This document shows positions 1 through 64,000 of a stretch of DNA of 64,000 bases, piece after piece; the first letter of the stretch is position 1; the number at the start of each line of letters is the position of its first letter. The position numbers and the translations under genes are program-made. Below the pieces are notes generated by a model, which saw only the letters and a list, made by a program, of their open reading frames with translations, was not told the DNA's origin and made no database searches. Source of the stretch: Terfezia claveryi (lineage: Eukaryota > Ascomycota > Pezizomycetes > Pezizales > Pezizaceae); the NCBI GenBank assembly GCA_015179025.1, contig WHUX01000008.1:186001-250000 (forward strand), read 5' to 3'.

Positions 1-30
1 ACTCCGTGACTGACATACCCTCAAATCGCT

Positions 31-3000
31 CTACTCTATCGCCCATTTATTACCCCATCTCCATAACGCCCCCACCCCAATATTCATGACCGTCAAATGT
101 AACACACTCCACGTCATCGTATATATATATTTTGGACTAAAGACCGTCCAAATAAAGAGATGTGCCCTATGCATATAACAACTTGTCATAACGGCACTGC
201 CCACAATGCTCCAAAATAGCGTCCACAGTGCAATCTGCTGTCTGTAGACCCCTTCTTCCTGGTCTCCGGGGTCATCCGAACGGACTGGGGATATTCGGCC
301 CTCCTCACGATCATCTTTCTCCTTGACTGGGCGGACTTCCCCGTCGGCCCACCACCGGAGTAGGACAATACCACCGAGAGACCAGAATACTGGGCCGACC
401 CAGTTTGACAAGAAGGTGAGTATCCCAACAATAACGACGTTGAAGCCGGAGACACCGTTTAGCACGTTGGACAAGTCGAGAGAGGAAATGTTGTTTGAGC
501 CTCCAAGAGCAAAGAAGGCTACATGCTGGAGGAGAAGAGAGGAGAGAGAGATCTCCAGGGGACTAAGAAGCGGTCTCTTCCCTGGAGAGGCCGAGGAAGA
601 TAGTTTAACCAGCATGCGGAACTGGATATTAAAAACTAGAATGAGGGGTACATTCCAGAATCTAGATTGCGTAACTAAGAACACTGAAAGCAGATCATGA
701 AGCACTACAGATATTCTCAGTGACCTCTTGGGGTCCTTTTTGGTTCTTTCCACAAATAGAGTTATGCCCATGGCTATCCCCAAGGCCATAAATGCCGCTC
801 GTGCTAGGCTTACTAGTGGGGCCGACTCGAAGAGTTGTACGATCGGGAGTAGCCACCCAGGAATAGCCTCTACAGCATCTTGCTGGGTGAAACTCATCTT
901 GAAGGTAACTGCGGCTGAGATGATAGTACTTGCGAGGACGAAACTAGGTGCGCTACCCCATCTGCGGCAGACGCGTTTGTTGAGGCGCCAGAGTGAGTAA
1001 AGGTAGGTTGCAAGAATAAGGATCCACATGACCGTTGTGTGCTTCAAGAGGAAGCCAGTGACGATGTCGGGGGCACCTTGATGCTTTACCCCGGTTTGGT
1101 TCCACCGACTAGAAATCCGAACTAGGAGAAGAATAACGAGGGAAGAGATGCCCATTTCACCATTCCGTCGTCTTGGGAGAGTTAGTATATTTCAAGAGCT
1201 TAGAGCCTGGGAGCAGGGGAGGAGAAGGGTTTTACTCTTTGAGCATCATAACGAAGAACCATGCAGACGAAGTCCAGTACCAGAAATTATGTTCCTCCTC
1301 AATGAAGCTAGTAGAGAACATCATTATACAATTCAAAGTTATCAAAAGAGCAACTGGTATATTGTTGGCGAAAGTGTAAATAATCGAGCCAGTGCTACCT
1401 GCTCCGAAGAAAACCGATATCAAGGACAAGATATTCGCAATTATAAGCAAAAACACTCCGATTGTCATTAGGGTGAGGTTATATGAGCTTGCTGCCATGG
1501 CTAGGACACCTTGTGCCTCTGTGGTGAACTTTGGGTTTGACGAAAGTCAGCTTGGCACCGAGAAACTCCATATCCGCGAAGGAGACTTACCCGCAGTAAC
1601 TCCTCTATGGCATCATCAGCGGTAGCCTGCCCCCTTTGCCATAGACTACGGGTCTCAAGTGCCTTTGCCCACAAACAGGCAAGTTTGATTTCTTCTGCCT
1701 GTGCTTTGGCGCTGCATTGACTCCTATCCGCCCCTAGTGGCTCAAAATGCGGAAAATTTGCGACTACAACTTGAAGCATTTGCTGCGCATTGTGAATGAG
1801 AACTTGTACCCTATCCTTTTCTTCTTTTTCTCAGTACAGTTCGCTTATGAGCGGTATCAGTGGAACACTGGAACACATACCATCCCACATAGGTAGAAAG
1901 TTTGATATGACTCGACCCACATTATTTTTGGGGATAGGAAAGTGCAAAAGTACAGCCAGAGTAGGTGTAATGTCCGTTTGCTCCACAAGGGTATGAAATC
2001 GAAATTCACCGTGCGGTTCAGCTGGGGCAGGGAAGCCTCCATTGGTATAATTCTTAAACTTTGGTGACATGAAAAGCATGGCAGCAGATGTTTCCCCGGC
2101 AGTGGAGCCACCATGACCTCCTGCATCATTCATTCCATGATCCCCTACTAACACAAAGACCGTGTCCTCTAGGTGAGGTTGTGTTTCAAGCCCAGTGTAA
2201 ATCTTCCGGATAATCCCATCCATCTCGGCTTGTTTTGGAAGCATGAATGCACTACAATGGATGTTAGTATTCTACTTTAGCGCTCGTATTACCTGTAACA
2301 GGCCCGTACCTCTTCGGCCCAGCCTTGTGCCCCACATGGTCCAACCCGAGATAGTGCAAAACAAGTGCATCCCAGTCATCCCTCTCCAGTTCCGGCGCAA
2401 CATGTCGGGTAACATTATTATCGACTTCGACAAAATCCTATATGGCTCCTATCAGCTTCTAACCCAACCTGCTGAACTAGATAATCCAACCCACCGCAAC
2501 GAAGAAACTGGTAGTGCCTTCTTGTCTGTGAAAGGTCTCTGGTAGTAGCTTGATCCAGGTATCATCTCCGTACATCGCCACCTTCCCCCCCCTAGCTTTG
2601 ATCTGTGCAGGCCAAGTATCCTGATGTGATAGTGTGGAGGTTGTATCGGATTCTGCAAAATTAAGAATCAAGTCGAGAAAGCCAGGGACGGCACCAGTAA
2701 GCATTGCCTTGATGCGAGGCATTGTAATGGTTGGAGCATTGGCATGAGCAGTGAACGGGAATGCTGCCCCGCTAGATATTAAACTGGAAGCCTTTAGTTG
2801 CAAATCCTCCAACACAATTGCCATTGAGCTTTACCTCTGGGTGAACTTGAAGTTGGAAGTCTCCGAGTAAACGAAATCACTACATCCAAAACGTCAAAAA
2901 TCCCCCATTATTCTGTAACTTCTGGGATTGATGAACGTACGCCCGTAAAGCATCGATGACCATAAAAACCACCTTGTTGAATGGCGCAGCAACTGACTCG

Positions 3001-3134
3001 GATTCCTCGCTGAAGACTGACAGGCCAGGAAGAAATGGTTTGTACGGGAAGAAGCCGACCGCGAATGTGAAAATGCCGACAACGAGGGAAAGATTAGTAG
3101 CCGCTATCAGCAGCCACTGCTGGTTTGGGCGCAT
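31..3134 (-). CDS. LAS21: GPI ethanolamine phosphate transferase 2 (LAS21/GPI7, PIG-G family)
   Basis: Adds ethanolamine phosphate to the second mannose of GPI anchors in the ER membrane (family knowledge). The ATG at 3134 opens MRPNQQWLL, then a membrane segment, then FMVIDALR, the start of the alkaline-phosphatase-like catalytic domain. Later exons give GTTSFFVADF, LVLHYLGLDHVGHKAGP and VLVGDHGMNDAGGHGG, which carry the metal-binding Asp/His motifs. The C-terminal half (exons below 1600) is a multi-span membrane domain. In-phase exons: 2941-3134, 2835-2879, 2495-2783, 2310-2437, 1881-2251, 1591-1820, one starting at 1528, and a last exon ending at the TAG at 31. The protein is about 880 aa, normal for the family, with no internal break. 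It is divergent from RPC19. Confidence 0.93.
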
Positions 3135-3565
3135 GGCGAGGAATGGGATGTACCCCCGCAGCAAATTTGTTCTTTGTTTAAATGTCGCGGTATAAGCTGA
3201 GTTGTAGTTGACGTGTAGCTACGAGAAAGCTGTGTAACGGGCTGGCCTCATCAATGGCTCAGTTTACGAATCTCACTGTTAGTACTAAAAGCTAAATAGC
3301 CAGAACTGAGCATTGATAAAGGTACAACTTGGGGCCCGGCATAGATAGATACCCGCTGTATTCAATTTGCGAATTATCTCAGATCTGGTGATAGCGTCGC
3401 TGGTTGTTTCATTATAGTTTGTCGAGGCGGTGCCCAGATTTTCAGCCTCATAAACTAAGCATCCTTGGTGCATCCACCTGCCTAAGCTTCCGTAGCATTA
3501 TTAATTTTCCTCATCTTGATCGGGGAACACAGAAAACCCCGCCTGGCAAGTATCGCGCCGATACA
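3135..3565. promoter_or_regulatory. Shared intergenic region between divergent LAS21 and RPC19
   Basis: These 431 bp separate the start codons of two head-to-head genes, so both promoters must lie here. I see no convincing TATA box or long repeat. Confidence 0.5.
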
Positions 3566-4092
3566 ATGTCTCAAGATACAACTATGCAAGGCTCGACGCC
3601 ATACACTGTGGAGGAAGTGGAGCATGTTTCTCTTGATGATCCAAACGTCCGCATAACGATTGTGAGTTCTGCATACGGTGCCCAGATCCTAGAGCGCAAG
3701 CTTACATTGCTCCGCCGCACACAGCTTCAATACAAATCCCAGCAAAGCGACCCATACTCAATGTCCTTCCAGATTGAGAACGAAGACCACACACTAGGCA
3801 ATGCCCTGCGCTACATCATTATGAGGAACCCTGAGGTGGAATTCTGCGGATACTCAATACCTCACCCATCAGAAGCGAAGATGAACATCCGAATCCAAAC
3901 ATACGGTGCACAATTGTAGTCCTTGTGAGTTCGTTATTTGCTTGCTAACCAGTGGCTGCAGGCAAAGTTACAGCCATAGAAGCTCTGAAGAGAGGACTGG
4001 TAGACCTGGTTGATCTCTGCGACATTGTCATGCATAAGTTCAAAAATGAGATGGGGAAATTTGGGAACCATGATCCCGTACAGGAGGACTAG
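3566..4092 (+). CDS. RPC19: RNA polymerase I/III subunit AC19 (RPC19)
   Basis: Small alpha-like subunit shared by RNA polymerases I and III; it pairs with AC40 in the nucleus. Exon 1 (3566-3905) carries the diagnostic core [19 protein letters not shown] followed by [10 protein letters not shown]. Exon 2 (3962-4092) gives [18 protein letters not shown] and ends at TAG. The 56-nt intron uses donor GTGCAC, weaker than usual; reading through it would stop after three codons. It has a good branch-like GCTAAC. The product is 156 aa, close to the family norm. The start MSQDTTMQ is the first in-frame ATG near the conserved region; a longer upstream open frame lacks family features. Confidence 0.92.
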
Positions 4093-4578
4093 GTATGGGG
4101 CTCTAACACGAGCGCGACTTCACACTTCTAGTCAAAGTACGTTCGGATGTTTCCAAAATTCTGCATATAGATTGAACAAAGATATGTATCATATCAAAAA
4201 CAAGAAATCTATATTTACTTTAGTTGCATCCCTATCAAAGATGTCAGACTTGGTGTGTATGCAGCCTTTCTTAGGCATACCCTACCTCCCGGAGCATAAA
4301 CCCTCGGGAAACTTTCGGAGATGGATTCTCCTCAGCAATGAAATATCAATACCCAACCCACATCAGCCCAATACCCCTTATAATGCCTTTGCTTGTTCCG
4401 CTTGTTGAATAGAGCTCCTCCGGCTTAGTCATGATATGGGTCAACTGCTTCCAGTAACTCATAGTCTCCTGGTACTCTTTCTGTGACTCTGGCGTTCAAA
4501 CTCCTTGCGAATTCTTGACCGAACAGTGGAGACTGGATATCGAGCAAGTAGAGAGAGCAGTTTTTCGAGGCATATTAC

Positions 4579-5395
4579 TATCAGATCCTCATCCCAAAGA
4601 CTCACAGTTACACAGCCAGATGGATGTTGAACACTTCATTCAAGAGCATGGTATGAAAGACGTTATATTGTTGGGACATTCGATGTAGGTGGTATCTTTG
4701 CCTCGTACTTCGCTTTGCAGAAGGTTATCTGCAGTAGCATGTAAAGTACACAGTTACTTAGTTGTGATGCCCTGATTGTTTTCTAACATTTTTTTATTCT
4801 TTCGCTGTCCCTTTGCTACAAGGTTTCAGGGGAGCAAAAACGGCGATGGAAGTATTATTCGACGACCCCTTGTCTGAGACATTATTGCTGAAGACAATTG
4901 AAGCAATGTTGGGCTCACCCTTTGGCCAATATGTACAGGCCATGCGAAGAATAGAAGATGCAAACCAGCAGAAGCAAAGTGACGCAGATTCAAAACTAAA
5001 GGAATATGAGCCGGTTAGTACCGTTCCCAAGATGTTGCACTACCCCTCGCCAGAATGCCTGAAAGTTGGTCGATCCATAGCGGATCTTATCTGACTATCA
5101 ACAATTTTTTTTTTTTTTTTTTCACATCAGGAGATGTTAATTCGACAATTCCTCCTCACAACCTCGTTTGTTCCACGTCTCAACTCTATTGCTCAAATTC
5201 CAGATCCCGGTTAAGACCCTAGCTAGGACTCTAGATGACCTGGCGGGGTTCCTTCCATACGGATAAGGCCAGGATTGAGAAACCTGCACTGTTCATCTGA
5301 GGAACCAAAAAGTCATTATGTACCTGATGAAGTGATACCATTGATCGGGAGGTCTTTCCGTACTTTGGGTTGAGGGACGTAGTAACAGGGCATAA
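4579..5395 (+). pseudogene. Decayed alpha/beta-hydrolase of the ABHD11/IMO32 type
   Basis: Fragments in shifting frames line up, in order, with mitochondrial ABHD11-like hydrolases: VEHFIQEHGMKDVILLGHSM (nucleophile elbow GHSM, near 4620-4687), then GAKTAM (4831 on), then SPFGQYVQAMRRIEDAN, RQFLLT (near 5140), IPVKTLARTLDDLAGF (near 5200) and SHYVPDEVIPLIGRSF (near 5310-5360). Between them are frameshifts and stops, including TGA where the family has Arg in the block before SHYVPDE (a CGA to TGA change), and the N-terminal HG-containing block is not found. It lies just downstream of RPC19 in the same direction. An alternative is an unusual multi-intron gene, but in-frame stops inside conserved blocks argue for a pseudogene. 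Confidence 0.72.
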
Positions 5396-8300
5396 GGGTA
5401 AGTTCCACCCGGCGAGGAACACGCATTGCGTCTACCTTATATTGGGGCACTAGTGGCAGATCCTAGAATAAATGTCCTTTTCTTGACACATATACCCACA
5501 GTATCTTTCATCCCACTTTTGTCCCAGCGCTGTCAGGTATTTCTCCGCCTCCTGTTCTATGCCTTAAAATGAGTTATTTATCGTTCGTCAATCTACATGC
5601 GTCGCAACGCCATGGCACGGCCAACATACCCTACAATCAAAGTAAAAAGATATATTAATTTTCTGCTGGATCAACAGTGATATCCGAGAATCCGGAATGG
5701 TTTAGAGAAGGTGCGCTACCCTATTTCGAGTTCTATTATGTGCTGTTTCTTTTCCCCAGAAGCGAGGGCTGCAGAACTAGAGTTCTTCAACGCTACGATT
5801 CGCTGACATGTGAAAGTTTATGATAGCGGTGGTGGAGTTCCTGCAACCACAAGAATAGGTGGTAAGATAACGTGCAAGATACCATATAGAGCAAACATTA
5901 GAGTGTATGTGATAGACGAGGATTTCTATGAACTCTATTATGTAACGTTGCGCAAAAATCCTGATTAACAAGCATGGTCACGAAATAATCAACTCCATCC
6001 GCTATGATTGTGGGGTCAATAATTTCCTTGGTTTCAAAAAGGAGGGAAACCACGAGCTAATCACGTTACAAATATCAGAAAAAGAAATATCTGCAATATC
6101 ATAGGACATCATTTTACGCCTCATATACGGCTATCGGATCCCGAGTTCATTCATTTGCACGATACGATACGATAAACTACTCTATTATCCGTGGTTTGGT
6201 TCCCAATCTTCTGTGGAGTAAGGAAGACAAGGACGAGCAATTAAGCAAATGTAAGAGACAACATAACTATTTTCAAATGTCTATGCAAGCACGCAGCACA
6301 AGGTGCATGCATATATGACTTGATAAAAGTACGAGTGCATATGGAGGGCAGGCGTATTTACACCAGGAAGATTTACGCAATATGGGATGGCTCCACATAT
6401 TCAGTGCGAGACTTCCGAGTTGGTATAGTGCGAATGTTTCGTCTTGTCTCAATCAGTCCAGGTGTTCCCTAAATGGGAAATTTGATACGAAGTCAAGAAC
6501 ATTTGGAGGTCACTTACACTAAATACACCCAGCTCTCCAGGTTGTTAGATCCAGGTATAGTACAGCTGAATGGCATCTCGCTTGTGCAAAGCTTATTATG
6601 CCCATCTCGTTGGCAATACCTGCAGCCCACCTTGCATGCATACAATATAATATGTAGAACAAATGTGCTCTTGCCACGGGCCAAGGTACTGTATGAAGGT
6701 ACATATCATCAGAAAATGTTTCTGGGATATAAATAAAACTCATGACAAGTACATCCTCATTTATGATGGTTTCACAACCACAGGAACGACTTCTCCCCCA
6801 TGGGTAAGTTTTGCTTCATTCCAGGGTGGAGAAACAAGATGGGGGTAATTATCATTCTCATCTCTGCGAACGTTGTGGTGCGGTAATCTAATTCTAACAT
6901 TGCGTGGTTTTTGAAATCACGGTGAACTACAGTGATATAGCAAATATTTGCCGTAGGTCACTTGAGTTTCGTTCAACTGGGTATGTGAGCGCTCACACAA
7001 TTTAGTAATAAAAACATACGAGTTCGAAGGTTGCGACGTTCCTTTGTCCCTCCTCTCCGGGCGCACTTGAAAGGACAGTTTACTGAGGCTTGTACACATA
7101 CCGCGCGTGAGGATTCGGAAGCAGGAATATATTAACGGTAACAGTTGAGCTACTTATCTTTCCTTCTTAGGGCTTTCCTACATAATATCCTCCAATACAA
7201 ATTTCCCACTTGCAACTGCCTCAGGTACTTACTAAGCCGGGCAGAAGTAGGAAAGTGCTATTTCATTGCATCGTATGAGTTACTTTGGCTACTTGCCTTA
7301 AATATGTGGGGTAAAAAGTACAATGTACCGTTCTGGTACTTAAGTAGGAATGCCTGTGGTTGCGGTCTGAGACAGACAGGTCAGAAATAATATTGGTACG
7401 TCAACCGCGGCAGGTCCCTTGGATAATTATCTCGGACTTGCAAAATACTTAATGTTCCTGCTCTGACTCCCCCTTCCCTCCCCCTCCAATGATTGGCCAT
7501 CTACCAAGAAACCACTGCTCATGTATCACGTACTCGGTCTGTGCCAGGCCATATTCGAATTATTCAGAGCTCGTGGCCCGTATAGCAATCATAGCATACA
7601 TATCATGTTTTCCCCGAGCGAGGTATTGAAACTATGGCAAGGCTTCGTCCGCCGGCGCAGTCTGATGTAAACAGTTCGGTTTCGAATATCACACCGCCTA
7701 ACTTACCGGGGCATGAAGATATTTCAACAGCTGCCATAATGCCAGTGCTGTACTCATTAAACTCACTGTATGTACCGGTATCTAATTCTATCCTGGCACC
7801 ATTTAGTCTGAAACCAGTCAATACGGTTTTCCCTCCAACCTCCCCCCCCCGCGTCATTACATGCCACATGGCCCCACCTTCCAACCAACTGCAATATTCT
7901 TCACTCACATCATCTACACACATACATCAGCATGCAGTGCAATAATCCATCACTGTACCGGGTACACTTGCGTAGGTTTCTCAAACATGCATCTACAGAA
8001 AGGAAAAAAATATCCTCGAAAGAAAAGATAAAATAAAATAAATTTTAAACCTGCCATGAATTTGTGAGGAAAAATTTCTGGTCCATACCCAATTCCGTAA
8101 CTTGAGTCGAGAAGACCAGTCGTGAGGCGGCCTACCCCACTTCACTCCCAATCCACTCGCGTTCAAAGCCATCCTAGAAGTGTCCCAAATCCCCGGGGAT
8201 GCCGGAAAATCAAGAAACTAGGGGAAAAAAAAAAGCAATACTGGCGTCAAGTGCTGGAAGGCAGAAACCTCGGATTAATCAGCGCTAGGAGTTGATGCAT

Positions 8301-8876
8301 GTGTGATGCTATAGGGAACTCCATATTTGTGTAGAATAGTACATATGTACCTCATGGAGTGTGATTGTGTCCTCACTCGCCAAATTTCAAACGTAGTTGA
8401 TATGATGGTGGTCAGTGATTGATACCTGAGTATATGGTTGAATCAGACTGGGTATGCAGTTGATTAGGTATGTATCACCCACCCACCTAACTGCATGACC
8501 ACTACCAGTACTCCACCTCTACGTTGTGCGCCGCCCCGCAAAACTGATATCTAGAACAACCCACCCAAACTCCGGATTGGTGTATTCTTTCCGCCAAACG
8601 AGAAAAAAAAATTTCAAAACTGGGGAAAATGCATAGATCCGCAAACATCATTAGAACCCGAAGAAGCAAAGACAGAAAAAGAAACTCGTAAACGGGGACA
8701 AAAAAGTGATATTAAAAGAAAATACAGCATCTCCCCAGATAATAAGTTCACGCCCATCACAAACTGGACCGTTAGTCACCCTCAAATCTGCTCTGTATAA
8801 CCTTGCCCTATTGAGAAGCCCAAGCCTGACACTTTGGACCCTGCGCCAGTGATTAATTGTGACTACCTTCCCCTTC
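5396..8876. other. 3.5-kb stretch with no recognisable gene
   Basis: No open frame here has a recognisable domain or a consistent exon chain. The longest (7603-7923 minus, 106 codons, opposite 7634-7945 plus) is not recognisable and is treated as chance. The last few hundred bases are likely the 3' UTR of the downstream minus-strand Rab gene. Confidence 0.5.
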
Positions 8877-10255
8877 TTAACAGGCACATACGGTGATCCT
8901 CTCATCTGCACCAGGCTGTCCACCGACGTCAACCGCATTCTCCCTCGTCCCTCTCCGTTTCACCTGCGGGTTGACCAACTCTGGCGTCTCCACAATCTTA
9001 TCTATCACATCTACAAACGGCCTGCGCACATTTTCACGTGTCTTCGAACTGACCTCAACAAACATAGCACCATACCGTTCAGCTAGCTCTTTCCCTTCTT
9101 CATATTTTACAGCTCGGGAGGCTGCTTTGTCCGTCTTACTGCCGACCTATAAATAGAGAGGACCAAGCATTAGCTGAATGAATTTTACACACATGATATT
9201 TATACTGCTAAGGGACGCAAACCAGGCATTTCACTACTCCCGGTGACGCATATGTTTCCGCCTGGCGGAACCAATCTTCCATAGAGAGAAAGGAATCTCT
9301 ATTAGAAGTATCATAGACGATAATTACGCCTTGGGCATTCCGGTAGTAAGAACTCGTCAAAGGCTGGAATCTTTCTGTATTAAGCAGCAAGTAGACTTGG
9401 TGCATCCGCTCCTACAAGGAGGGCAGAGCAGGCAAATAACATAGAGTAAGCATCTGACAGTATCAAGGAGACGACCACAAGGTATAGCAGATGATCACAC
9501 ATGCAGCAGGGCTGAATCCATAAGATTGAAAGGAACAGGCAGATGCAAGCAAAAAACCATGTCTACAGCAAGCATAGGAAGAGAAAGTGGTGTAATAATA
9601 ATGCGTAGGGGCATGAACAAAACGCACCTTGTCCGGCAGTATCAAACAGCAACAACCTGTATGGTTTTCCGCGAACCGACACCTTTTTTGTCTGTAATAG
9701 CGACATTGAAATAGCTCCGTCAGAGTAATCAAAACAGAACTGGCTTGCACACCACACATCCGCATACAAGCGCACCCCCCATGCCAAAAAAGCCATGCAT
9801 GTCTGCACCCCGCCAGACCGCTCGTTTCCTGACGGCACTTCCTCTCTGCACACCAACCTCTTTCCCCACTCCGCAACTCCACACATGACCGCACAAATTC
9901 ACCTCCCCGCCCGTTTTGCAACGTTGGAAATCCTCCGCATGTCCATGTGCATTGCAGCGGTCCGTTTAATAAAGATAGAGGTAAAGATTGCGAAAGATAG
10001 CTAGGTAACTGATAACAGGGCCGGACTTACTCGGAAGTCAACTCCTATAGTTGCAGTTGCAGTTTCTGTGTCGAAGATATCGTCGACATATCGTAGTAAC
10101 ACTATAGTGATGTATTAGCTTTCTTGGTCCCCGGGACAGAAGGTATTTTGAGGGAAGCATATTGGAATCACTGTATACCACTCACAGCTTGTCTTTCCAC
10201 CACTACTTGGGCCAATGAGTAGGATTTTGAGTGTCGGATCTTGGTCGGAGGCCAT
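8877..10255 (-). CDS. Rab18-like small GTPase
   Basis: Five exons keep phase exactly: 10186-10255, 10031-10101, 9628-9691, 9223-9374, 8877-9146, giving 208 aa. Motifs in order: P-loop GPSSGGKTS, switch I TATIGVDF, DTAGQERF (split by an intron), TSSYYRNAQGVIIVYD, then VGSKTD where most Rabs have NKxD, then EVSSKT. The C-terminus ends TVCAC, a Cys-X-Cys geranylgeranylation signal. Membrane-trafficking role (ER/lipid droplet for Rab18) is family inference. The Asn to Ser change in the base-recognition motif is unusual, though the Asp that reads guanine remains. It may belong to another fungal Rab subfamily. Confidence 0.88.
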
Positions 10256-10910
10256 AGTTGTTTCCTGTTTCAATAAAGAATTGCTAACAAAGTTAGATGG
10301 AAGGGTATAGGCCGAAAAGTGAGATGTTTTGTGACTTCGTTTGCGAGTTGTAGAATTTCAAACTATTCATAGACTGCAACTAGAACTATCATCCGGGGTC
10401 ACAGGAACAGCTCACTGTACATCTGTCTTGCATAGATACCTTGTCTGTTGGTAATCTGTGAATCGGACAGTGGCGCAGTCACAGAACTGGCACGCATCCA
10501 GATAGTCTGTTGCATAAACAAGCATACAAAAATTTTGCCGCACTTTGACAACAATGATTACTAAGTCGAAGTTACATTCACAGGGACATGACTCCAGACT
10601 TTTATTTGGATCCATATGCTTCGTGATACCTTCATATTAGAACCGAAACAGAATTGATGACAAAAAAGTGAAAATCCCCGAACGTTTTATTGAATCAGAC
10701 CCGGAAAAAAAAAAAATAAGAAAAAATAAACGCAATCGGCAGTAATGATGATAGACAGGATTGCAGGTTTTGAGCCCCAATAGCCAAACGAACCCTAAGC
10801 ATAGCCAACCCCAGGCCCAACCAAACGTGAAGTACCCTTACACCTAGATATCATAAAAGGTGAGAATTGTTAGTGTTCTGATTTTTGATTCGTTTTGTTC
10901 ATCTTCACAT
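10256..10910. other. Intergenic, no gene seen
   Basis: 655 bp between the Rab start and the eS1 stop, both on the minus strand. It should contain the Rab promoter and the eS1 3' UTR. Only short A-runs near 10706 stand out. Confidence 0.5.
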
Positions 10911-11953
10911 TTACACGGTCTCCAAGACAGTCTCCTTGAACTCGCGCTCGACCTGAGATTGATAGTGTTAGAAAAGTGGTACATGCCTAGGGACAGAGAT
11001 TATCAACTAACCTTCTGACCAGTCTCATCTGTGGAGGACTCGCCGTGTAGGTTCAAGAGAGCACCAAGGTCGAACTTTGGTTGCTTGAGAAGCTTGACCT
11101 TACGGATGTGGACGTTCTGGAGTGGGTAGATACCACCAGTGGCCTTCTCAATCTCACGGCCAATCACTTCAGGAATGAGTTTGGTGGTGAGCTGGGCAAG
11201 GTTGCAGCTAGCAGCCTCACGCTGGATGATCTCAACCATCTTCTTACGAATGGCACGGATCTGAGAAGACTGAGCGTAGGTAGTCTTCTTGATCTGGTTT
11301 GGCCGCTTCTTAGTGAAGGCAATGGCGAACAAGCGGAGGAGGTAGTCGTCAGTGGTCTTGACGGTGACGTTGGCCTCAATCAAAGATTGCCATTTTCGGA
11401 CGAGAGATCGGAGCTTGTCGGATGTGAAGTCGAGACCGTGAAAGTTGGTCAAGCAGTTGTTTCCCTGCACCTCATCTACCCTCAACTTGACCTTGCGGAA
11501 AGCATGGTCCTCATCCTTCTGTAAATCGGCCAAAGAAACCTCGAAAACACGACCCTTCAAAGCATCGTTGGCGTTCTTCATACCAGCAGTGCGGTTGACA
11601 AAAGTCTTTCCAACGCTATTCCACCAATCTAGTCAGCCACATTTCCCTTCTAACGTTCCACCCTTCATATACCATGAACCTTGATCCAACGAAGTTCGGT
11701 GTCTTACTCTCTGGTGCCGAACATGGAAGGAGCCTGCTCTCATCAGTCAGCAGGAAGCCTAATGCCCCTCCTTGAAACTGAACCGACCTTAATTCCGTAC
11801 CAGTCCTTCTTCGTGAAGGGGTCTATGACCTTCTTCTTAAGACCCCTACCAAATTGCAACCCCACATTAAATTCTGCCAATCGACAATAGAAACCCAGCT
11901 GAAAACACTCACTTCTTCCCCTTGGAGAGCCTCTTGTTCTTTCCGACGGCCAT
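10911..11953 (-). CDS. RPS1: 40S ribosomal protein S1 (eS1, S3Ae family)
   Basis: Component of the small ribosomal subunit. Five exons in exact phase: 11913-11953, 11788-11845, 11708-11733 (26 nt), 11012-11615, 10911-10952; total 256 aa, the family length. The protein begins [14 protein letters not shown], passes through [20 protein letters not shown] and [20 protein letters not shown], and ends KETVLETV. Small 5' exons and a large central exon are common for fungal ribosomal protein genes. No defect is visible. Confidence 0.96.
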
Positions 11954-12987
11954 GGCTGCTGTTGTCTACTTAAAATGGACCTGCACGTTGATGCCGTATC
12001 AGTAAGTCAAATCCTCCATATACACCACTCATTTGACCTAAAATCCGGAATCCAGAAATTCCACTGTCGAAAAAATTTACCACGCGTACCTTGTTAATTG
12101 GCGATATAATCACTCGATCCGGGGTCGAAGGGTCGTCGGGTTGGCGTGGGTTTGTGTCTTGGTGTCGTTCAGCGTATAGCTCGTAATTTTCCCACGCCCC
12201 ACTAAGTGTGGTGTGTGCGAGCTAGGGGTTAACCCTAAAGTGGTACGTAGCACAATAGATCCTTGGTAACAATTTTAGTCTAGGTGGCTTGGCAAATCTT
12301 TGCACGGCCCTATGAATTAGGCGGCTAGCTAGGATCAAGTCACTACAAAGTTCGAGAAAGATATTAATCTCCGGTCCAAATGTGGATCTGTCTAACGTTT
12401 GATTTCTCCATTTTTGGTATCGCTTTCTAGGTTAGGGAGATGAATGTTTATCTGAGGCTTGGTGGAAACACTATGCTCTTTCTGTAAACGAAAATACAAT
12501 GTCTCTCTATCCCTTCCGAGACCCTGTCTTTTCTGATCCAACATGATGCTCAACCCCCGGCATGGCCCTAATGAGAGGCCGCTTAAGCCATTCTGAACAC
12601 CAAACACCCTAATATAACTCCCAACCAGAAGAAACGAAAAAGCCACGACGCGCCAAACATGTGTACGAAACCAAAGAAATAAGGAAATATGTTGGTTGTT
12701 GTATGGTTTTTCAATCCATTATTGCTGCCAACCCAGAAATATACATGTGTAGTAAGGTAGGACTAAAGTCTCAAAATACCAACTGACACCCAAAAGGACC
12801 CAAAGGAGTAAGGAAGAGGTAAAGAAGAGGTGCCAACGCCGTGAGTTATCCAAGGAAATATGGAAGAGAAGTGTACATCGAATTAAGTGATTTTGCGCCT
12901 CTAGCTGGCGTTACAGCTCGCTGTCGTCTTTATTGAAGATTTCCGAAGGCAACTGATTCGAAAGCGAGGTGTGGCCGTGATTGTGAA
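11954..12987. other. Intergenic, no gene seen
   Basis: Upstream region of eS1 and 3' flank of the next minus-strand gene. The frame at 12392-12646 (minus, 84 codons) has no recognisable family and no supporting exons. Confidence 0.45.
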
Positions 12988-13544
12988 TTATTGGAGTTTT
13001 AGGGACTGAAGCTTCCTTAATGATTCTTCTTCGTCAGATGTGCAGTCACCGCCGAATCGATCGAAATCTGGGAAACTTATGTAGCCACCTGGTTATTGTT
13101 AGTCTGATGCTCAATGGGTCTTGTTAAATGCTGTTGGAACTCACCATTTGGGCTGCAAGGCAGTTCCTTAGGGAAAGTTCCAAAGAACTGGTCTCCCTCT
13201 CCTGGGGGAGATGACGCCGGGCTTGAAGAATTCGAGTCTGTCAAGCCAGGGGAAGACATTCCAGATGCAGTTGGCATTGGCGCTGTCGCAGTCGGGACCG
13301 ATGGCAGGACGGCTACTTTGGCAAGTAGAGCAGAAGCACGGAGCTGGGTCGGCGACTTGCATCGGTCTCGCTCGAGTTGCTGTACTAACGAAATGTCTGT
13401 CGATACCGATGGAGGAGTGACTGATGGAGGAGTAACAGGTGCCCTTCTGATTTTTGCTTTTGAGTCTGGGAGAGTAAGAACCATTGTAGCTGCTGCGGAT
13501 TGAAAATCGGATTGAGCAGAAGCGTTGTCGGTGTAGGCTACCAT
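12988..13544 (-). CDS. Unidentified 166-aa Ser/Pro-rich protein
   Basis: I do not recognise this protein. Exon 1 (13145-13544) starts MVAYTDNASAQSD and is rich in Ser, Pro, Thr and Ala, with a tandem TPPSV TPPSV pair and QLERDRCKSPTQLRASALL. It ends FFGTFPKELPCSPNG at a clean GTGAGT donor. Exon 2 (12988-13088) continues in phase as YISFPDFDRFGGDCTSDEEE and stops at TAA after KLKLQ-like residues. The C-terminal block with its acidic DEEE looks conserved rather than random. Probably disordered; SP sites could be phosphorylated. A very long upstream region (over 3 kb without genes) suggests complex regulation. Confidence 0.6.
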
Positions 13545-16500
13545 GGTTAACTATGAGGAGGATGATCGTTTATAAACTAGCGATGGAGCTTCGTCAACGT
13601 GTTAAGCTTAAGGTGATGTCGTAGACCAATGAAGTCAACCCAGGTAGTGTTATGCTATTGAGCTTCCACGAACAAGTATTGTGAGGTTGGTGAAGAAGAG
13701 CTATGTGGGGGGGGTTGGCTGGGGATTATGTAGTATAGTGCAGTAGGGGCAATAGTTCAAAAAAAGGATGGGAGATGTGTGTCAGGTCAAAGCGGTTGGG
13801 CTGCTCGAGAGCTAGACAGAACAGTGGGATCGTGGTTCTGGGACTGGATGTAGAGGAGGGTGGAGTGCTAAATGGGCGGATTGGATGGATTGGCTGTCTT
13901 GTGGGACTAAAAGGTACGCCCTCCCTTCGTCTTATCCTCTTGGTGCAGTACCTTCCAAGCAGCACAACACAAGCACTTCGTCGTGGTACTTGTGAAGGTA
14001 ACGGTGCTGCGGGATAAAAAAATCCTTCAAAATAGCGTAGGTAGGTGTGCGCGATGCAAAATATCGCAGGTAGACTTCATGGGCTTTGCAAGCTGTGAGT
14101 GGCCACTGGATGTCGATGCAGACGAGTTGTCAACTGCGTGTACTATTTGGGATCTTATGAGAGCTCTTGGACTGGAGCTTTTCCAGCTTCTGATCAGCCA
14201 TGTAGGATATTGATTATCTGTAGGGCATAGGGCGTTCTACTGGCCTGCTGCCGCTTGGCGGGAGCAAACTGCTGTTCAAACTTGAAAATGCGCACCTCCC
14301 ATGCCCCACAGCACATTACAAGCGGCCCTCTTCGTCCTCAGTGTGGATTCAAATCCTCCCGTCGAACTGGGTTCCTGTTAATCCTAGGCGGCTGCTACGT
14401 TGCTGGGATGCTGGGGAGGGCTAGGGATGGGAAGGAGGTGAGCAAGGGAATACGGAGGTGTGGGAGGGGAGTCTGCTCTGCTACATCCTGGGTAGAGGGT
14501 ACTTTGAAGTTGGTATTTGTTCGGTTTGTTCGTCAGCTAACTCGGAACAGAGTCCCCTCGAATGAAGTCTACGGCTATGTGAGTTGTTTCCTCTCCAGCG
14601 TTGATGCTATCTATACCTAGCAACTGGCCGGTCTTCCAAAATGTGAGAGCTTACGACCCGTGGAGCACTCTCCCAATCACTCATTTGCAACAGGGCGAGT
14701 CATCAGCCTGCTGCTGTATGATGCTCTACTGTACATCTCTGCTCAGCAAAAGTCTGAAGTGCATCCATTTCCACCGCTGGTTTCGAATGCTGTACGCGTT
14801 GCATTAAGCACCACCCAGCCAGCGGAGCCAACAAGTATCCCAGCTTTCATCATGGACCACTGACACCTACGTAAGAATAGCGTTCATCCCAATCAGATAA
14901 TTGTAACTTGACCGACCGGCAAAGCCAGGAGTAATAACTTTCAGGCAAAATGACGCCGGTCCAAGGCAGCGTTATTCTTTCCGCATAATCCTATTGGAAT
15001 CGAGACTGGAACAAGAGAGCCAGTCGCCATTCCGGTCTTAAGATAGCCAGGCCCGCAGATCAATGGAAGCGAGACGGCTCCGTTTGGCATACTTGGCCCA
15101 GACAGCTTGCTCTCTCGGTATTCTCCTCAGCCCGGCTCTGCTATATTCTATTCATATGTATGGACCTATAATTTCTTCTCCTGCCTACCTAATCATGCCC
15201 CCATTTTTGGCAAACGCTGAGCTGCATAGTCTGGCTTGCAAACAATCTACACCAGGCCCAGAATGGATTCATAGGCACACCCTCTGATCTAGTCTGGTTG
15301 GCACCTCTGATCGTCTGATTCGCCTCATGCCTGTACATCTACTAGTGCTTTCTATCTTTTGCGCAGTAACGGACATCAGAGAGGGTGATCAATGAGTGAT
15401 CACCCCCGTAGCGAACGAATAAGCAAACATCAGGACCATCCGAAGGGCACCCGAGGGAAAGTTCAAAAGCAAAAAGAAATATTGATTCTGTAGGTTGTAG
15501 CCGCAGAAAGAAAAATTGTTCAGTTTCCCTCAGAGAATGCAGAGCCGTGGGCAAAACGGCGAATATCAGTACCTGGTAATGTATGGGGAAAAAGTTTTAC
15601 GGCGAGCTTATACCTCCAATATTTACTATATCACATACCATACATATTTTACTGCAATTGCTCCACGTTGCAACTACATTCCTACATATTTATTCATGCT
15701 CCGCAATTGATTCGCTTTTACACTTGCTGTCCAACAACCTCCTTGGTTTAGTTCCATCCAACCACTAGGTTAACTGAACAAGACTCTGGTATTTTCTTGG
15801 ATCTTGTTCGCTAGTTAACCCGGTACTTTAGTCGGTTGCGCACTTCACCACCAAGCACACAGTTTTGTCTGTCTCAACATGCCGAAAGTGGACTGAACAC
15901 CTCATACTCCTGCTCGGCATTGAACATGCGACATCCTTGCGGCAGTCACCCTCCTCGGGGGCAAAATGCGTGATCAGACGCTACGCCATGTGGAAAAAAG
16001 CCGAGGGGAGGCGCGGGAGAAGGGACGGCGGAGACCTAGAATGGGAATTTCCCCACTCCCCCCCCCAGCTCCCCCTATGCTTCATCAATCCTCACGCGTG
16101 GGGGATCATGTCTCGCTATTTTGATGATGCGGGGGACAAAGAAGTCACAGAGCATCATTGCATTCAAACTTTCCACTGGCATGCCATGCAGGTGACTTCG
16201 CAATTGCTTATTTCCAATTCCCCAGACTTGATTCAGAAAAATTTCAATTCCCCCACAAGAATACCCACAACTTGGCAAGGAGGCCGAAGAAAAATTGGTA
16301 CTGGCCCAATTGCTAACCTTTCTTCTATTTCCTGGAATCGTGCTTACAATAGGGGATCTGGTTTCCGAGGCCCAATGACGTTGATCCTTGAGACTTGAGG
16401 AGGTCCAGTGCTGGAAAATCCATCTGCGGGTTAAAAAGAAATATGACGACAAAATCTAGACACCAGGCAGGAGGAGAACACGATGTCCTCAGTTTCACGT

Positions 16501-16730
16501 TTGGTCTTGCGAACATATGAACAAGCGAGGTTCAGGCAATTGCGGGACGGCAGGCGAGATGCCGCGCATTTACAAACTAAAAAGCAGATTCATTGCATAT
16601 ATCGATATCATAAGGGGGGAAACAAGAATGTGGTCGCATGTTCAAACACATTCCCAAGTGAAATATGAACTCCTAGATAACTACAGCAATTTGAACGAAA
16701 TAACACTTTGGGACTTGTAATCAAGCTAAC
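13545..16730. other. 3.2-kb gene-free region
   Basis: No frame here shows a recognisable domain. Open frames such as 15865-16398 plus and 16075-16452 minus overlap each other and have no supporting splice structure. The one structured item is the micro-insertion at 15281-15312, listed separately. Confidence 0.5.
15281..15312 (+). mobile_element. Micro-insertion TAGTCTGGTTGGCA with 9-bp target duplication
   Basis: CCTCTGATC (15281-15289) is followed by the 14-bp TAGTCTGGTTGGCA (15290-15303) and then a second perfect CCTCTGATC (15304-15312). The insert is the left part of the 15-mer seen at other loci in the window. Confidence 0.75.
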
Positions 16731-18817
16731 TTAATGATCGACATCATCCCAGCCTCTCCCCTTAACATTGGCCAGCTCATCCATCGACATTGTTTTGCCG
16801 GTGGTAAAATAACCAGCTATCCTCACGTTAGGTAACGCTTCAATAACGTGGAGCTCCCACAATAATAAAGTATGGGGATAATAATGGGGTGCATACCATG
16901 GATCTTTGCATCAATCTCGACACGGCTGTCCGCAGGAATCATTTCATCTGGAATGGGTACTCGTTCAAGGATAGGGATTCCTTGCTCCACAATCGCATCG
17001 TGTTTCATACTTCAACCGATTGTCAATATAAATCTCGATCGGAGATTTTGTGGGGTTGGCATAATGCGGGGAAGCTTACTTGCTCATGCTCAGCATGCGA
17101 TCAATTTTGGTGATGCCCAGCCAATGGAGGATCTTCATATAATACAATGTCAGTCGTTGGCGATTAAGGGGATCCGAAAAAGGGCGGGATTGCTACTTAC
17201 ATCAGGCATCAATGCTTGGAATCGCATGTCCTAATTTTTTTTTTTTATTAATCACGAAGTTCGCGAATGCCGGCAATAACCACCTTTGAGCTCTCACCTT
17301 CACACCGGCAATGTTCTCGGTTCTGCACCGGCGTGATCAGTACGGGTTCAAGAGACGGCAACAGATGGAACGACTTACCTTTTGAAGTACTCGCTAGCTC
17401 GATCCACTCCTCGTTTACGGGCATTATACACAAGGTACTGTGATGCACTTATCAGTTCGTGATCGGGGTTGCAATTGAATGGTGAGTAAGGGCGTATTCA
17501 CTTTTGTTACTTCTCCCAATGCTCTGCCCTCCTTACGGAAGTAAATGACTACACCACTTCCACCATTCTGGGCCTCTTTTACGGCTTCTTCAACACCGAA
17601 AATCAAGTAAGGGCGACATGTGCAGATGTCAGAGCCAAAAACGTCACTTCCGTTACATTCATCATGTACACGAAGAGCAAGGCGGACATTTGGATCAGAC
17701 AATTTGGATACATCGCCGAAGCAATATACTGTCAACCCGCCGATTGGTGGCATGAAAAGTTTGATATCTCCACGAGTTATGAGCTCAGGAAAAGAACCAC
17801 CAGTGTGCTCAAAAAGAGACCGGCGAAGTGTGCCCTCATCTGTGTATCGGTGATTATGCAACGTTAGTCATAGCCGTCGGGAGCTTATCTAGCCTAGGGA
17901 AATGGTACCTATCCCGAATCTCTCTGCAACTCCAGGAAGATACCACACTGGCTCCACGGCAAACTTTGTAACAGCCAATTCACCAAATTCATTCAAGCAA
18001 ATCTTGCCATCGACCTTCAATCTTCCTTCTTTTACAGAGTTCTCTAGCTCTGGTAGTCTCATGTGAGCTTTGGTAATAGCAATTGTTGGCCTTATCTCAA
18101 CGTTCTCCTTATCAATATAGTCCTTGTAGAGCCATGGTGCAAGATGCCCAAACGGGTCCATTGCCACAATCTTCTTAGGGTCTGACCATTGTGGGAAAGG
18201 TCCAATGTTTACTGCAGGTTCAGTATTAGTAAAGTCCGGCCTGTGGTCTACTTTGATTTCCTTGATTGCCATAGCAAGTGCATGGTAAATACTATAACTC
18301 CCACCATGTGCACCAATAGCTGTACTCGGCTCAAGTGTCAGCAACTGATTCAAAAACAACACAACTATTACATCAGGGAAGTGGGAAGAGATATTTACAT
18401 ACCATTGCGCCGCCTAACAGTACCAGAAGCTCGGGAAACAACAACCGGCCCACGCTTCACAGGGTCCTTCTCTCCCCAATTCATAATAATCGGGTCAATT
18501 CCGGACTGCCCCGGGTATGTGGTAAGGATAATCCTGCTGGTTGCTGGTGTAGCTGGCCTCTGAGCCTCCTTACTCGCCTCCTCCGTGGGGGATGCCGGGT
18601 GAGCTTCTGGCTCAGTGACTGTTCCCACTGCAACTGCGTGGGTCTTTGGGGGCACTGGGGTGGTTTTTGCGGCATCTCGAACAGCTTTCACGCCAGCTAA
18701 TGCGTTGACTCGTCCGGTAATAAGATCCAGAGAGGAAGCTAGGGCCTTGTTCTCTTTCTCAATTTTTTCTAACTTGGAAAGTATCTGCGTTAACAGCGAA
18801 GTAGTATCTTCATTCAT
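16731..18817 (-). CDS. Urc1/Urg1-type GTP cyclohydrolase II-like protein (uracil catabolism)
   Basis: Homologous in layout to yeast-type Urc1 and fission yeast Urg1, which are needed to use uracil as nitrogen source or are uracil-induced (family knowledge). Nine exons keep phase exactly: 18403-18817, 17909-18319, 17502-17839, 17379-17437, 17298-17322, 17201-17230, 17080-17132, 16897-17009, 16731-16816; 509 aa. An N-terminal coiled segment (QILSKLEKIEKENKALASSL) leads to the GTP-cyclohydrolase-type core. RVHDECNGSDVF and DICTC hold the three zinc Cys in RibA spacing (C-x10-C-x-C), followed by YFRKEGRALGEVTK. ATG at 18817 is chosen because the longer frame begins with TTG. Confidence 0.87.
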
Positions 18818-20173
18818 GATTGCGAGGTTGCTCAATGGATGGAAGAGAATTATACGCGGCTGGGTATAGATCTTGGGTATGAATGTGGGGCCGGGGAAGG
18901 ATGATGATTAAGGTAAACTGGAGAGGAGGTAGAGCTGCAAGTGTTGAGGTTGAAGGGTCAGAAGACAGCACGAGGAGAATAGGCAAACAGCAAGTACACC
19001 TCCCGAGAGTAATACTATGGAGAGCAAAGGAATGCACAACTTAGTCACCGTACGTACCCGGGTCCAGGGTCATCCAGCCACCGAGCTGAGCTTGAGGAGC
19101 TCTCCGCACTTGTACTCAAGCAAACGGACCAACGTAAGTGCCAGACCCTAGCTGGGCTGCCGAAAGCGGATAAGGCCGGAAGTCGGAGGAACTAGTCCAA
19201 CTCAGGAACGAAACCACTCAACGGCGGCAGTAGTTTCGGTGCCCAGCCAGACCCTTGCAGGGTTTCGGCAAGCAATTACCTACGCCAGCGGCGGATGCAA
19301 AGGTACCTCACCACGCAACAATCCCGCAGGGCTTATTTCTTTTCGATAAACTGTATACTGTTCATCACCACCAATTCATCATATGCATCGGAAGGCATAT
19401 ACATTATACATCCATCGAACCAAGTTCCAGCATATGAGATGTTTTCTCGAAGGCTCGATGTTGAGCCATTCCCGGGCCCTGGCACGGTGGGGGCTAGAAT
19501 CACAGATCGATACCGATCCTCAGGCCCAATTGCGCATGTTTCTTCGATCTCCCCACTGCCGAGCGATGCGTCATGTTGCAGGCTTTCAAATAAGACCCGG
19601 GTATCTAATATAACGGTTGAAATTGTGATATACGAGAGCGCGTTCCACAGGTGTGGAGTGTATATGTGTATATGTGCAGCCGCAGGTTTGTAGATGAGGT
19701 TCACGGGGAATCTTGCAAAGGTGTGGAGATGTACTCCCAGTATGGAACATCGATGGCTATTGGCTGAGGAAGTTGCAGCCTGACTAAGAAGGAAACCAAG
19801 TATGATATATTTAGGTTGATTGATAGGCCACCGTTTGTGACCTTGATTGCCTCAAAAGCAGGCCCTGTAAATAAACAACATCCCTCCGGCCTGACCTCTG
19901 GATCAGCGATGAGCAGCTCGGGGTTGGCCGTCGCACGCTAAATATGACATTGGAAGGTGATATGAGGGTAAGTAGGTACTCAGCTGTGGAGGAGCTCCGG
20001 TGCCAACCAGACTAGGGGATTTTTATGTAAAACAGGCCAGCAAGAGCTCCTGGCATCCGGGTTTTAAATCTTGGCGCAGATTATTCCCCGGAATGAAGAT
20101 GAAACTGTTTTGTCTGGTTTAGTCTGGCTTGCACTAGCCCCTCGCAAGTCTGGTTGAACACTGATATATCTAC

Positions 20174-20205
20174 TCGAATCTTAGTCTGGTTGGCACATCG
20201 AATCT
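20174..20205 (+). mobile_element. Micro-insertion with 8-bp target duplication
   Basis: TCGAATCT (20174-20181), then 16 bp TAGTCTGGTTGGCACA (20182-20197), then TCGAATCT again (20198-20205). A ninth base differs between the two copies (C and A). Confidence 0.7.
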
Positions 20206-20266
20206 GTAAGCTCCCGATCTGATCGAGACTAAGCTCCCGCGTTCCTGCCTGTTTGGTCTGGTCGTG

Positions 20267-20291
20267 CTGAGAGTCTGGTTGCGCCTGAGAG
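20267..20291 (+). mobile_element. Possible older micro-insertion with 7-bp duplication
   Basis: CTGAGAG (20267-20273), TCTGGTTGCGC (20274-20284), CTGAGAG (20285-20291). The insert resembles a decayed copy of the same motif. Short enough to arise by chance, so confidence is low. Confidence 0.35.
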
Positions 20292-20385
20292 CTGCTCCCT
20301 ATGAACGACAGACCGGAGGACGAACTCACATAGCAGCCAGGAAAGCGCTAGATTATTTACTCGTTCCCAAATTAACCAGAAACAT

Positions 20386-20425
20386 TAGGCTACCTAGTCT
20401 GGTTGGCACCAGACTATAGGCTACC
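20386..20425 (+). mobile_element. 22-bp palindromic micro-insertion with 9-bp target duplication
   Basis: TAGGCTACC (20386-20394) and TAGGCTACC (20417-20425) flank a 22-bp insert (20395-20416). The insert has inverted ends TAGTCTGG and CCAGACTA around a 6-nt centre TTGGCA. This defines the minimal inverted terminal repeat of the family. Confidence 0.8.
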
Positions 20426-21378
20426 ATTCCCACCAGTTACTAGTCCGTTTATGTGCCCACAAATTTTGCCTTTGAGGGTAATCTACTGGTGCCCACGCGT
20501 GTTAGGGTTTGTTTACCTATGTACTCCTTTTAACCAAGAGAGTCTCTTCGAAAATACCAGTTGCAAAAGCCTACAAGGTTGACTGACTCCAGAGGGGTTT
20601 TTCCCCTTCCGCGACCAGAGAGAATACCAGCGGGTGACAGATACAGCAAATCGGAAGATCGATCGGTGGAATTTTTGCACATACCAATCGCGGGACTCTC
20701 ATTAACTATCACCGTCGGCTCACTACTCACAGTTTACAGCTCAGGCCAAGCTGCCATCAACATTGATGATGTTGATTCCGAATATAATTTTATGTTTCGG
20801 TGCAGATCAGTTGGGCTTGAAACAACCCAATATCAGAGCATGATATCTTAAATATCCCTCTAATCGAAATATCAAGTTTCCATCATGAAAGTTACCGTGC
20901 ATCATATCTAATTAGCCAAGGACACAGGAAGGTAATAGAAAGAAAAACGAAGTTTTGCTCGTTTCTTAATATACTATGTACAATTGAAAACCAAACGAAG
21001 CGTTAGAAATGAATAAGACATGAAAAAGCATATGGTCACTGTCTTATAATTATTATTATTGTAAGGTTGCATTGTATTAAATCCAATGGTACATATTATC
21101 TTGTTGCTACGATAAATGCAATACCGAGTTTCTTGAATGCTTGGCTTGCATAGTGTGGCTTGGTTTTGCATAGTGAACACGACATAAAGTGGTTTCGGTT
21201 TGTTAGGCGTAAATAGATATATAAGATACATTATCCCCCGATAAAAATGTATAGCTATAAACCACAAGCATTTCTACACACATTCCTACCCACAACAACG
21301 AGGGTGTGGTGTGCATTTTGGAAGCTCCCCCCTCTATTTTCATACAACTTTGATATCGGTCGGGTATTGGTACATACT

Positions 21379-22995
21379 ATGGCGACGTTCCGACCCATCG
21401 GTCGAAATGCATCGGCTTGGGCGGAAAAACGGAAAGAATTGGAGGGAGATATATCTGCTACTCACCCCAGAAATCGCCGACGTGCAATTGCACCGGAGAA
21501 CAAGTTGACAACAATGGAGTCCCGGTGGGCTGAATTCTCTAATGTGATGTTCGGAGGTCAAAGTCCGAAGGAAACTATTCGTAACGCCAATGTTGTTGAT
21601 TTTAAGATATTCTGGGAGTGGCATTTTGGAAAAAGTAACATAGGTGCCTTGTCTACGTTGGAAACAAGTTGGAAGTATTTGCGTCTATACTATACATGTG
21701 AACTGGGGGAGTCAATGGCAAAGAATATGAGCACCAGCAGTAAGTTTGCTTTCCTGGTGCATAAACCTGATGCATAACCGTTGTCCAGATCTGATAAATT
21801 TAGTTTTTATACCAACTTGCGTATAAGCAGGACTTAAAAAGAGACTAAAAACCTAAAGGTGTCATCAATCACCACCACGTTGGTCACCTTTTACGCTCTC
21901 ATTGAGAATGTGATTCGTGGAGACTGAGAGATGGTAGAAGGCGTGTGGATTGGCATTGCATGTATTGTTGTTGTCCTTCACGGCTGGCCGCCCTGGAGTA
22001 GTGCTGGATATAATGTGTCATCCCGGAGAGGCATTGAAGTATAAGGTCAGTAGTCGTTGTATGTCTGTCCGCAGATACTATGGCTGATATTTTCAGACTT
22101 TTCAAATTGTCGCCATTCATAATGAGAATGGGCAACGCCTATATACAATAAAAATAAGTTATCACCTAGTGAAAGGTAAGTGGGGGAAGGGAAAAAATCC
22201 GTGAGTACATAATGTCTTGACATAAATAAGTCGGATGTGCTCAAAGCATATCAGCCACCAACTACATTGGTAGATACCCAGGCGGCATTTATGAGGCAGG
22301 ATTCCAGACAAGGGTTGAAGGATAAATTGTTGCCGTCAGGTTTGCTGAGGGACCCGAATGCCCCCTTGCTACTATCGGCTGTGGATAAAGAAATAATCCA
22401 GGCATTACCAGAGTATAGTACCGCTGAAAAAAGTGTGACAGAAATGAGAATTATGTTAAAGACAAAGTACGGAAGGAAGTATGTGGAGAACGCTTGTGGA
22501 GGGGAAAGAGCAAATTACAAAAGGGTAAAATCAAATGTAACCAACGTGCGGAGAAGCTTGAAGAAAGAGAAACTTGATACAATGATAAAAGAGTACTTCG
22601 CAAATGTCTGCAACGACGAAATCCAATGGCAATTCGATAAGGGGACAAAGAAGGCTGTAGAAAAAGTGGAATTAGATATCCTTTTAGTGTTGGCAACTTG
22701 GTGACAAGGTGGGATTACTGTGGGATATGGTATGTGAAAAGTTGGGCAGTCAGAAGCTCAAGGTGGGCAGCGATGACAGCGACGACAAGGTGGAGAGAGA
22801 CAAGCTGGTTCAATAGGCCGGGATTGTGTCTATTGTGACGCAGTAGGTTTCTCGATGAGATACACCTTAAAGAAATATGTTGTTGGACATTTAGGGAAAT
22901 TGGAAGAACCGTGGTGCATGAAATGTAATGAGTGTTTTGGGGATACTGTTTGTTTACAGGTACATTTGCTTGACTTGCATAACATTACCACCTGA
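21379..22995 (+). pseudogene. Decayed DUF3435/FluG-domain protein (tyrosine-recombinase-like)
   Basis: An ATG at 21379 opens 132 codons with a helical N-terminal block (TMESRWAEFSNVMFGG, VVDFKIFWEWHFGKS) typical of DUF3435 proteins. After a break, the box FTAGRPG with downstream GEALKYK (near 21978-22045) matches their conserved Arg-containing core, but a frame change or stop lies just before it. A third block (22237-22704) has RSLKKEKLDTMIKEYF. A Cys/His-rich tail follows (near 22824-22990): CVYC, CMKCNEC and HLLDLH, in the order of their C-terminal zinc fingers. DUF3435 is the domain of Starship captain recombinases, but many family members are not captains. The breaks indicate loss of function; undetected introns are the alternative. 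Confidence 0.62.
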
Positions 22996-23654
22996 TACGT
23001 TATGATTTGGATTTCATTGGGGCATGCTTAGAGTTGAGTTGGGTGGCAGTAATTGGTTGGAGTCTGTTAAGAATTGTTAGTGAGGTGGCAGGGTGGGACT
23101 GAAGAATTTGGAGGGGATATATATGGTTTTTTTTTTTTTTTTTTTGTTTTAAGGATGTCCTTGTTTGATATCCACTTCGGTTTGGAATATATTTTGGATT
23201 TCTGCTTCAGTGAGTATTTGGCTATATCATTGTGGGGGAACTTACCACGTCTTCCAAGGTCTTCTAGGACTGGTTATTGGAGCTGTAGACATAGTTACTG
23301 ATTGCCGATTTTGAGTTACAGAATAACAGTACAAGCAAAATGTTTGTGGTAATCAAATGCCTTAATAAAGAGAGAGTTCCGTCAGCATCGAGCATTGTGG
23401 GAGGTTGGACGTGGGGTCATTGCAACATTTGGGGTCATTGCAAATGATAATTTTAGCATGGGATGAGAGAGGGAGTATTTATGAATAGGGCTGGCGGGGA
23501 AGGGCGGGGTGAGACGGCATATGAGTATAGTACCACACTAAATAGTGGAGGGTAAACGGATGGATGGGGTGGGAATGAGGATGGAGCTGGAAGGAATTTA
23601 CATGGATGGAGGTGTGAGGGCTTTTCTTATCATGGACTTGTGTATAGGTGCTAG

Positions 23655-24063
23655 TTTGTCAAGTTTAGGGTATTTGTAAAGACAGTGCCAGTACGATCAA
23701 GAATAGATTCCGATGTTGAGAATGTTCTACCTGTGCCGGCTGAAAGTCTAAATATACCGAACATCGATGAAATTGTGATGAACGTTATGACAGAAGTTGA
23801 AAAACTTCTTCCTGAAGGTCGAAACAGACACCCCGTATCGAGCCTCTAAGTCGGTCAGGCAAAAGCAATTTTTGGCAGAGGTCAATATTGCAATTGGATT
23901 AATATTGGGAGCCGCTGCAGACTACCATAAGTTTGCTCCATTTTTGTTGGTAAGATCATGCTTGCATGGCCCAGACAACTTTGTTGAGGGTAATCGTCGT
24001 CGCCCACCAAGAAAGGTATTGGCAGATTACAACGTTAGATATGACAATGAAGTGGAAATATGA
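23655..24063 (+). pseudogene. Unrecognised decayed coding segment
   Basis: The frame near 23655-23840 reads with coding-like composition (SRIDSDVENVLPVPAES, NIDEIVMNVMTEVEKLLPEG) and then stops; a second frame at 23797-24063 continues (FLAEVNIAIGLILGAAADYH). The shift between them suggests one broken gene, perhaps related to the upstream DUF3435 remnant. I do not recognise the family. An 18-base T-run lies upstream near 23128. Confidence 0.35.
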
Positions 24064-24262
24064 ATATAATATTGGGGCGGATAAAGTTCACTAAGGCATG
24101 ACAGTGAAGCGGAGATGTGAATATGATATGGGTTGTAAACATGTAGCTTATATTGGGCACAGAAGTCAGGGTAATACTTGAAGCGGACAGAGGGGTTTAT
24201 TGTATGAATACAAATAGTAAAAGAAAAAAGAAGTCCTTCCAATCCCAATAACAAAAGTTCCT

Positions 24263-25094
24263 CTACTTCTTCAGTGGCCAACCTTCAGGCACGATGACGT
24301 CTAACAGTTCGGGCTCAACAAGAATATTCAATTTTTGCCCTAAATCCATGATTTCCTTCTATAACTCACTATATGTCTGGTTGGTTTGTTTGATTTTCTT
24401 CGTCAACAAATCCTTGGCATAACCTTTGGTGACATTTCGTTCGGTCATATATTTCCTGAGTGCTTTTTGAGTCTAGTTAATCTGCTGTTCAATGAATAGG
24501 AATTTTTATTCATCCTGAGCATCTGCATCTCCATCTTCTTCATCCTCGTCCTTGTCCTCCTCTTCTTCTTCTTCGTCCAGGCCTGTTCTCCGTGGAGGTT
24601 TTTTGAGGTGAGCAACGTATACCTCGTATTTATCTTTGCAATGGGATGCAATATCATATAGGTACCCTGATGATTGAGTTTTGAGAAAACTTGAGATGGT
24701 TGACTTGAGTTCCTAGCTGGTAGATCCATCATCCTAAGTCATACCGAGGATGGGTTGGGCTTTGATATTCGTAAGCAAAACTTTAGATCCTTTATTCATT
24801 TCATCTTTAAAAACTGCTTGCCATTTAGACCAAATTGCTTCCAGCTAGTGATCTCACACTTGACCTCGGTCCCGTTGATAACAAGGGGAGATTTTCCCTG
24901 TATGATGGTAAGAAGTGGGATATCTTCTCTTTTGTCAAGAAGGATGGAAAAGGACTGAAATCAAGTGGCAGTTGCTGGGCCCAAGATAGCGTTTTTGGAT
25001 TAGCTTGAACATCCATGTTTTGGAGTCTTGTTTGACTATGAGTCTGTACCATATTGGTAGTATCACGATAGGTATATATGGTTAGTCGAATCAC
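24263..25094 (-). pseudogene. Decayed ORF interrupted by five TAG/TAA codons
   Basis: Reading the minus strand from about 24830 to 24263 in one frame gives a coherent protein: AVFKDEMNKGSKVLLTNIKA, LYDIASHCKDKYEVYVAHL, an acidic DEEEEEEDKDEDEEDGDAD block, TQKALRKYMTERNVTKGYA and LNILVEPELLDVIVPEGWPL. It is broken only by TAG, TAG, TAA, TAG, TAG. Every stop could derive from a Gln codon by C to T. Upstream (24840-25094), GKSPLVINGTEVKCEITSW is in another frame, so at least one frameshift exists. I do not recognise the family. It abuts the copia insertion and the DUF3435 remnant. Confidence 0.5.
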
Positions 25095-25345
25095 AGTGAA
25101 AATAATATGTTATAAATATTCAACGAAGTGACTACCAAATTGGGACTATCAAAATCAAGAACCAAATAGGAAAGTAAATCCTGCCAACTTTCATGCAAAT
25201 AATCAACCGATCTAAATGATAAGGGAGTGCTCCTCATCATACCATGTTCAATTTGTATAAGTAACAATCCCTGCAATCACTAGACAAGTGCTGGGGACGT
25301 TTCGTCAATATCAAGTTATGCTAAGTTGATGTTGTTCAATTTGAA

Positions 25346-25350
25346 GTTAT
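25346..25350. repeat. Target-site duplication GTTAT, left
   Basis: GTTAT immediately precedes the left LTR and matches GTTAT at 30584-30588 after the right LTR. Confidence 0.9.
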
Positions 25351-25633
25351 TGTAAGATTACGAGGTTATGCAGCGAAGGAATCGTGAAGATAATTGATCG
25401 TGTATATTCAGAAGAGGAGAGATATCTAGATATCGCTATAGACTTATTGCTATGGTCCCAGTGTTCTACAGAAGAAATCCCATTTTTCCTACGACATATC
25501 CAGCTCCTTATATCCTGCTTTCCCTAATTGAGACCGGCCTCTTTGGGATCCTTGATCCTACCCTGGTTTCCGCAGAATTCAAACTGTCCTATCTCAGCTA
25601 GCAATGTTTCATGGGCCGAGAGTAATTCCAACA
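25351..25633 (-). repeat. 3' LTR of the copia element
   Basis: Starts TGTAAGATTACG and ends AATTCCAACA on the plus strand, so it has TG..CA ends. It matches 30301-30583 with a single difference. Confidence 0.95.
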
Positions 25634-25652
25634 CTCTCCCCTACTCGAGTGC
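25634..25652 (-). other. Polypurine tract of the copia element
   Basis: On the minus strand the bases just before the 3' LTR read GTAGGGGAGAG, the expected plus-strand primer site. Confidence 0.7.
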
Positions 25653-25696
25653 CCATATATTCATTCCGGCTGTCATAAGTTCTTCTTCCGTCATGT

Positions 25697-27775
25697 CTAG
25701 GATTGGGGTGTCGTAACTGTCGACATCCATCTGTCTTTCCAGCCATTCACAGAGGTCATCGGCAAGAGCTTCGTCAGAAGATCTGCTGGGTTGTCCTTCC
25801 CTGGTATCGTCCGTATCTTCAAGCGCCCTAGTCGTACTTGCTGTCGGAGATAGTGGAATCGGTGCTCTATATGTCGGCTCCTCCATGCGAACTTGGTGGC
25901 TTTGCTCAAATTGTAAGCTCCTTCGCTGTCTGTCACTAAGGTTGGTACATTCGTTATTCCTAGCTCCGAGAGGAATTGGCTCAACCAGGCTGCGTCCTTC
26001 GCTCCTTCGCAGTCGCTGATGTATTCCGCTTCGGTGATTGATAATGTCACGATGTCCTGCCTTTGACTGTACCATCCTATTAGTTGGTTCCCCAGTGTCA
26101 TCAGAACTCCTGTCTGTGATCGGGCTTCCTCCCCTCCGTATGATGCGTCTGCGTATATATTGATTGCCAATTCGTTGGCTTCTGGCTTCTTTAATTGCAG
26201 CCCATCGTACTTTGTCGAGTACAAATACCGCAAGACCTGGAGGGCTGTCTGGTAATGCTTCGGGGTATGATCCTTGGTCCTTCGTCCTAGCAAGTTGACA
26301 TGAATCGAGATCTCGGGTCTCGTCATTCGAGCGATAAAGAGTAACCCCCCTATTACTGACTGGTATTTTGTTACTTCCTCGTGGCTTCCGTCGCTGGTGT
26401 ATTGCTGTGCGTCTAGCGGCAGAGATCGCTTTCCTCCAAAAACACCATGTTGATTGATCTGAGGTAAGAAGCTTTTCGTCATTGATTCTATAAGGCGAGT
26501 TTGTGTCAGTACAACTTGTTCTTTTGACCAATGTAATTCTATTCCAAGCATATTCGAGGGTTTCCCTCGTTTGTCTAGCTCAACTCTTCCTTCAATGCCT
26601 TTCTCTACTTTGTCGAGATCTTCTTCTGTAGGGGCGATTCTGAGGAGATCATCAACATGAGTCCCAATCACAATATCGTGACGTGGGGTAGTGTAGGTTC
26701 CTTCATCTCCTATGCACTGGTGTATTCCGAGTGTGGAGAGGATATCGCAGAGAGTTTTGAACCATTCGTGGCCGGCTTGCTTTAGACCATAGAGAGCTTT
26801 ATCGAGCTTCCAGTACTCAACCTCTCCTTCCTCATTTATGTCGGTAATGTAGACATCATGTTCAAGGAGGGCTTGTAGGTATGCAGCCACAACATCCCAT
26901 TGGCGGATTGCCCAATCTCGGTGGAGGGCAATGACTAGGAGGATTTTGAGCGTTTCAGGGCGCATCATTTGTGCATAGGTTTCGTCATAGTTAACACCTG
27001 CTTCTTGAGTGAATCCTCTCCCAACCTTGCGAGCTTTATATTTCTCGATACTTCCATCTGCTTTTCTTTTGACTAGGTATACCCATTTGGTGTCAACAAT
27101 CCGTGTTCCTTCGGGGATTTCGGATTTATCGATCTTGGTATATACCCCATATCGATTTAATTGCTCTCGTTCTTTTGCTCGAGCTTTAGCCCATTCTGGA
27201 GCCTGTGGAGAGCTGCGGGCTTGCTCATCGGTTGGGTGATCTGGGTCAGCTCCTACTGCGAATATCTTCCTTCGAACTGGCTGTCGCTCTGATTTCCTGG
27301 TTCCGACCATACTTTCCCAATCTCGAGTAGTCTTTCTAGGCTTCTTTATTGGAGGTGGTGCCACGGGCTGGGGAATATCGGTTTCCCTAGGCCCTTCGCT
27401 AGGGGCTTCATCCGGAGATTCTGAGCTGCTAGTCTCCGAATCTCTTATAGGGACTGGTCGGAGGGCGAGCTTAATCTGGCCAGTGTCTGTTCGCACCTGG
27501 TAGCTTTCAAAGCTTTCTGTATAACCAATTATATTGGCTTCATAGCTTCTTGGAGAGAGCTTATCGGAGATATCATAGTTAAAGCAGAGGACTCTTTGTC
27601 CAAATGGTCTTAGCTTTGTCCGCTCGTTTCCGGGTCCTTTTTGAGCATGATTTCGATGGGGGTTTTTCCTTGAAGGTTTTATGGGGAATCCGATTCTTCG
27701 TATAGGCTGCCCAGCTCGAAGCTTTGTCCCACAGGCCTTTAGGTAAGCTGACCCTATTAGAGCGGTCCTACTCAT
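25697..27775 (-). CDS. Copia reverse transcriptase-RNase H polyprotein segment
   Basis: An uninterrupted 692-codon frame. It begins in the integrase C-terminal region, then carries the copia RT blocks TRIVDTKWVYLVKRKADGS, QWDVVAAYLQA, LDKALYGLKQAGHEW and the active-site IGTHVDDLL. RNase H follows with YADASYGG, SITEAEYIS, DSEGAYNLS and RHIEHRFHYLR, ending near IRTIPGKDNPADLLTK. The nominal ATG at 27775 is not expected to be a true start because copia pol is translated as a polyprotein with gag. All catalytic Asp residues I can identify are present. Confidence 0.93.
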   Translation of the reverse strand: MSRTALIGSAYLKACGTKLRAGQPIRRIGFPIKPSRKNPHRNHAQKGPGNERTKLRPFGQRVLCFNYDISDKLSPRSYEANIIGYTESFESYQVRTDTGQIKLALRPVPIRDSETSSSESPDEAPSEGPRETDIPQPVAPPPIKKPRKTTRDWESMVGTRKSERQPVRRKIFAVGADPDHPTDEQARSSPQAPEWAKARAKEREQLNRYGVYTKIDKSEIPEGTRIVDTKWVYLVKRKADGSIEKYKARKVGRGFTQEAGVNYDETYAQMMRPETLKILLVIALHRDWAIRQWDVVAAYLQALLEHDVYITDINEEGEVEYWKLDKALYGLKQAGHEWFKTLCDILSTLGIHQCIGDEGTYTTPRHDIVIGTHVDDLLRIAPTEEDLDKVEKGIEGRVELDKRGKPSNMLGIELHWSKEQVVLTQTRLIESMTKSFLPQINQHGVFGGKRSLPLDAQQYTSDGSHEEVTKYQSVIGGLLFIARMTRPEISIHVNLLGRRTKDHTPKHYQTALQVLRYLYSTKYDGLQLKKPEANELAINIYADASYGGEEARSQTGVLMTLGNQLIGWYSQRQDIVTLSITEAEYISDCEGAKDAAWLSQFLSELGITNVPTLVTDSEGAYNLSKATKFAWRSRHIEHRFHYLRQQVRLGRLKIRTIPGKDNPADLLTKLLPMTSVNGWKDRWMSTVTTPQS

Positions 27776-29043
27776 AGTAAGAATCGTTCAGTTTGCTCGT
27801 TCGATTATAGCATTTGTTTCACTATGCTTCGGGATAGTTTCTTTAGAGGTTATGCCTCGTTGCTTTAGCTCTTCTTGAAGCTCATTGTTGCGGAATTCTC
27901 CTCTCCAGTCTGCTTAGATTTGGCTGACTCGTAGGTTTGTGGCTGCTTCCAGTTTATTGATTATTTCGATTAATGCTTTTCCAGTCTCGCTCTTCTTTCG
28001 AAGGGGCTGTACAGCTATATACCGGCTGAAATCGTCTACAATCACTAGCAGATATCGATATTGTTTGCTAGGAGTGGGAGGTTCGATTGGCCCACAAGGT
28101 CTGTATGGACCCGTTCTAGAAGTCGGTTTGTTCTAATCTGTAGATCTTTGGGCTGCTTGGGTGTAGCTGGTTTGGTGGCCTTCCCTTGTTCACACGCCTT
28201 GCATCGGATCTTCTCTTTCTGATCCTTCGGGTATTCGGGGAGGGTTTTAAGAGTGTTATAGGAAATGTGTCCATACCTTTCGTGCAGGCTGATTACAGCT
28301 TCTTTTTCCTTGATCTTTTTTATCCCTGCTCCCTTCCAGTTTTCGACTGTATTCTCAGGCTTGATCCATATCCCATCAATATCTCGATCCATTTTGTAGA
28401 GTATTTTCCTTCCTGTTTTTAGCTCTACCTTGCCCTTTTTTCCTTGCATGACGAAGTCCTCTAGCATCCGAAGGCCGCTGATAATGTTGCTGTATGTGGG
28501 GTCATATAAGCATTGCTCGTGGCGGATGTTGCGGCCATTGTGTCTGAAGACTAGAGTTCCTATAGTGTGGCAAATGGATTCGGTCTGATCGTGAGCGGAT
28601 ACCTTGATGCTGAGGTTGTGTTGGACATCGGTAAGTCGGTCGTATTCGTTGGTCGTATGGTGGGTGGCTGCTGTGTCATATTCATAACATCCTTCACGTC
28701 CTACCCTTGTTTTCCCAATCCGAACAACCTTGATAGTGACTCCTTCTTCATCAGATTCTTCATTGTCGGATCTTCCTTCTTAGCCTTCTTGACTTTTCTC
28801 TTTTCGCGCTTTTTGGTAAAGCACTCGGATTCTGTGTGGTTGAGTCCTTTCCATCCTTTGCTGATGCAGTAGTCACATCTTTTGCCATTATCTCCTTGAT
28901 CCCGTCCCCTGCCAGCTCCTGTTTGAGCACTACTGGGTTTTGTACCGAATCTCCAGCATTATCTCCTCTCCTTTTCCCCTTTTGCCTACCTGGGACGTAT
29001 GTCTTGAGATGAGTAGTGATATCGCCATAAGTAAGTCCACTCT
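27776..29043 (-). pseudogene. Copia zinc knuckle, protease and integrase region, frame-broken
   Basis: Domains are present but in different frames: zinc knuckle CDYC..NHTESEC (28820-28877), protease DTAATHH (near 28660-28680), the integrase HHCC finger HERYGHIS..CKACEQGK (28180-28300), and the catalytic core with HTDLVG, VIVDDFSRY, ADWRGEF and ERANRTI (27780-28100). Frame changes fall between gag and knuckle, between knuckle and protease and after HTDLVG; a TAA precedes ADWRGEF. A functional polyprotein cannot be read through this segment. Confidence 0.8.
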
Positions 29044-29799
29044 TCATCTGGATATTTTAATAAGAGTATTGTAGTAGGGCGGAAGAGTGGCTAGCAGAAA
29101 CGTCCCTTTGGCTTGGTCGTTTTTGCTTAAGCCTGTCAATATTGTTCCGAATTTTTTAAGGTCGTCTGGGATCGTTCCTCCCAACATGGATCTCATGAAT
29201 CCCCACTTTTTGTCGAACTCGCTAATATGTTCTTCGATTGAACTATTTCTATCGTCATAGCTGAGTTTGATGACTCCAATAAGTAGAGCTCTGAGTGTGG
29301 TGACAGTCTTGCCTTCAAATTTGGCCTTCAGCTCTTTATAGGCTTCATTAGCTGTTCTGGCTAGTCCGATAATATCTACAACCTCTTTCTCGCAATTTCT
29401 TTTCATTGTAAGGATTGCGAAGTTGTTGTCTTTCTTCCAGGCTTTAGCATCTGCATCTCTGGCTTTTCCGGTGGCTGTGGGATCTGGATCTTGGACATCT
29501 CCGGTGACGATTTCCCATATTGTCTCATCTTTGTGTTCATAGCTGCTAAGCGTTTGCTCAATGGATAGTATCCACTGAGCATAGTCCTGTTGTCCGCTAA
29601 GCTTGGGCTCGATCTTTGAGATTGATCGTTCTTTGGACATAGTTGCTGGAGGTGGTGTTGGTGAATCTGGTGGTGGAGGAGGTGGAGTTCTTGCTCTTCG
29701 CCCTCTTCTTCGTTGGACCTGAATGTTGACTGGGAGATTTGGATATTCGACTTCGTGCTCTGATTCGGTTTCTGGGGCTGGTCCTGCTGTGCCGCTCAT
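29044..29799 (-). CDS. Copia gag (capsid-like) ORF
   Basis: 251 codons from ATG at 29799. A proline-rich N-terminus precedes KLSGQQDYAQWILSIEQTLS, the usual start of the UBN2/gag domain of copia elements; LRALLIGVIKLSYDDRNSS and ILTGLSKNDQAKGTFLLATL follow. It ends at a stop in an A-run near 29060 where the next frame resumes with MKSGLTYGD, so a one-base loss probably truncates it before the zinc knuckle. Confidence 0.85.
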   Translation of the reverse strand: MSGTAGPAPETESEHEVEYPNLPVNIQVQRRRGRRARTPPPPPPDSPTPPPATMSKERSISKIEPKLSGQQDYAQWILSIEQTLSSYEHKDETIWEIVTGDVQDPDPTATGKARDADAKAWKKDNNFAILTMKRNCEKEVVDIIGLARTANEAYKELKAKFEGKTVTTLRALLIGVIKLSYDDRNSSIEEHISEFDKKWGFMRSMLGGTIPDDLKKFGTILTGLSKNDQAKGTFLLATLPPYYNTLIKISR

Positions 29800-30135
29800 T
29801 TAGATGAGCGCTGGGTATATCTGGTCGAAGCTTATTAGTTGGTCCTCGTACTGGATTCTTTCGTCCAGTAGAGATGCTTCTGCTTCTTGGGTATCAAGGT
29901 CGGTTAAGAGGTTTCTGAACTCTTGATGGTTTCCTTCTTCTTCTTGGGTTCCTTTCGTCGCTAGTGCCTCGTTGTATAGCCCACTTTTCCGTAATTCCTG
30001 TTCTAGGTATTCGGTGTCTGACAGCGATTCTCTTGGGGTTGTGGTGATTCCTGAAGATTTATTTCCGGAGAGATTTTTGAAGAGTTGCTTGTTCTGACGG
30101 TTTATTTTCTTTGACCAGGATCGGTGTGTAGGCAT
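29800..30135 (-). CDS. Short ORF upstream of and in frame with copia gag
   Basis: 111 codons, MPTHRSWSKKINRQ to FDQIYPALI, then a TAA directly followed by the gag ATG in the same frame. It is acidic and Glu/Gln-rich with no recognisable domain. One base change (CAA to TAA) would separate it from gag, so it may be the original gag N-terminus or a separate leader ORF. Confidence 0.5.
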   Translation of the reverse strand: MPTHRSWSKKINRQNKQLFKNLSGNKSSGITTTPRESLSDTEYLEQELRKSGLYNEALATKGTQEEEGNHQEFRNLLTDLDTQEAEASLLDERIQYEDQLISFDQIYPALI

Positions 30136-30281
30136 ATGTATGCGGAGTTTCGCAGGGTTTCTTTATGTTGCAACGATAGGGCGGCCACGGCTTTTGGGCT
30201 TCTGCTTTCTGAACGGCAGTGTTACTGGATTGGTACCACAGATATCTCAACTGTCTTTTGTTCTTATTGCTTCTTTGCCTT

Positions 30282-30300
30282 GAGCGCCGGGCTCATAACC
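30282..30300 (-). other. Primer-binding site complementary to the anticodon arm of a Met-tRNA
   Basis: Directly next to the 5' LTR, the minus strand reads GGTTATGAGCCCGGCGCTC. Its complement contains CTCATAACC, a CAU anticodon loop with its stem, as in methionine tRNAs. Priming from an internal tRNA half, as in Drosophila copia, is therefore likely. Confidence 0.8.
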
Positions 30301-30583
30301 TGTAAGATTACGAGGTTATGCAGCGAAGGAATCGTGAAGATAATTGATCGTGTATATTCAGAAGAGGAGAGATATCTAGATATCGCTATAGACTTATTGC
30401 TATGGTCCCAGTGTTCTACAGAAGAAATCCCATTTTTCCTACGACATATCCAGCTCCTTATATCCTGCTTTCCCTAATTGAGACCGGCCTCTTTGGGATC
30501 CTTGATCCTACCCTGGTTTCCGCAGAATTCAAACTGTCCTATCTCAGCTAGCGATGTTTCATGGGCCGAGAGTAATTCCAACA
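30301..30583 (-). repeat. 5' LTR of the copia element
   Basis: 283 bp, 99.6% identical to 25351-25633, and followed on the plus strand by the GTTAT duplication (30584-30588). Confidence 0.95.
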
Positions 30584-31093
30584 GTTATGTATGTAGTCGT
30601 TAAGGACTTATCTTTTTTAGTTGAATACGCCTGTATAGCCACATCAAACGGTGTAGTTGTCTATTTTATTTGTTTTATTTTCCTTTGCTGGGAGCTGTTG
30701 TCGCAAAAAGTCCGTATAGCGAAAGATGAAATCTTGGCACAGTGCTATATTAATGAGGGATAGCGCGCTAGTGAGGTCACCCTAGTAAACAGTTTCACAA
30801 CTCATCTCGAATCTCAACATTTTAATAAAGTAACTCTTTCTAAGTGACCCCGGACAGAGTCCCCCCCGCCCCGAGTCTCCTCCAACTCCCCATCTCCCAT
30901 CCCCAGTGACAGACACCCTACTAGCCCTCTCTATAGACTGTCTCTCCCTCACCCCATTACCTCCCTCACCCCCGTGCTCCATCACCCCTCCACCCCCTTC
31001 ACCCCCTTCAACCCTCAACCACCCTCGTGCCCTCCACCCCCTCACCCTCCTCACCTCCACCCACCCCCTTCACTCCCCTCACCCTCCTCACCA
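30584..31093 (+). other. Flank with long CT-rich tract upstream of Crinkler remnant
   Basis: From about 30865 to 31093 the plus strand is almost entirely C and T with recurring CACCC and CTCCAC. It lies immediately upstream of the Crinkler-like start at 31094 and may be its promoter. Long open frames across it (30906 and 30974 starts) are composition artefacts. Confidence 0.5.
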
Positions 31094-33701
31094 ATGCTCG
31101 AACTTAACTGTTTGGTTCTCGGAGAAACTGAGCAAAAACATCTTTACGGTAGAAATCGAGGCCACAAAAAAAGTCTCGATTCTGAAAGATTTCATCGAGA
31201 AAAAGAAGCCCGTCTTCGACCATATTCCCGCTGACTCCCTTATACTTTGGAAATGGAACAAGTCAATTAGTAAGGTTACGGTAGAAGACCTACGTAGCGA
31301 TAACCCACTGGCTCCGACAAAGAAAATCAGCAACGTTTTTAGGGAGGATTCTCTTGAGGAGGAATACACCATATAATTATTCAGGCTCCAATTGGTAAGT
31401 GAGACTTTCATTCCGTTTTGCTTCTTTATGAGTGAAGTTAGCTTTCGGTGGCCATCAGATGAATTTGCTAACATGTGGGATCCGGTATAGATAGCGACGA
31501 CAGTACGGATCCAAAACGACACAAGAGAGGGGGCCATGGGCATTATATTGCTGTGTCTGGACCCCTTTACCCTGGGGATGGCGCATTGAAGTTCCCACCA
31601 TCAAAGAGAGAGCCTTTCAACAAAACGTTTATGCTTGTGCGTAACAACAAACCCATAGTGATTCACGGTCCATACCACAGTGGCAAGACCATGTTTCTTT
31701 GGGAGATGGAGACTTACCTGCAGGATTTTGATATATATCCTGTTTACATATCATTGAATGAGGTGGAGTATGGGGTGGACAAGGAGCTTATCAAACGCTT
31801 CTATAAAATGCTCTCGAGACGCATTTTCCATGAACGCCTGAAGCAGCAGGATTTCATAGACCGACTTGAGACTACGTATGCGTATGATCAGCGTCACCTT
31901 ATCCAAAATGAAATGACAAAACGGAAGTGCCTATGTTTGTTGGTAGATGAGATGCAGGTAATATTTAAATCGACTAAACTCTTAACAGCGAAGCTTTTCT
32001 TTGAGTCACTAGCAAATATGCGGATCCCCTACATCGGTGTTGGGACATTTCAGCTCAGGAATTAAGTTGGAGTACAGAAGAGGCTCGAATTTCGTCACCT
32101 TTCAATAAAGTCGCATTCTTCAGCATGCAACCTCTCACTATCCCAGAAATGGCGGCTATTATTGAGGAGTACAACAAAAATTGGAACTCTCCTATCCCCG
32201 ACCCTCTGCAACTTAGCATCATATCAAAATCTGGAGGCCACGTAGCCTCCTTGATGGCCCTCCTGAGGTTATACGACGAATGTCAGCCAACTATCAAAGA
32301 CTGGAGATTGTAACGGGGGCTCGGGGGGCGTGGCGACCAAGGGGTACGCCTAGACGGGAGGGGCAAGGGGTATCGCACACGTAGGAGGTACTACGTGTGT
32401 GATTGGAGGGAAGGGGGTAGTCACAGACACCTGTCACGGATGTCACGGATATCAGGACCGGCGGGAGACACGCGGAAGATTACTTCCGTGTGTGATGGGT
32501 AGTTTGCTGGGCTGCAGAGTCGTTCGAGGAGGCAAGGGGGTACACGAGGGGGGTGCACCAGCGCAGTGAGAAGCAAGGTCTGTATTTGATATACAAGACG
32601 TTGAATGGGGATCCAACGAGAGTGCGAGAACGAGAAGATATATATACATGGTGGCTCAAAGAGCCAAGACTGACAATGGAATAAGCTTCCCGAGATAGGG
32701 AACCTTCAACCCGAACAAAGACAATAACCATAATAACAACGATAACGAGAGCCAGACGGATTCCTCCGTATGACTCTCAAAAGGGCCAAGGAGAGACGGT
32801 TGTGACAGAGATTGACACTGCAAACGCACTACGAGTTGTTCATGAATGGGGTACAAAAAAAGATTACGCATGATCTTGACAGTAATATCAAATTGTGTGA
32901 TCATGTTCGAGACCTCACACTTAATGGCAACGAACCATGGAATATCGATTTACTTCACCTCAAGAAGTTGGATAAAGCCCTACTTTGTATAGGAGTACTT
33001 ACGATATTGCACAACGGCGACAGTTATATGATGAAGTTTACTAGTAATTTGATTCTCCGTGTTTATGTGGCAGCTATCTTCCCTCCACCCTACACCAACC
33101 CGCTACCAACAATAGAGAGCCCAGTGCAATTACTAAAAATTACACTCTCGCATCTATCACCGAAGCAACTTCTAAACAAACAGATATGTAACAAAACAGG
33201 ACCGTCAGAGAATGCATTCCATGTCGAGCTTTATGCAACACTACGAACCCTTCTACCACTCGAATGGCTATGTTCAAGTGAAGCACGGATAGATAGTCAA
33301 CAAAAGCGTTTAGATCTACTCATACACAAAGACATACACAAAGTAAAAACCAACTGGGCGGGGTTCGACTTAAGGTCAACAAAGTAACAGTAGCCGACTT
33401 CGATGGGGGAATCAAACAGTGCAAGGGATCAAAAGAACACCAAACAACTATTTACCTAGTGAATTTTTACGCCGCAACACAGCAGATACCAACAAACCTT
33501 CCAACGAAGAGAGAAAATGATGTTGTGATTGTCAATGTACAATATAATGATAAGATGAGTTTTCTCTTTGGCTTGGTGGTGAAGAGCAGGTTGTGCGAAC
33601 TATCATAGAATTTTGATCGCAACCAAGTACCTATAGATCTCCGTTGGAGTGGTGCTGATTGGTCTCAGTCAATGGAATGGGCTGCAGCTGGATCATTCCG
33701 A
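31094..33701 (+). pseudogene. Crinkler (CRN)-type effector gene, multiply broken
   Basis: The domain order matches Crinkler proteins: a ubiquitin-like header (MLELNCLVLGE; KKVSILKDFI; FDHIPADSLILWKW; IIIQAPIG), a P-loop NTPase with GPYHSGKT (Walker A, near 31668) and LCLLVDEMQ (Walker B), then MQPLTIPEMAAIIEEY, and a C-terminal nuclease-like region (FHVELYATLRTLL, KRLDLLI). A likely intron lies at 31395-31489. Breaks: a frameshift near 31125, another near 31373, another near 32063, a 499-bp solo LTR at 32309-32807, and a frameshift near 33370. The last recognisable segment runs into the transposon end at 33702. Crinklers are host-directed effectors in several eukaryotes; this copy is non-functional. 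Confidence 0.78.
32309..32807. mobile_element. Solo LTR inserted in the Crinkler gene
   Basis: 499 bp starting TGTAACGGGGGC and ending GGTTGTGACA (TG..CA), flanked by the 5-bp duplication GAGAT at 32304-32308 and 32808-32812. No internal retroelement genes are present, so it is a recombined solo LTR. Its sequence differs from the copia LTR, so it belongs to another family, possibly Ty3/gypsy. Confidence 0.85.
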
Positions 33702-34880
33702 ATATATGTTCTGGGCCGCCCGCGGGCAGCATACCCACTGTGCCGGCCGCGGGCAATTAATATAATTCCTCAATTTGGTAAATCTCAATCGAACAAAACA
33801 TTCTGCGAACTCAAAAAACACCCTAAGGAGTTATTTTGACTGCCCTATCCACATCATATACCCTTCCTGTTGATTAGTGGGAGACGGCAGACATTGAACA
33901 AGGGAGAATTCCGGAGAAATTACCTCAAGCCCTTCAGATGGTGAAGTACATGCTGGCAATGTTAACAACTCATCACTGCATCTCTGATGATGAAGGAATA
34001 GGGAAGAGGATACTGAGTTTACTGCTGCCCTAAAAATCCGCAACCCTATCCAATGGGTATTTGGAAATTAGTTTCTTATCCGCGGGGGTTCTTATCCGCG
34101 GGGTTCTTATTGACGAGGCCTTATTGCTGGGGCTATATCGACCATCTTATGCTGAATATTCATATGCTATGTGGAATTCAGTGAAAATTTGGAGCAATCA
34201 TAATTATAATACTTTTGTCTACATCTTGCAAGATTGGATTTTATACTAGAAAAATCCAGGCTATTCCTCACTTATAAAATCCAAGTCAGGTGCAAAGTGG
34301 TACTTTCTTAATAACAGGTACTGTTTTTATATGTAGATTGCTAAGCTACTCCAAGTTCTTGATTTTAAACCAAAATGAAGCAGGTTCTACCTAGAATTAT
34401 ACAACAAGTAGATGGTTATTTTACAGCGTTGTGGGAGATCAAATGGCACAATGCTACAACAAACCTCTTACTTTTGCAGTTTGATATTGCTAAACCCGAT
34501 AACCTTTACCCAACTGCTGACCTTACAGGCTTACAGTTTGATATTTTAGATACTCTAACTGCTCGGTAAACCACAGTTCACCAGGCATCTATAACTACCG
34601 GTGTTGCGAAAACTTCTACTCTAATTGTTGTCGCCGATACTTTAAGAATAATCTGAAATGCTTAATCTATTAACATACGAAAGTATCAACACTATATTGC
34701 TCTAGCTGAACCAAATTGGAATATTAGAGGGGGTCTAATCGACTGGGAAATTATCAATTCTTTTTTTTTCTAGTAAATCAGTACTTTATCAATACACCAA
34801 ATTGAGTAATTATTTAAATTGCCCGCGGCCGGCACAGTGGGTATGCCGCCCGCGGGCGGCCGATGCCCGCGAACATATAT
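33702..34880. mobile_element. TIR DNA element with GC-rich palindromic ends and AT-rich core
   Basis: About 80-bp inverted ends: ATATATGTTC near 33702 and its complement ending at 34880, then a shared block containing GCCCGCGGGC, CATACCCACTGTGCCGGCC and AATTGCCCGCGG (33715-33785 against 34795-34860). The core is AT-rich with only short broken frames (for example 34375-34569) and no recognisable transposase. I found no clear target duplication. Confidence 0.75.
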
Positions 34881-34892
34881 GCACTGTAGTAG

Positions 34893-36699
34893 GTACCCTC
34901 TAGCGCCTATTAACGAACAGGGATGGGCTAACGAACACCCCTGTAGCCAAGTGTCTCCAGCCACAATTTATGATATAGCAGGAGCTATGATGAGAAGCTT
35001 GTTCCGGCTTAATACATAACTATGGAAACAAACTACGCTCTACAAGACGGTTGCCCTCACATCTCGGCAAAATTCACTCTATGCCAAATAACATACCTTC
35101 TAATATGACCTCCCCGATGACCCCCCTCTTCCCCCTCTACCCTACCCTTAGGCCGAGCAACTTGCCAACAAGTAAATAGATACTATGGAGAGCTCAACCA
35201 AGGGTCTATATCTATATTAGAATAGCTCTTATAGCAGAAGCCTAATATATGGTGCCAGGGTATGGTTAGAACGAGAGGCACATATCTCTGAAAAATAAAT
35301 AATTCCAAGAATTCTTATTTAATTAACAAAATCGTCCCCACTTATGCCCCACTCAAACCACCTCCTTCCAAAGCCGTCTTCCTGGTATCCTTAACCACTA
35401 TGGTAAGGTCTCCAATAGAACTAAAAGTACCGATACTCCCCCTTTTGGGCTTCAATAGTCCCTTCGGTAGGGGGAGTATCCCAGCCTCCTCAAGGGGCGT
35501 TTCAGTCCCTCAAAGCAACCATATGTTCATAGTTAATCCAGAGTAAAACCCTGCTGCACTTGCCTCCAACTCAGAAGCTCTACTAGCACCTAAATCAGTA
35601 TTCAACCTAGAGATTGTCTCAGCATCTTCCCAAATTGCTTTTCCGGCTTCCAACTTGAATCTACTATCCAACTTAGTAACCAACCCAAAGCTAAACCCAA
35701 TATCCAACCTAGTGTTCAATCTAAGTATCTAAGCCAGAGTCAACCTAAGTATTTAACCTAGTCTGGTTAGCACAACTCCTCGTAGAGATGAACTTAGTAT
35801 TAAACCGTGTTGAACCCACCATTGAACCCAGCCAGCATTGAATGCATATCGAACCTAGTATTTAACGTAGTTTCTACTATCAGGACTCTCCTACCATCAA
35901 CCAGATATCACAGTTCACCATCTAACCCTACTGCTCTCTCAGATTTTAACCTAGAAATTAACCGAAATTTCCAACCTAATATCGGACCCCGGAGCTCTCC
36001 TAGCAGAGGCCCGAACGCCGAACTAAGAAGCCCTCGCAGTGCCCAGTTAGTCCTCATATATGGAAATTAGCTTGTACTAATATCCATGGTTGTATGCCCT
36101 TTGAGGAGGCTGGGATACCCCCCCTACTGAAGGGACTATTGAAGCCCAAGAGGGGAGGTATCAGTGCTTCTAGTTCTATTGGAGACCTCACCATAGTGGT
36201 TGAGGATACCAGGAAGGGGCGTCGGAGGGAGGTAGTTCTAGTGGAGCATAAGTGGAGAGGATTTTGTTAATTAAATAAGAATTCTCGGAATTATTTATTT
36301 TTCAGAGATATGTACCTCTCATTTCGACCATATACTGGCACCATATATTAGGCTTCTGCTACAAGAGCTATTCTAACATAGATATAGACCTTTTATTAAG
36401 CTCTCCATAGTATCTATTCACTTATTAGCAGGTTGCTCGGCCTAAGGGTAGGGTAGAGAGGGAAAGGGGGGGTCATCGGGGAGGTCATATTAGAAGATAT
36501 GTTATTTGGCATAGAGTAAATTTTGCCGAGATGTGAAGGCAACCGTCTTGTAGAGCGTAGTTGTTTCCATAGTTATGTATTAAGCCGGAACAAGCTTCTC
36601 ATCATAGCTCCTGCTATATCATAAATTGTGGCTGGAGACACTTGGCTACAGGGGTGTTCGTTAGCCCATCCCTGTTCGTTAATAGGTACTAGAGGGTAC
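34893..36699. mobile_element. 1.8-kb foldback element with ~600-bp inverted arms
   Basis: The left arm (34893 to about 35515) and right arm (about 36095 to 36699) are inverted copies with scattered differences: both outer ends read GTACCCTCTAG inward and the inner ends share CCCAGCCTCCTCAA. The ~570-bp centre is made of degenerate AACCTAGT-like repeats and has no gene. It starts 13 bp after the preceding TIR element. Confidence 0.8.
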
Positions 36700-36761
36700 A
36701 TACTTCATATACTTAGCTAAGACGCCCCTTTAAGCGTTTGTAGGTTTTAACCAATCGCAAC

Positions 36762-36987
36762 TAACGTAGTCGACGGGGGTAGCGAGCTGCCTGGGAAGCG
36801 AGCCGATAAGGGGCACTAAGCCTAAAATTATCAACTTGAGTTGTCCGTAGTCTCGAATCCGTGTACGCTGTACGTAGTTAGTCTGGTTGCTACGTAGTCT
36901 GGTTGGCACCAGTTTCTTACTCTGGAGCGTTAGTGCCCCTTATCGGCTCGCTTCCAAGGCAGGCTCGCTACCTCGTCAACTACGTTA
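36762..36987. mobile_element. 226-bp MITE-like hairpin
   Basis: Arms of 58 bp (36762-36819 and 36930-36987) are near-perfect inverted repeats sharing TAACGTAGT at the ends and AAGCGAGCCGATAAGGGGCA inside. The 110-bp loop carries two copies of the TAGTCTGG motif. Confidence 0.75.
36871..36898 (+). mobile_element. Micro-insertion with 8-bp target duplication inside a MITE loop
   Basis: TACGTAGT (36871-36878), TAGTCTGGTTGC (36879-36890), TACGTAGT (36891-36898). A second related copy, CTGGTTGGCACCAG, follows at once (36899-36912), suggesting one insertion landed in an older one. Confidence 0.6.
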
Positions 36988-38015
36988 CTCAAAGGTACTG
37001 TACCAAAAATACTTGTGTTCTTAATGAGGCAGTAGTATTGTAATCAATGCTGGGTTGGGTACAAACTTTCAATCATAGCGGGATATCTCTTTATCTCCTG
37101 GTTATTAGCAACTTCATTTGAGGTGTGGCGTGACTTTGCTGTGACGTTTCCAAATAAATATAAAGTTTGAGTCGGTATTGCCAACAACCCAAACCACTAG
37201 TAGTTCCAGCTATAAATACCATTGCATTACAATGACCCTCCCTGGAGAACTTATTAATTGGTCAAAATGACATTTCAATCATGACGTACTCCCAAATCAC
37301 TAAACTTTGTCAACGGATGCGTGTCAGTGCTAATTTCAGAGCCGATGCAATGCAATTGCTACTACCGGTACTGAGGATCTGAGAAGAAGATACACTAAAT
37401 ACTCTCATTGTCCATTACCCGTACCATCCCACCATAAGAATCAGTTCTTACCATGACAATGCTATAAAGTACGTAGTATGTACATGAAGATAGAGGAAAG
37501 GAAAGATACATGGCGGGGAGCGACAGTGAACAATTTACACGTAGGAGAACGGGCAAGAAGAGCACTATATATGTTAATTTGTATAGCTCTGAGCTCTCGA
37601 ACATGGCTCTCGTAGCTCTCGCATATGGTGGGACTCATAGCTCTCGCATCATGGTAACTCTCAGTGGGCTCTTGTAGCTCTCACATGGTAACTCTCGGTG
37701 GCTCTTGTAGCTCTCGCTCACGGGGCACAGGGTGCCAGTGATCGCACATGCATCAGGAAAAAAAATCTGCGTCGGGACGCAGCACATCCTCACGTGCGTC
37801 CTGCAACGTCCTGTGCATCCTGTCGCTTAGCAGGTTGCGTCCTGCGGCGTCCCGCCATCAGCAGACAAAAATCTGCATCCCGACGCCGCAAAACATCCTG
37901 GATATTCGCATCCCTGTGAGCCTGGAATTCACCGTCCAAATGACCCCAGTATTACCTTCCCACAGCTTGAATATCATGCCCAGCTAAAGGCTGCGAAAGC
38001 ATGAATATCATGCTA
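36988..38015. other. Non-coding stretch with local repeats
   Basis: No gene seen. At 37590-37720 a GTAGCTCTC/GTAACTCTC-containing unit repeats about five times imperfectly. At 37755-37905 the block AAAAATCTGC..GACGC..CATCCT occurs twice as a direct repeat, with GCGTCC hexamers between. Confidence 0.45.
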
Positions 38016-38671
38016 TTAGAGAGGTTTTGGTCCCCTGTAAGAATGACTGTTACTGCAGCAACCACCACACGCTAATGCAATTGCTGGGTTCATGCTCAAT
38101 GGAATATCTTATGTGCTTCTTGGCGCTATCTTTAACAACAAATCTCTTGATAGGGTTAGATCGTTCACTATGGCGTCAAATATTCCCCTATTCGGGTGGC
38201 AATCATTGTCAAAAACGTATAAAAAGAAATACAATAACCGAACCATGAGAATCGTAGGTATTCAAGGCACTCAGTATCTCCCATCCCGCATCTACTTTTG
38301 TCTTCTCATATGCAATTGGAGCTCGATATTGTGGTACGCCATCATCATCATCGGAGATATCTGCTGCAAGGACACTGGTATACTAAACTATTAGCACCAC
38401 CCCACATGACCATGGTATCCGTAGTTTGGTTGGTGATCCGCCAGTCTCATGCCAAGACCCTACTGCTAGGGTGTTCTAACGAACGCAGTGAGGCATGTTG
38501 CACGTGTGTAAGGGAGATAGCAACAAGAGATATCCATGGAATTCCATAGTCTCATGCCAAGACCCTGGAATTCCAAAACCTCTTTTTTTGCACTTTGGTG
38601 CTTACCGGGGTCTAAGTGTTGCGACATGGGTTGAGAGTTGTCATTCTTACAGGGGACCAAAACCTCTCTAA
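38016..38671. mobile_element. 656-bp Tc1/mariner-like non-autonomous element
   Basis: The ends are near-perfect 32-bp inverted repeats beginning TTAGAGAGGTTTTGGTCCCC, and TA dinucleotides flank both sides (38014-38015, 38672-38673), the hallmark target duplication of Tc1/mariner elements. Internal frames (longest 100 codons at 38092) show no DDE/D motif that I can identify. Confidence 0.78.
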
Positions 38672-38712
38672 TATGGAGTGCCGAAAAGCCATGATTTCCA
38701 TGCTAATGTATA

Positions 38713-38864
38713 GGCCGCGAAAGCATGGTTTTCTTACATATAGAGAGGCCGCGAAAGCATGGTTTTCATACATATAGAGAGACTGCGAAAGCATGGTTTT
38801 CATTAGTCTGGTTGGCACAGGTCGTTGTGCCAACCAGACTAGGTTTTCATACATATAGAGACCT
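38713..38864 (+). repeat. 34-bp tandem repeat, three units, third interrupted
   Basis: Units 38713-38746 and 38747-38780 share GCGAAAGCATGGTTTTC and ACATATAGAGA; the third starts at 38781 and is split after GGTTTTCAT by the 38-bp micro-insertion, resuming at 38842. Confidence 0.85.
38795..38850. mobile_element. 38-bp perfect inverted-repeat micro-insertion with 9-bp target duplication
   Basis: GGTTTTCAT (38795-38803) and GGTTTTCAT (38842-38850) flank a 38-bp insert: TAGTCTGGTTGGCAC (38804-38818), an 8-nt centre, and the exact complement GTGCCAACCAGACTA (38827-38841). The two upstream 34-bp units show the uninterrupted target, so the duplication is insertion-made and not ancestral. Confidence 0.88.
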
Positions 38865-39806
38865 TTACCTTCTCGTTCGGTTCCCATATATAGCTATTTC
38901 CTCCTCGGTACTAGATTTTACCAAGACCATCAGGAGCTCCAACCGACGCTATTCAACAAAGCGGGAGTGGTTGGAGGTTCTAAGACAGCGCCAGTGGGGT
39001 TGGGCAGCTGGATCCGACATCAAGGGGGCAGGCGGCACGGAGAGACCCTATTTCCAAGGTGTGGCTGGCTGGGACTTAGAGATTTTCTCCTGTTCATTAC
39101 ACCCAAGACTACCAACAGTAGTATGCGGACTGATTTCGTTGCTTCTCTACACTCCAGAGGTTTGCAGGCTCATATGGACGCGGATATTCAGGCTAATAAC
39201 GACGGTGAATTTCTAGGTTCACATGGACAGGGACATACGGGATCATATGGACCCAAATGTGAAGGCTGGTACAAACGGAGATTTTGGAGTACAGCGTGTG
39301 TTTCAGTAGCTTATTAGATTATCGTGAGAATAAAAATAGATAGTTTCAAAATGCATAAACTACAAAAGTAGACCACTTGCGTCGGAGCTGCGCTGAGATA
39401 TTGTGTGCGTAGAGTGCGGAGGGTTAAGGTAGGCGTTTGCCGAACGTCACTCCAGCAAGCCCGAAAAGTTTGTGCTTTTCGCTCACTCGGCATGCCATTT
39501 GTGGTTGTATATATTGAAGATTCGGTCCTATATCTGACCCCAGGTATTCGCCGAACACGGATTTGACCGAATGGTACTTCAAGTCCGAATACCCCTAATG
39601 TTGATATACAATGGCGTCCTTGGCACAACCCTTGTGGTAGTGTAGTTTTTACCTAAAGTAGACCGTGGTGTCACGATACAAAACACGGAACACGGGCTCT
39701 GACGCCTTTGTGCATATAAGCCCTGCCACCACTAGCTCTTCCGAGCTCGACCAGACAAAACACCACCTCCATCTCTCGATCTCACTCCCAAAGACGGCTG
39801 TAGGAC
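38865..39806. other. Intergenic; unresolved open frames
   Basis: Overlapping plus-strand frames at 38725-39216 and 38967-39317 (116 codons, with GLQAHMDADIQANNDGEF) look mildly coding-like but have no recognisable family. The last ~140 bp should hold the ELF1 promoter; a CATATAAG box lies near 39713. Confidence 0.35.
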
Positions 39807-40429
39807 ATGGTAAGCGCTCGCTACAGCAAAAGAACCACACGAAACATACAACAAGGCTAACATTTGATTTCACACCGCAGGGAAAACGCAAGAAGGCTGC
39901 TAAACCACAGGGTCCTAAAAAAGTTAGGCCGCAAATCCAACCGCATCCCCTTCCCTCTGAACGATAACCTACATTTTCTATAGTTAAGGATGCGCGTGTT
40001 GACAATGCGGGTTGTGTCATATAGAGAGAGCCCCTCGCCACGACTTTCGCCTGTCTATTCTGTAACCATGAGAAGTCAATAACTTGCAAACTCGACAAGA
40101 AGGCCTCAGTGGGAACTCTAGCGTGCAAGGTGTGTGGTCAGACGTTTCAAACGGACATCAACGGTACGTATCCTATCTTGTCCGCCTGCCCTTGAAAGTA
40201 ACATAGTTTCCTGATACCAAGCTGTGTAGCTCTATCTGCCCCTGTCGATGTTTACAGTGACTGGATCGATGCCTGCGATGCAGTGACCCGAGAAAATGGT
40301 GGCGCCGGCGGAGAGCACTATGGTGGAGAAACATATCGACGGAAAGATGTTCCTGAGAGTGGTGGAAATGGAGGAACGGGGAGGGCTGCGCCAGAAGATG
40401 AAGAGGAGTTGGATGAAGAAGACTTTTGA
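39807..40429 (+). CDS. ELF1: Transcription elongation factor ELF1
   Basis: Zinc-ribbon protein that travels with RNA polymerase II. Exon 1 is only the ATG (39807-39809), followed by donor GTAAGC. Exon 2 (39881-39922) encodes [14 protein letters not shown], exon 3 (40025-40163) [18 protein letters not shown], then [14 protein letters not shown], and exon 4 (40230-40429) [17 protein letters not shown] to LDEEDF. The Cys pairs CLFC and CKVC form the zinc site. All phases agree; the product is 127 aa. It ends about 500 bp from, and convergent with, the UPRT gene. Confidence 0.93.
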
Positions 40430-40928
40430 ATGAAGACCTAATGAGAGCCTCGTTCTGCTGTGAACGTGCAAAAATCGGGTGATTTATTATGATAAAGTGG
40501 TATGGTCAATTGAGTAAGCTGGCATGTCTGGGTTATTTTTCTGCCTGGATCTGCCACTGCTAGTATCTAATTCTTGTTTGATGCCTAACAATTATTGGGT
40601 CCTTGACGTCCCATAGCCCATATTAAATTGGACTGCCAGACAAGCTTCCACTCAAATCAATATACCCTTCCGTTCCTGCGTCAATGTGAACATCAAAATA
40701 TTGGGAGGGCACAGCTCCCCCACCGCCCTGTGACGGGAGCATTTTATTCACATTGGGTTCCATTGTGGTGCGCTTAGTTCCGTGGGTGGTCTTTGCGAGT
40801 ATACATTTGGGAAGTACAAGTATGCGCATCATTTATTCATGCTGATACCCATATACCGGGAAACTGGCCCGGTTAAAGCAGAAATGTACGTCTTGGAATC
40901 ACACCGCCATTACCTACCACTGACAGCC

Positions 40929-41995
40929 TTATATACAGTAAAAGCGATCTCCAAAGTCACCTAAGCCGGGTATAATATAGCTGAAAACCCAAGGCGTCAG
41001 ATTCGGACCATTCACGGGTCAGTTGCACAGGAATAGACTCACCTCTTCGCATCCAATCCTTTGTCAATAAACGCCGTCACAACTCTCACCTTGTTATACT
41101 TTTCTGCAAAAGCAGCAATCCCCTCTGGACTGGCAATCAGGTTCAAGAAGAGGATCCTATCTTCCGGTACACCTCTACCTATCAAAACCTCCACTGCCAT
41201 CATTGCAGATCCACCTGTAGCAAACATCGGATCCAAAAGCAGGACATATCGATCTGCAATATCTTCTGGGAGCTTATCATAGAACAATTTGGGCTTGCAG
41301 GTTTCCTCGTCTCGTTGAATTAGTATCTTGCCGATGCGCACGGAACGGCAGCAGTCACGAAGGCCCTGTTCCATAGCCTCACCAGCCCGCATGATGGAGA
41401 CACCACAGATTTTGCCCTCGAATTTTACGCCTGCGTATGATGCACCTAGAGGGGATATGCGGTTGGCCGAAGCCATGCATAGCCGTTAACGAGTATTCCA
41501 CGGTCAAGGGCAGGGTACGTGAAGAGGGGCGTGCCTGTTGGTGTAATTACAGAGTGCTCGACACACGGGAGGTGGTTGAGACCCTCCTCGACAAGAAGTC
41601 GGATGATACGGTTGGAGTAAAAGATAAAATCCCCACGTGTAGTGTTCTTGTCTCGTATCATTCTAATACCCAACGGAAACAAGCTTAGTATGAGGAACAA
41701 ACGTTGGGGTCGATTATCCTCGACACCGTAGGGGCATTGCATGATGAATTGACTTACGTCAAAAGGGCAATCAATTGTGGCGTCTGTGGCAAAACGTGGA
41801 CGTTGTCATATTTAACAGAGGTCGAAACCCTACGAAGAGATTGAGATTTCTATCAACCAACTGCGGCCTAAGACGGGGCCAATCCGAGAATGAAACAAGT
41901 CTCAAAGAATCGTGTAGACGCTGTACGTACGTAGCCTGCGGGTTCTCGACTTTGTAGTCCGGTCCAACAGGAGCAGAAGGTCCAGGGGCAGCCAT
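40929..41995 (-). CDS. Uracil phosphoribosyltransferase
   Basis: Makes UMP from uracil and PRPP (pyrimidine salvage). Exon 1 (start 41995) ends ENPQAT at a GTACGTAC donor; the next exons give YDNVHVLPQTPQLIALLT and IIRDKNTTRGDFIFYSNRI. The main exon (from 41053 or so up) has FEGKICGVSIMRAGE, CCRSVRIGKILIQRDEE and the PRPP loop LLLDPMFATGGSA. The short last exon ends SYIIPGLGDFGDRFYCI with TAA at 40929. One middle junction near 41450-41500 is uncertain: the best phase-keeping choice is C|GTGGAA to CTCTAG. Orthology to yeast FUR1 or to fission yeast urg2 cannot be settled here. Confidence 0.88.
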
Positions 41996-42787
41996 TGTCT
42001 TGAGTAGGGTATTGGGGATATATGCGTGGCCTTGTGCGTAGGAGTAGAGGCACCGAAGGAGATAATGTCTACTTGGGTGTTCAATCTCGGCCGGTTAAGC
42101 TGCAGTCGACGGGTGTTGTCGGCTAGGAGTTAAGCCACTTCAAATTGCGAATATACAAGCTTCGGGGGCCCCCAGAGCTGTAGAGGCAAGATCTCGTGCT
42201 CACAGCTGAATTTACGGGCTTAGTGGGGGCACTCAATCTTATTTATCTTGAACATTGAGACACCGCTCCGTAACATGTAGATGGTAGATATTAATTGCGG
42301 ACAGCTGCAGAGATCACCAAAACAAGGCTGCTATGTATAGGTATTTATCAATCAAAAGTATATCGCAGCCATGACTATCGTTATCCGCGGCCAGAGATGA
42401 CTGATGACGCCAAGAGGTGCCTCTCCGCTGACGCCAAGGCTGGCATCACTTGTCCCTGCTAATCCGACCAAACATTACTTTCTGTGAAACGAAAAGTAAC
42501 CTTAGTTATCTATCTCCCGCATCCCAGTAATGAACAGCAACTGCTACCGCCCACACTTCCGCGAACCGAACGTCGAGGCTCCAACGCCCCCTGCATAAGC
42601 GAGCGCAAGCATAGAACGTGCCAACATCTCGCTACCACGAACACTTGTACAGGCCAACGAGCCCAGCAGCATGCCTTAGAGGATTGACGTGCGAGACTCA
42701 TCTCAAAACCGCATTGGGGCACATTCTCCAATCAACCTCTATAATCTCCTGCAATATTAGCTGGCGTTGCTAGCTGGCGTTGCTGTG
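41996..42787. promoter_or_regulatory. Shared intergenic region between divergent UPRT and WAPL genes
   Basis: 792 bp between two divergent start codons. A 13-bp direct repeat (TAGCTGGCGTTGC, 42758-42783) lies just before the WAPL ATG. No other structure is evident. Confidence 0.5.
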
Positions 42788-45700
42788 ATGGATTTAGATG
42801 CGCAGCGGAAACGCAGGGCTCCTGTCACGTATGGAAAGCTCTTCATCAGTCGGCGGAAGATACCAAGTTCGTTTGGAGAAGGGTTTGACGCATTTCGGCA
42901 TGGAGGTGGGGATTCATTAATGGGTGGGGAATCATCATCAAAAAATCTGCAGCATTCGAAACTATCGTCAAGTAAATCGCTTGAAACCAGTGGTAGCAAA
43001 CTTCCGGAGCCACAGCTTAAGCTACCCAAATCGGGGTCCGTCCCCTCGAGAAGTATCAAACATGGACTAGACAGAGCAAACTCGGCGCTTAAGGTTGAGG
43101 TTACGGATCAAAAGGTTTTCGATGTCCCCTCTAGTGACGAGGATGTACCTAAACCCCGACCGACAATCCGGAGAGCTCTTTCCAGCTCACGGAAGAGATT
43201 TGGATCTGGCCGTCTGGAAGAGAATAGAATACCGTCAACTGGCAGGAGCGAGAGGGCCCCAGGTGACAGGGAGGTGAAGGCATCACCACCTATGGTTACA
43301 ACCAGGCAAGCAGGATCTAAGAGTCAATCGACAGATATGAGGAAGCCAGTGAATATAACGGATGGTGTCAAACAGACATCGAAGACGTCAATTACAAAGG
43401 AAGACCATGTCAATGCAGCTGCACCACAGAAGCCTATACAGAGTCACGTTCTTGAATCTTCATCCACAGGGCAAGAGCGTGAAGGAAGGAAAAACAGTCT
43501 TACTTCAGTTTCTTCGGTCCAGACAGAGGATAAGCAAAACGCATGGGTGAATTTAAAGGGGAACGAGAGACCAGAAATAGAGGATAACCTTAAAATGAAG
43601 GGGGAGCAGCTATCAAAATGGAGGCCCAACACATTGAAGCAGTCAAAGGATGGGGGGAAATCAAGTGCTGTGGAGAAGTCAGAGGTAGCTACTGGGATTC
43701 CTGCTGTGGCAGATGTCTCACTGGTTCAGCGCAGACCGCGCAAGCAGAGGGAACGGAAGCCCCTTCCAAACAAAGCCGAGCAGCTGCCACACCAAGCACC
43801 TGCACAACCGTCATTGCCAAAACTTCATAAAACAGTTGCCAGAGCAAGTCAAAATAGGGCACCAGCTCGACCACCTCCCAAATCACCCACTAGTGTTGAA
43901 CCGTTATATATATCATCACCAGTGCTCGAAACCCGGGAACTTATAGAGGTGCCCGCAGAGTCTTTGGTGGCTACCCATAGTCCCTCGGGAGAGCCCAGCC
44001 TGTGGGATGAAATCATGGGAGGGACAGAATCTGAAGACCAACCGATTGCTAGGAAACCTAAAAGGTCACGTGAATCGGGAAGTTCTGAGGGAGAGATAGA
44101 GAGAGGATCAACACCGCCGAGGAGGAGGAGGCTGATTGATACTCTGGAAGTTGATTGGACTGCCTGTCGGCCGAAACAGCGTATACTTGAGGCAGAGATG
44201 GATGTTGATAGTGACATTGCAAGTGTTGATGACACGTCGAGGATTACCCTGGCAGAATCGCAGCCTCTAACTGATTCACAAAACACCGATGAAGTGGAGG
44301 ATGTGGCACAATCATTTCAACGGGGTCTGGGTGCAATACAGAGTGCTCCAACATTAACCCAGCGAAATAAAAGAGTTACTTATGCACGGCAGCGCTCGTT
44401 TCTCACAGAAGAGGTCAAGGAAGGAAGTGATCCATTTGCAGATCCGCTTTTACTTCCAGTCAGAGATTTTGGAAGAGGGCTACGGAAGGCACCTTTAGTC
44501 GAAGAAGATGATGACGAGGATCATGGGCCTGGGATGATGAAGAGTCTTCATGAACTGCGTGAAGCTGGTGTGAATAAGAGATTTCTGGACAGTGTCGAAG
44601 GCTACTTCGAAGATATCGAAAGGGGCTTTTCAATCGGACAAAAGCGAGCAGGGTATGCGTTCTTCTAATCTATCTACACGATTATTCTAACAATCGTTCA
44701 GATACATAGAGTTGGCTACTAAGCTCGGGGACAAAACTTTCCTCCAGAAGTTCCGGGCTAATAATTTCGAGCGGAGACTATTAAGAGATTTGGGAAAGCA
44801 GGACGATGAGGTACTCACAGCCCGTGCTCTTTTTTTCTCTTATCTAACTTCGTCTCATAAGTATTTTAATACTGATGGCTCTTCAGATTGTCCAATTTAT
44901 CCTTTGCTTCATTGTGTGGAGCTTTCTCGATGAGGATACTTCTTCCCAAATTCTTCAGATGGTTCACAAGAAGGGCATTATCTCTATGCTAGACAGCATG
45001 TTGGATTCTACCCGGGATATGAAAATCATTGTAAAGGACAAAAAGACGAACTTGACTAAGGCAGCCCAGTCGTTACTTCTTGAGTTTTGTGACATTATAA
45101 AAAGCTCAAAAATCTTTGGTGGCAAGGCACCAAAGGCACTCTCACCACAAATTTTGGCCTTGGCTGTATTGGATTCGGTTATGAAAGGCTTGCGGCGCTC
45201 GGGATTTATGGGAGACTATTTATCGGTAGCAATGCTCAAGAAGCTCGTAAGGGTTTTAGAGCCCTTCCAGGTGACGGCGGATTTGGAAAAGCGGAAACAA
45301 GCTGATCCGCTGTTTGTTGAGCTTCCAGTCTCAATCTTGGAATCCTACTCTATAGGGAGGGACAGCACTCAGGATGTTCGGTTTCTGGAACAGGACCTTG
45401 ATGTACTAGCCAATATTGTCCCTGGAGTCATGCAACTGGAAGCGAATGACTTTCAACCAATCCGACTTCTGATATTGCGCCTGCATATTAATCTCACAAA
45501 CCATCGACCCGATATATGCGACAAATTTGGCAAACTTGCTGTGATAAGGGCATTGGTTTCTACCGCATATTCCACATTTGAGGCTCTTTCTGGCCCTTTG
45601 GAGGGGGAGGCGCGATTGATTCAGTTGGATATGTTGGTTCTAAGCCTAGCTCTAATGATAAATTTCGCCGAGATGAGTGATGCTGTAGGATTATCCTTCG

Positions 45701-46175
45701 TAGAAGGTACACTATATTATCATACATCAGTCGGTTTACGAAGCTAACTGTCAACTTGGTAGATTCATACGCAACTTCACAGCTTGCTGTTTTACTGAAG
45801 CTGTTCCTTAGTAGGATGGAGCGTGCAGGCGAAGTTGGTGCCCCTAATTCACGCTTTATTGAGTTCAGTATTAACCGGAAATAGGCGGATTCGATGGAAG
45901 AGACTCAGTCAAATGTTGCGTTCGGTTATCTATCAATCCTCCTAGGTAATCTTTGCCGCAATACCACCGTGAGGAATGTGGTACGGTCACAAATGCCCAA
46001 GAAGAACCTAGAGCCCCTTGTGAACGCGGTTCAAGAATTTGTGTCTCACAACCAGAAAGTTGACGAGGAGAGAATAGCAATTACAGGAGGTGAAGATGAG
46101 ACCTGGAATACGGGGTTTACAGAGAGATTGGAACAAGTGGCCATTCGGCTGAAAGCGGCAGAAGGTTATTCTTGA
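42788..46175 (+). CDS. Wings-apart-like cohesin release factor (WAPL/Rad61)
   Basis: Promotes release of cohesin from chromosomes (family knowledge). Five exons in exact phase: 42788-44652, 44702-44810, 44887-45706, 45763-45833, 45885-46175; 1051 aa. The N-terminal ~530 residues are polar and disordered (Lys/Ser/Pro-rich), starting MDLDAQRKRRAPVTYGK. The WAPL domain begins near RVTYARQRSFLTEEV and MKSLHELREAGVNKRFLDSV, then continues as a helical repeat (LATKLGDKTFLQKFRANNFE, MVHKKGIISMLDSMLDSTRD, LCRNTTVRNVVRSQM). ATG at 42788 is used; the longer frame begins TTG. No break seen. Confidence 0.87.
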
Positions 46176-47347
46176 CATTTCTTGCTATGGATTACTAAGT
46201 ATTAGCCTAGGGTTGCTTTTGTGGCCTTCTTGTTTAAATATATGGTACATCCTCTGTACTATTGATTTTTCTCCTTGTGGGCAGGCACGGCGTATTTTGC
46301 TTTTTGGGCATCTCTATACAATTATGGCTTATGGGTATGCATGTTACTATATACCGATACCTCGATGAGATCTACAGGGCGATGTTTGTTGTTTCAGCCC
46401 CCACTGTAGCTCATACATTGCTTTCCAATATAAAAGATCGACCCCTGGCGACTCAGTCGCATTGCCGTTCAAGTTGTTGGTGAATATGATGATATTCCGC
46501 AAACGTTTGATTCGCCCTAGGGCTAGCTAGTTGCTTGCCTCGCGTATCGCCCTTCCAACTTTATTGAAAGCGCTGTTGTCACATGCCCCCGAGTGATAGT
46601 TGCATCGCCATTGACTAATTAGTTACAACTGCGTTAGCTTCGGTGTTCCTTACCTGACTCTATTAGCTATATGATCTTGCACTGCGCCGGGGGGTATATT
46701 GATATACATAGGTGGTGAGTTCACTGTGACAAGTCCGAATATCAAGCTACGTCTTACCAGGCTACACAAGCTACTACTTAAGTACGTCCAACAGGCTGCA
46801 AATACAGTCACACACAGCCTTTACAACTTGCTGCGCTGCTCCTGCAAGGAAGAAGAAACACCTCAAACTGCACATACTTCCTGTATGGTCCTCGCGGTTT
46901 AATTCCACCTGTCAATTGCGGGCGAACAGAATCTATCCTCAGCAGCCCCTTTTCAGAACCTTTGACTTCAACCAGACGAGACCCGAACAGCTTCAAGACC
47001 CAAAACGCTTGAGTACACTTTTTATCGATCAGCAAAGCAAACCAGTTGCCTGAAAGAGACTACCTTGTCCCGCTAAGAGCAATACCTACCATTTTCTAGC
47101 CGCCGCTTATCGTCTTTAGAGGTTATCTAGACTGTTGCTTGACAGCTTATCAGTTTTGCTGGGGAGGTTCGTGGGCTTGTATCTTCACCAATTAAGATAC
47201 CCTGATACCAAATCCAAGTGTTTTCAGTACATATTCTCTTCATACCATTCAACGGACTAGGTGCTTGCGGAGAGTTCAGCCAATAGCATTAATTTCATCT
47301 TTTTTGCCTAAGGAAGGATTCCTACGTGAATTCAGCGGAACATCATC
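46176..47347. other. Intergenic, no gene seen
   Basis: 1.17 kb between WAPL and RHB1, both on the plus strand. Open frames here are short and unrecognisable. It should hold the RHB1 promoter and 5' UTR. Confidence 0.5.
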
Positions 47348-48168
47348 ATGCCCGCACCACCAAAGCAGAGGAAGATCGCGATAGTCGGCAGTCGTGCAGT
47401 CGGTATGTAGTAATCTTCAATTTCATACCGTGATTGAGCACCCTTTCCCCGGGAATGAAACACTATGGGGTGAGGGTGCATGGTTACGCCTTCTGCCTCG
47501 AGACTGGGTGGGTTGCTTACGTATATTCGTTTTATTTCGGCAGGGAAGTCTTCATTGACAGTGCAGTTCGTGGAGAATCACTTTGTGGAATCATACTATC
47601 CTACGATTGAGAATACATTTAGCAGGATCATCAAGTATAAGGGGCAGGAATATGCTACCGAAATCATCGACACAGCGGGACAGGTAGACCAATTCCCTAG
47701 GCAAACTTCATGTCACCCAGACGGTTACTAACTGGCCGTAGGATGAATATTCTATCTTAAATTCTAGGCATTCTATCGGTATCCATGGCTATATGCTGGT
47801 ATATTCTGTTGCATCAAAACAATCATTTGAGATGGTTAAAATCATCCGGGGGAAAATCTTGAATCACCTTGTAAGAACATCCTGAAACCTTGCATTTAGT
47901 CCACATTGGCACTGACCAGAATATGATCCTTAAGGGTGCGGATTGGGTACCAATAGTAGTTGTTGGGAATAAATCCGATCTTCACATGCAACGACAAGTT
48001 TCTGCAGAGGAGGGCAAAACCCTTCAACAAGAATGGAATTGTTCTTGGATTGAGACCTCAGCGAGGCACAACGAGAATGTTGCTAGAGCATTTGAACTAA
48101 TGATCGAGCAAGTGGAGAAAGCTCAGAATCCCACAACTACTACACAGTCAAATTGCACGGTCATGTAA
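47348..48168 (+). CDS. RHB1: Rheb GTPase RHB1
   Basis: Ras-family activator of TOR signalling and amino-acid uptake in fungi (family knowledge). Exons 47348-47402, 47544-47683, 47742-47870, 47935-48168 keep phase; 185 aa. Motifs: GSRAVGKSSL (P-loop with the Arg typical of Rheb), YPTIENTFSR (switch I), DTAGQDEYS (split by an intron), VVVGNKSDL and ETSAR. The C-terminus NCTVM is a CaaX farnesylation site. The last acceptor is CTTAAG before GGTGCGG; earlier acceptors would add residues that Rheb lacks. Confidence 0.94.
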
Positions 48169-49014
48169 TTAATGCCACTTGGGTTTGTTTCTCCCTAGTA
48201 TTTTGAGTTGGTGCGACATGGCCCAACTCATGCCATGTTTTTTCCTAGTGTCCTTTTCACAGCTATTATGGAAGTATGAAGATCATGTATCATTGATGGT
48301 CTTGATTCTACTGGGTCTTTTGGTGTTTGCTGCGTGATCTTAGAGGGTTTCGGAGGAGTTGATAGGGGAGATCTCAGTACTTGACGATTTTATATGTTTG
48401 ATTACTCGTACCTTGGTAGTACAAGAAGCCATGTGGGTGATGCTGATGGGTGGTAATGATAATTGAGTGTTGTGGATACAGTTCATGAATCGGCTTATTG
48501 TGCTCTCAGGTTTCAGTTGATCGGCGTCGAGACCTACTGCATTGAGTATGTACCTTATTGTACTGTAGGTACTGGAGCTGATAGCGCTGCATTATTCGTT
48601 CTCGCATTATTCTCCGAGCCGCTCCCCTGATAGCATTCAACACGCGTGGCGCCATTGATCTTCCTGCCTCACATAGCGACTTCGTTTCGGTGGGGGTCAC
48701 CATGAGGCTTTGCGGGAGCTGACTAAAAGCGGCGTCTGATCGGCAGCAATTGCAACCTTGTCAATGAGCAAAATGTTGTATTGATGAGTTCCTACAGCTG
48801 CGCATGCTTGAAAAATTATTGGCCTTAGCTGCAGCCATACATCTATACACCTCACAACCCAGTACATACTACCAGCGTGGGAGCTTCATCTTCACCATCT
48901 CCTCCATCGTCCACCCACATTCACGTAACACCACCGTGGTCCACACGCAGCAGCGGCACCTACTGAGGCGGGAGATACCATCTCAGTCATATTTCTAAAC
49001 GGAGACAGCCGCGA
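48169..49014. other. Intergenic between RHB1 and BUR1
   Basis: About 850 bp with the RHB1 3' UTR and BUR1 promoter. No gene or notable repeat seen. Confidence 0.5.
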
Positions 49015-51234
49015 ATGATGAAGCGGTCCAGTCCGGAGCCCCACTCGTTGGAGCCGTTACAGAAACGACCTTTGGTAACCAACGAAGATGGCACGCCACG
49101 ATTCAAAGGATGCTCATCCATCAAGCGTTATGAAATAATGGACAAGCTTGGAGAGGGGACATTCGGGTACGTATGGCCCAGCGGGCAGGGCTTTTGGGCA
49201 CGAATACTTCTAAGATTACTTTGGAGCTAACTGAGTATCTAGTGAAGTGCACAAAGGTCGTGACCGTGAAACGGGGGCAATGCTAGCGCTGAAGAAGATC
49301 TTGATGCAGCATGAGAAAGAAGGCGTGAGTTTCTGCACCTTACATGAAAGCGAGTCAATGGGCAGATGGGATTGGCTAATCGATTATTTGAACTATACTA
49401 GTTTCCTATAACTGCGTTACGAGAGATTAAGATCATGAAGATACTATCGCATAAAAATGTCCTAACACTCAAAGAAATGGCCGTGGAGAGGGAAAAAGGT
49501 TAGTCTACCATCGCCAATCCTCCTTCGTGGAATCAGTCAGTTAAGCGTATGGTTATTTCCCTAGACCCATATAAATCGAACAAGGTCAAATTGATTATAT
49601 ACATGGTCACACCATATATGGATCACGACCTGTCTGGATTACTCGAGAACCCTAATGTGAAGTTTACGGAACCTCAGATCAAATGTTATATGTTACAACT
49701 TTTGGAGGGAACAAAGTATCTACATGAGGTACACTCGCATTTGCTGGGATGGTACAATAGTACAGCTGGCTAACGTCACTCTCAGAACCACATCCTCCAC
49801 CGAGACATGAAAGCCGCAAATCTCCTGATCGACAACAGAGGTGTGCTGCAAATTGCAGATTTCGGTTTGGCCCGAAAATATGATGAGCCACCACCTGTAC
49901 CAGGCGGTGGGGGGGGGGTCGCAAACAGGGATTACACCCAATGTGTCGTTACGCGTTGGTACCGCCCACCAGAATTACTCCTCGGCGAGAGAAAGTATAC
50001 AACTGCGATTGACTTATGGGGTGTTGGGTGAGTGCTGTTTGGATATCGCTCTCTTTGAGGTTAATCGCTTATCGTTTCTATTTTTTTGCCAATTCAGGTG
50101 TGTCTTTGCCGAGATGTATAAGGGCAAGCCGATCTTACCAGGACAGTCCGATCTCGATCAAGCACATCGTATTTTCAAACTCTGCGGATCACCCAATGAG
50201 CGGAATATGCCTGGATGGGGGAACTTACCAGGGTGTGATGGAATTCGAAGTTTTGGACCATATCCGAGGTCTATGGAACATCAGTTCAGCGAGTTAGTGT
50301 CATGTGACCTCTAGAGTTATTTACGGTTTTTGGCTAACACATGTAAAGCATGGGGAGTGCTGGAGTTTCTCTACTTGCGGAGTTTCTCGCTCTAGATCCA
50401 CGGAAACGGATTAACGCAATTGACGCCCTAAAGCATGAGTATTTTACTGCCCTGCCCCTGCCAGCAAAACCATCCGAGATTCCAAAATTCGAGGAAAGTC
50501 ATGAGCTCGATCGTAGGAGACGACATCAGCGCATTCCTCCGGCACCACCTGGTGGCACTGTTGGCATTGGCAGCCGTGCGCAAAACCAACAGCTGCCTTG
50601 GGATATGCGTGAAGACAGTCGACGTGGTAATGGAGGCTGGGATAGTCGAGGAGGAGGAGGAGGGGGAGGAGGAGGAGGAGGAGGAGGAGGTCGACTTTAT
50701 GATTCTCGAGGCGGTACAGGCCAACCACCTGTAGCGCAGCCTCGTATTCCACCCGGAGTGCATATGAACACTGATCATCGACCACCATGGGTGGCAAAGA
50801 GCCTCGAACCTCAGAGTCTACCGATGGGGCGAGTTCCGCCACGTGATCATGGACTTCCGCCAAGACCTCCTATGGCTAGAGACGACCGAGATAGACTTGA
50901 CCGCGGTGGTGGGCCTATGGAACGTTCACGATCGGGTAGAAATGGAGTAGGTAGTATCGATACATATATCCCATCTTATGGTGCACCTCCAAGAGGTGAT
51001 GACGGACTTTTACCCCCACTGCCCAGAGGAAGGGACGATTCGAGGGGGTGGGAGAGAGATCGAGATAGGGATTATCATCGAGATAGGGAAAGGGACCGGG
51101 ACTGGGACAGAAGGGAGAGGCCACCGCGAGACGACAGAGAGTACGTAAGGAAGAGGAGCAGGAGCCCGCCACATCCTCCCTTGGATCGAGACCGTGACAG
51201 GGACGGTAGAAGGGTTTATGGGGACCGGCGATAG
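49015..51234 (+). CDS. BUR1: BUR1/CDK9-type cyclin-dependent kinase
   Basis: Kinase of the P-TEFb-like complex that phosphorylates the RNA polymerase II tail and elongation factors. Seven exons in exact phase: 49015-49166, 49243-49324, 49402-49498, 49541-49728, 49786-50027, 50098-50292, 50349-51234; 613 aa. Kinase motifs: LGEGTFG, LALKKIL (VAIK-like Lys), [10 protein letters not shown] (the PITALRE signature), [20 protein letters not shown] and [12 protein letters not shown]. The tail is low-complexity: a 14-Gly run (50650-50694) and an Arg/Asp/Ser-rich C-terminus with RDRD-type repeats. A Gly-rich insert (VPGGGGGVA) sits in the activation segment. Confidence 0.93.
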
Positions 51235-53148
51235 TACGAACGGTCCCAAGTGACTGGAGGAGCCGCTAGACAGCGGAAACGTAGAAGGCGTCGGAGAAGA
51301 TAAGGATTATGGACACCGGGGTGTTGCGACACTAAACCTGTCGCTGGAGAAATTTGCAGGTGTGCATGTGCGAGTCACGGATAGGGGTCAACGGTTCGTT
51401 GATGAATGATCCATTGAGAGAGAACTGTCAACTCATTTGTGGAGAGCGCAGGCTATGGTGAAAAAATAATTATCACACCCTGTGGTGGCGCAAACCCCCC
51501 CCCCCCCCCCCCCCCGAGGATGTCCCTGAGGAGGTAAAGAAGAGCAAGAAGGGCAATTTGAGCTTGTACTGGCTATTGTTTATAATTTGGGTCTTATTTC
51601 ATCTATCCATAATCTCTTCTCTTCTCATGCGGGGGACGTGATTGTTTTTTCATCCGCTAGGGCTTCCCTTCTTCTTTTCATTTCATTTTTTTGGGTGAGA
51701 AAGAGTTCAAGTTTGTGTTCTATTTTTTGTATTAGCATAATCTACCCATAGGTCACCGGGTGTGGTTTTCGTTTCACCTTCTATTCTCAGGATTTTCATG
51801 CTTGTTGGTTTGTTGGTTGAGTATGACAGGTGTATTATACATACTTGGATTTATCATGATAAGGGGGGCCGCCTGCTATGGCTATATGGGCAGTCCATCA
51901 ATAAATATAAGTGGGAAGATGATGGAAGTTCAGGGCAGGATATTTGGATGCATCACTTTGTTAGACGACGGGCATGTGTCGCAAAAATAGTCATCTTTCA
52001 CAGTTTATGAAGTGTACAGTGCCAATTGATTAATTACATGAAGCCCCCTAAATCCATAGTCCCTTCACTTTATCATGACTATCCCCTCTGAACCTCAACA
52101 CCTCCTCATATCCATTATTATCTCTTATCATACTAAGTTATCTTTCATCGATACCTCTCCCATAGATTTCCCAATAATTACAAAGTTGAAGCCGCAGCTA
52201 CCCACTCACCGGTCCCCCAACCATGCCTGTGTCCGTGCCTGCATCCGGCTCCATCTCAAAGACTACAGAACCCACCCCGCAAACCCCCAGCTTCAACCAA
52301 AGGCTGCCCAATACGCGGTTGCGAGGGACGGACCTTACGCTGGGGTGGATGGGTTGCGTGCTTCCCCGTGACTTTCACGCTTGGGAAATTTTTTTGGAGG
52401 GGATTCATGGGTTTTTTTTAAATATCAATTGATACCTTCAGGGTTTTGGTTCATTTCATCCGGCAGAAAAAAAAAAAGCATCTTAATTTATCTCTATTAA
52501 CTATAGAGGTAGATATTTTTCCTTCTTTATTTTCAAAAAAAAGGCTGTATTTATTGTTTTCCACAACTTGCTACCCCACAAGCCACGCACTCACCGCCAC
52601 ATCCCGTTGATCCATATTACCAAGCTGCCTTCACCACGCTAAACTACAAGTGAATATTTTGGAGAAATTTCTTTCTTGCCTCTTTTTTCTCTTTTTTAAA
52701 AAATAGGTTTGCTTGCCTAACAGCCAAAACAGTTCGGTCATAGGGTGAGTCAAATAATCCATCTCTGCTTAGTAGCCATTCTTACGTTTCACACATTCCA
52801 AAACCTTTTTTTTTCCTTCTGTTGCCGGGGTCAGCTCAGGACTTCCAATTAATTACTGACAACAAATAAGGCAACATATTCTCTATCTTCCTTTGTTTTT
52901 CTAGTCTGTCCAAAATAAGATACCAATTGGAATCTGGGAAGCGCATTGCATTTGATCCGATTGATTGACTGTCGAGATATATCTCGATATTACTCTCACT
53001 CATCAAATCACCCAAACAACGGCAAATAGATAGAGAAGAGGCAGCTCCGCTTCTAATATACCCACCTGCAGCCCTCCCGCTCTCCAGCACACCCGAAATC
53101 TTCTCATATTCCACCTCAGTGCCCAACGAGCGGACTGAGCGATTGAAG
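51235..53148. other. 1.9-kb intergenic region
   Basis: Contains the BUR1 3' UTR, a 21-base C-run, T-rich stretches near 51650-51740 and 52480-52720, and the HOM3 promoter. A small frame at 52223-52432 (MPVSVPASGSISKTTEPTPQ) has a good ATG context but no recognisable family. Confidence 0.45.
51495..51515 (+). repeat. Poly-C run of 21
   Basis: Uninterrupted run of 21 C, 260 bp past the BUR1 stop. Length may vary between clones or reads. Confidence 0.8.
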
Positions 53149-55144
53149 ATGTCGTCCCCCGTGCGATCACTCTCCAACACCCCAAAACCTGACGGGTACA
53201 CCAACGGGCATTCCCCCGTGCGATCACTCTCCAACACCCCAAAACCTAACGGGTACACCAACGGGCATTCACCCAGGGGCTTCATCGCAAACGGCAACTT
53301 CCCCGTCCTTTCAAATTTGCAGGATAACAATACAAGCAAAGGATGGATAATCCAAAAATTTGGCGGGACAAGTGTGGGCAAGTTCCCGAAGATCATTGCG
53401 AAGGATATTGTGAAGGCGAATATCGATGAGCATCAAGTTGCGATTGTGTGTTCGGCTAGGAGTACGGATACTAAGGCGGAGGGCACCACAAATCGGTAAG
53501 CCTGCATAAAAATCTGGGCACATAATATTGCGCCCATTCCAGCTTTTCTATCGCCCACCTACCCGATGGGCGTAGCTGACGTGGGATTGGGGGAGCTAGA
53601 TTACTGCGAGCAGCAGAGGAAGCAATGAAAGCCGAGTCACGGCTATTCATCGACATTGTAGATGCTATCCGAGAGGACCATACCGCCGCGGCCACAGCCA
53701 ACATTGATTCCCCAGAGATTATAGATGAGTTGGTTAAAGCTATAAATTATGAGTGCGCAAAGCTCGTGGCGTTCCTATCTGCGGCACAAATCATCGAGGA
53801 GATAAGTCCAAAGAGTAAAGATGTCATTATGGGAACTGGTGAGAGGTTGAGTTGTATGTTCATGACGGCGCTGTTGCAAGATATTGTAAGTAGCTCTTTC
53901 AGTCGGGAGGGTTGTGATGGTGGAATACCGATTGAAATTAATACTGGCCGTGGGATAGGGTGTCGACGCCGAATATGTGAGCTTGGAGAACATCATCGAG
54001 CCGTCGTACATAGCGAAGGCCGGGTTGAACCAAGAGTTCTATGACTACCTAGCAGGACAGCTTGCAAAGAGGCTGAAGCTATGTGGGTCCAAAGTGCCTG
54101 TTATCACCGGTAAGCCGCACATCTCAAGTGATTCTATAATCCTTATGAGACCGAGATCCTAACCCTCTCACAGGATACTTTGGTGTTGTCCCCGGCTCCC
54201 TCCTCACCCAAGTTGGTCGTGGATACACCGACCTCTGCGCTGCCCTCTGCGCCGTCGGCCTCGACGCAGACGAACTCCAAGTCTGGAAAGAAGTTGACGG
54301 TATCTTCACCGCCGACCCTCGCAAAGTCCCCACCGCGCGACTCATCCCCGTTATCACCCCTGAGGAAGCCGCGGAGCTCACCTACTATGGTTCCGAAGTC
54401 ATCCATCCCTTCACAATGGAGCAAGTCATCCGCGCCCGCATCCCCATCAGAATCAAGAACGTTGAGAACCCCCGTGGAGAAGGAACCATAATTTTCCCAG
54501 ACACTATCGCGCGGAAAGGAGAGGATACCCCTACGGACCCACCTAGGCATATAAGATTAGCCTTGACAGACTCCACGCTCCAACACCGAAGCAAACGCCC
54601 CACAGCCGTCACCATCAAAAATTCCATTCTCGTCCTCAACATCCATTCAAACCGAAAATCTCTTAGTCACGGATTCTTCGCAAACATATTTTCCACTCTC
54701 GATAAATACCAGCTCACCGTAGATCTCATCTCCACCAGCGAGGTTCACGTCTCGATGGCTATTTCGAGCGACGTTCAAGAAGACGATCTCAAGGACGCGA
54801 TTGAACAGTTGAGGAAGTTCGGCACGGTGGACGTTATTCGGGATTTGACGATTTTGAGTGTAGTGGGGAAGCAGATGAAGCATATGATTGGTATTGCGGG
54901 GAGGATGTTTTCAACGTTGGCAGAGAGTAACGTTAATATTGAAATGATTTCGCAAGGTTGGTGCTGGCCGCTACATGCGCTATCTCACCCCCCGCTCCAT
55001 GGAAGAATCTGACCTAACAGAACTAACTGCCCCGTAGGTGCGAGCGAAATCAATATTTCATGTGTCATCCAGGCGAAAGATGCCATTCGAGCTATGAACG
55101 TCCTGCACACGCGGTTGTTTTTGTTTGACGATTCCCAGTTCTAG
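53149..55144 (+). CDS. HOM3: Aspartate kinase (HOM3)
   Basis: First step of the threonine/methionine pathway: ATP-dependent phosphorylation of aspartate. Exons 53149-53495, 53600-53885, 53959-54109, 54174-54956, 55038-55144 keep phase; 557 aa. Kinase motifs: WIIQKFGGTSVGKFPK, VAIVCSARS, LFIDIVDAIRE, GTGERLSC, VPVITGYFG, GRGYTDLCAAL and EVDGIFTADPRKVPTARL. Two C-terminal ACT domains follow (SILVLNIHSNRKSLSHG; LTILSVVGKQMKHMIGIAGR), sites of threonine feedback in fungi. The N-terminal 45 residues are an extension made mostly of an exact duplication. ATG at 53149 is the first in-frame ATG. Confidence 0.95.
53155..53268 (+). repeat. 57-bp in-frame tandem duplication in the HOM3 N-terminus
   Basis: Two 57-bp copies (period from 53161 to 53218) encode PVRSLSNTPKPDGYTNGHS and the same with Asn for Asp. 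They differ at only two bases, so the duplication is young or kept uniform. Confidence 0.9.
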
Positions 55145-56023
55145 AACGTTGGTGGATATTGGCATATGGATAGATTCCCTGCCGCTTATGAGAGAATGTT
55201 TCTTATTCCTCCTTTTTCTTTTTCTTTCGTATTTGAACCCAGGCTGATGTTTCTTCTGTTACGAACGATTACCTTTTTTGATGATTGCTTTTGGGGAATA
55301 TGTTTGTCTATTTTTCCAGTAACTTTATTTTCCTGAAATGTTAGTATCGAGTTGCAAGTCAGCGCACGCCGCAATTGTGGCGTCATGCGCTTCCAATCTT
55401 ATCTTTTGGATACGGTAGGAGAAGCAGAGAGATGTTGACGGGGATTATTAATGAGGGTTGGTTATGCATTGCTTAGATTTCTATCAATTTTTTCCATCTT
55501 GTATACTTTTTTTGTTTCTTTGGTCGGAATTCGCCAGCGAGCGACGGAGAAAATTGGAAAAAAATTTGGATTGTGGTTTTTCCCTTTAATTGTTATTTTC
55601 TTATGTATACCGTATGTAAGTTGGTACTGTACGTACCTTTTTGATACCATGAGGAATTTACAGTAATTGGTCAAAGAATTTTTAATCTGAGACATGAAAT
55701 TACCGAATTGGGTAGTCGATAGTTCCTCCTGCACAAAATGTAAGGTTAAATTAAGATGGTGTCAGCGCCGCCAAGGGCACTAAGCAAGGGCAGGTGCATT
55801 AGCTCTTTAGGCATACCTTAAGGCATTTGCCAAGCGGCAGGGTGTATACTTACGGAAGGCATCGGCCACATTTCTAACAATTACACAGTCGGTCTCGCAG
55901 TTTCCAAACGAACCACGGTGAACGAAATCGGGATACAGTCAGGCAGTTTCTGAACGGTGAGAACGCCGTACAGATATCCATCGACAATCAGCCGCAGTTT
56001 CTATCGTATTTCAATACATCGGA
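55145..56023. other. Intergenic, no gene seen
   Basis: AT-rich. The hydrophobic frame at 55451-55666 is probably composition-driven. The region should include the promoter of the next gene. Confidence 0.45.
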
Positions 56024-56663
56024 ATGCCGTCGTTGAGCCGTTTCTTTGCTGGTTTGCATTACAGGTCTGCCATGAGGGGGCGTGTGATGGGAAAACCTAC
56101 TTTTACTACAAGTAGTCGAGTAAGTTCTTCAAACTACTAGTATGGATAGTAGTTGTTCTTGTAATTGATTCAAATACTTCAGGACCGAAACAATATCGAA
56201 AGTCCTGGTGGGCCCGCAGATGGTGCTGGAACATCAATACAATTGCCTGGCCTGAAAGCTGACAGACTCTCTAAAATTGAGACCGTAAAGATTTAAACTT
56301 CAAGTTTGTACACATTTATATACTGACGGAGTGAATTTAGGACGTCGCTATTTCGCTCAAACTGAACGAACGTACCAACAGTGAGGTGAAGTGGGTGCTT
56401 GGCTTCGGTGTCGGAACAGTTCTTTTGGGAATAGGTTCGGTAAGTATGTTTCTTATAATTTGATCTTGTGTGGTTACTGACATCAGTAGGCTGTATTTAA
56501 GGTGTATTACTATGATGCAGCTCGAGAGAAGGACATGAAAGATTATGTAAAGGATACAGTCTCAAACTCGGAGAGAGTTATTCTTGCAGAGATGCGTGTA
56601 GAGATGAGGGCCATGGAGGGTAGAATGGGGGCTAAAATTGAATCAAGGACAAGATGGTGGTGA
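56024..56663 (+). CDS. Small single-pass membrane protein with probable mitochondrial presequence
   Basis: Four exons, all joined between codons (phase 0): 56024-56119, 56183-56284, 56341-56439, 56490-56663; 156 aa. Donors are GTAAGT, GTAAAG, GTAAGT; acceptors TTCAG, TTTAG, AGTAG. The N-terminus MPSLSRFFAGLHYRSAMRGR is basic, hydroxylated and free of acid, like a mitochondrial presequence. Then come LPGLKADRLSKIETDVAISL, one membrane span WVLGFGVGTVLLGIGSAVF, and a charged helical tail (AREKDMKDYVKDTV to SRTRWW) likely to form a coiled coil. I do not recognise the family; the layout vaguely resembles MCUR1/CCDC90-type proteins. Regular phase-0 exons support a real gene. Confidence 0.66.
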
Positions 56664-57339
56664 GGAGTAAGGCATTTAGATTTCTCGTTCCGGTTTGATT
56701 TGCATGGTCGGGGAGTTTTGTTTACTTTAGAAAAAATACAGCTAGATATTCACGAGAACCATTGAAAGTTTCAATAGAATTTCGCGAACGGAGTGGTGAA
56801 GGGAAACGAGGGGAGTATGTTTTTAAGGAGTCGTAAGTATTATTTATTTATTGAGATAACATTTGAAATCGACACCGGGTAGCAAATAACATTTGAAATC
56901 GACATCATGCAGACTCCCATCACATCCGACAGCACTAAAGCAACACTAAACCCAACCAGACTACACTAAACCTTTCTAACCAACACAACCAAATACGCGC
57001 GTTATTCACACGCGCTTCCACAGCGCTGCAGATAGAAGCCAGCATACTTAGGTAATCCAACCTTTACAGAGCTCGATGCGCATACATCACGAGACTAACA
57101 TCACACAAGCATAGCACGCACACACGTGAGCACACCACGCGCAGCAGCATACCCTGCATAGCCAGCACCCAGCATACCCAGCATACCCAGCAGCACGCGC
57201 AGCAGCATCCCGCCGGCACCCTTCACTACTCACAGCGCTCACCTGGGGTTCGGCAAGTTCGGCACCAGGTACGGTATCCATTCACGCTCCCCAATCCCAC
57301 CCTGCTAATCCACGCGCTCCCAGCTGCTTCACTACGCGT
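56664..57339. other. Intergenic with a micro-insertion and CAGCATACC repeats
   Basis: No gene seen. AAATAACATTTGAAATCGACA occurs twice near 56850-56905 in a short direct repeat, and CCCAGCATA-type short repeats lie near 57160-57190. Confidence 0.45.
56944..56972 (-). mobile_element. Micro-insertion CAACCAGACTA with 9-bp target duplication
   Basis: CACTAAACC (56944-56952), CAACCAGACTA (56953-56963), CACTAAACC (56964-56972). The insert is the right end of the same motif family. Confidence 0.65.
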
Positions 57340-57344
57340 CTCTG

Positions 57345-57622
57345 GTTATTCGCTCTCTGATTCTCAGGTTATTCGCACTCTGATTCTCAGATTCTCAGGT
57401 TATTTGCTCTCAGGTTCTCTGGTTATTCGCTCCCTGACTCTCTGGTTATTCGCTCTGAGATTCTCAGGTTATTCGCACTCGGATTCTCAGGTTATTCGCA
57501 CTCGGATTCTCAGGTTATTCGCACTCGGATTCTCAGGTTATTCGCTCTCTGATTCTCTGGTTATTCGCTCTCAGATTCTCAGGTTATTTGCACTCGGATT
57601 CTCAGGTTATTCGCTCTCAGAT
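57345..57622 (+). repeat. 23-bp tandem array
   Basis: About twelve units of GATTCTCAGGTTATTCGCAC + TCG with variants; the central units (57481, 57504, 57527) are exact at a 23-bp period. The open frame across it is a by-product: three units equal 23 codons. Confidence 0.88.
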
Positions 57623-57839
57623 TCTAATTGGTTTCTCAATACCATTACTTTTACCTCTGGATTTTGCCATACCTATTGCCTACCAACTCGCTCCTCGATA
57701 CCTGCTCCAGAAACTTCACTAAACCTGCTCCAAGTCTTAATTATCTCTAGAGCAGCCTTCTGGATTGCTAGCAAGAATCTTGATACTCGCCTTTGCATAG
57801 CTGCAATATATATCTCACCCAACAAAGATATAAACCCAG

Positions 57840-58415
57840 AACCTACTATCGAGTTAGTACCTTCTGAATACCACGAATATCTTGCTCTCTTCTTGGAATA
57901 AGAAGCTCGGATCTTACTACCGTACCGATATATCGACTATACTATTACTCTACAAAAAGAAGCAAACCTCCGTTTGGTTGTATGTATTCAATGTCCAATG
58001 CCGAGCTTAAGGAAGTAAGAAAATAGATTGATGAAAACTTATTCAAGTCCTTCATTCGAGCAAGTTCTTTCTCAGCTGCCTACCCAGTCCTCTTTATTAA
58101 GACAAAAGACGTTTCTCTATGCTTTTGCATTGACTATCGGGCTCTAAATGATATTACCCTCAAGGACCAAAACCCGCTACCCTGTATTAAAGAGACCTTG
58201 AATTAAATACGTGGATATAAATACTTTACTCGTCTCGATCTTTGAGCCTGTTTCAACCAGATCTGTATCAAAGAAGGTGATGAATGGAAAACACCCTTCT
58301 GGACTCGATATAGGCTTTTCAAATTTTTAGTTATATCTTTCGGTTTGACTAATACCTCTGCTACCACTCAGCGATTCATAGCAAGGAAAGTTCGCTGTGC
58401 TATTATTGCAGGGTA
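57840..58415 (+). pseudogene. Ty3/gypsy reverse transcriptase remnant
   Basis: Fragments match the gypsy RT order: [70 protein letters not shown] and RLFKFLVISFGLTNTSATTQ. Stops interrupt it, including TGA where RLDLR is expected, and frame changes occur upstream near 57990. No LTR or YxDD box is seen before it ends near 58415. Confidence 0.82.
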
Positions 58416-58897
58416 CCTATGTCATTTGCCCACCATGTAAGTAAGCATTTTACCTTTGCAGATGGGGGGCGTCAGTCATTACCGATACCAGAGGCAGATA
58501 TCCGGTTCCTGTTGTCTGTCTCACCCTACCCGGAGGCGAGAAGGGCTTCTTAAATACCCTAAGTAGACCATTGAGATCCCTCAATTCCTCAAAAGGATTC
58601 AGTGAAAGCCGAAGACGCCAATCCGTTCGCTTTGCATGTAGTCTTGTGCGCCAGAATTCGCTTGCTCTGTATTTGTGGAGGTCCCGGAAAGTCCTAAACT
58701 TTATTGATACACTGGGATATAGAACTCGGTTTAATATCCCTCCTCTGTCCAACGGTCCAGCGGTCCATGGTCAACCTACGAAACTTGCCAGGGTATCTTG
58801 GGAATTTCGCAAAATTGAGAATACTCTGTTCAAACTATCACATAGCGAATCTTTGAACGGGGCAGCATTTTTCCCCCACTATCACCTGCCGGCCATC
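58416..58897. other. Upstream region of the AzgA gene
   Basis: No separate gene. The open frame from 58571 runs into exon 1 of the transporter but its upstream part has no family match, so it is probably 5' UTR and promoter. Confidence 0.5.
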
Positions 58898-61491
58898 ATG
58901 ACATGGGCCGAACGATTCAATCGCAAGGTGGCGCAAAGTGCCTTTGGAAGATGGTTCAAATTGGAATTTTCTGGTGCCTTGAAAGAGAGGAAAAACTCAC
59001 AGTTTTTAACCGAAGTCCGCGCTGGATTAGCGACGTGAGTATTCTGTATATGCTGCTATCAAGGATGTGGAAGATGGGCACAATGGTTATGTTGGTGGGA
59101 TCACAATCAGTGGTCAAATGGGTGTAATTCGTTTCAGTGTCATGAGTTGACAGTTGTATCTCGATAGGTTCTTTGCTATGGCGTAAGTTACCACCTCTGG
59201 CCAACATATACAACACTGCCCATCCCTGGAGATGAATGCTAATGTGTATGAACTGGTTGGGTAATAGCTATATCATTGCTGTGAGTTGGAGATTTTTTTA
59301 TAAATGAAGGATCCAAGCAATAACTGATATTGTCCTAGGTAAATGCCAATATTACAGCCCAGTCAGGGTTAGCTCTTCCCCTTCCTTGTGGCTGCCTGAG
59401 CCTTTCTTGCAGTTGGGCGGTATTGATGTGTATTATCACAACAGGGGAACATGCGTATGTCCACGGACGGCCGAGGATTTTGCCTGCGACAAAGATGTGG
59501 AATATGACCTGTGCGTTGAAGGTTCGTCTCCAGCCAGTGTGAATCTGTCCATACCCTCATTTTGACGAGAATTGCAGTTATTCGACGGGACCTCATCACT
59601 GCGTGAGTAATCATGTCCTCCAGTAGGTTTATTTCGATGAGAGAGCTCTAACGCGTGCTCAGTACTGCCGCCATTGCCGCTTTGTCGAGTTTCCTTATGG
59701 GTATTGGTGCCAACATTCCCATTGCTGTTGCGCCTGGTATGGGTCTTAATGCATATTTTGCTTTTCAAGTCGTTGGGTATCACGGAACCGGCCCTATCTC
59801 CTACCAAACTGCTGTTACCGCCGTCTTTGTCGAGGGATTCATATTCCTTGGATTATCCTTTTTTGGTTTACGTCAATGGCTTGCGAGAATTATCCCTGCC
59901 TCAATCAAACTTGCGACTGGAGCTGGTATTGGACTATATCTCGCCTTGATTGGTTTGACTTACAGTGCTGGTATTGGTGCAATAACTGGGTCAACAGCAA
60001 CTCCACTGGAGCTTGCAGGTTGTCTGCCGCAGTACAAGGACGAATTTGGTGTCTGTACGTCTCACAAGCTGCAGAATTCTACCCTGTGGGTAGGCATTTT
60101 CTGTGGTGGAATTCTCACCGCACTTTTGATGATGTATCGTGTGAAGGGTGCTATCATCGCCGGTGTAAGTCACACATTCACACAATCACAACTAAGAACG
60201 TTCACTTATTTTATTGCAGATTGCGCTCGTATCAATTATATCTTGGCCAAGAGGCACTGAAGTTACCTACTTCCCTGACACCCCTATTGGAAATGATAAT
60301 TTCAAATTCTTCAAGCAGGTAGTTGCTTTCCATCCAATTCAAAAGGTGCTTGTCGCACAGGACTGGGATTTGAGTGGCGCCGGTCATCAATTCGCTTTGG
60401 CTGTGATCACCTTCTTGTATGTCGATATTCTTGATTGTACCGGGACTCTGTACTCTATGGCACGTTTCGGAGGCTTCATTGACGAGCACACACAAGGTAC
60501 ATTTGGCCCCTCTGCAGCTGACATTCCCCAATGACCTCAAACTGACTCTCCTTTACATTAGATTTTGAGGGATCTGCCATTGCGTATACCGTTGATGCCA
60601 TGGGTATCACTATTGGCTCATTATTCGGTTCTCCACCAGTCACAGCATATATCGAGTCTGGTGCTGGTATCTCTGAAGGTATATCTCCCCATTATAGGTT
60701 GATTTTAAACTGCTAGACAAGGCTAACCTCGTTCTTAACACCACCACATAGGAGGAGTAACCGGTATCACTGCCATGGTGACTGGGTTCTGCTTCTTCAT
60801 CTCGATTTTTTTCGCTCCTATCTTCGCCTCCAGTAAGCTCTATATAGATTGTAACCTACCAACTCAAGCTTCGGCTAATGATTCGCTAGTTCCCCCTTGG
60901 GCTACCGGGTGCACACTTGTCCTGGTTGGTTCGATGATGATGAAAGCCACGGCCGATATTAATTGGTCATACTCTGGGGTAAATCCTTCTTCGACAATGG
61001 TGTGAGCTGGCAGGTAAACTAAATTCTGAATTGCTACCCAGGACGGAATCCCTGCGTTTATTACTATTATTTGCATGCCGTTCACGTATGAATACCTAGC
61101 GTATCAGCTGAATATTCCCTGCTCCATGGGACAGAATGACAGGGTGCTGATATTTGATTATTATAGATACTCAATTGCTTATGGTTTGATCGCCGGTATA
61201 ATCTCTTATATTGTTCTTAACACCGCCGCTTGGGTTATTGAGAAGGCGTCTGGTGGCCGTATCACTCCATATGCCAAAGAGATCAAAGACCCATGGACCT
61301 GGAGGATTCCAGGTGGTTTCTTCCCTCGATGGTTGGTCCGCCTATTTCAGGGCAAGGCAAAGTTCTGGGAGAGTTCCTCAATATACGGCAAGAGCGATTA
61401 TGAAATGACTGCCCCGGCTTCTAAAAAGCCTAATAGCAGCCAACCTCCTCCCTCTGAAACTACCTTTGAACCCATTGCCAAACAAGAGTAA
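58898..61491 (+). CDS. AzgA-type purine (adenine/hypoxanthine/guanine) permease
   Basis: Plasma-membrane proton symporter for purine bases (family knowledge). Thirteen exons in exact phase: 58898-59034, 59168-59182, 59268-59280, 59339-59367, 59445-59521, 59578-59602, 59663-60164, 60220-60496, 60562-60678, 60752-60832, 60890-60978, 61042-61085, 61167-61491; 576 aa, the family length. It begins MTWAERFNRKVAQSAFGRWF. Family signatures: GTCVCP, LITATAAIAAL, APGMGLNAYFAFQVVGYHG, LATGAGIGLYLALIGLTYSA, FCGGILTALLMMYRVKGAII and EGSAIAYTVDAMGITIGSLF. Many membrane spans are evident. Exons 2 and 3 are only 15 and 13 nt. No defect seen. Confidence 0.94.
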
Positions 61492-61943
61492 GGTATTGAC
61501 AAGGATATCGATTTGCTTCATCTCAAATTGATGGGCAGATTGTTATTATCCGGAAGCTCTATCACCTACTATGACCAATTTTTTTCGATTTGTGTATTTC
61601 TTGTTCTATCTTTGGGGTATCAGAGCCAGTTGGATGGATGTTCACATAATGCTGTGATGGAGGCAATGTAAGGTTTAGCATTGTTGTAACAAGGGATGGT
61701 GAAAAAGATACATAGACCTGGAGAGAATAATACCCTGAATAAATGGGTACATACACGCAGCAATTGTGCGAATTAAACTCGTACCGTTTGAATTACATCC
61801 TACATACCGTATTGACTTGTGTTATTTGGAAGCGTGCCAATTTGTATTTGTATGAGTGAATTTGGTGGCGCCTTGCGGCCGAACTCTTCTCTAAGAGACG
61901 CCCTGTGACAATACAGTAGTACCTACTCTCAAATTGACCTCAA
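61492..61943. other. 3' flank of the AzgA gene
   Basis: No gene seen; probably the permease 3' UTR followed by unique sequence up to the transposon end. Confidence 0.5.
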
Positions 61944-63362
61944 ATACGGAGGCTCACACCAAAAGTCTTTTCCACCTGCCTATTTAGGTAACCTGCATAT
62001 GCGCGCATACCAACACATATGCACATTCATATATGCAGTACAGGGGCCTATGCAAGCTTATTCATCTATATTGGGATACGCGCAACTTCCTGCATATGCA
62101 AAACTACTAGGCATATGCACAGATACATACCATATGCACAACATTTGGGCTATATCATGACTTGTAGGTTAGAGTTAGGGAAGCATTGATATTTGGCTAA
62201 TTGGGAGCTCCGAACATGCCAGATATCTAGCTCATAACCAGAATAGGAGAGTACGCGAATACTGTATCAGAGAGGGCTAGCGTACAGAAGGGATCTGCGA
62301 GAGTTGACAAGTCACCAACGCTCCCACCCTTCACTATTTATCTCCACTTTCCTTCTATATTTCTCTTCATCCTCTTTACTCCGTATTTCTCTCCACTTTC
62401 CCTCTTTATCCGTGTTTTTCTCTCCCTCTCTCCAAGATATGCCTCCTCGTCGTCAATGTCAACCTTCTTGTCTACCTTGCTACCCACCAGAGCTATCTCC
62501 TACCCCTCGTAACAAGTAAGTCCCTACCTTACTTAGCTATTGTGGAGAGCCCTCTCTTTGGAAACAGCCCTGCCCCTTTGGAGAGAGACCCCCCCTTGGG
62601 AGAGAGTGTCCCCCTTTGGCGCGAAAGCACTTAGGAGAGAGAGCCTCCCGTAGGAGCGAGAGCACCCCCTTTGGAGAGAGAGAGAGCACTCCTTTGGGGA
62701 GAGTGAGAGCACCCTTCTTAGAGAGATCTCCCAGCTAATTTTTTCCATTAGCATTTATGAAGATAGCCGGTTGTCATTCTACCCTACTCGAAGTTCCTGG
62801 AGGCTAGCACTAGCCCACTATCCTCCCAATTATCCTCCTCATTATCCCTCACAGCATCCAGGAGACCCATCAGATTTTTGGGGACTGATCAAATTGTCAG
62901 TGTTGATCCCATTGATATTATGATTCTAAACAGAGAAAGAAGAGTGCCGCCAAAGACGATATGAGCAAGCGTTCCTGGGAGGAAACCGAGGCCTCCTTCA
63001 TATAAGGTACGCTTCCTGCTACCGTTGACGCCAGGAGTGAGCCTGTTAAGTGGGGATAGTCTCATGCCCAGTAGGGAAAGCTGGAAGGGAGTTTATAATA
63101 GTTAGACTATTAGTAGCTGGTTAGCATTAGGGCTATTAGGTGTTGTGCGATAAATTATGCATATGCTAAGGAGTTGTGCTGGTGGTTGTGCATATGCCTA
63201 GTAGTTTTGCATATGCAAGAAGTTGCGCGTATCCCAATATGGATGAATAAGCTTGCATAGGCCTATACTGCATATATGAATGTGCATATGTGTTGGTATG
63301 CGCGCATATGCAGGTTACCCAAATAGGCAGGTGGAAAAGACTTTTGGTGTGAGCCTCCGTAT
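61944..63362. mobile_element. 1.4-kb long-TIR non-autonomous element
   Basis: Ends are inverted repeats of roughly 200 bp: 61944 to about 62150 and about 63150 to 63362. Both start ATACGGAGGCTCACACCAAA read inward and are rich in GCATATGC-type palindromes (GCATATGCGCGCATA; CATATGCACATTCATATATG). The middle has a pyrimidine-rich tract and ATGCCTCCTCGTCGTC (62440), then a degenerate GGAGAGAG/CCCCTTT array (62540-62730). No transposase seen; no clear target duplication. Confidence 0.78.
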
Positions 63363-64000
63363 GGTAGATTTATAACCTAGGCACAGAAAGGGTAAGCGGG
63401 GACCAATCAATTGCGCGTGCCTTTGTGCACCCTTATTTTGTTGAACAAAGAGAGGGTAGATGGTACCTCATGCAGATATGTTTCTTTTCATCTGCCTAAC
63501 ATTCCATGAATTGGGGTCAGAAGTGGTGATAACTGAAACAATGATAAATTGATATTTAATTTTAAGTGGGACTCAACCTTATATTATATTATCTTTTCCT
63601 ATGTAGACTCCCGAAAGCGATGCTGTTGCTTTATATGGTGTGATCTGCATCGAGTCCAGACAGGTATGCAACCAAACTACTATCAGATGTCCACTACCTG
63701 GCAGGTAAAACGGTCATGCGAGATTCTAGCGTACAGAAAACAAATACAGAAGACCTAACCATCGCCAGTTTGCGTCGTTGGTGGTGTAGAACACAAGAGG
63801 TTGATTCTAAATACCGGCGGCCCTACGACAGGGGATCGGGCGTCTTGTGAATTGGGGGTCAGGGTGAGCAGGTATAAGGGAGCTTCAGGTGTTGAAGCTG
63901 TAAAGCCGACACATCAATCACCGATTATGATCTGATTTGCTCCCCAAGGTTTCACAGTGGAGGGAGGGCTTTATTGTATAGCAATTCTGTGCCTTGAACT
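63363..64000. other. Right-edge sequence, possible exons of an unseen gene
   Basis: After a pyrimidine-rich AG acceptor at about 63605, a segment reads TPESDAVALYGVICIESRQ and meets a GTATGC donor near 63664, which looks like a plus-strand exon. I cannot assign a family or find neighbouring exons with confidence. Confidence 0.25.

Follow-up and report, generated by a model that had tools for sequence, protein, structure and literature searches.

Short inverted-repeat inserts between target copies in the Terfezia claveryi genome as candidate excision footprints of DNA transposons

Described transposon systems and the window

Excision footprints are usually examined locus by locus in the laboratory. 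Scars of P elements can keep tips of one or both inverted repeats, and a second element may use the target copy of the first. hAT transposons generate 8-bp target duplications, and no 15-30 nt stretch of the repeat stays behind in their scars. According to excerpts of a published account (PMC7776569), the P element transposase cuts deep in the inverted repeat with a 17-nt stagger, and the target duplication is 8 bp. For Muta1, a MULE of Aedes aegypti, excerpts of another report give target duplications of 8 or 9 bp and excision in yeast that was approximately 90% precise with target copies present; up to 13 bp of the repeat was left, occasionally, only in constructs without target copies (PMC5225508).

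We analysed a stretch of 64,000 nucleotides of Terfezia claveryi (the window; C773:186001-250000) from an assembly of 72.56 Mb in 794 contigs. It encodes a WAPL-like protein whose best match is from Terfezia boudieri (88% identity over 98% of the query) and contains a uracil phosphoribosyltransferase gene. Pieces of a Copia-type retrotransposon (RVT_2, gag) lie at 25697-29799, and no Rfam or tRNA match was found in the window. A 38-bp palindrome in this window is most likely one of thousands of scars in the genome rather than a tiny transposon. On balance, and by a modest preference, we interpret it as the excision footprint of one or more cut-and-paste DNA transposons that duplicate 9 bp of target and whose transposase would cut inside its own ends.

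Such cutting inside the inverted repeat would be shared with the P elements of Drosophila, as far as they are described in the excerpts. Two differences from that description stand out: P elements duplicate 8 bp, whereas the copies here are mostly 9 bp and sometimes 8 bp, which does not place the scars in the P superfamily, and the P-element stagger is 17 nt, whereas the tips retained here are mostly 10-15 or 25-34 nt. A duplication of about 9 bp is characteristic of MULEs and is found here, but excision of Muta1 is mostly precise in the excerpted report and the scars here commonly keep tips of 10-34 nt. MITEs resemble the units in their TIR ends, target duplication and lack of coding capacity. 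They have two inverted ends, however, whereas 13 of 16 sites with an exact target copy are single-ended, and the units here, at 10-34 nt with a variable right border, are unlike them. hAT transposons are numerous in the genome (150 scored matches to the hAT dimer domain), but their duplication length and scar type differ from those described here. Taken together, the scars appear to work like those of P elements yet carry MULE-like target copies; kinship to either group is a candidate relationship. As judged from titles and the opening lines of abstracts, the literature on footprints, solo TIRs, MULEs, P elements and desert truffle genomes contained no description of such scars, and none of the papers containing the sequence was, by its title, on transposons.

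The palindrome and the abundance of its ends

As the initial annotation had reported, the sequence at 38804-38841 is a perfect 38-bp inverted repeat between 9-bp copies of GGTTTTCAT (Table 1). Its layout is TAGTCTGGTTGGCACA-GGTCGT-TGTGCCAACCAGACTA, so that the arms first given as 15 nt with an 8-nt spacer are in fact 16 nt with a loop of 6 nt. The palindrome lies within unit 3 of a tandem array with a 34-bp period, which had been taken to offer two uninterrupted controls. Unit 2 is indeed an exact empty site, which on alignment to the occupied site lacks only the insert and one target copy; unit 1 carries GGTTTTCTT, with one mismatch to the target. An identical 38-bp palindrome is found at one further place, C615:10289-10326, reflecting either a second event or a duplicated locus.

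The 15-mer at the end of the palindrome, TAGTCTGGTTGGCAC, occurs 10 times in the window at up to two mismatches, compared with 0.08 expected, and 2,885 times exactly in the genome, compared with 0 for the reversed control; it is therefore not a chance sequence. Its first 11 nt, TAGTCTGGTTG, have 5,960 exact copies genome-wide (57 for the reversed control), whereas single extensions of the end to 25 and 30 nt have 232 and 53, respectively. As each of the two extensions represents one subfamily, the falling counts partly reflect a split into subfamilies; they also indicate that the part in wide common use is the tip. A 24-nt extended end gave 0 matches to viral contigs. We also observed a second TIR family, TAGTCTCATGCCAAGACCC, at window 38537-38575, C1:65132 and C1:141835, with 130 exact copies of the 19-mer genome-wide; the two families have TAGTCT and an ACCCTCC block in common.

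A constant short sequence at thousands of places is what an assembly or library artefact, such as an adapter or junction sequence, would also produce. We find this scarcely credible, given that the ends fall into many subfamilies with point-mutated copies, that one insert is nested in another (C1 174468/174483) and that the target copies are tied to the local sequence. To our knowledge, the end sequence is not that of any known adapter.

Table 1. The palindrome, its site and other putative scars in the window
Feature	Position	Strand	Flanks or basis
Putative two-ended scar, 38 bp: tip TAGTCTGGTTGGCACA left, GGTCGT, tip TGTGCCAACCAGACTA right	38804..38841	.	sequence
9-bp target copy GGTTTTCAT, left	38795..38803	+	sequence
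9-bp target copy GGTTTTCAT, right	38842..38850	+	sequence
34-bp tandem array, source of the empty-site control	38712..38803	+	2.7 copies
Putative single-ended scar, 14-15 nt	15290..15303	+	target CCTCTGATC at 15281-15289 and 15304-15312
Putative single-ended scar, 28 nt, TAGTCTGGCTTGCAC subfamily	20120..20147	+	8-bp GTCTGGTT each side
Putative single-ended scar, 16 nt	20182..20197	+	8-bp target TCGAATCT each side
Putative two-ended scar, 22 bp, TAGTCTGGTTGGCACCAGACTA	20395..20416	.	target TAGGCTACC each side
Putative single-ended scar, 12 nt	36879..36890	+	8-bp TACGTAGT each side; right copy overlaps the start of another end, 36895
Putative single-ended scar, 11 nt	56953..56963	-	target GGTTTAGTG each side
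Putative scar of the second TIR family, TAGTCTCATGCCAAGACCC, 19 nt	38547..38565	+	10-bp flank TGGAATTCCA each side
Possible 39-nt scar, TAGTCTGGTTAGCAC subfamily (weak)	35759..35797	+	9-bp flank, one mismatch

Single-ended and two-ended inserts

We examined target copies in a 264-kb sample consisting of the window and C1:1-200000, chosen blind to the finding except for including the window. Exact TAGTCTGG was located on both strands and a copy of its left flank was sought up to 45 nt downstream; because the ends are anchored on this word, the exactness of the left border, which lies at the TIR tip, is partly by construction. A duplicated flank was found at 29 of 53 such ends, compared with 2 of 30 for three scrambled words; the 53 are ends and not sites, and three two-ended sites are counted twice. 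The copies were exactly 9 nt long in 13 cases, 10-12 nt in 5, 6-8 nt in 9, and 9 nt with one mismatch in 2. For the related words TAGTCTCA and TAGTCTCG, the corresponding fractions were 3/16 and 5/13, respectively. Judging from 8-mer frequency, about 8 of the 53 TAGTCTGG ends would be expected by chance. No duplication was detected by this test at the other 24 ends; if the footprint model is right, the remaining unduplicated ends must be old, shortened or composite.

Exact 9-bp copies were present at 16 sites in the sample, comprising 13 single-ended inserts, two two-ended inserts and the outer insert of a nested pair. The single-ended inserts, each followed by the second target copy, were 10-15 nt (nine) or 25-34 nt (four) in length, with none between. 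Sites with copies of 7-8 nt add lengths such as 16 and 17, and a further two-ended site, C1 88848, has a target copy with one mismatch. Of the 53 places with the 30-mer, which represents one subfamily, we fetched and read 20. At 15 of these (14 of 19 once L064 and L071, which are one duplicated locus, are counted together), a 9-bp copy mismatched at no more than one position lay 28-33 nt into the insert; one place had a copy with two mismatches and four had none. Past nucleotide 33, no 12-mer was common to any two of the 20, except between the duplicates L064 and L071 and, through a facing tip, between L053 and L054.

At some sites the right-hand copy is shortened: 6 nt remain at C1 12792, 8 nt at window 20182 and 36879, and 5 nt at C1 65486, which was read by eye and lies under the threshold of the test. 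At several sites the tip shares 0-2 nt with the right copy. Complete copies on either side are expected of transposition, whereas end joining need not leave them, so the shortened copies look like repair of an excision break; the 8-nt copies could equally be a true 8-bp duplication. Inserts are also found within one another or side by side. The insert at C1 174468 lies within an older scar at 174483, which indicates repeated events. At L064:42-129 and L071, two opposed tips belonging to different subfamilies lie among three copies of the 9-bp target GGGAATCTT, so that this target was used twice. Opposed tips in a chain, with CTGATATCC copies between them, are seen at L019:1425-1546; at this locus, as at L064/L071, one target served two or three times.

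In single-ended inserts of 32-34 nt, such as L058, L064 and C1 65902, the far border often coincides with the foot of a small predicted hairpin, CCTCC-loop-GGAGG, with a loop that varies between copies (for example, CCTCC-ACA-GGAGG). A terminal hairpin was rejected as a rule for long inserts, as several of 13 folded inserts fail it. The 25-34 nt class may arise because the transposase cuts at a second position, because a hairpin stops trimming, or through snap-back synthesis. These hairpins, together with one constant and one variable border, also bring to mind a small RNA with the terminus ...GUGCCAACCAGACUA-3' that was copied in by target-primed reverse transcription, the 15-nt class being the products of early stops. 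We consider this very improbable: the duplications, mostly of 8-9 bp, suggest a transposase or integrase, palindromes with matching arms would need two RNAs of one subfamily, and the hairpin end is absent from some long inserts.

Facing pairs of the 15-mer were found genome-wide at 46 places with 0-30 nt between them and at 18 places with 31-60 nt; several of the five wider-spaced places that were inspected at least partly are clusters of more than one insert. With subfamily assigned by the first four bases, the two arms agreed in 19 of the 22 classifiable cases among the 46 (mean of 10.5 on shuffling, with none of 20,000 shuffles reaching 19), which suggests that both tips tend to derive from one molecule. 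Of the three discordant cases, C1:725085 has a target copy in the middle of the palindrome, so some palindromes represent two events. Among the C1 ends listed, 13 close pairs (100 nt or less) comprise eight facing, four in the same direction and one divergent.

The initial annotation had viewed the 38-bp unit as a complete mobile element, a micro-MITE that is itself cut and pasted by a transposase acting in trans. Perfect two-ended palindromes with 9-bp copies at window 38804, window 20395 and L020 fit this idea, as do four two-ended units that occur at two places each, the palindrome of the window (C615) among them, and one 33-nt single-ended unit that recurs. A cut-and-paste element needs both ends, however, and only one is present at 13 of the 16 sites in the 264 kb whose 9-bp copy is exact. 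In addition, 42 distinct interiors were counted among the 46 two-ended places (reverse complements merged), right borders are variable and right copies are sometimes shortened, and a substrate of 22-38 bp would offer little room for two bound transposase subunits. These observations disfavour mobility of the unit itself, which we regard as unlikely.

That the insertion is transposase-related, as was also proposed, agrees with the many copies flanked by 8-9 bp duplications and with empty sites in paralogous DNA. Of 38 collected inserts, 26 had enough flank for an empty-site test, in which the flanks were joined without the insert and the second copy and compared with the sequence read, including paralogous DNA. 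Three gave clean empty sites: window 38804 (array unit 2), C1 152134 (compared with C1 129390-129560) and C1 65902 (compared with C1 65310-65470). Two were ragged (window 56963 and C1 152612), and 21 had no paralogue in the DNA compared. The flank check suggested at the outset thus found direct repeats commonly in the sample read and empty sites in paralogous DNA; neither of the two outcomes named there as refuting transposition was seen in that sample. Separately, a repeat with an inverted self-similarity of about 73% over 1 kb was seen at C1:128939-129879 (L043) and C1:151227-152578 (L046); it has several copies, and scars lie in one of them.

Source of the ends and proposed formation of the scars

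No pair of ends up to 15 kb apart with matching target copies spanned more than 38 nt in the 264 kb, and no common sequence longer than 45 nt bounded by these ends was found in approximately 309 kb. The latter corresponds to 0.4% of the genome, so that several hundred long elements genome-wide are compatible with this result. A single longer repeat, at C1 128862, starts at a near-match, TAGTCTTG, but was rejected because its other copies extend upstream and it is not bounded by the end. C773:251583, considered as a long element adjoining the window, is itself a 29-nt scar with target GCACGACTC. About 5 kb from a 29-nt scar, L052:230-1855 contains an open MULE transposase gene with MULE and SWIM domains, followed by a long stretch of short repeats. 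No link between this MULE (C773:256669) and the ends emerged at the locus. It is the one that was read among 21 MULE transposase matches genome-wide. A search for the P-type catalytic domain PF21787 gave no match, and control searches were likewise silent. The initially suggested link to Mutator is a tentative one, through the 9-bp duplication; MULE transposases are present in the genome, but none was tied to the ends.

The inserts could instead arise from aborted or one-ended insertion. A transposase would join one end, or sometimes both, to a target cut with a 9-bp stagger; the remaining element would be severed 10-34 nt inside and the gap sealed by end joining, so that the site never held a complete element. 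One border fixed at the TIR tip and the other variable would be expected from this process, and it accords with the lack of a long element in the DNA read. It also accords with two negative results: no TAGTCT-type insert flanked by exact 9-bp copies measured less than 10 nt, and bare 9-bp tandem duplications showed no clear excess (12 at distance 0 compared with 3-29 at distances 1-9). Against it, the arms of two-ended inserts mostly belong to the same subfamily, which requires both ends of one molecule, and reuse of one target is easier to explain by repeated insertion and excision. We know of no system in which aborted or one-ended insertion is the main product. We consider this explanation a live rival, though not a probable one.

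The fixed tip border, the variable other border, the copies of mostly 8-9 bp, the one- and two-ended forms that tend to derive from one molecule and the absence of a long element in the DNA read together point to donor-site scars. In the footprint model that we prefer, a longer element would once have filled the sites. One transposon, or perhaps several related ones, with inverted ends TAGTCTGGTTGGCAC would insert and duplicate 9 bp of target. On exit the transposase would cut within the inverted ends of its own element, at about 15 nt and about 25-33 nt from the tip, leaving single-stranded inverted-repeat tips at the donor break. End joining that keeps both tips would give a two-ended palindrome, as at 38804-38841. 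Filling of one tip, with the other clipped back until the double-stranded target copy is reached, would yield the common single-ended form, 10-15 or 25-34 nt long. Having the same sequence, the two tips could not anneal to each other, and loss of both would be invisible because the two 9-bp copies can re-anneal. Several points weigh against this model: a parent element was not recovered, 24 of 53 ends are unduplicated, arms are discordant in 3 of 22 cases and some two-ended units are repeated. Random trimming of both tips might also leave some inserts shorter than 10 nt or bare duplications; the lack of the former and of a clear excess of the latter counts against footprints.

If so formed, the scars allow a rough count of events. 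The C1 ends listed as far as position 763,984, where both strands are represented, number 80, and 16 of them face a partner no more than 100 nt away; this would correspond to a retention of about 0.2 for each tip, taken as independent, and to roughly one-third of excisions being visible. On this rough estimate, the number of excisions behind the 5,960 ends would be well above ten thousand. One scar per jump at a flat copy number would explain why scars outnumber elements. We tentatively entertain, as a possibility short of a probability, that the scars derive from an undescribed transposase group of this fungal lineage that cuts about 15 and about 25-33 nt inside its ends, duplicates 9 bp and leaves a tagged scar at many of its jumps while its copy number stays tiny.

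These results caution that a short palindrome with a target duplication need not be a mobile unit. The approximately 6,000 exact 11-nt tips, many of them tied to target copies, would provide a bulk measurement of target choice, cut position and end joining, and the scars could record past jumping, counted independently of surviving copies. If such a transposase group existed, the genome of this truffle would keep a countable record of upwards of ten thousand jumps, made by elements that have since become rare or disappeared.
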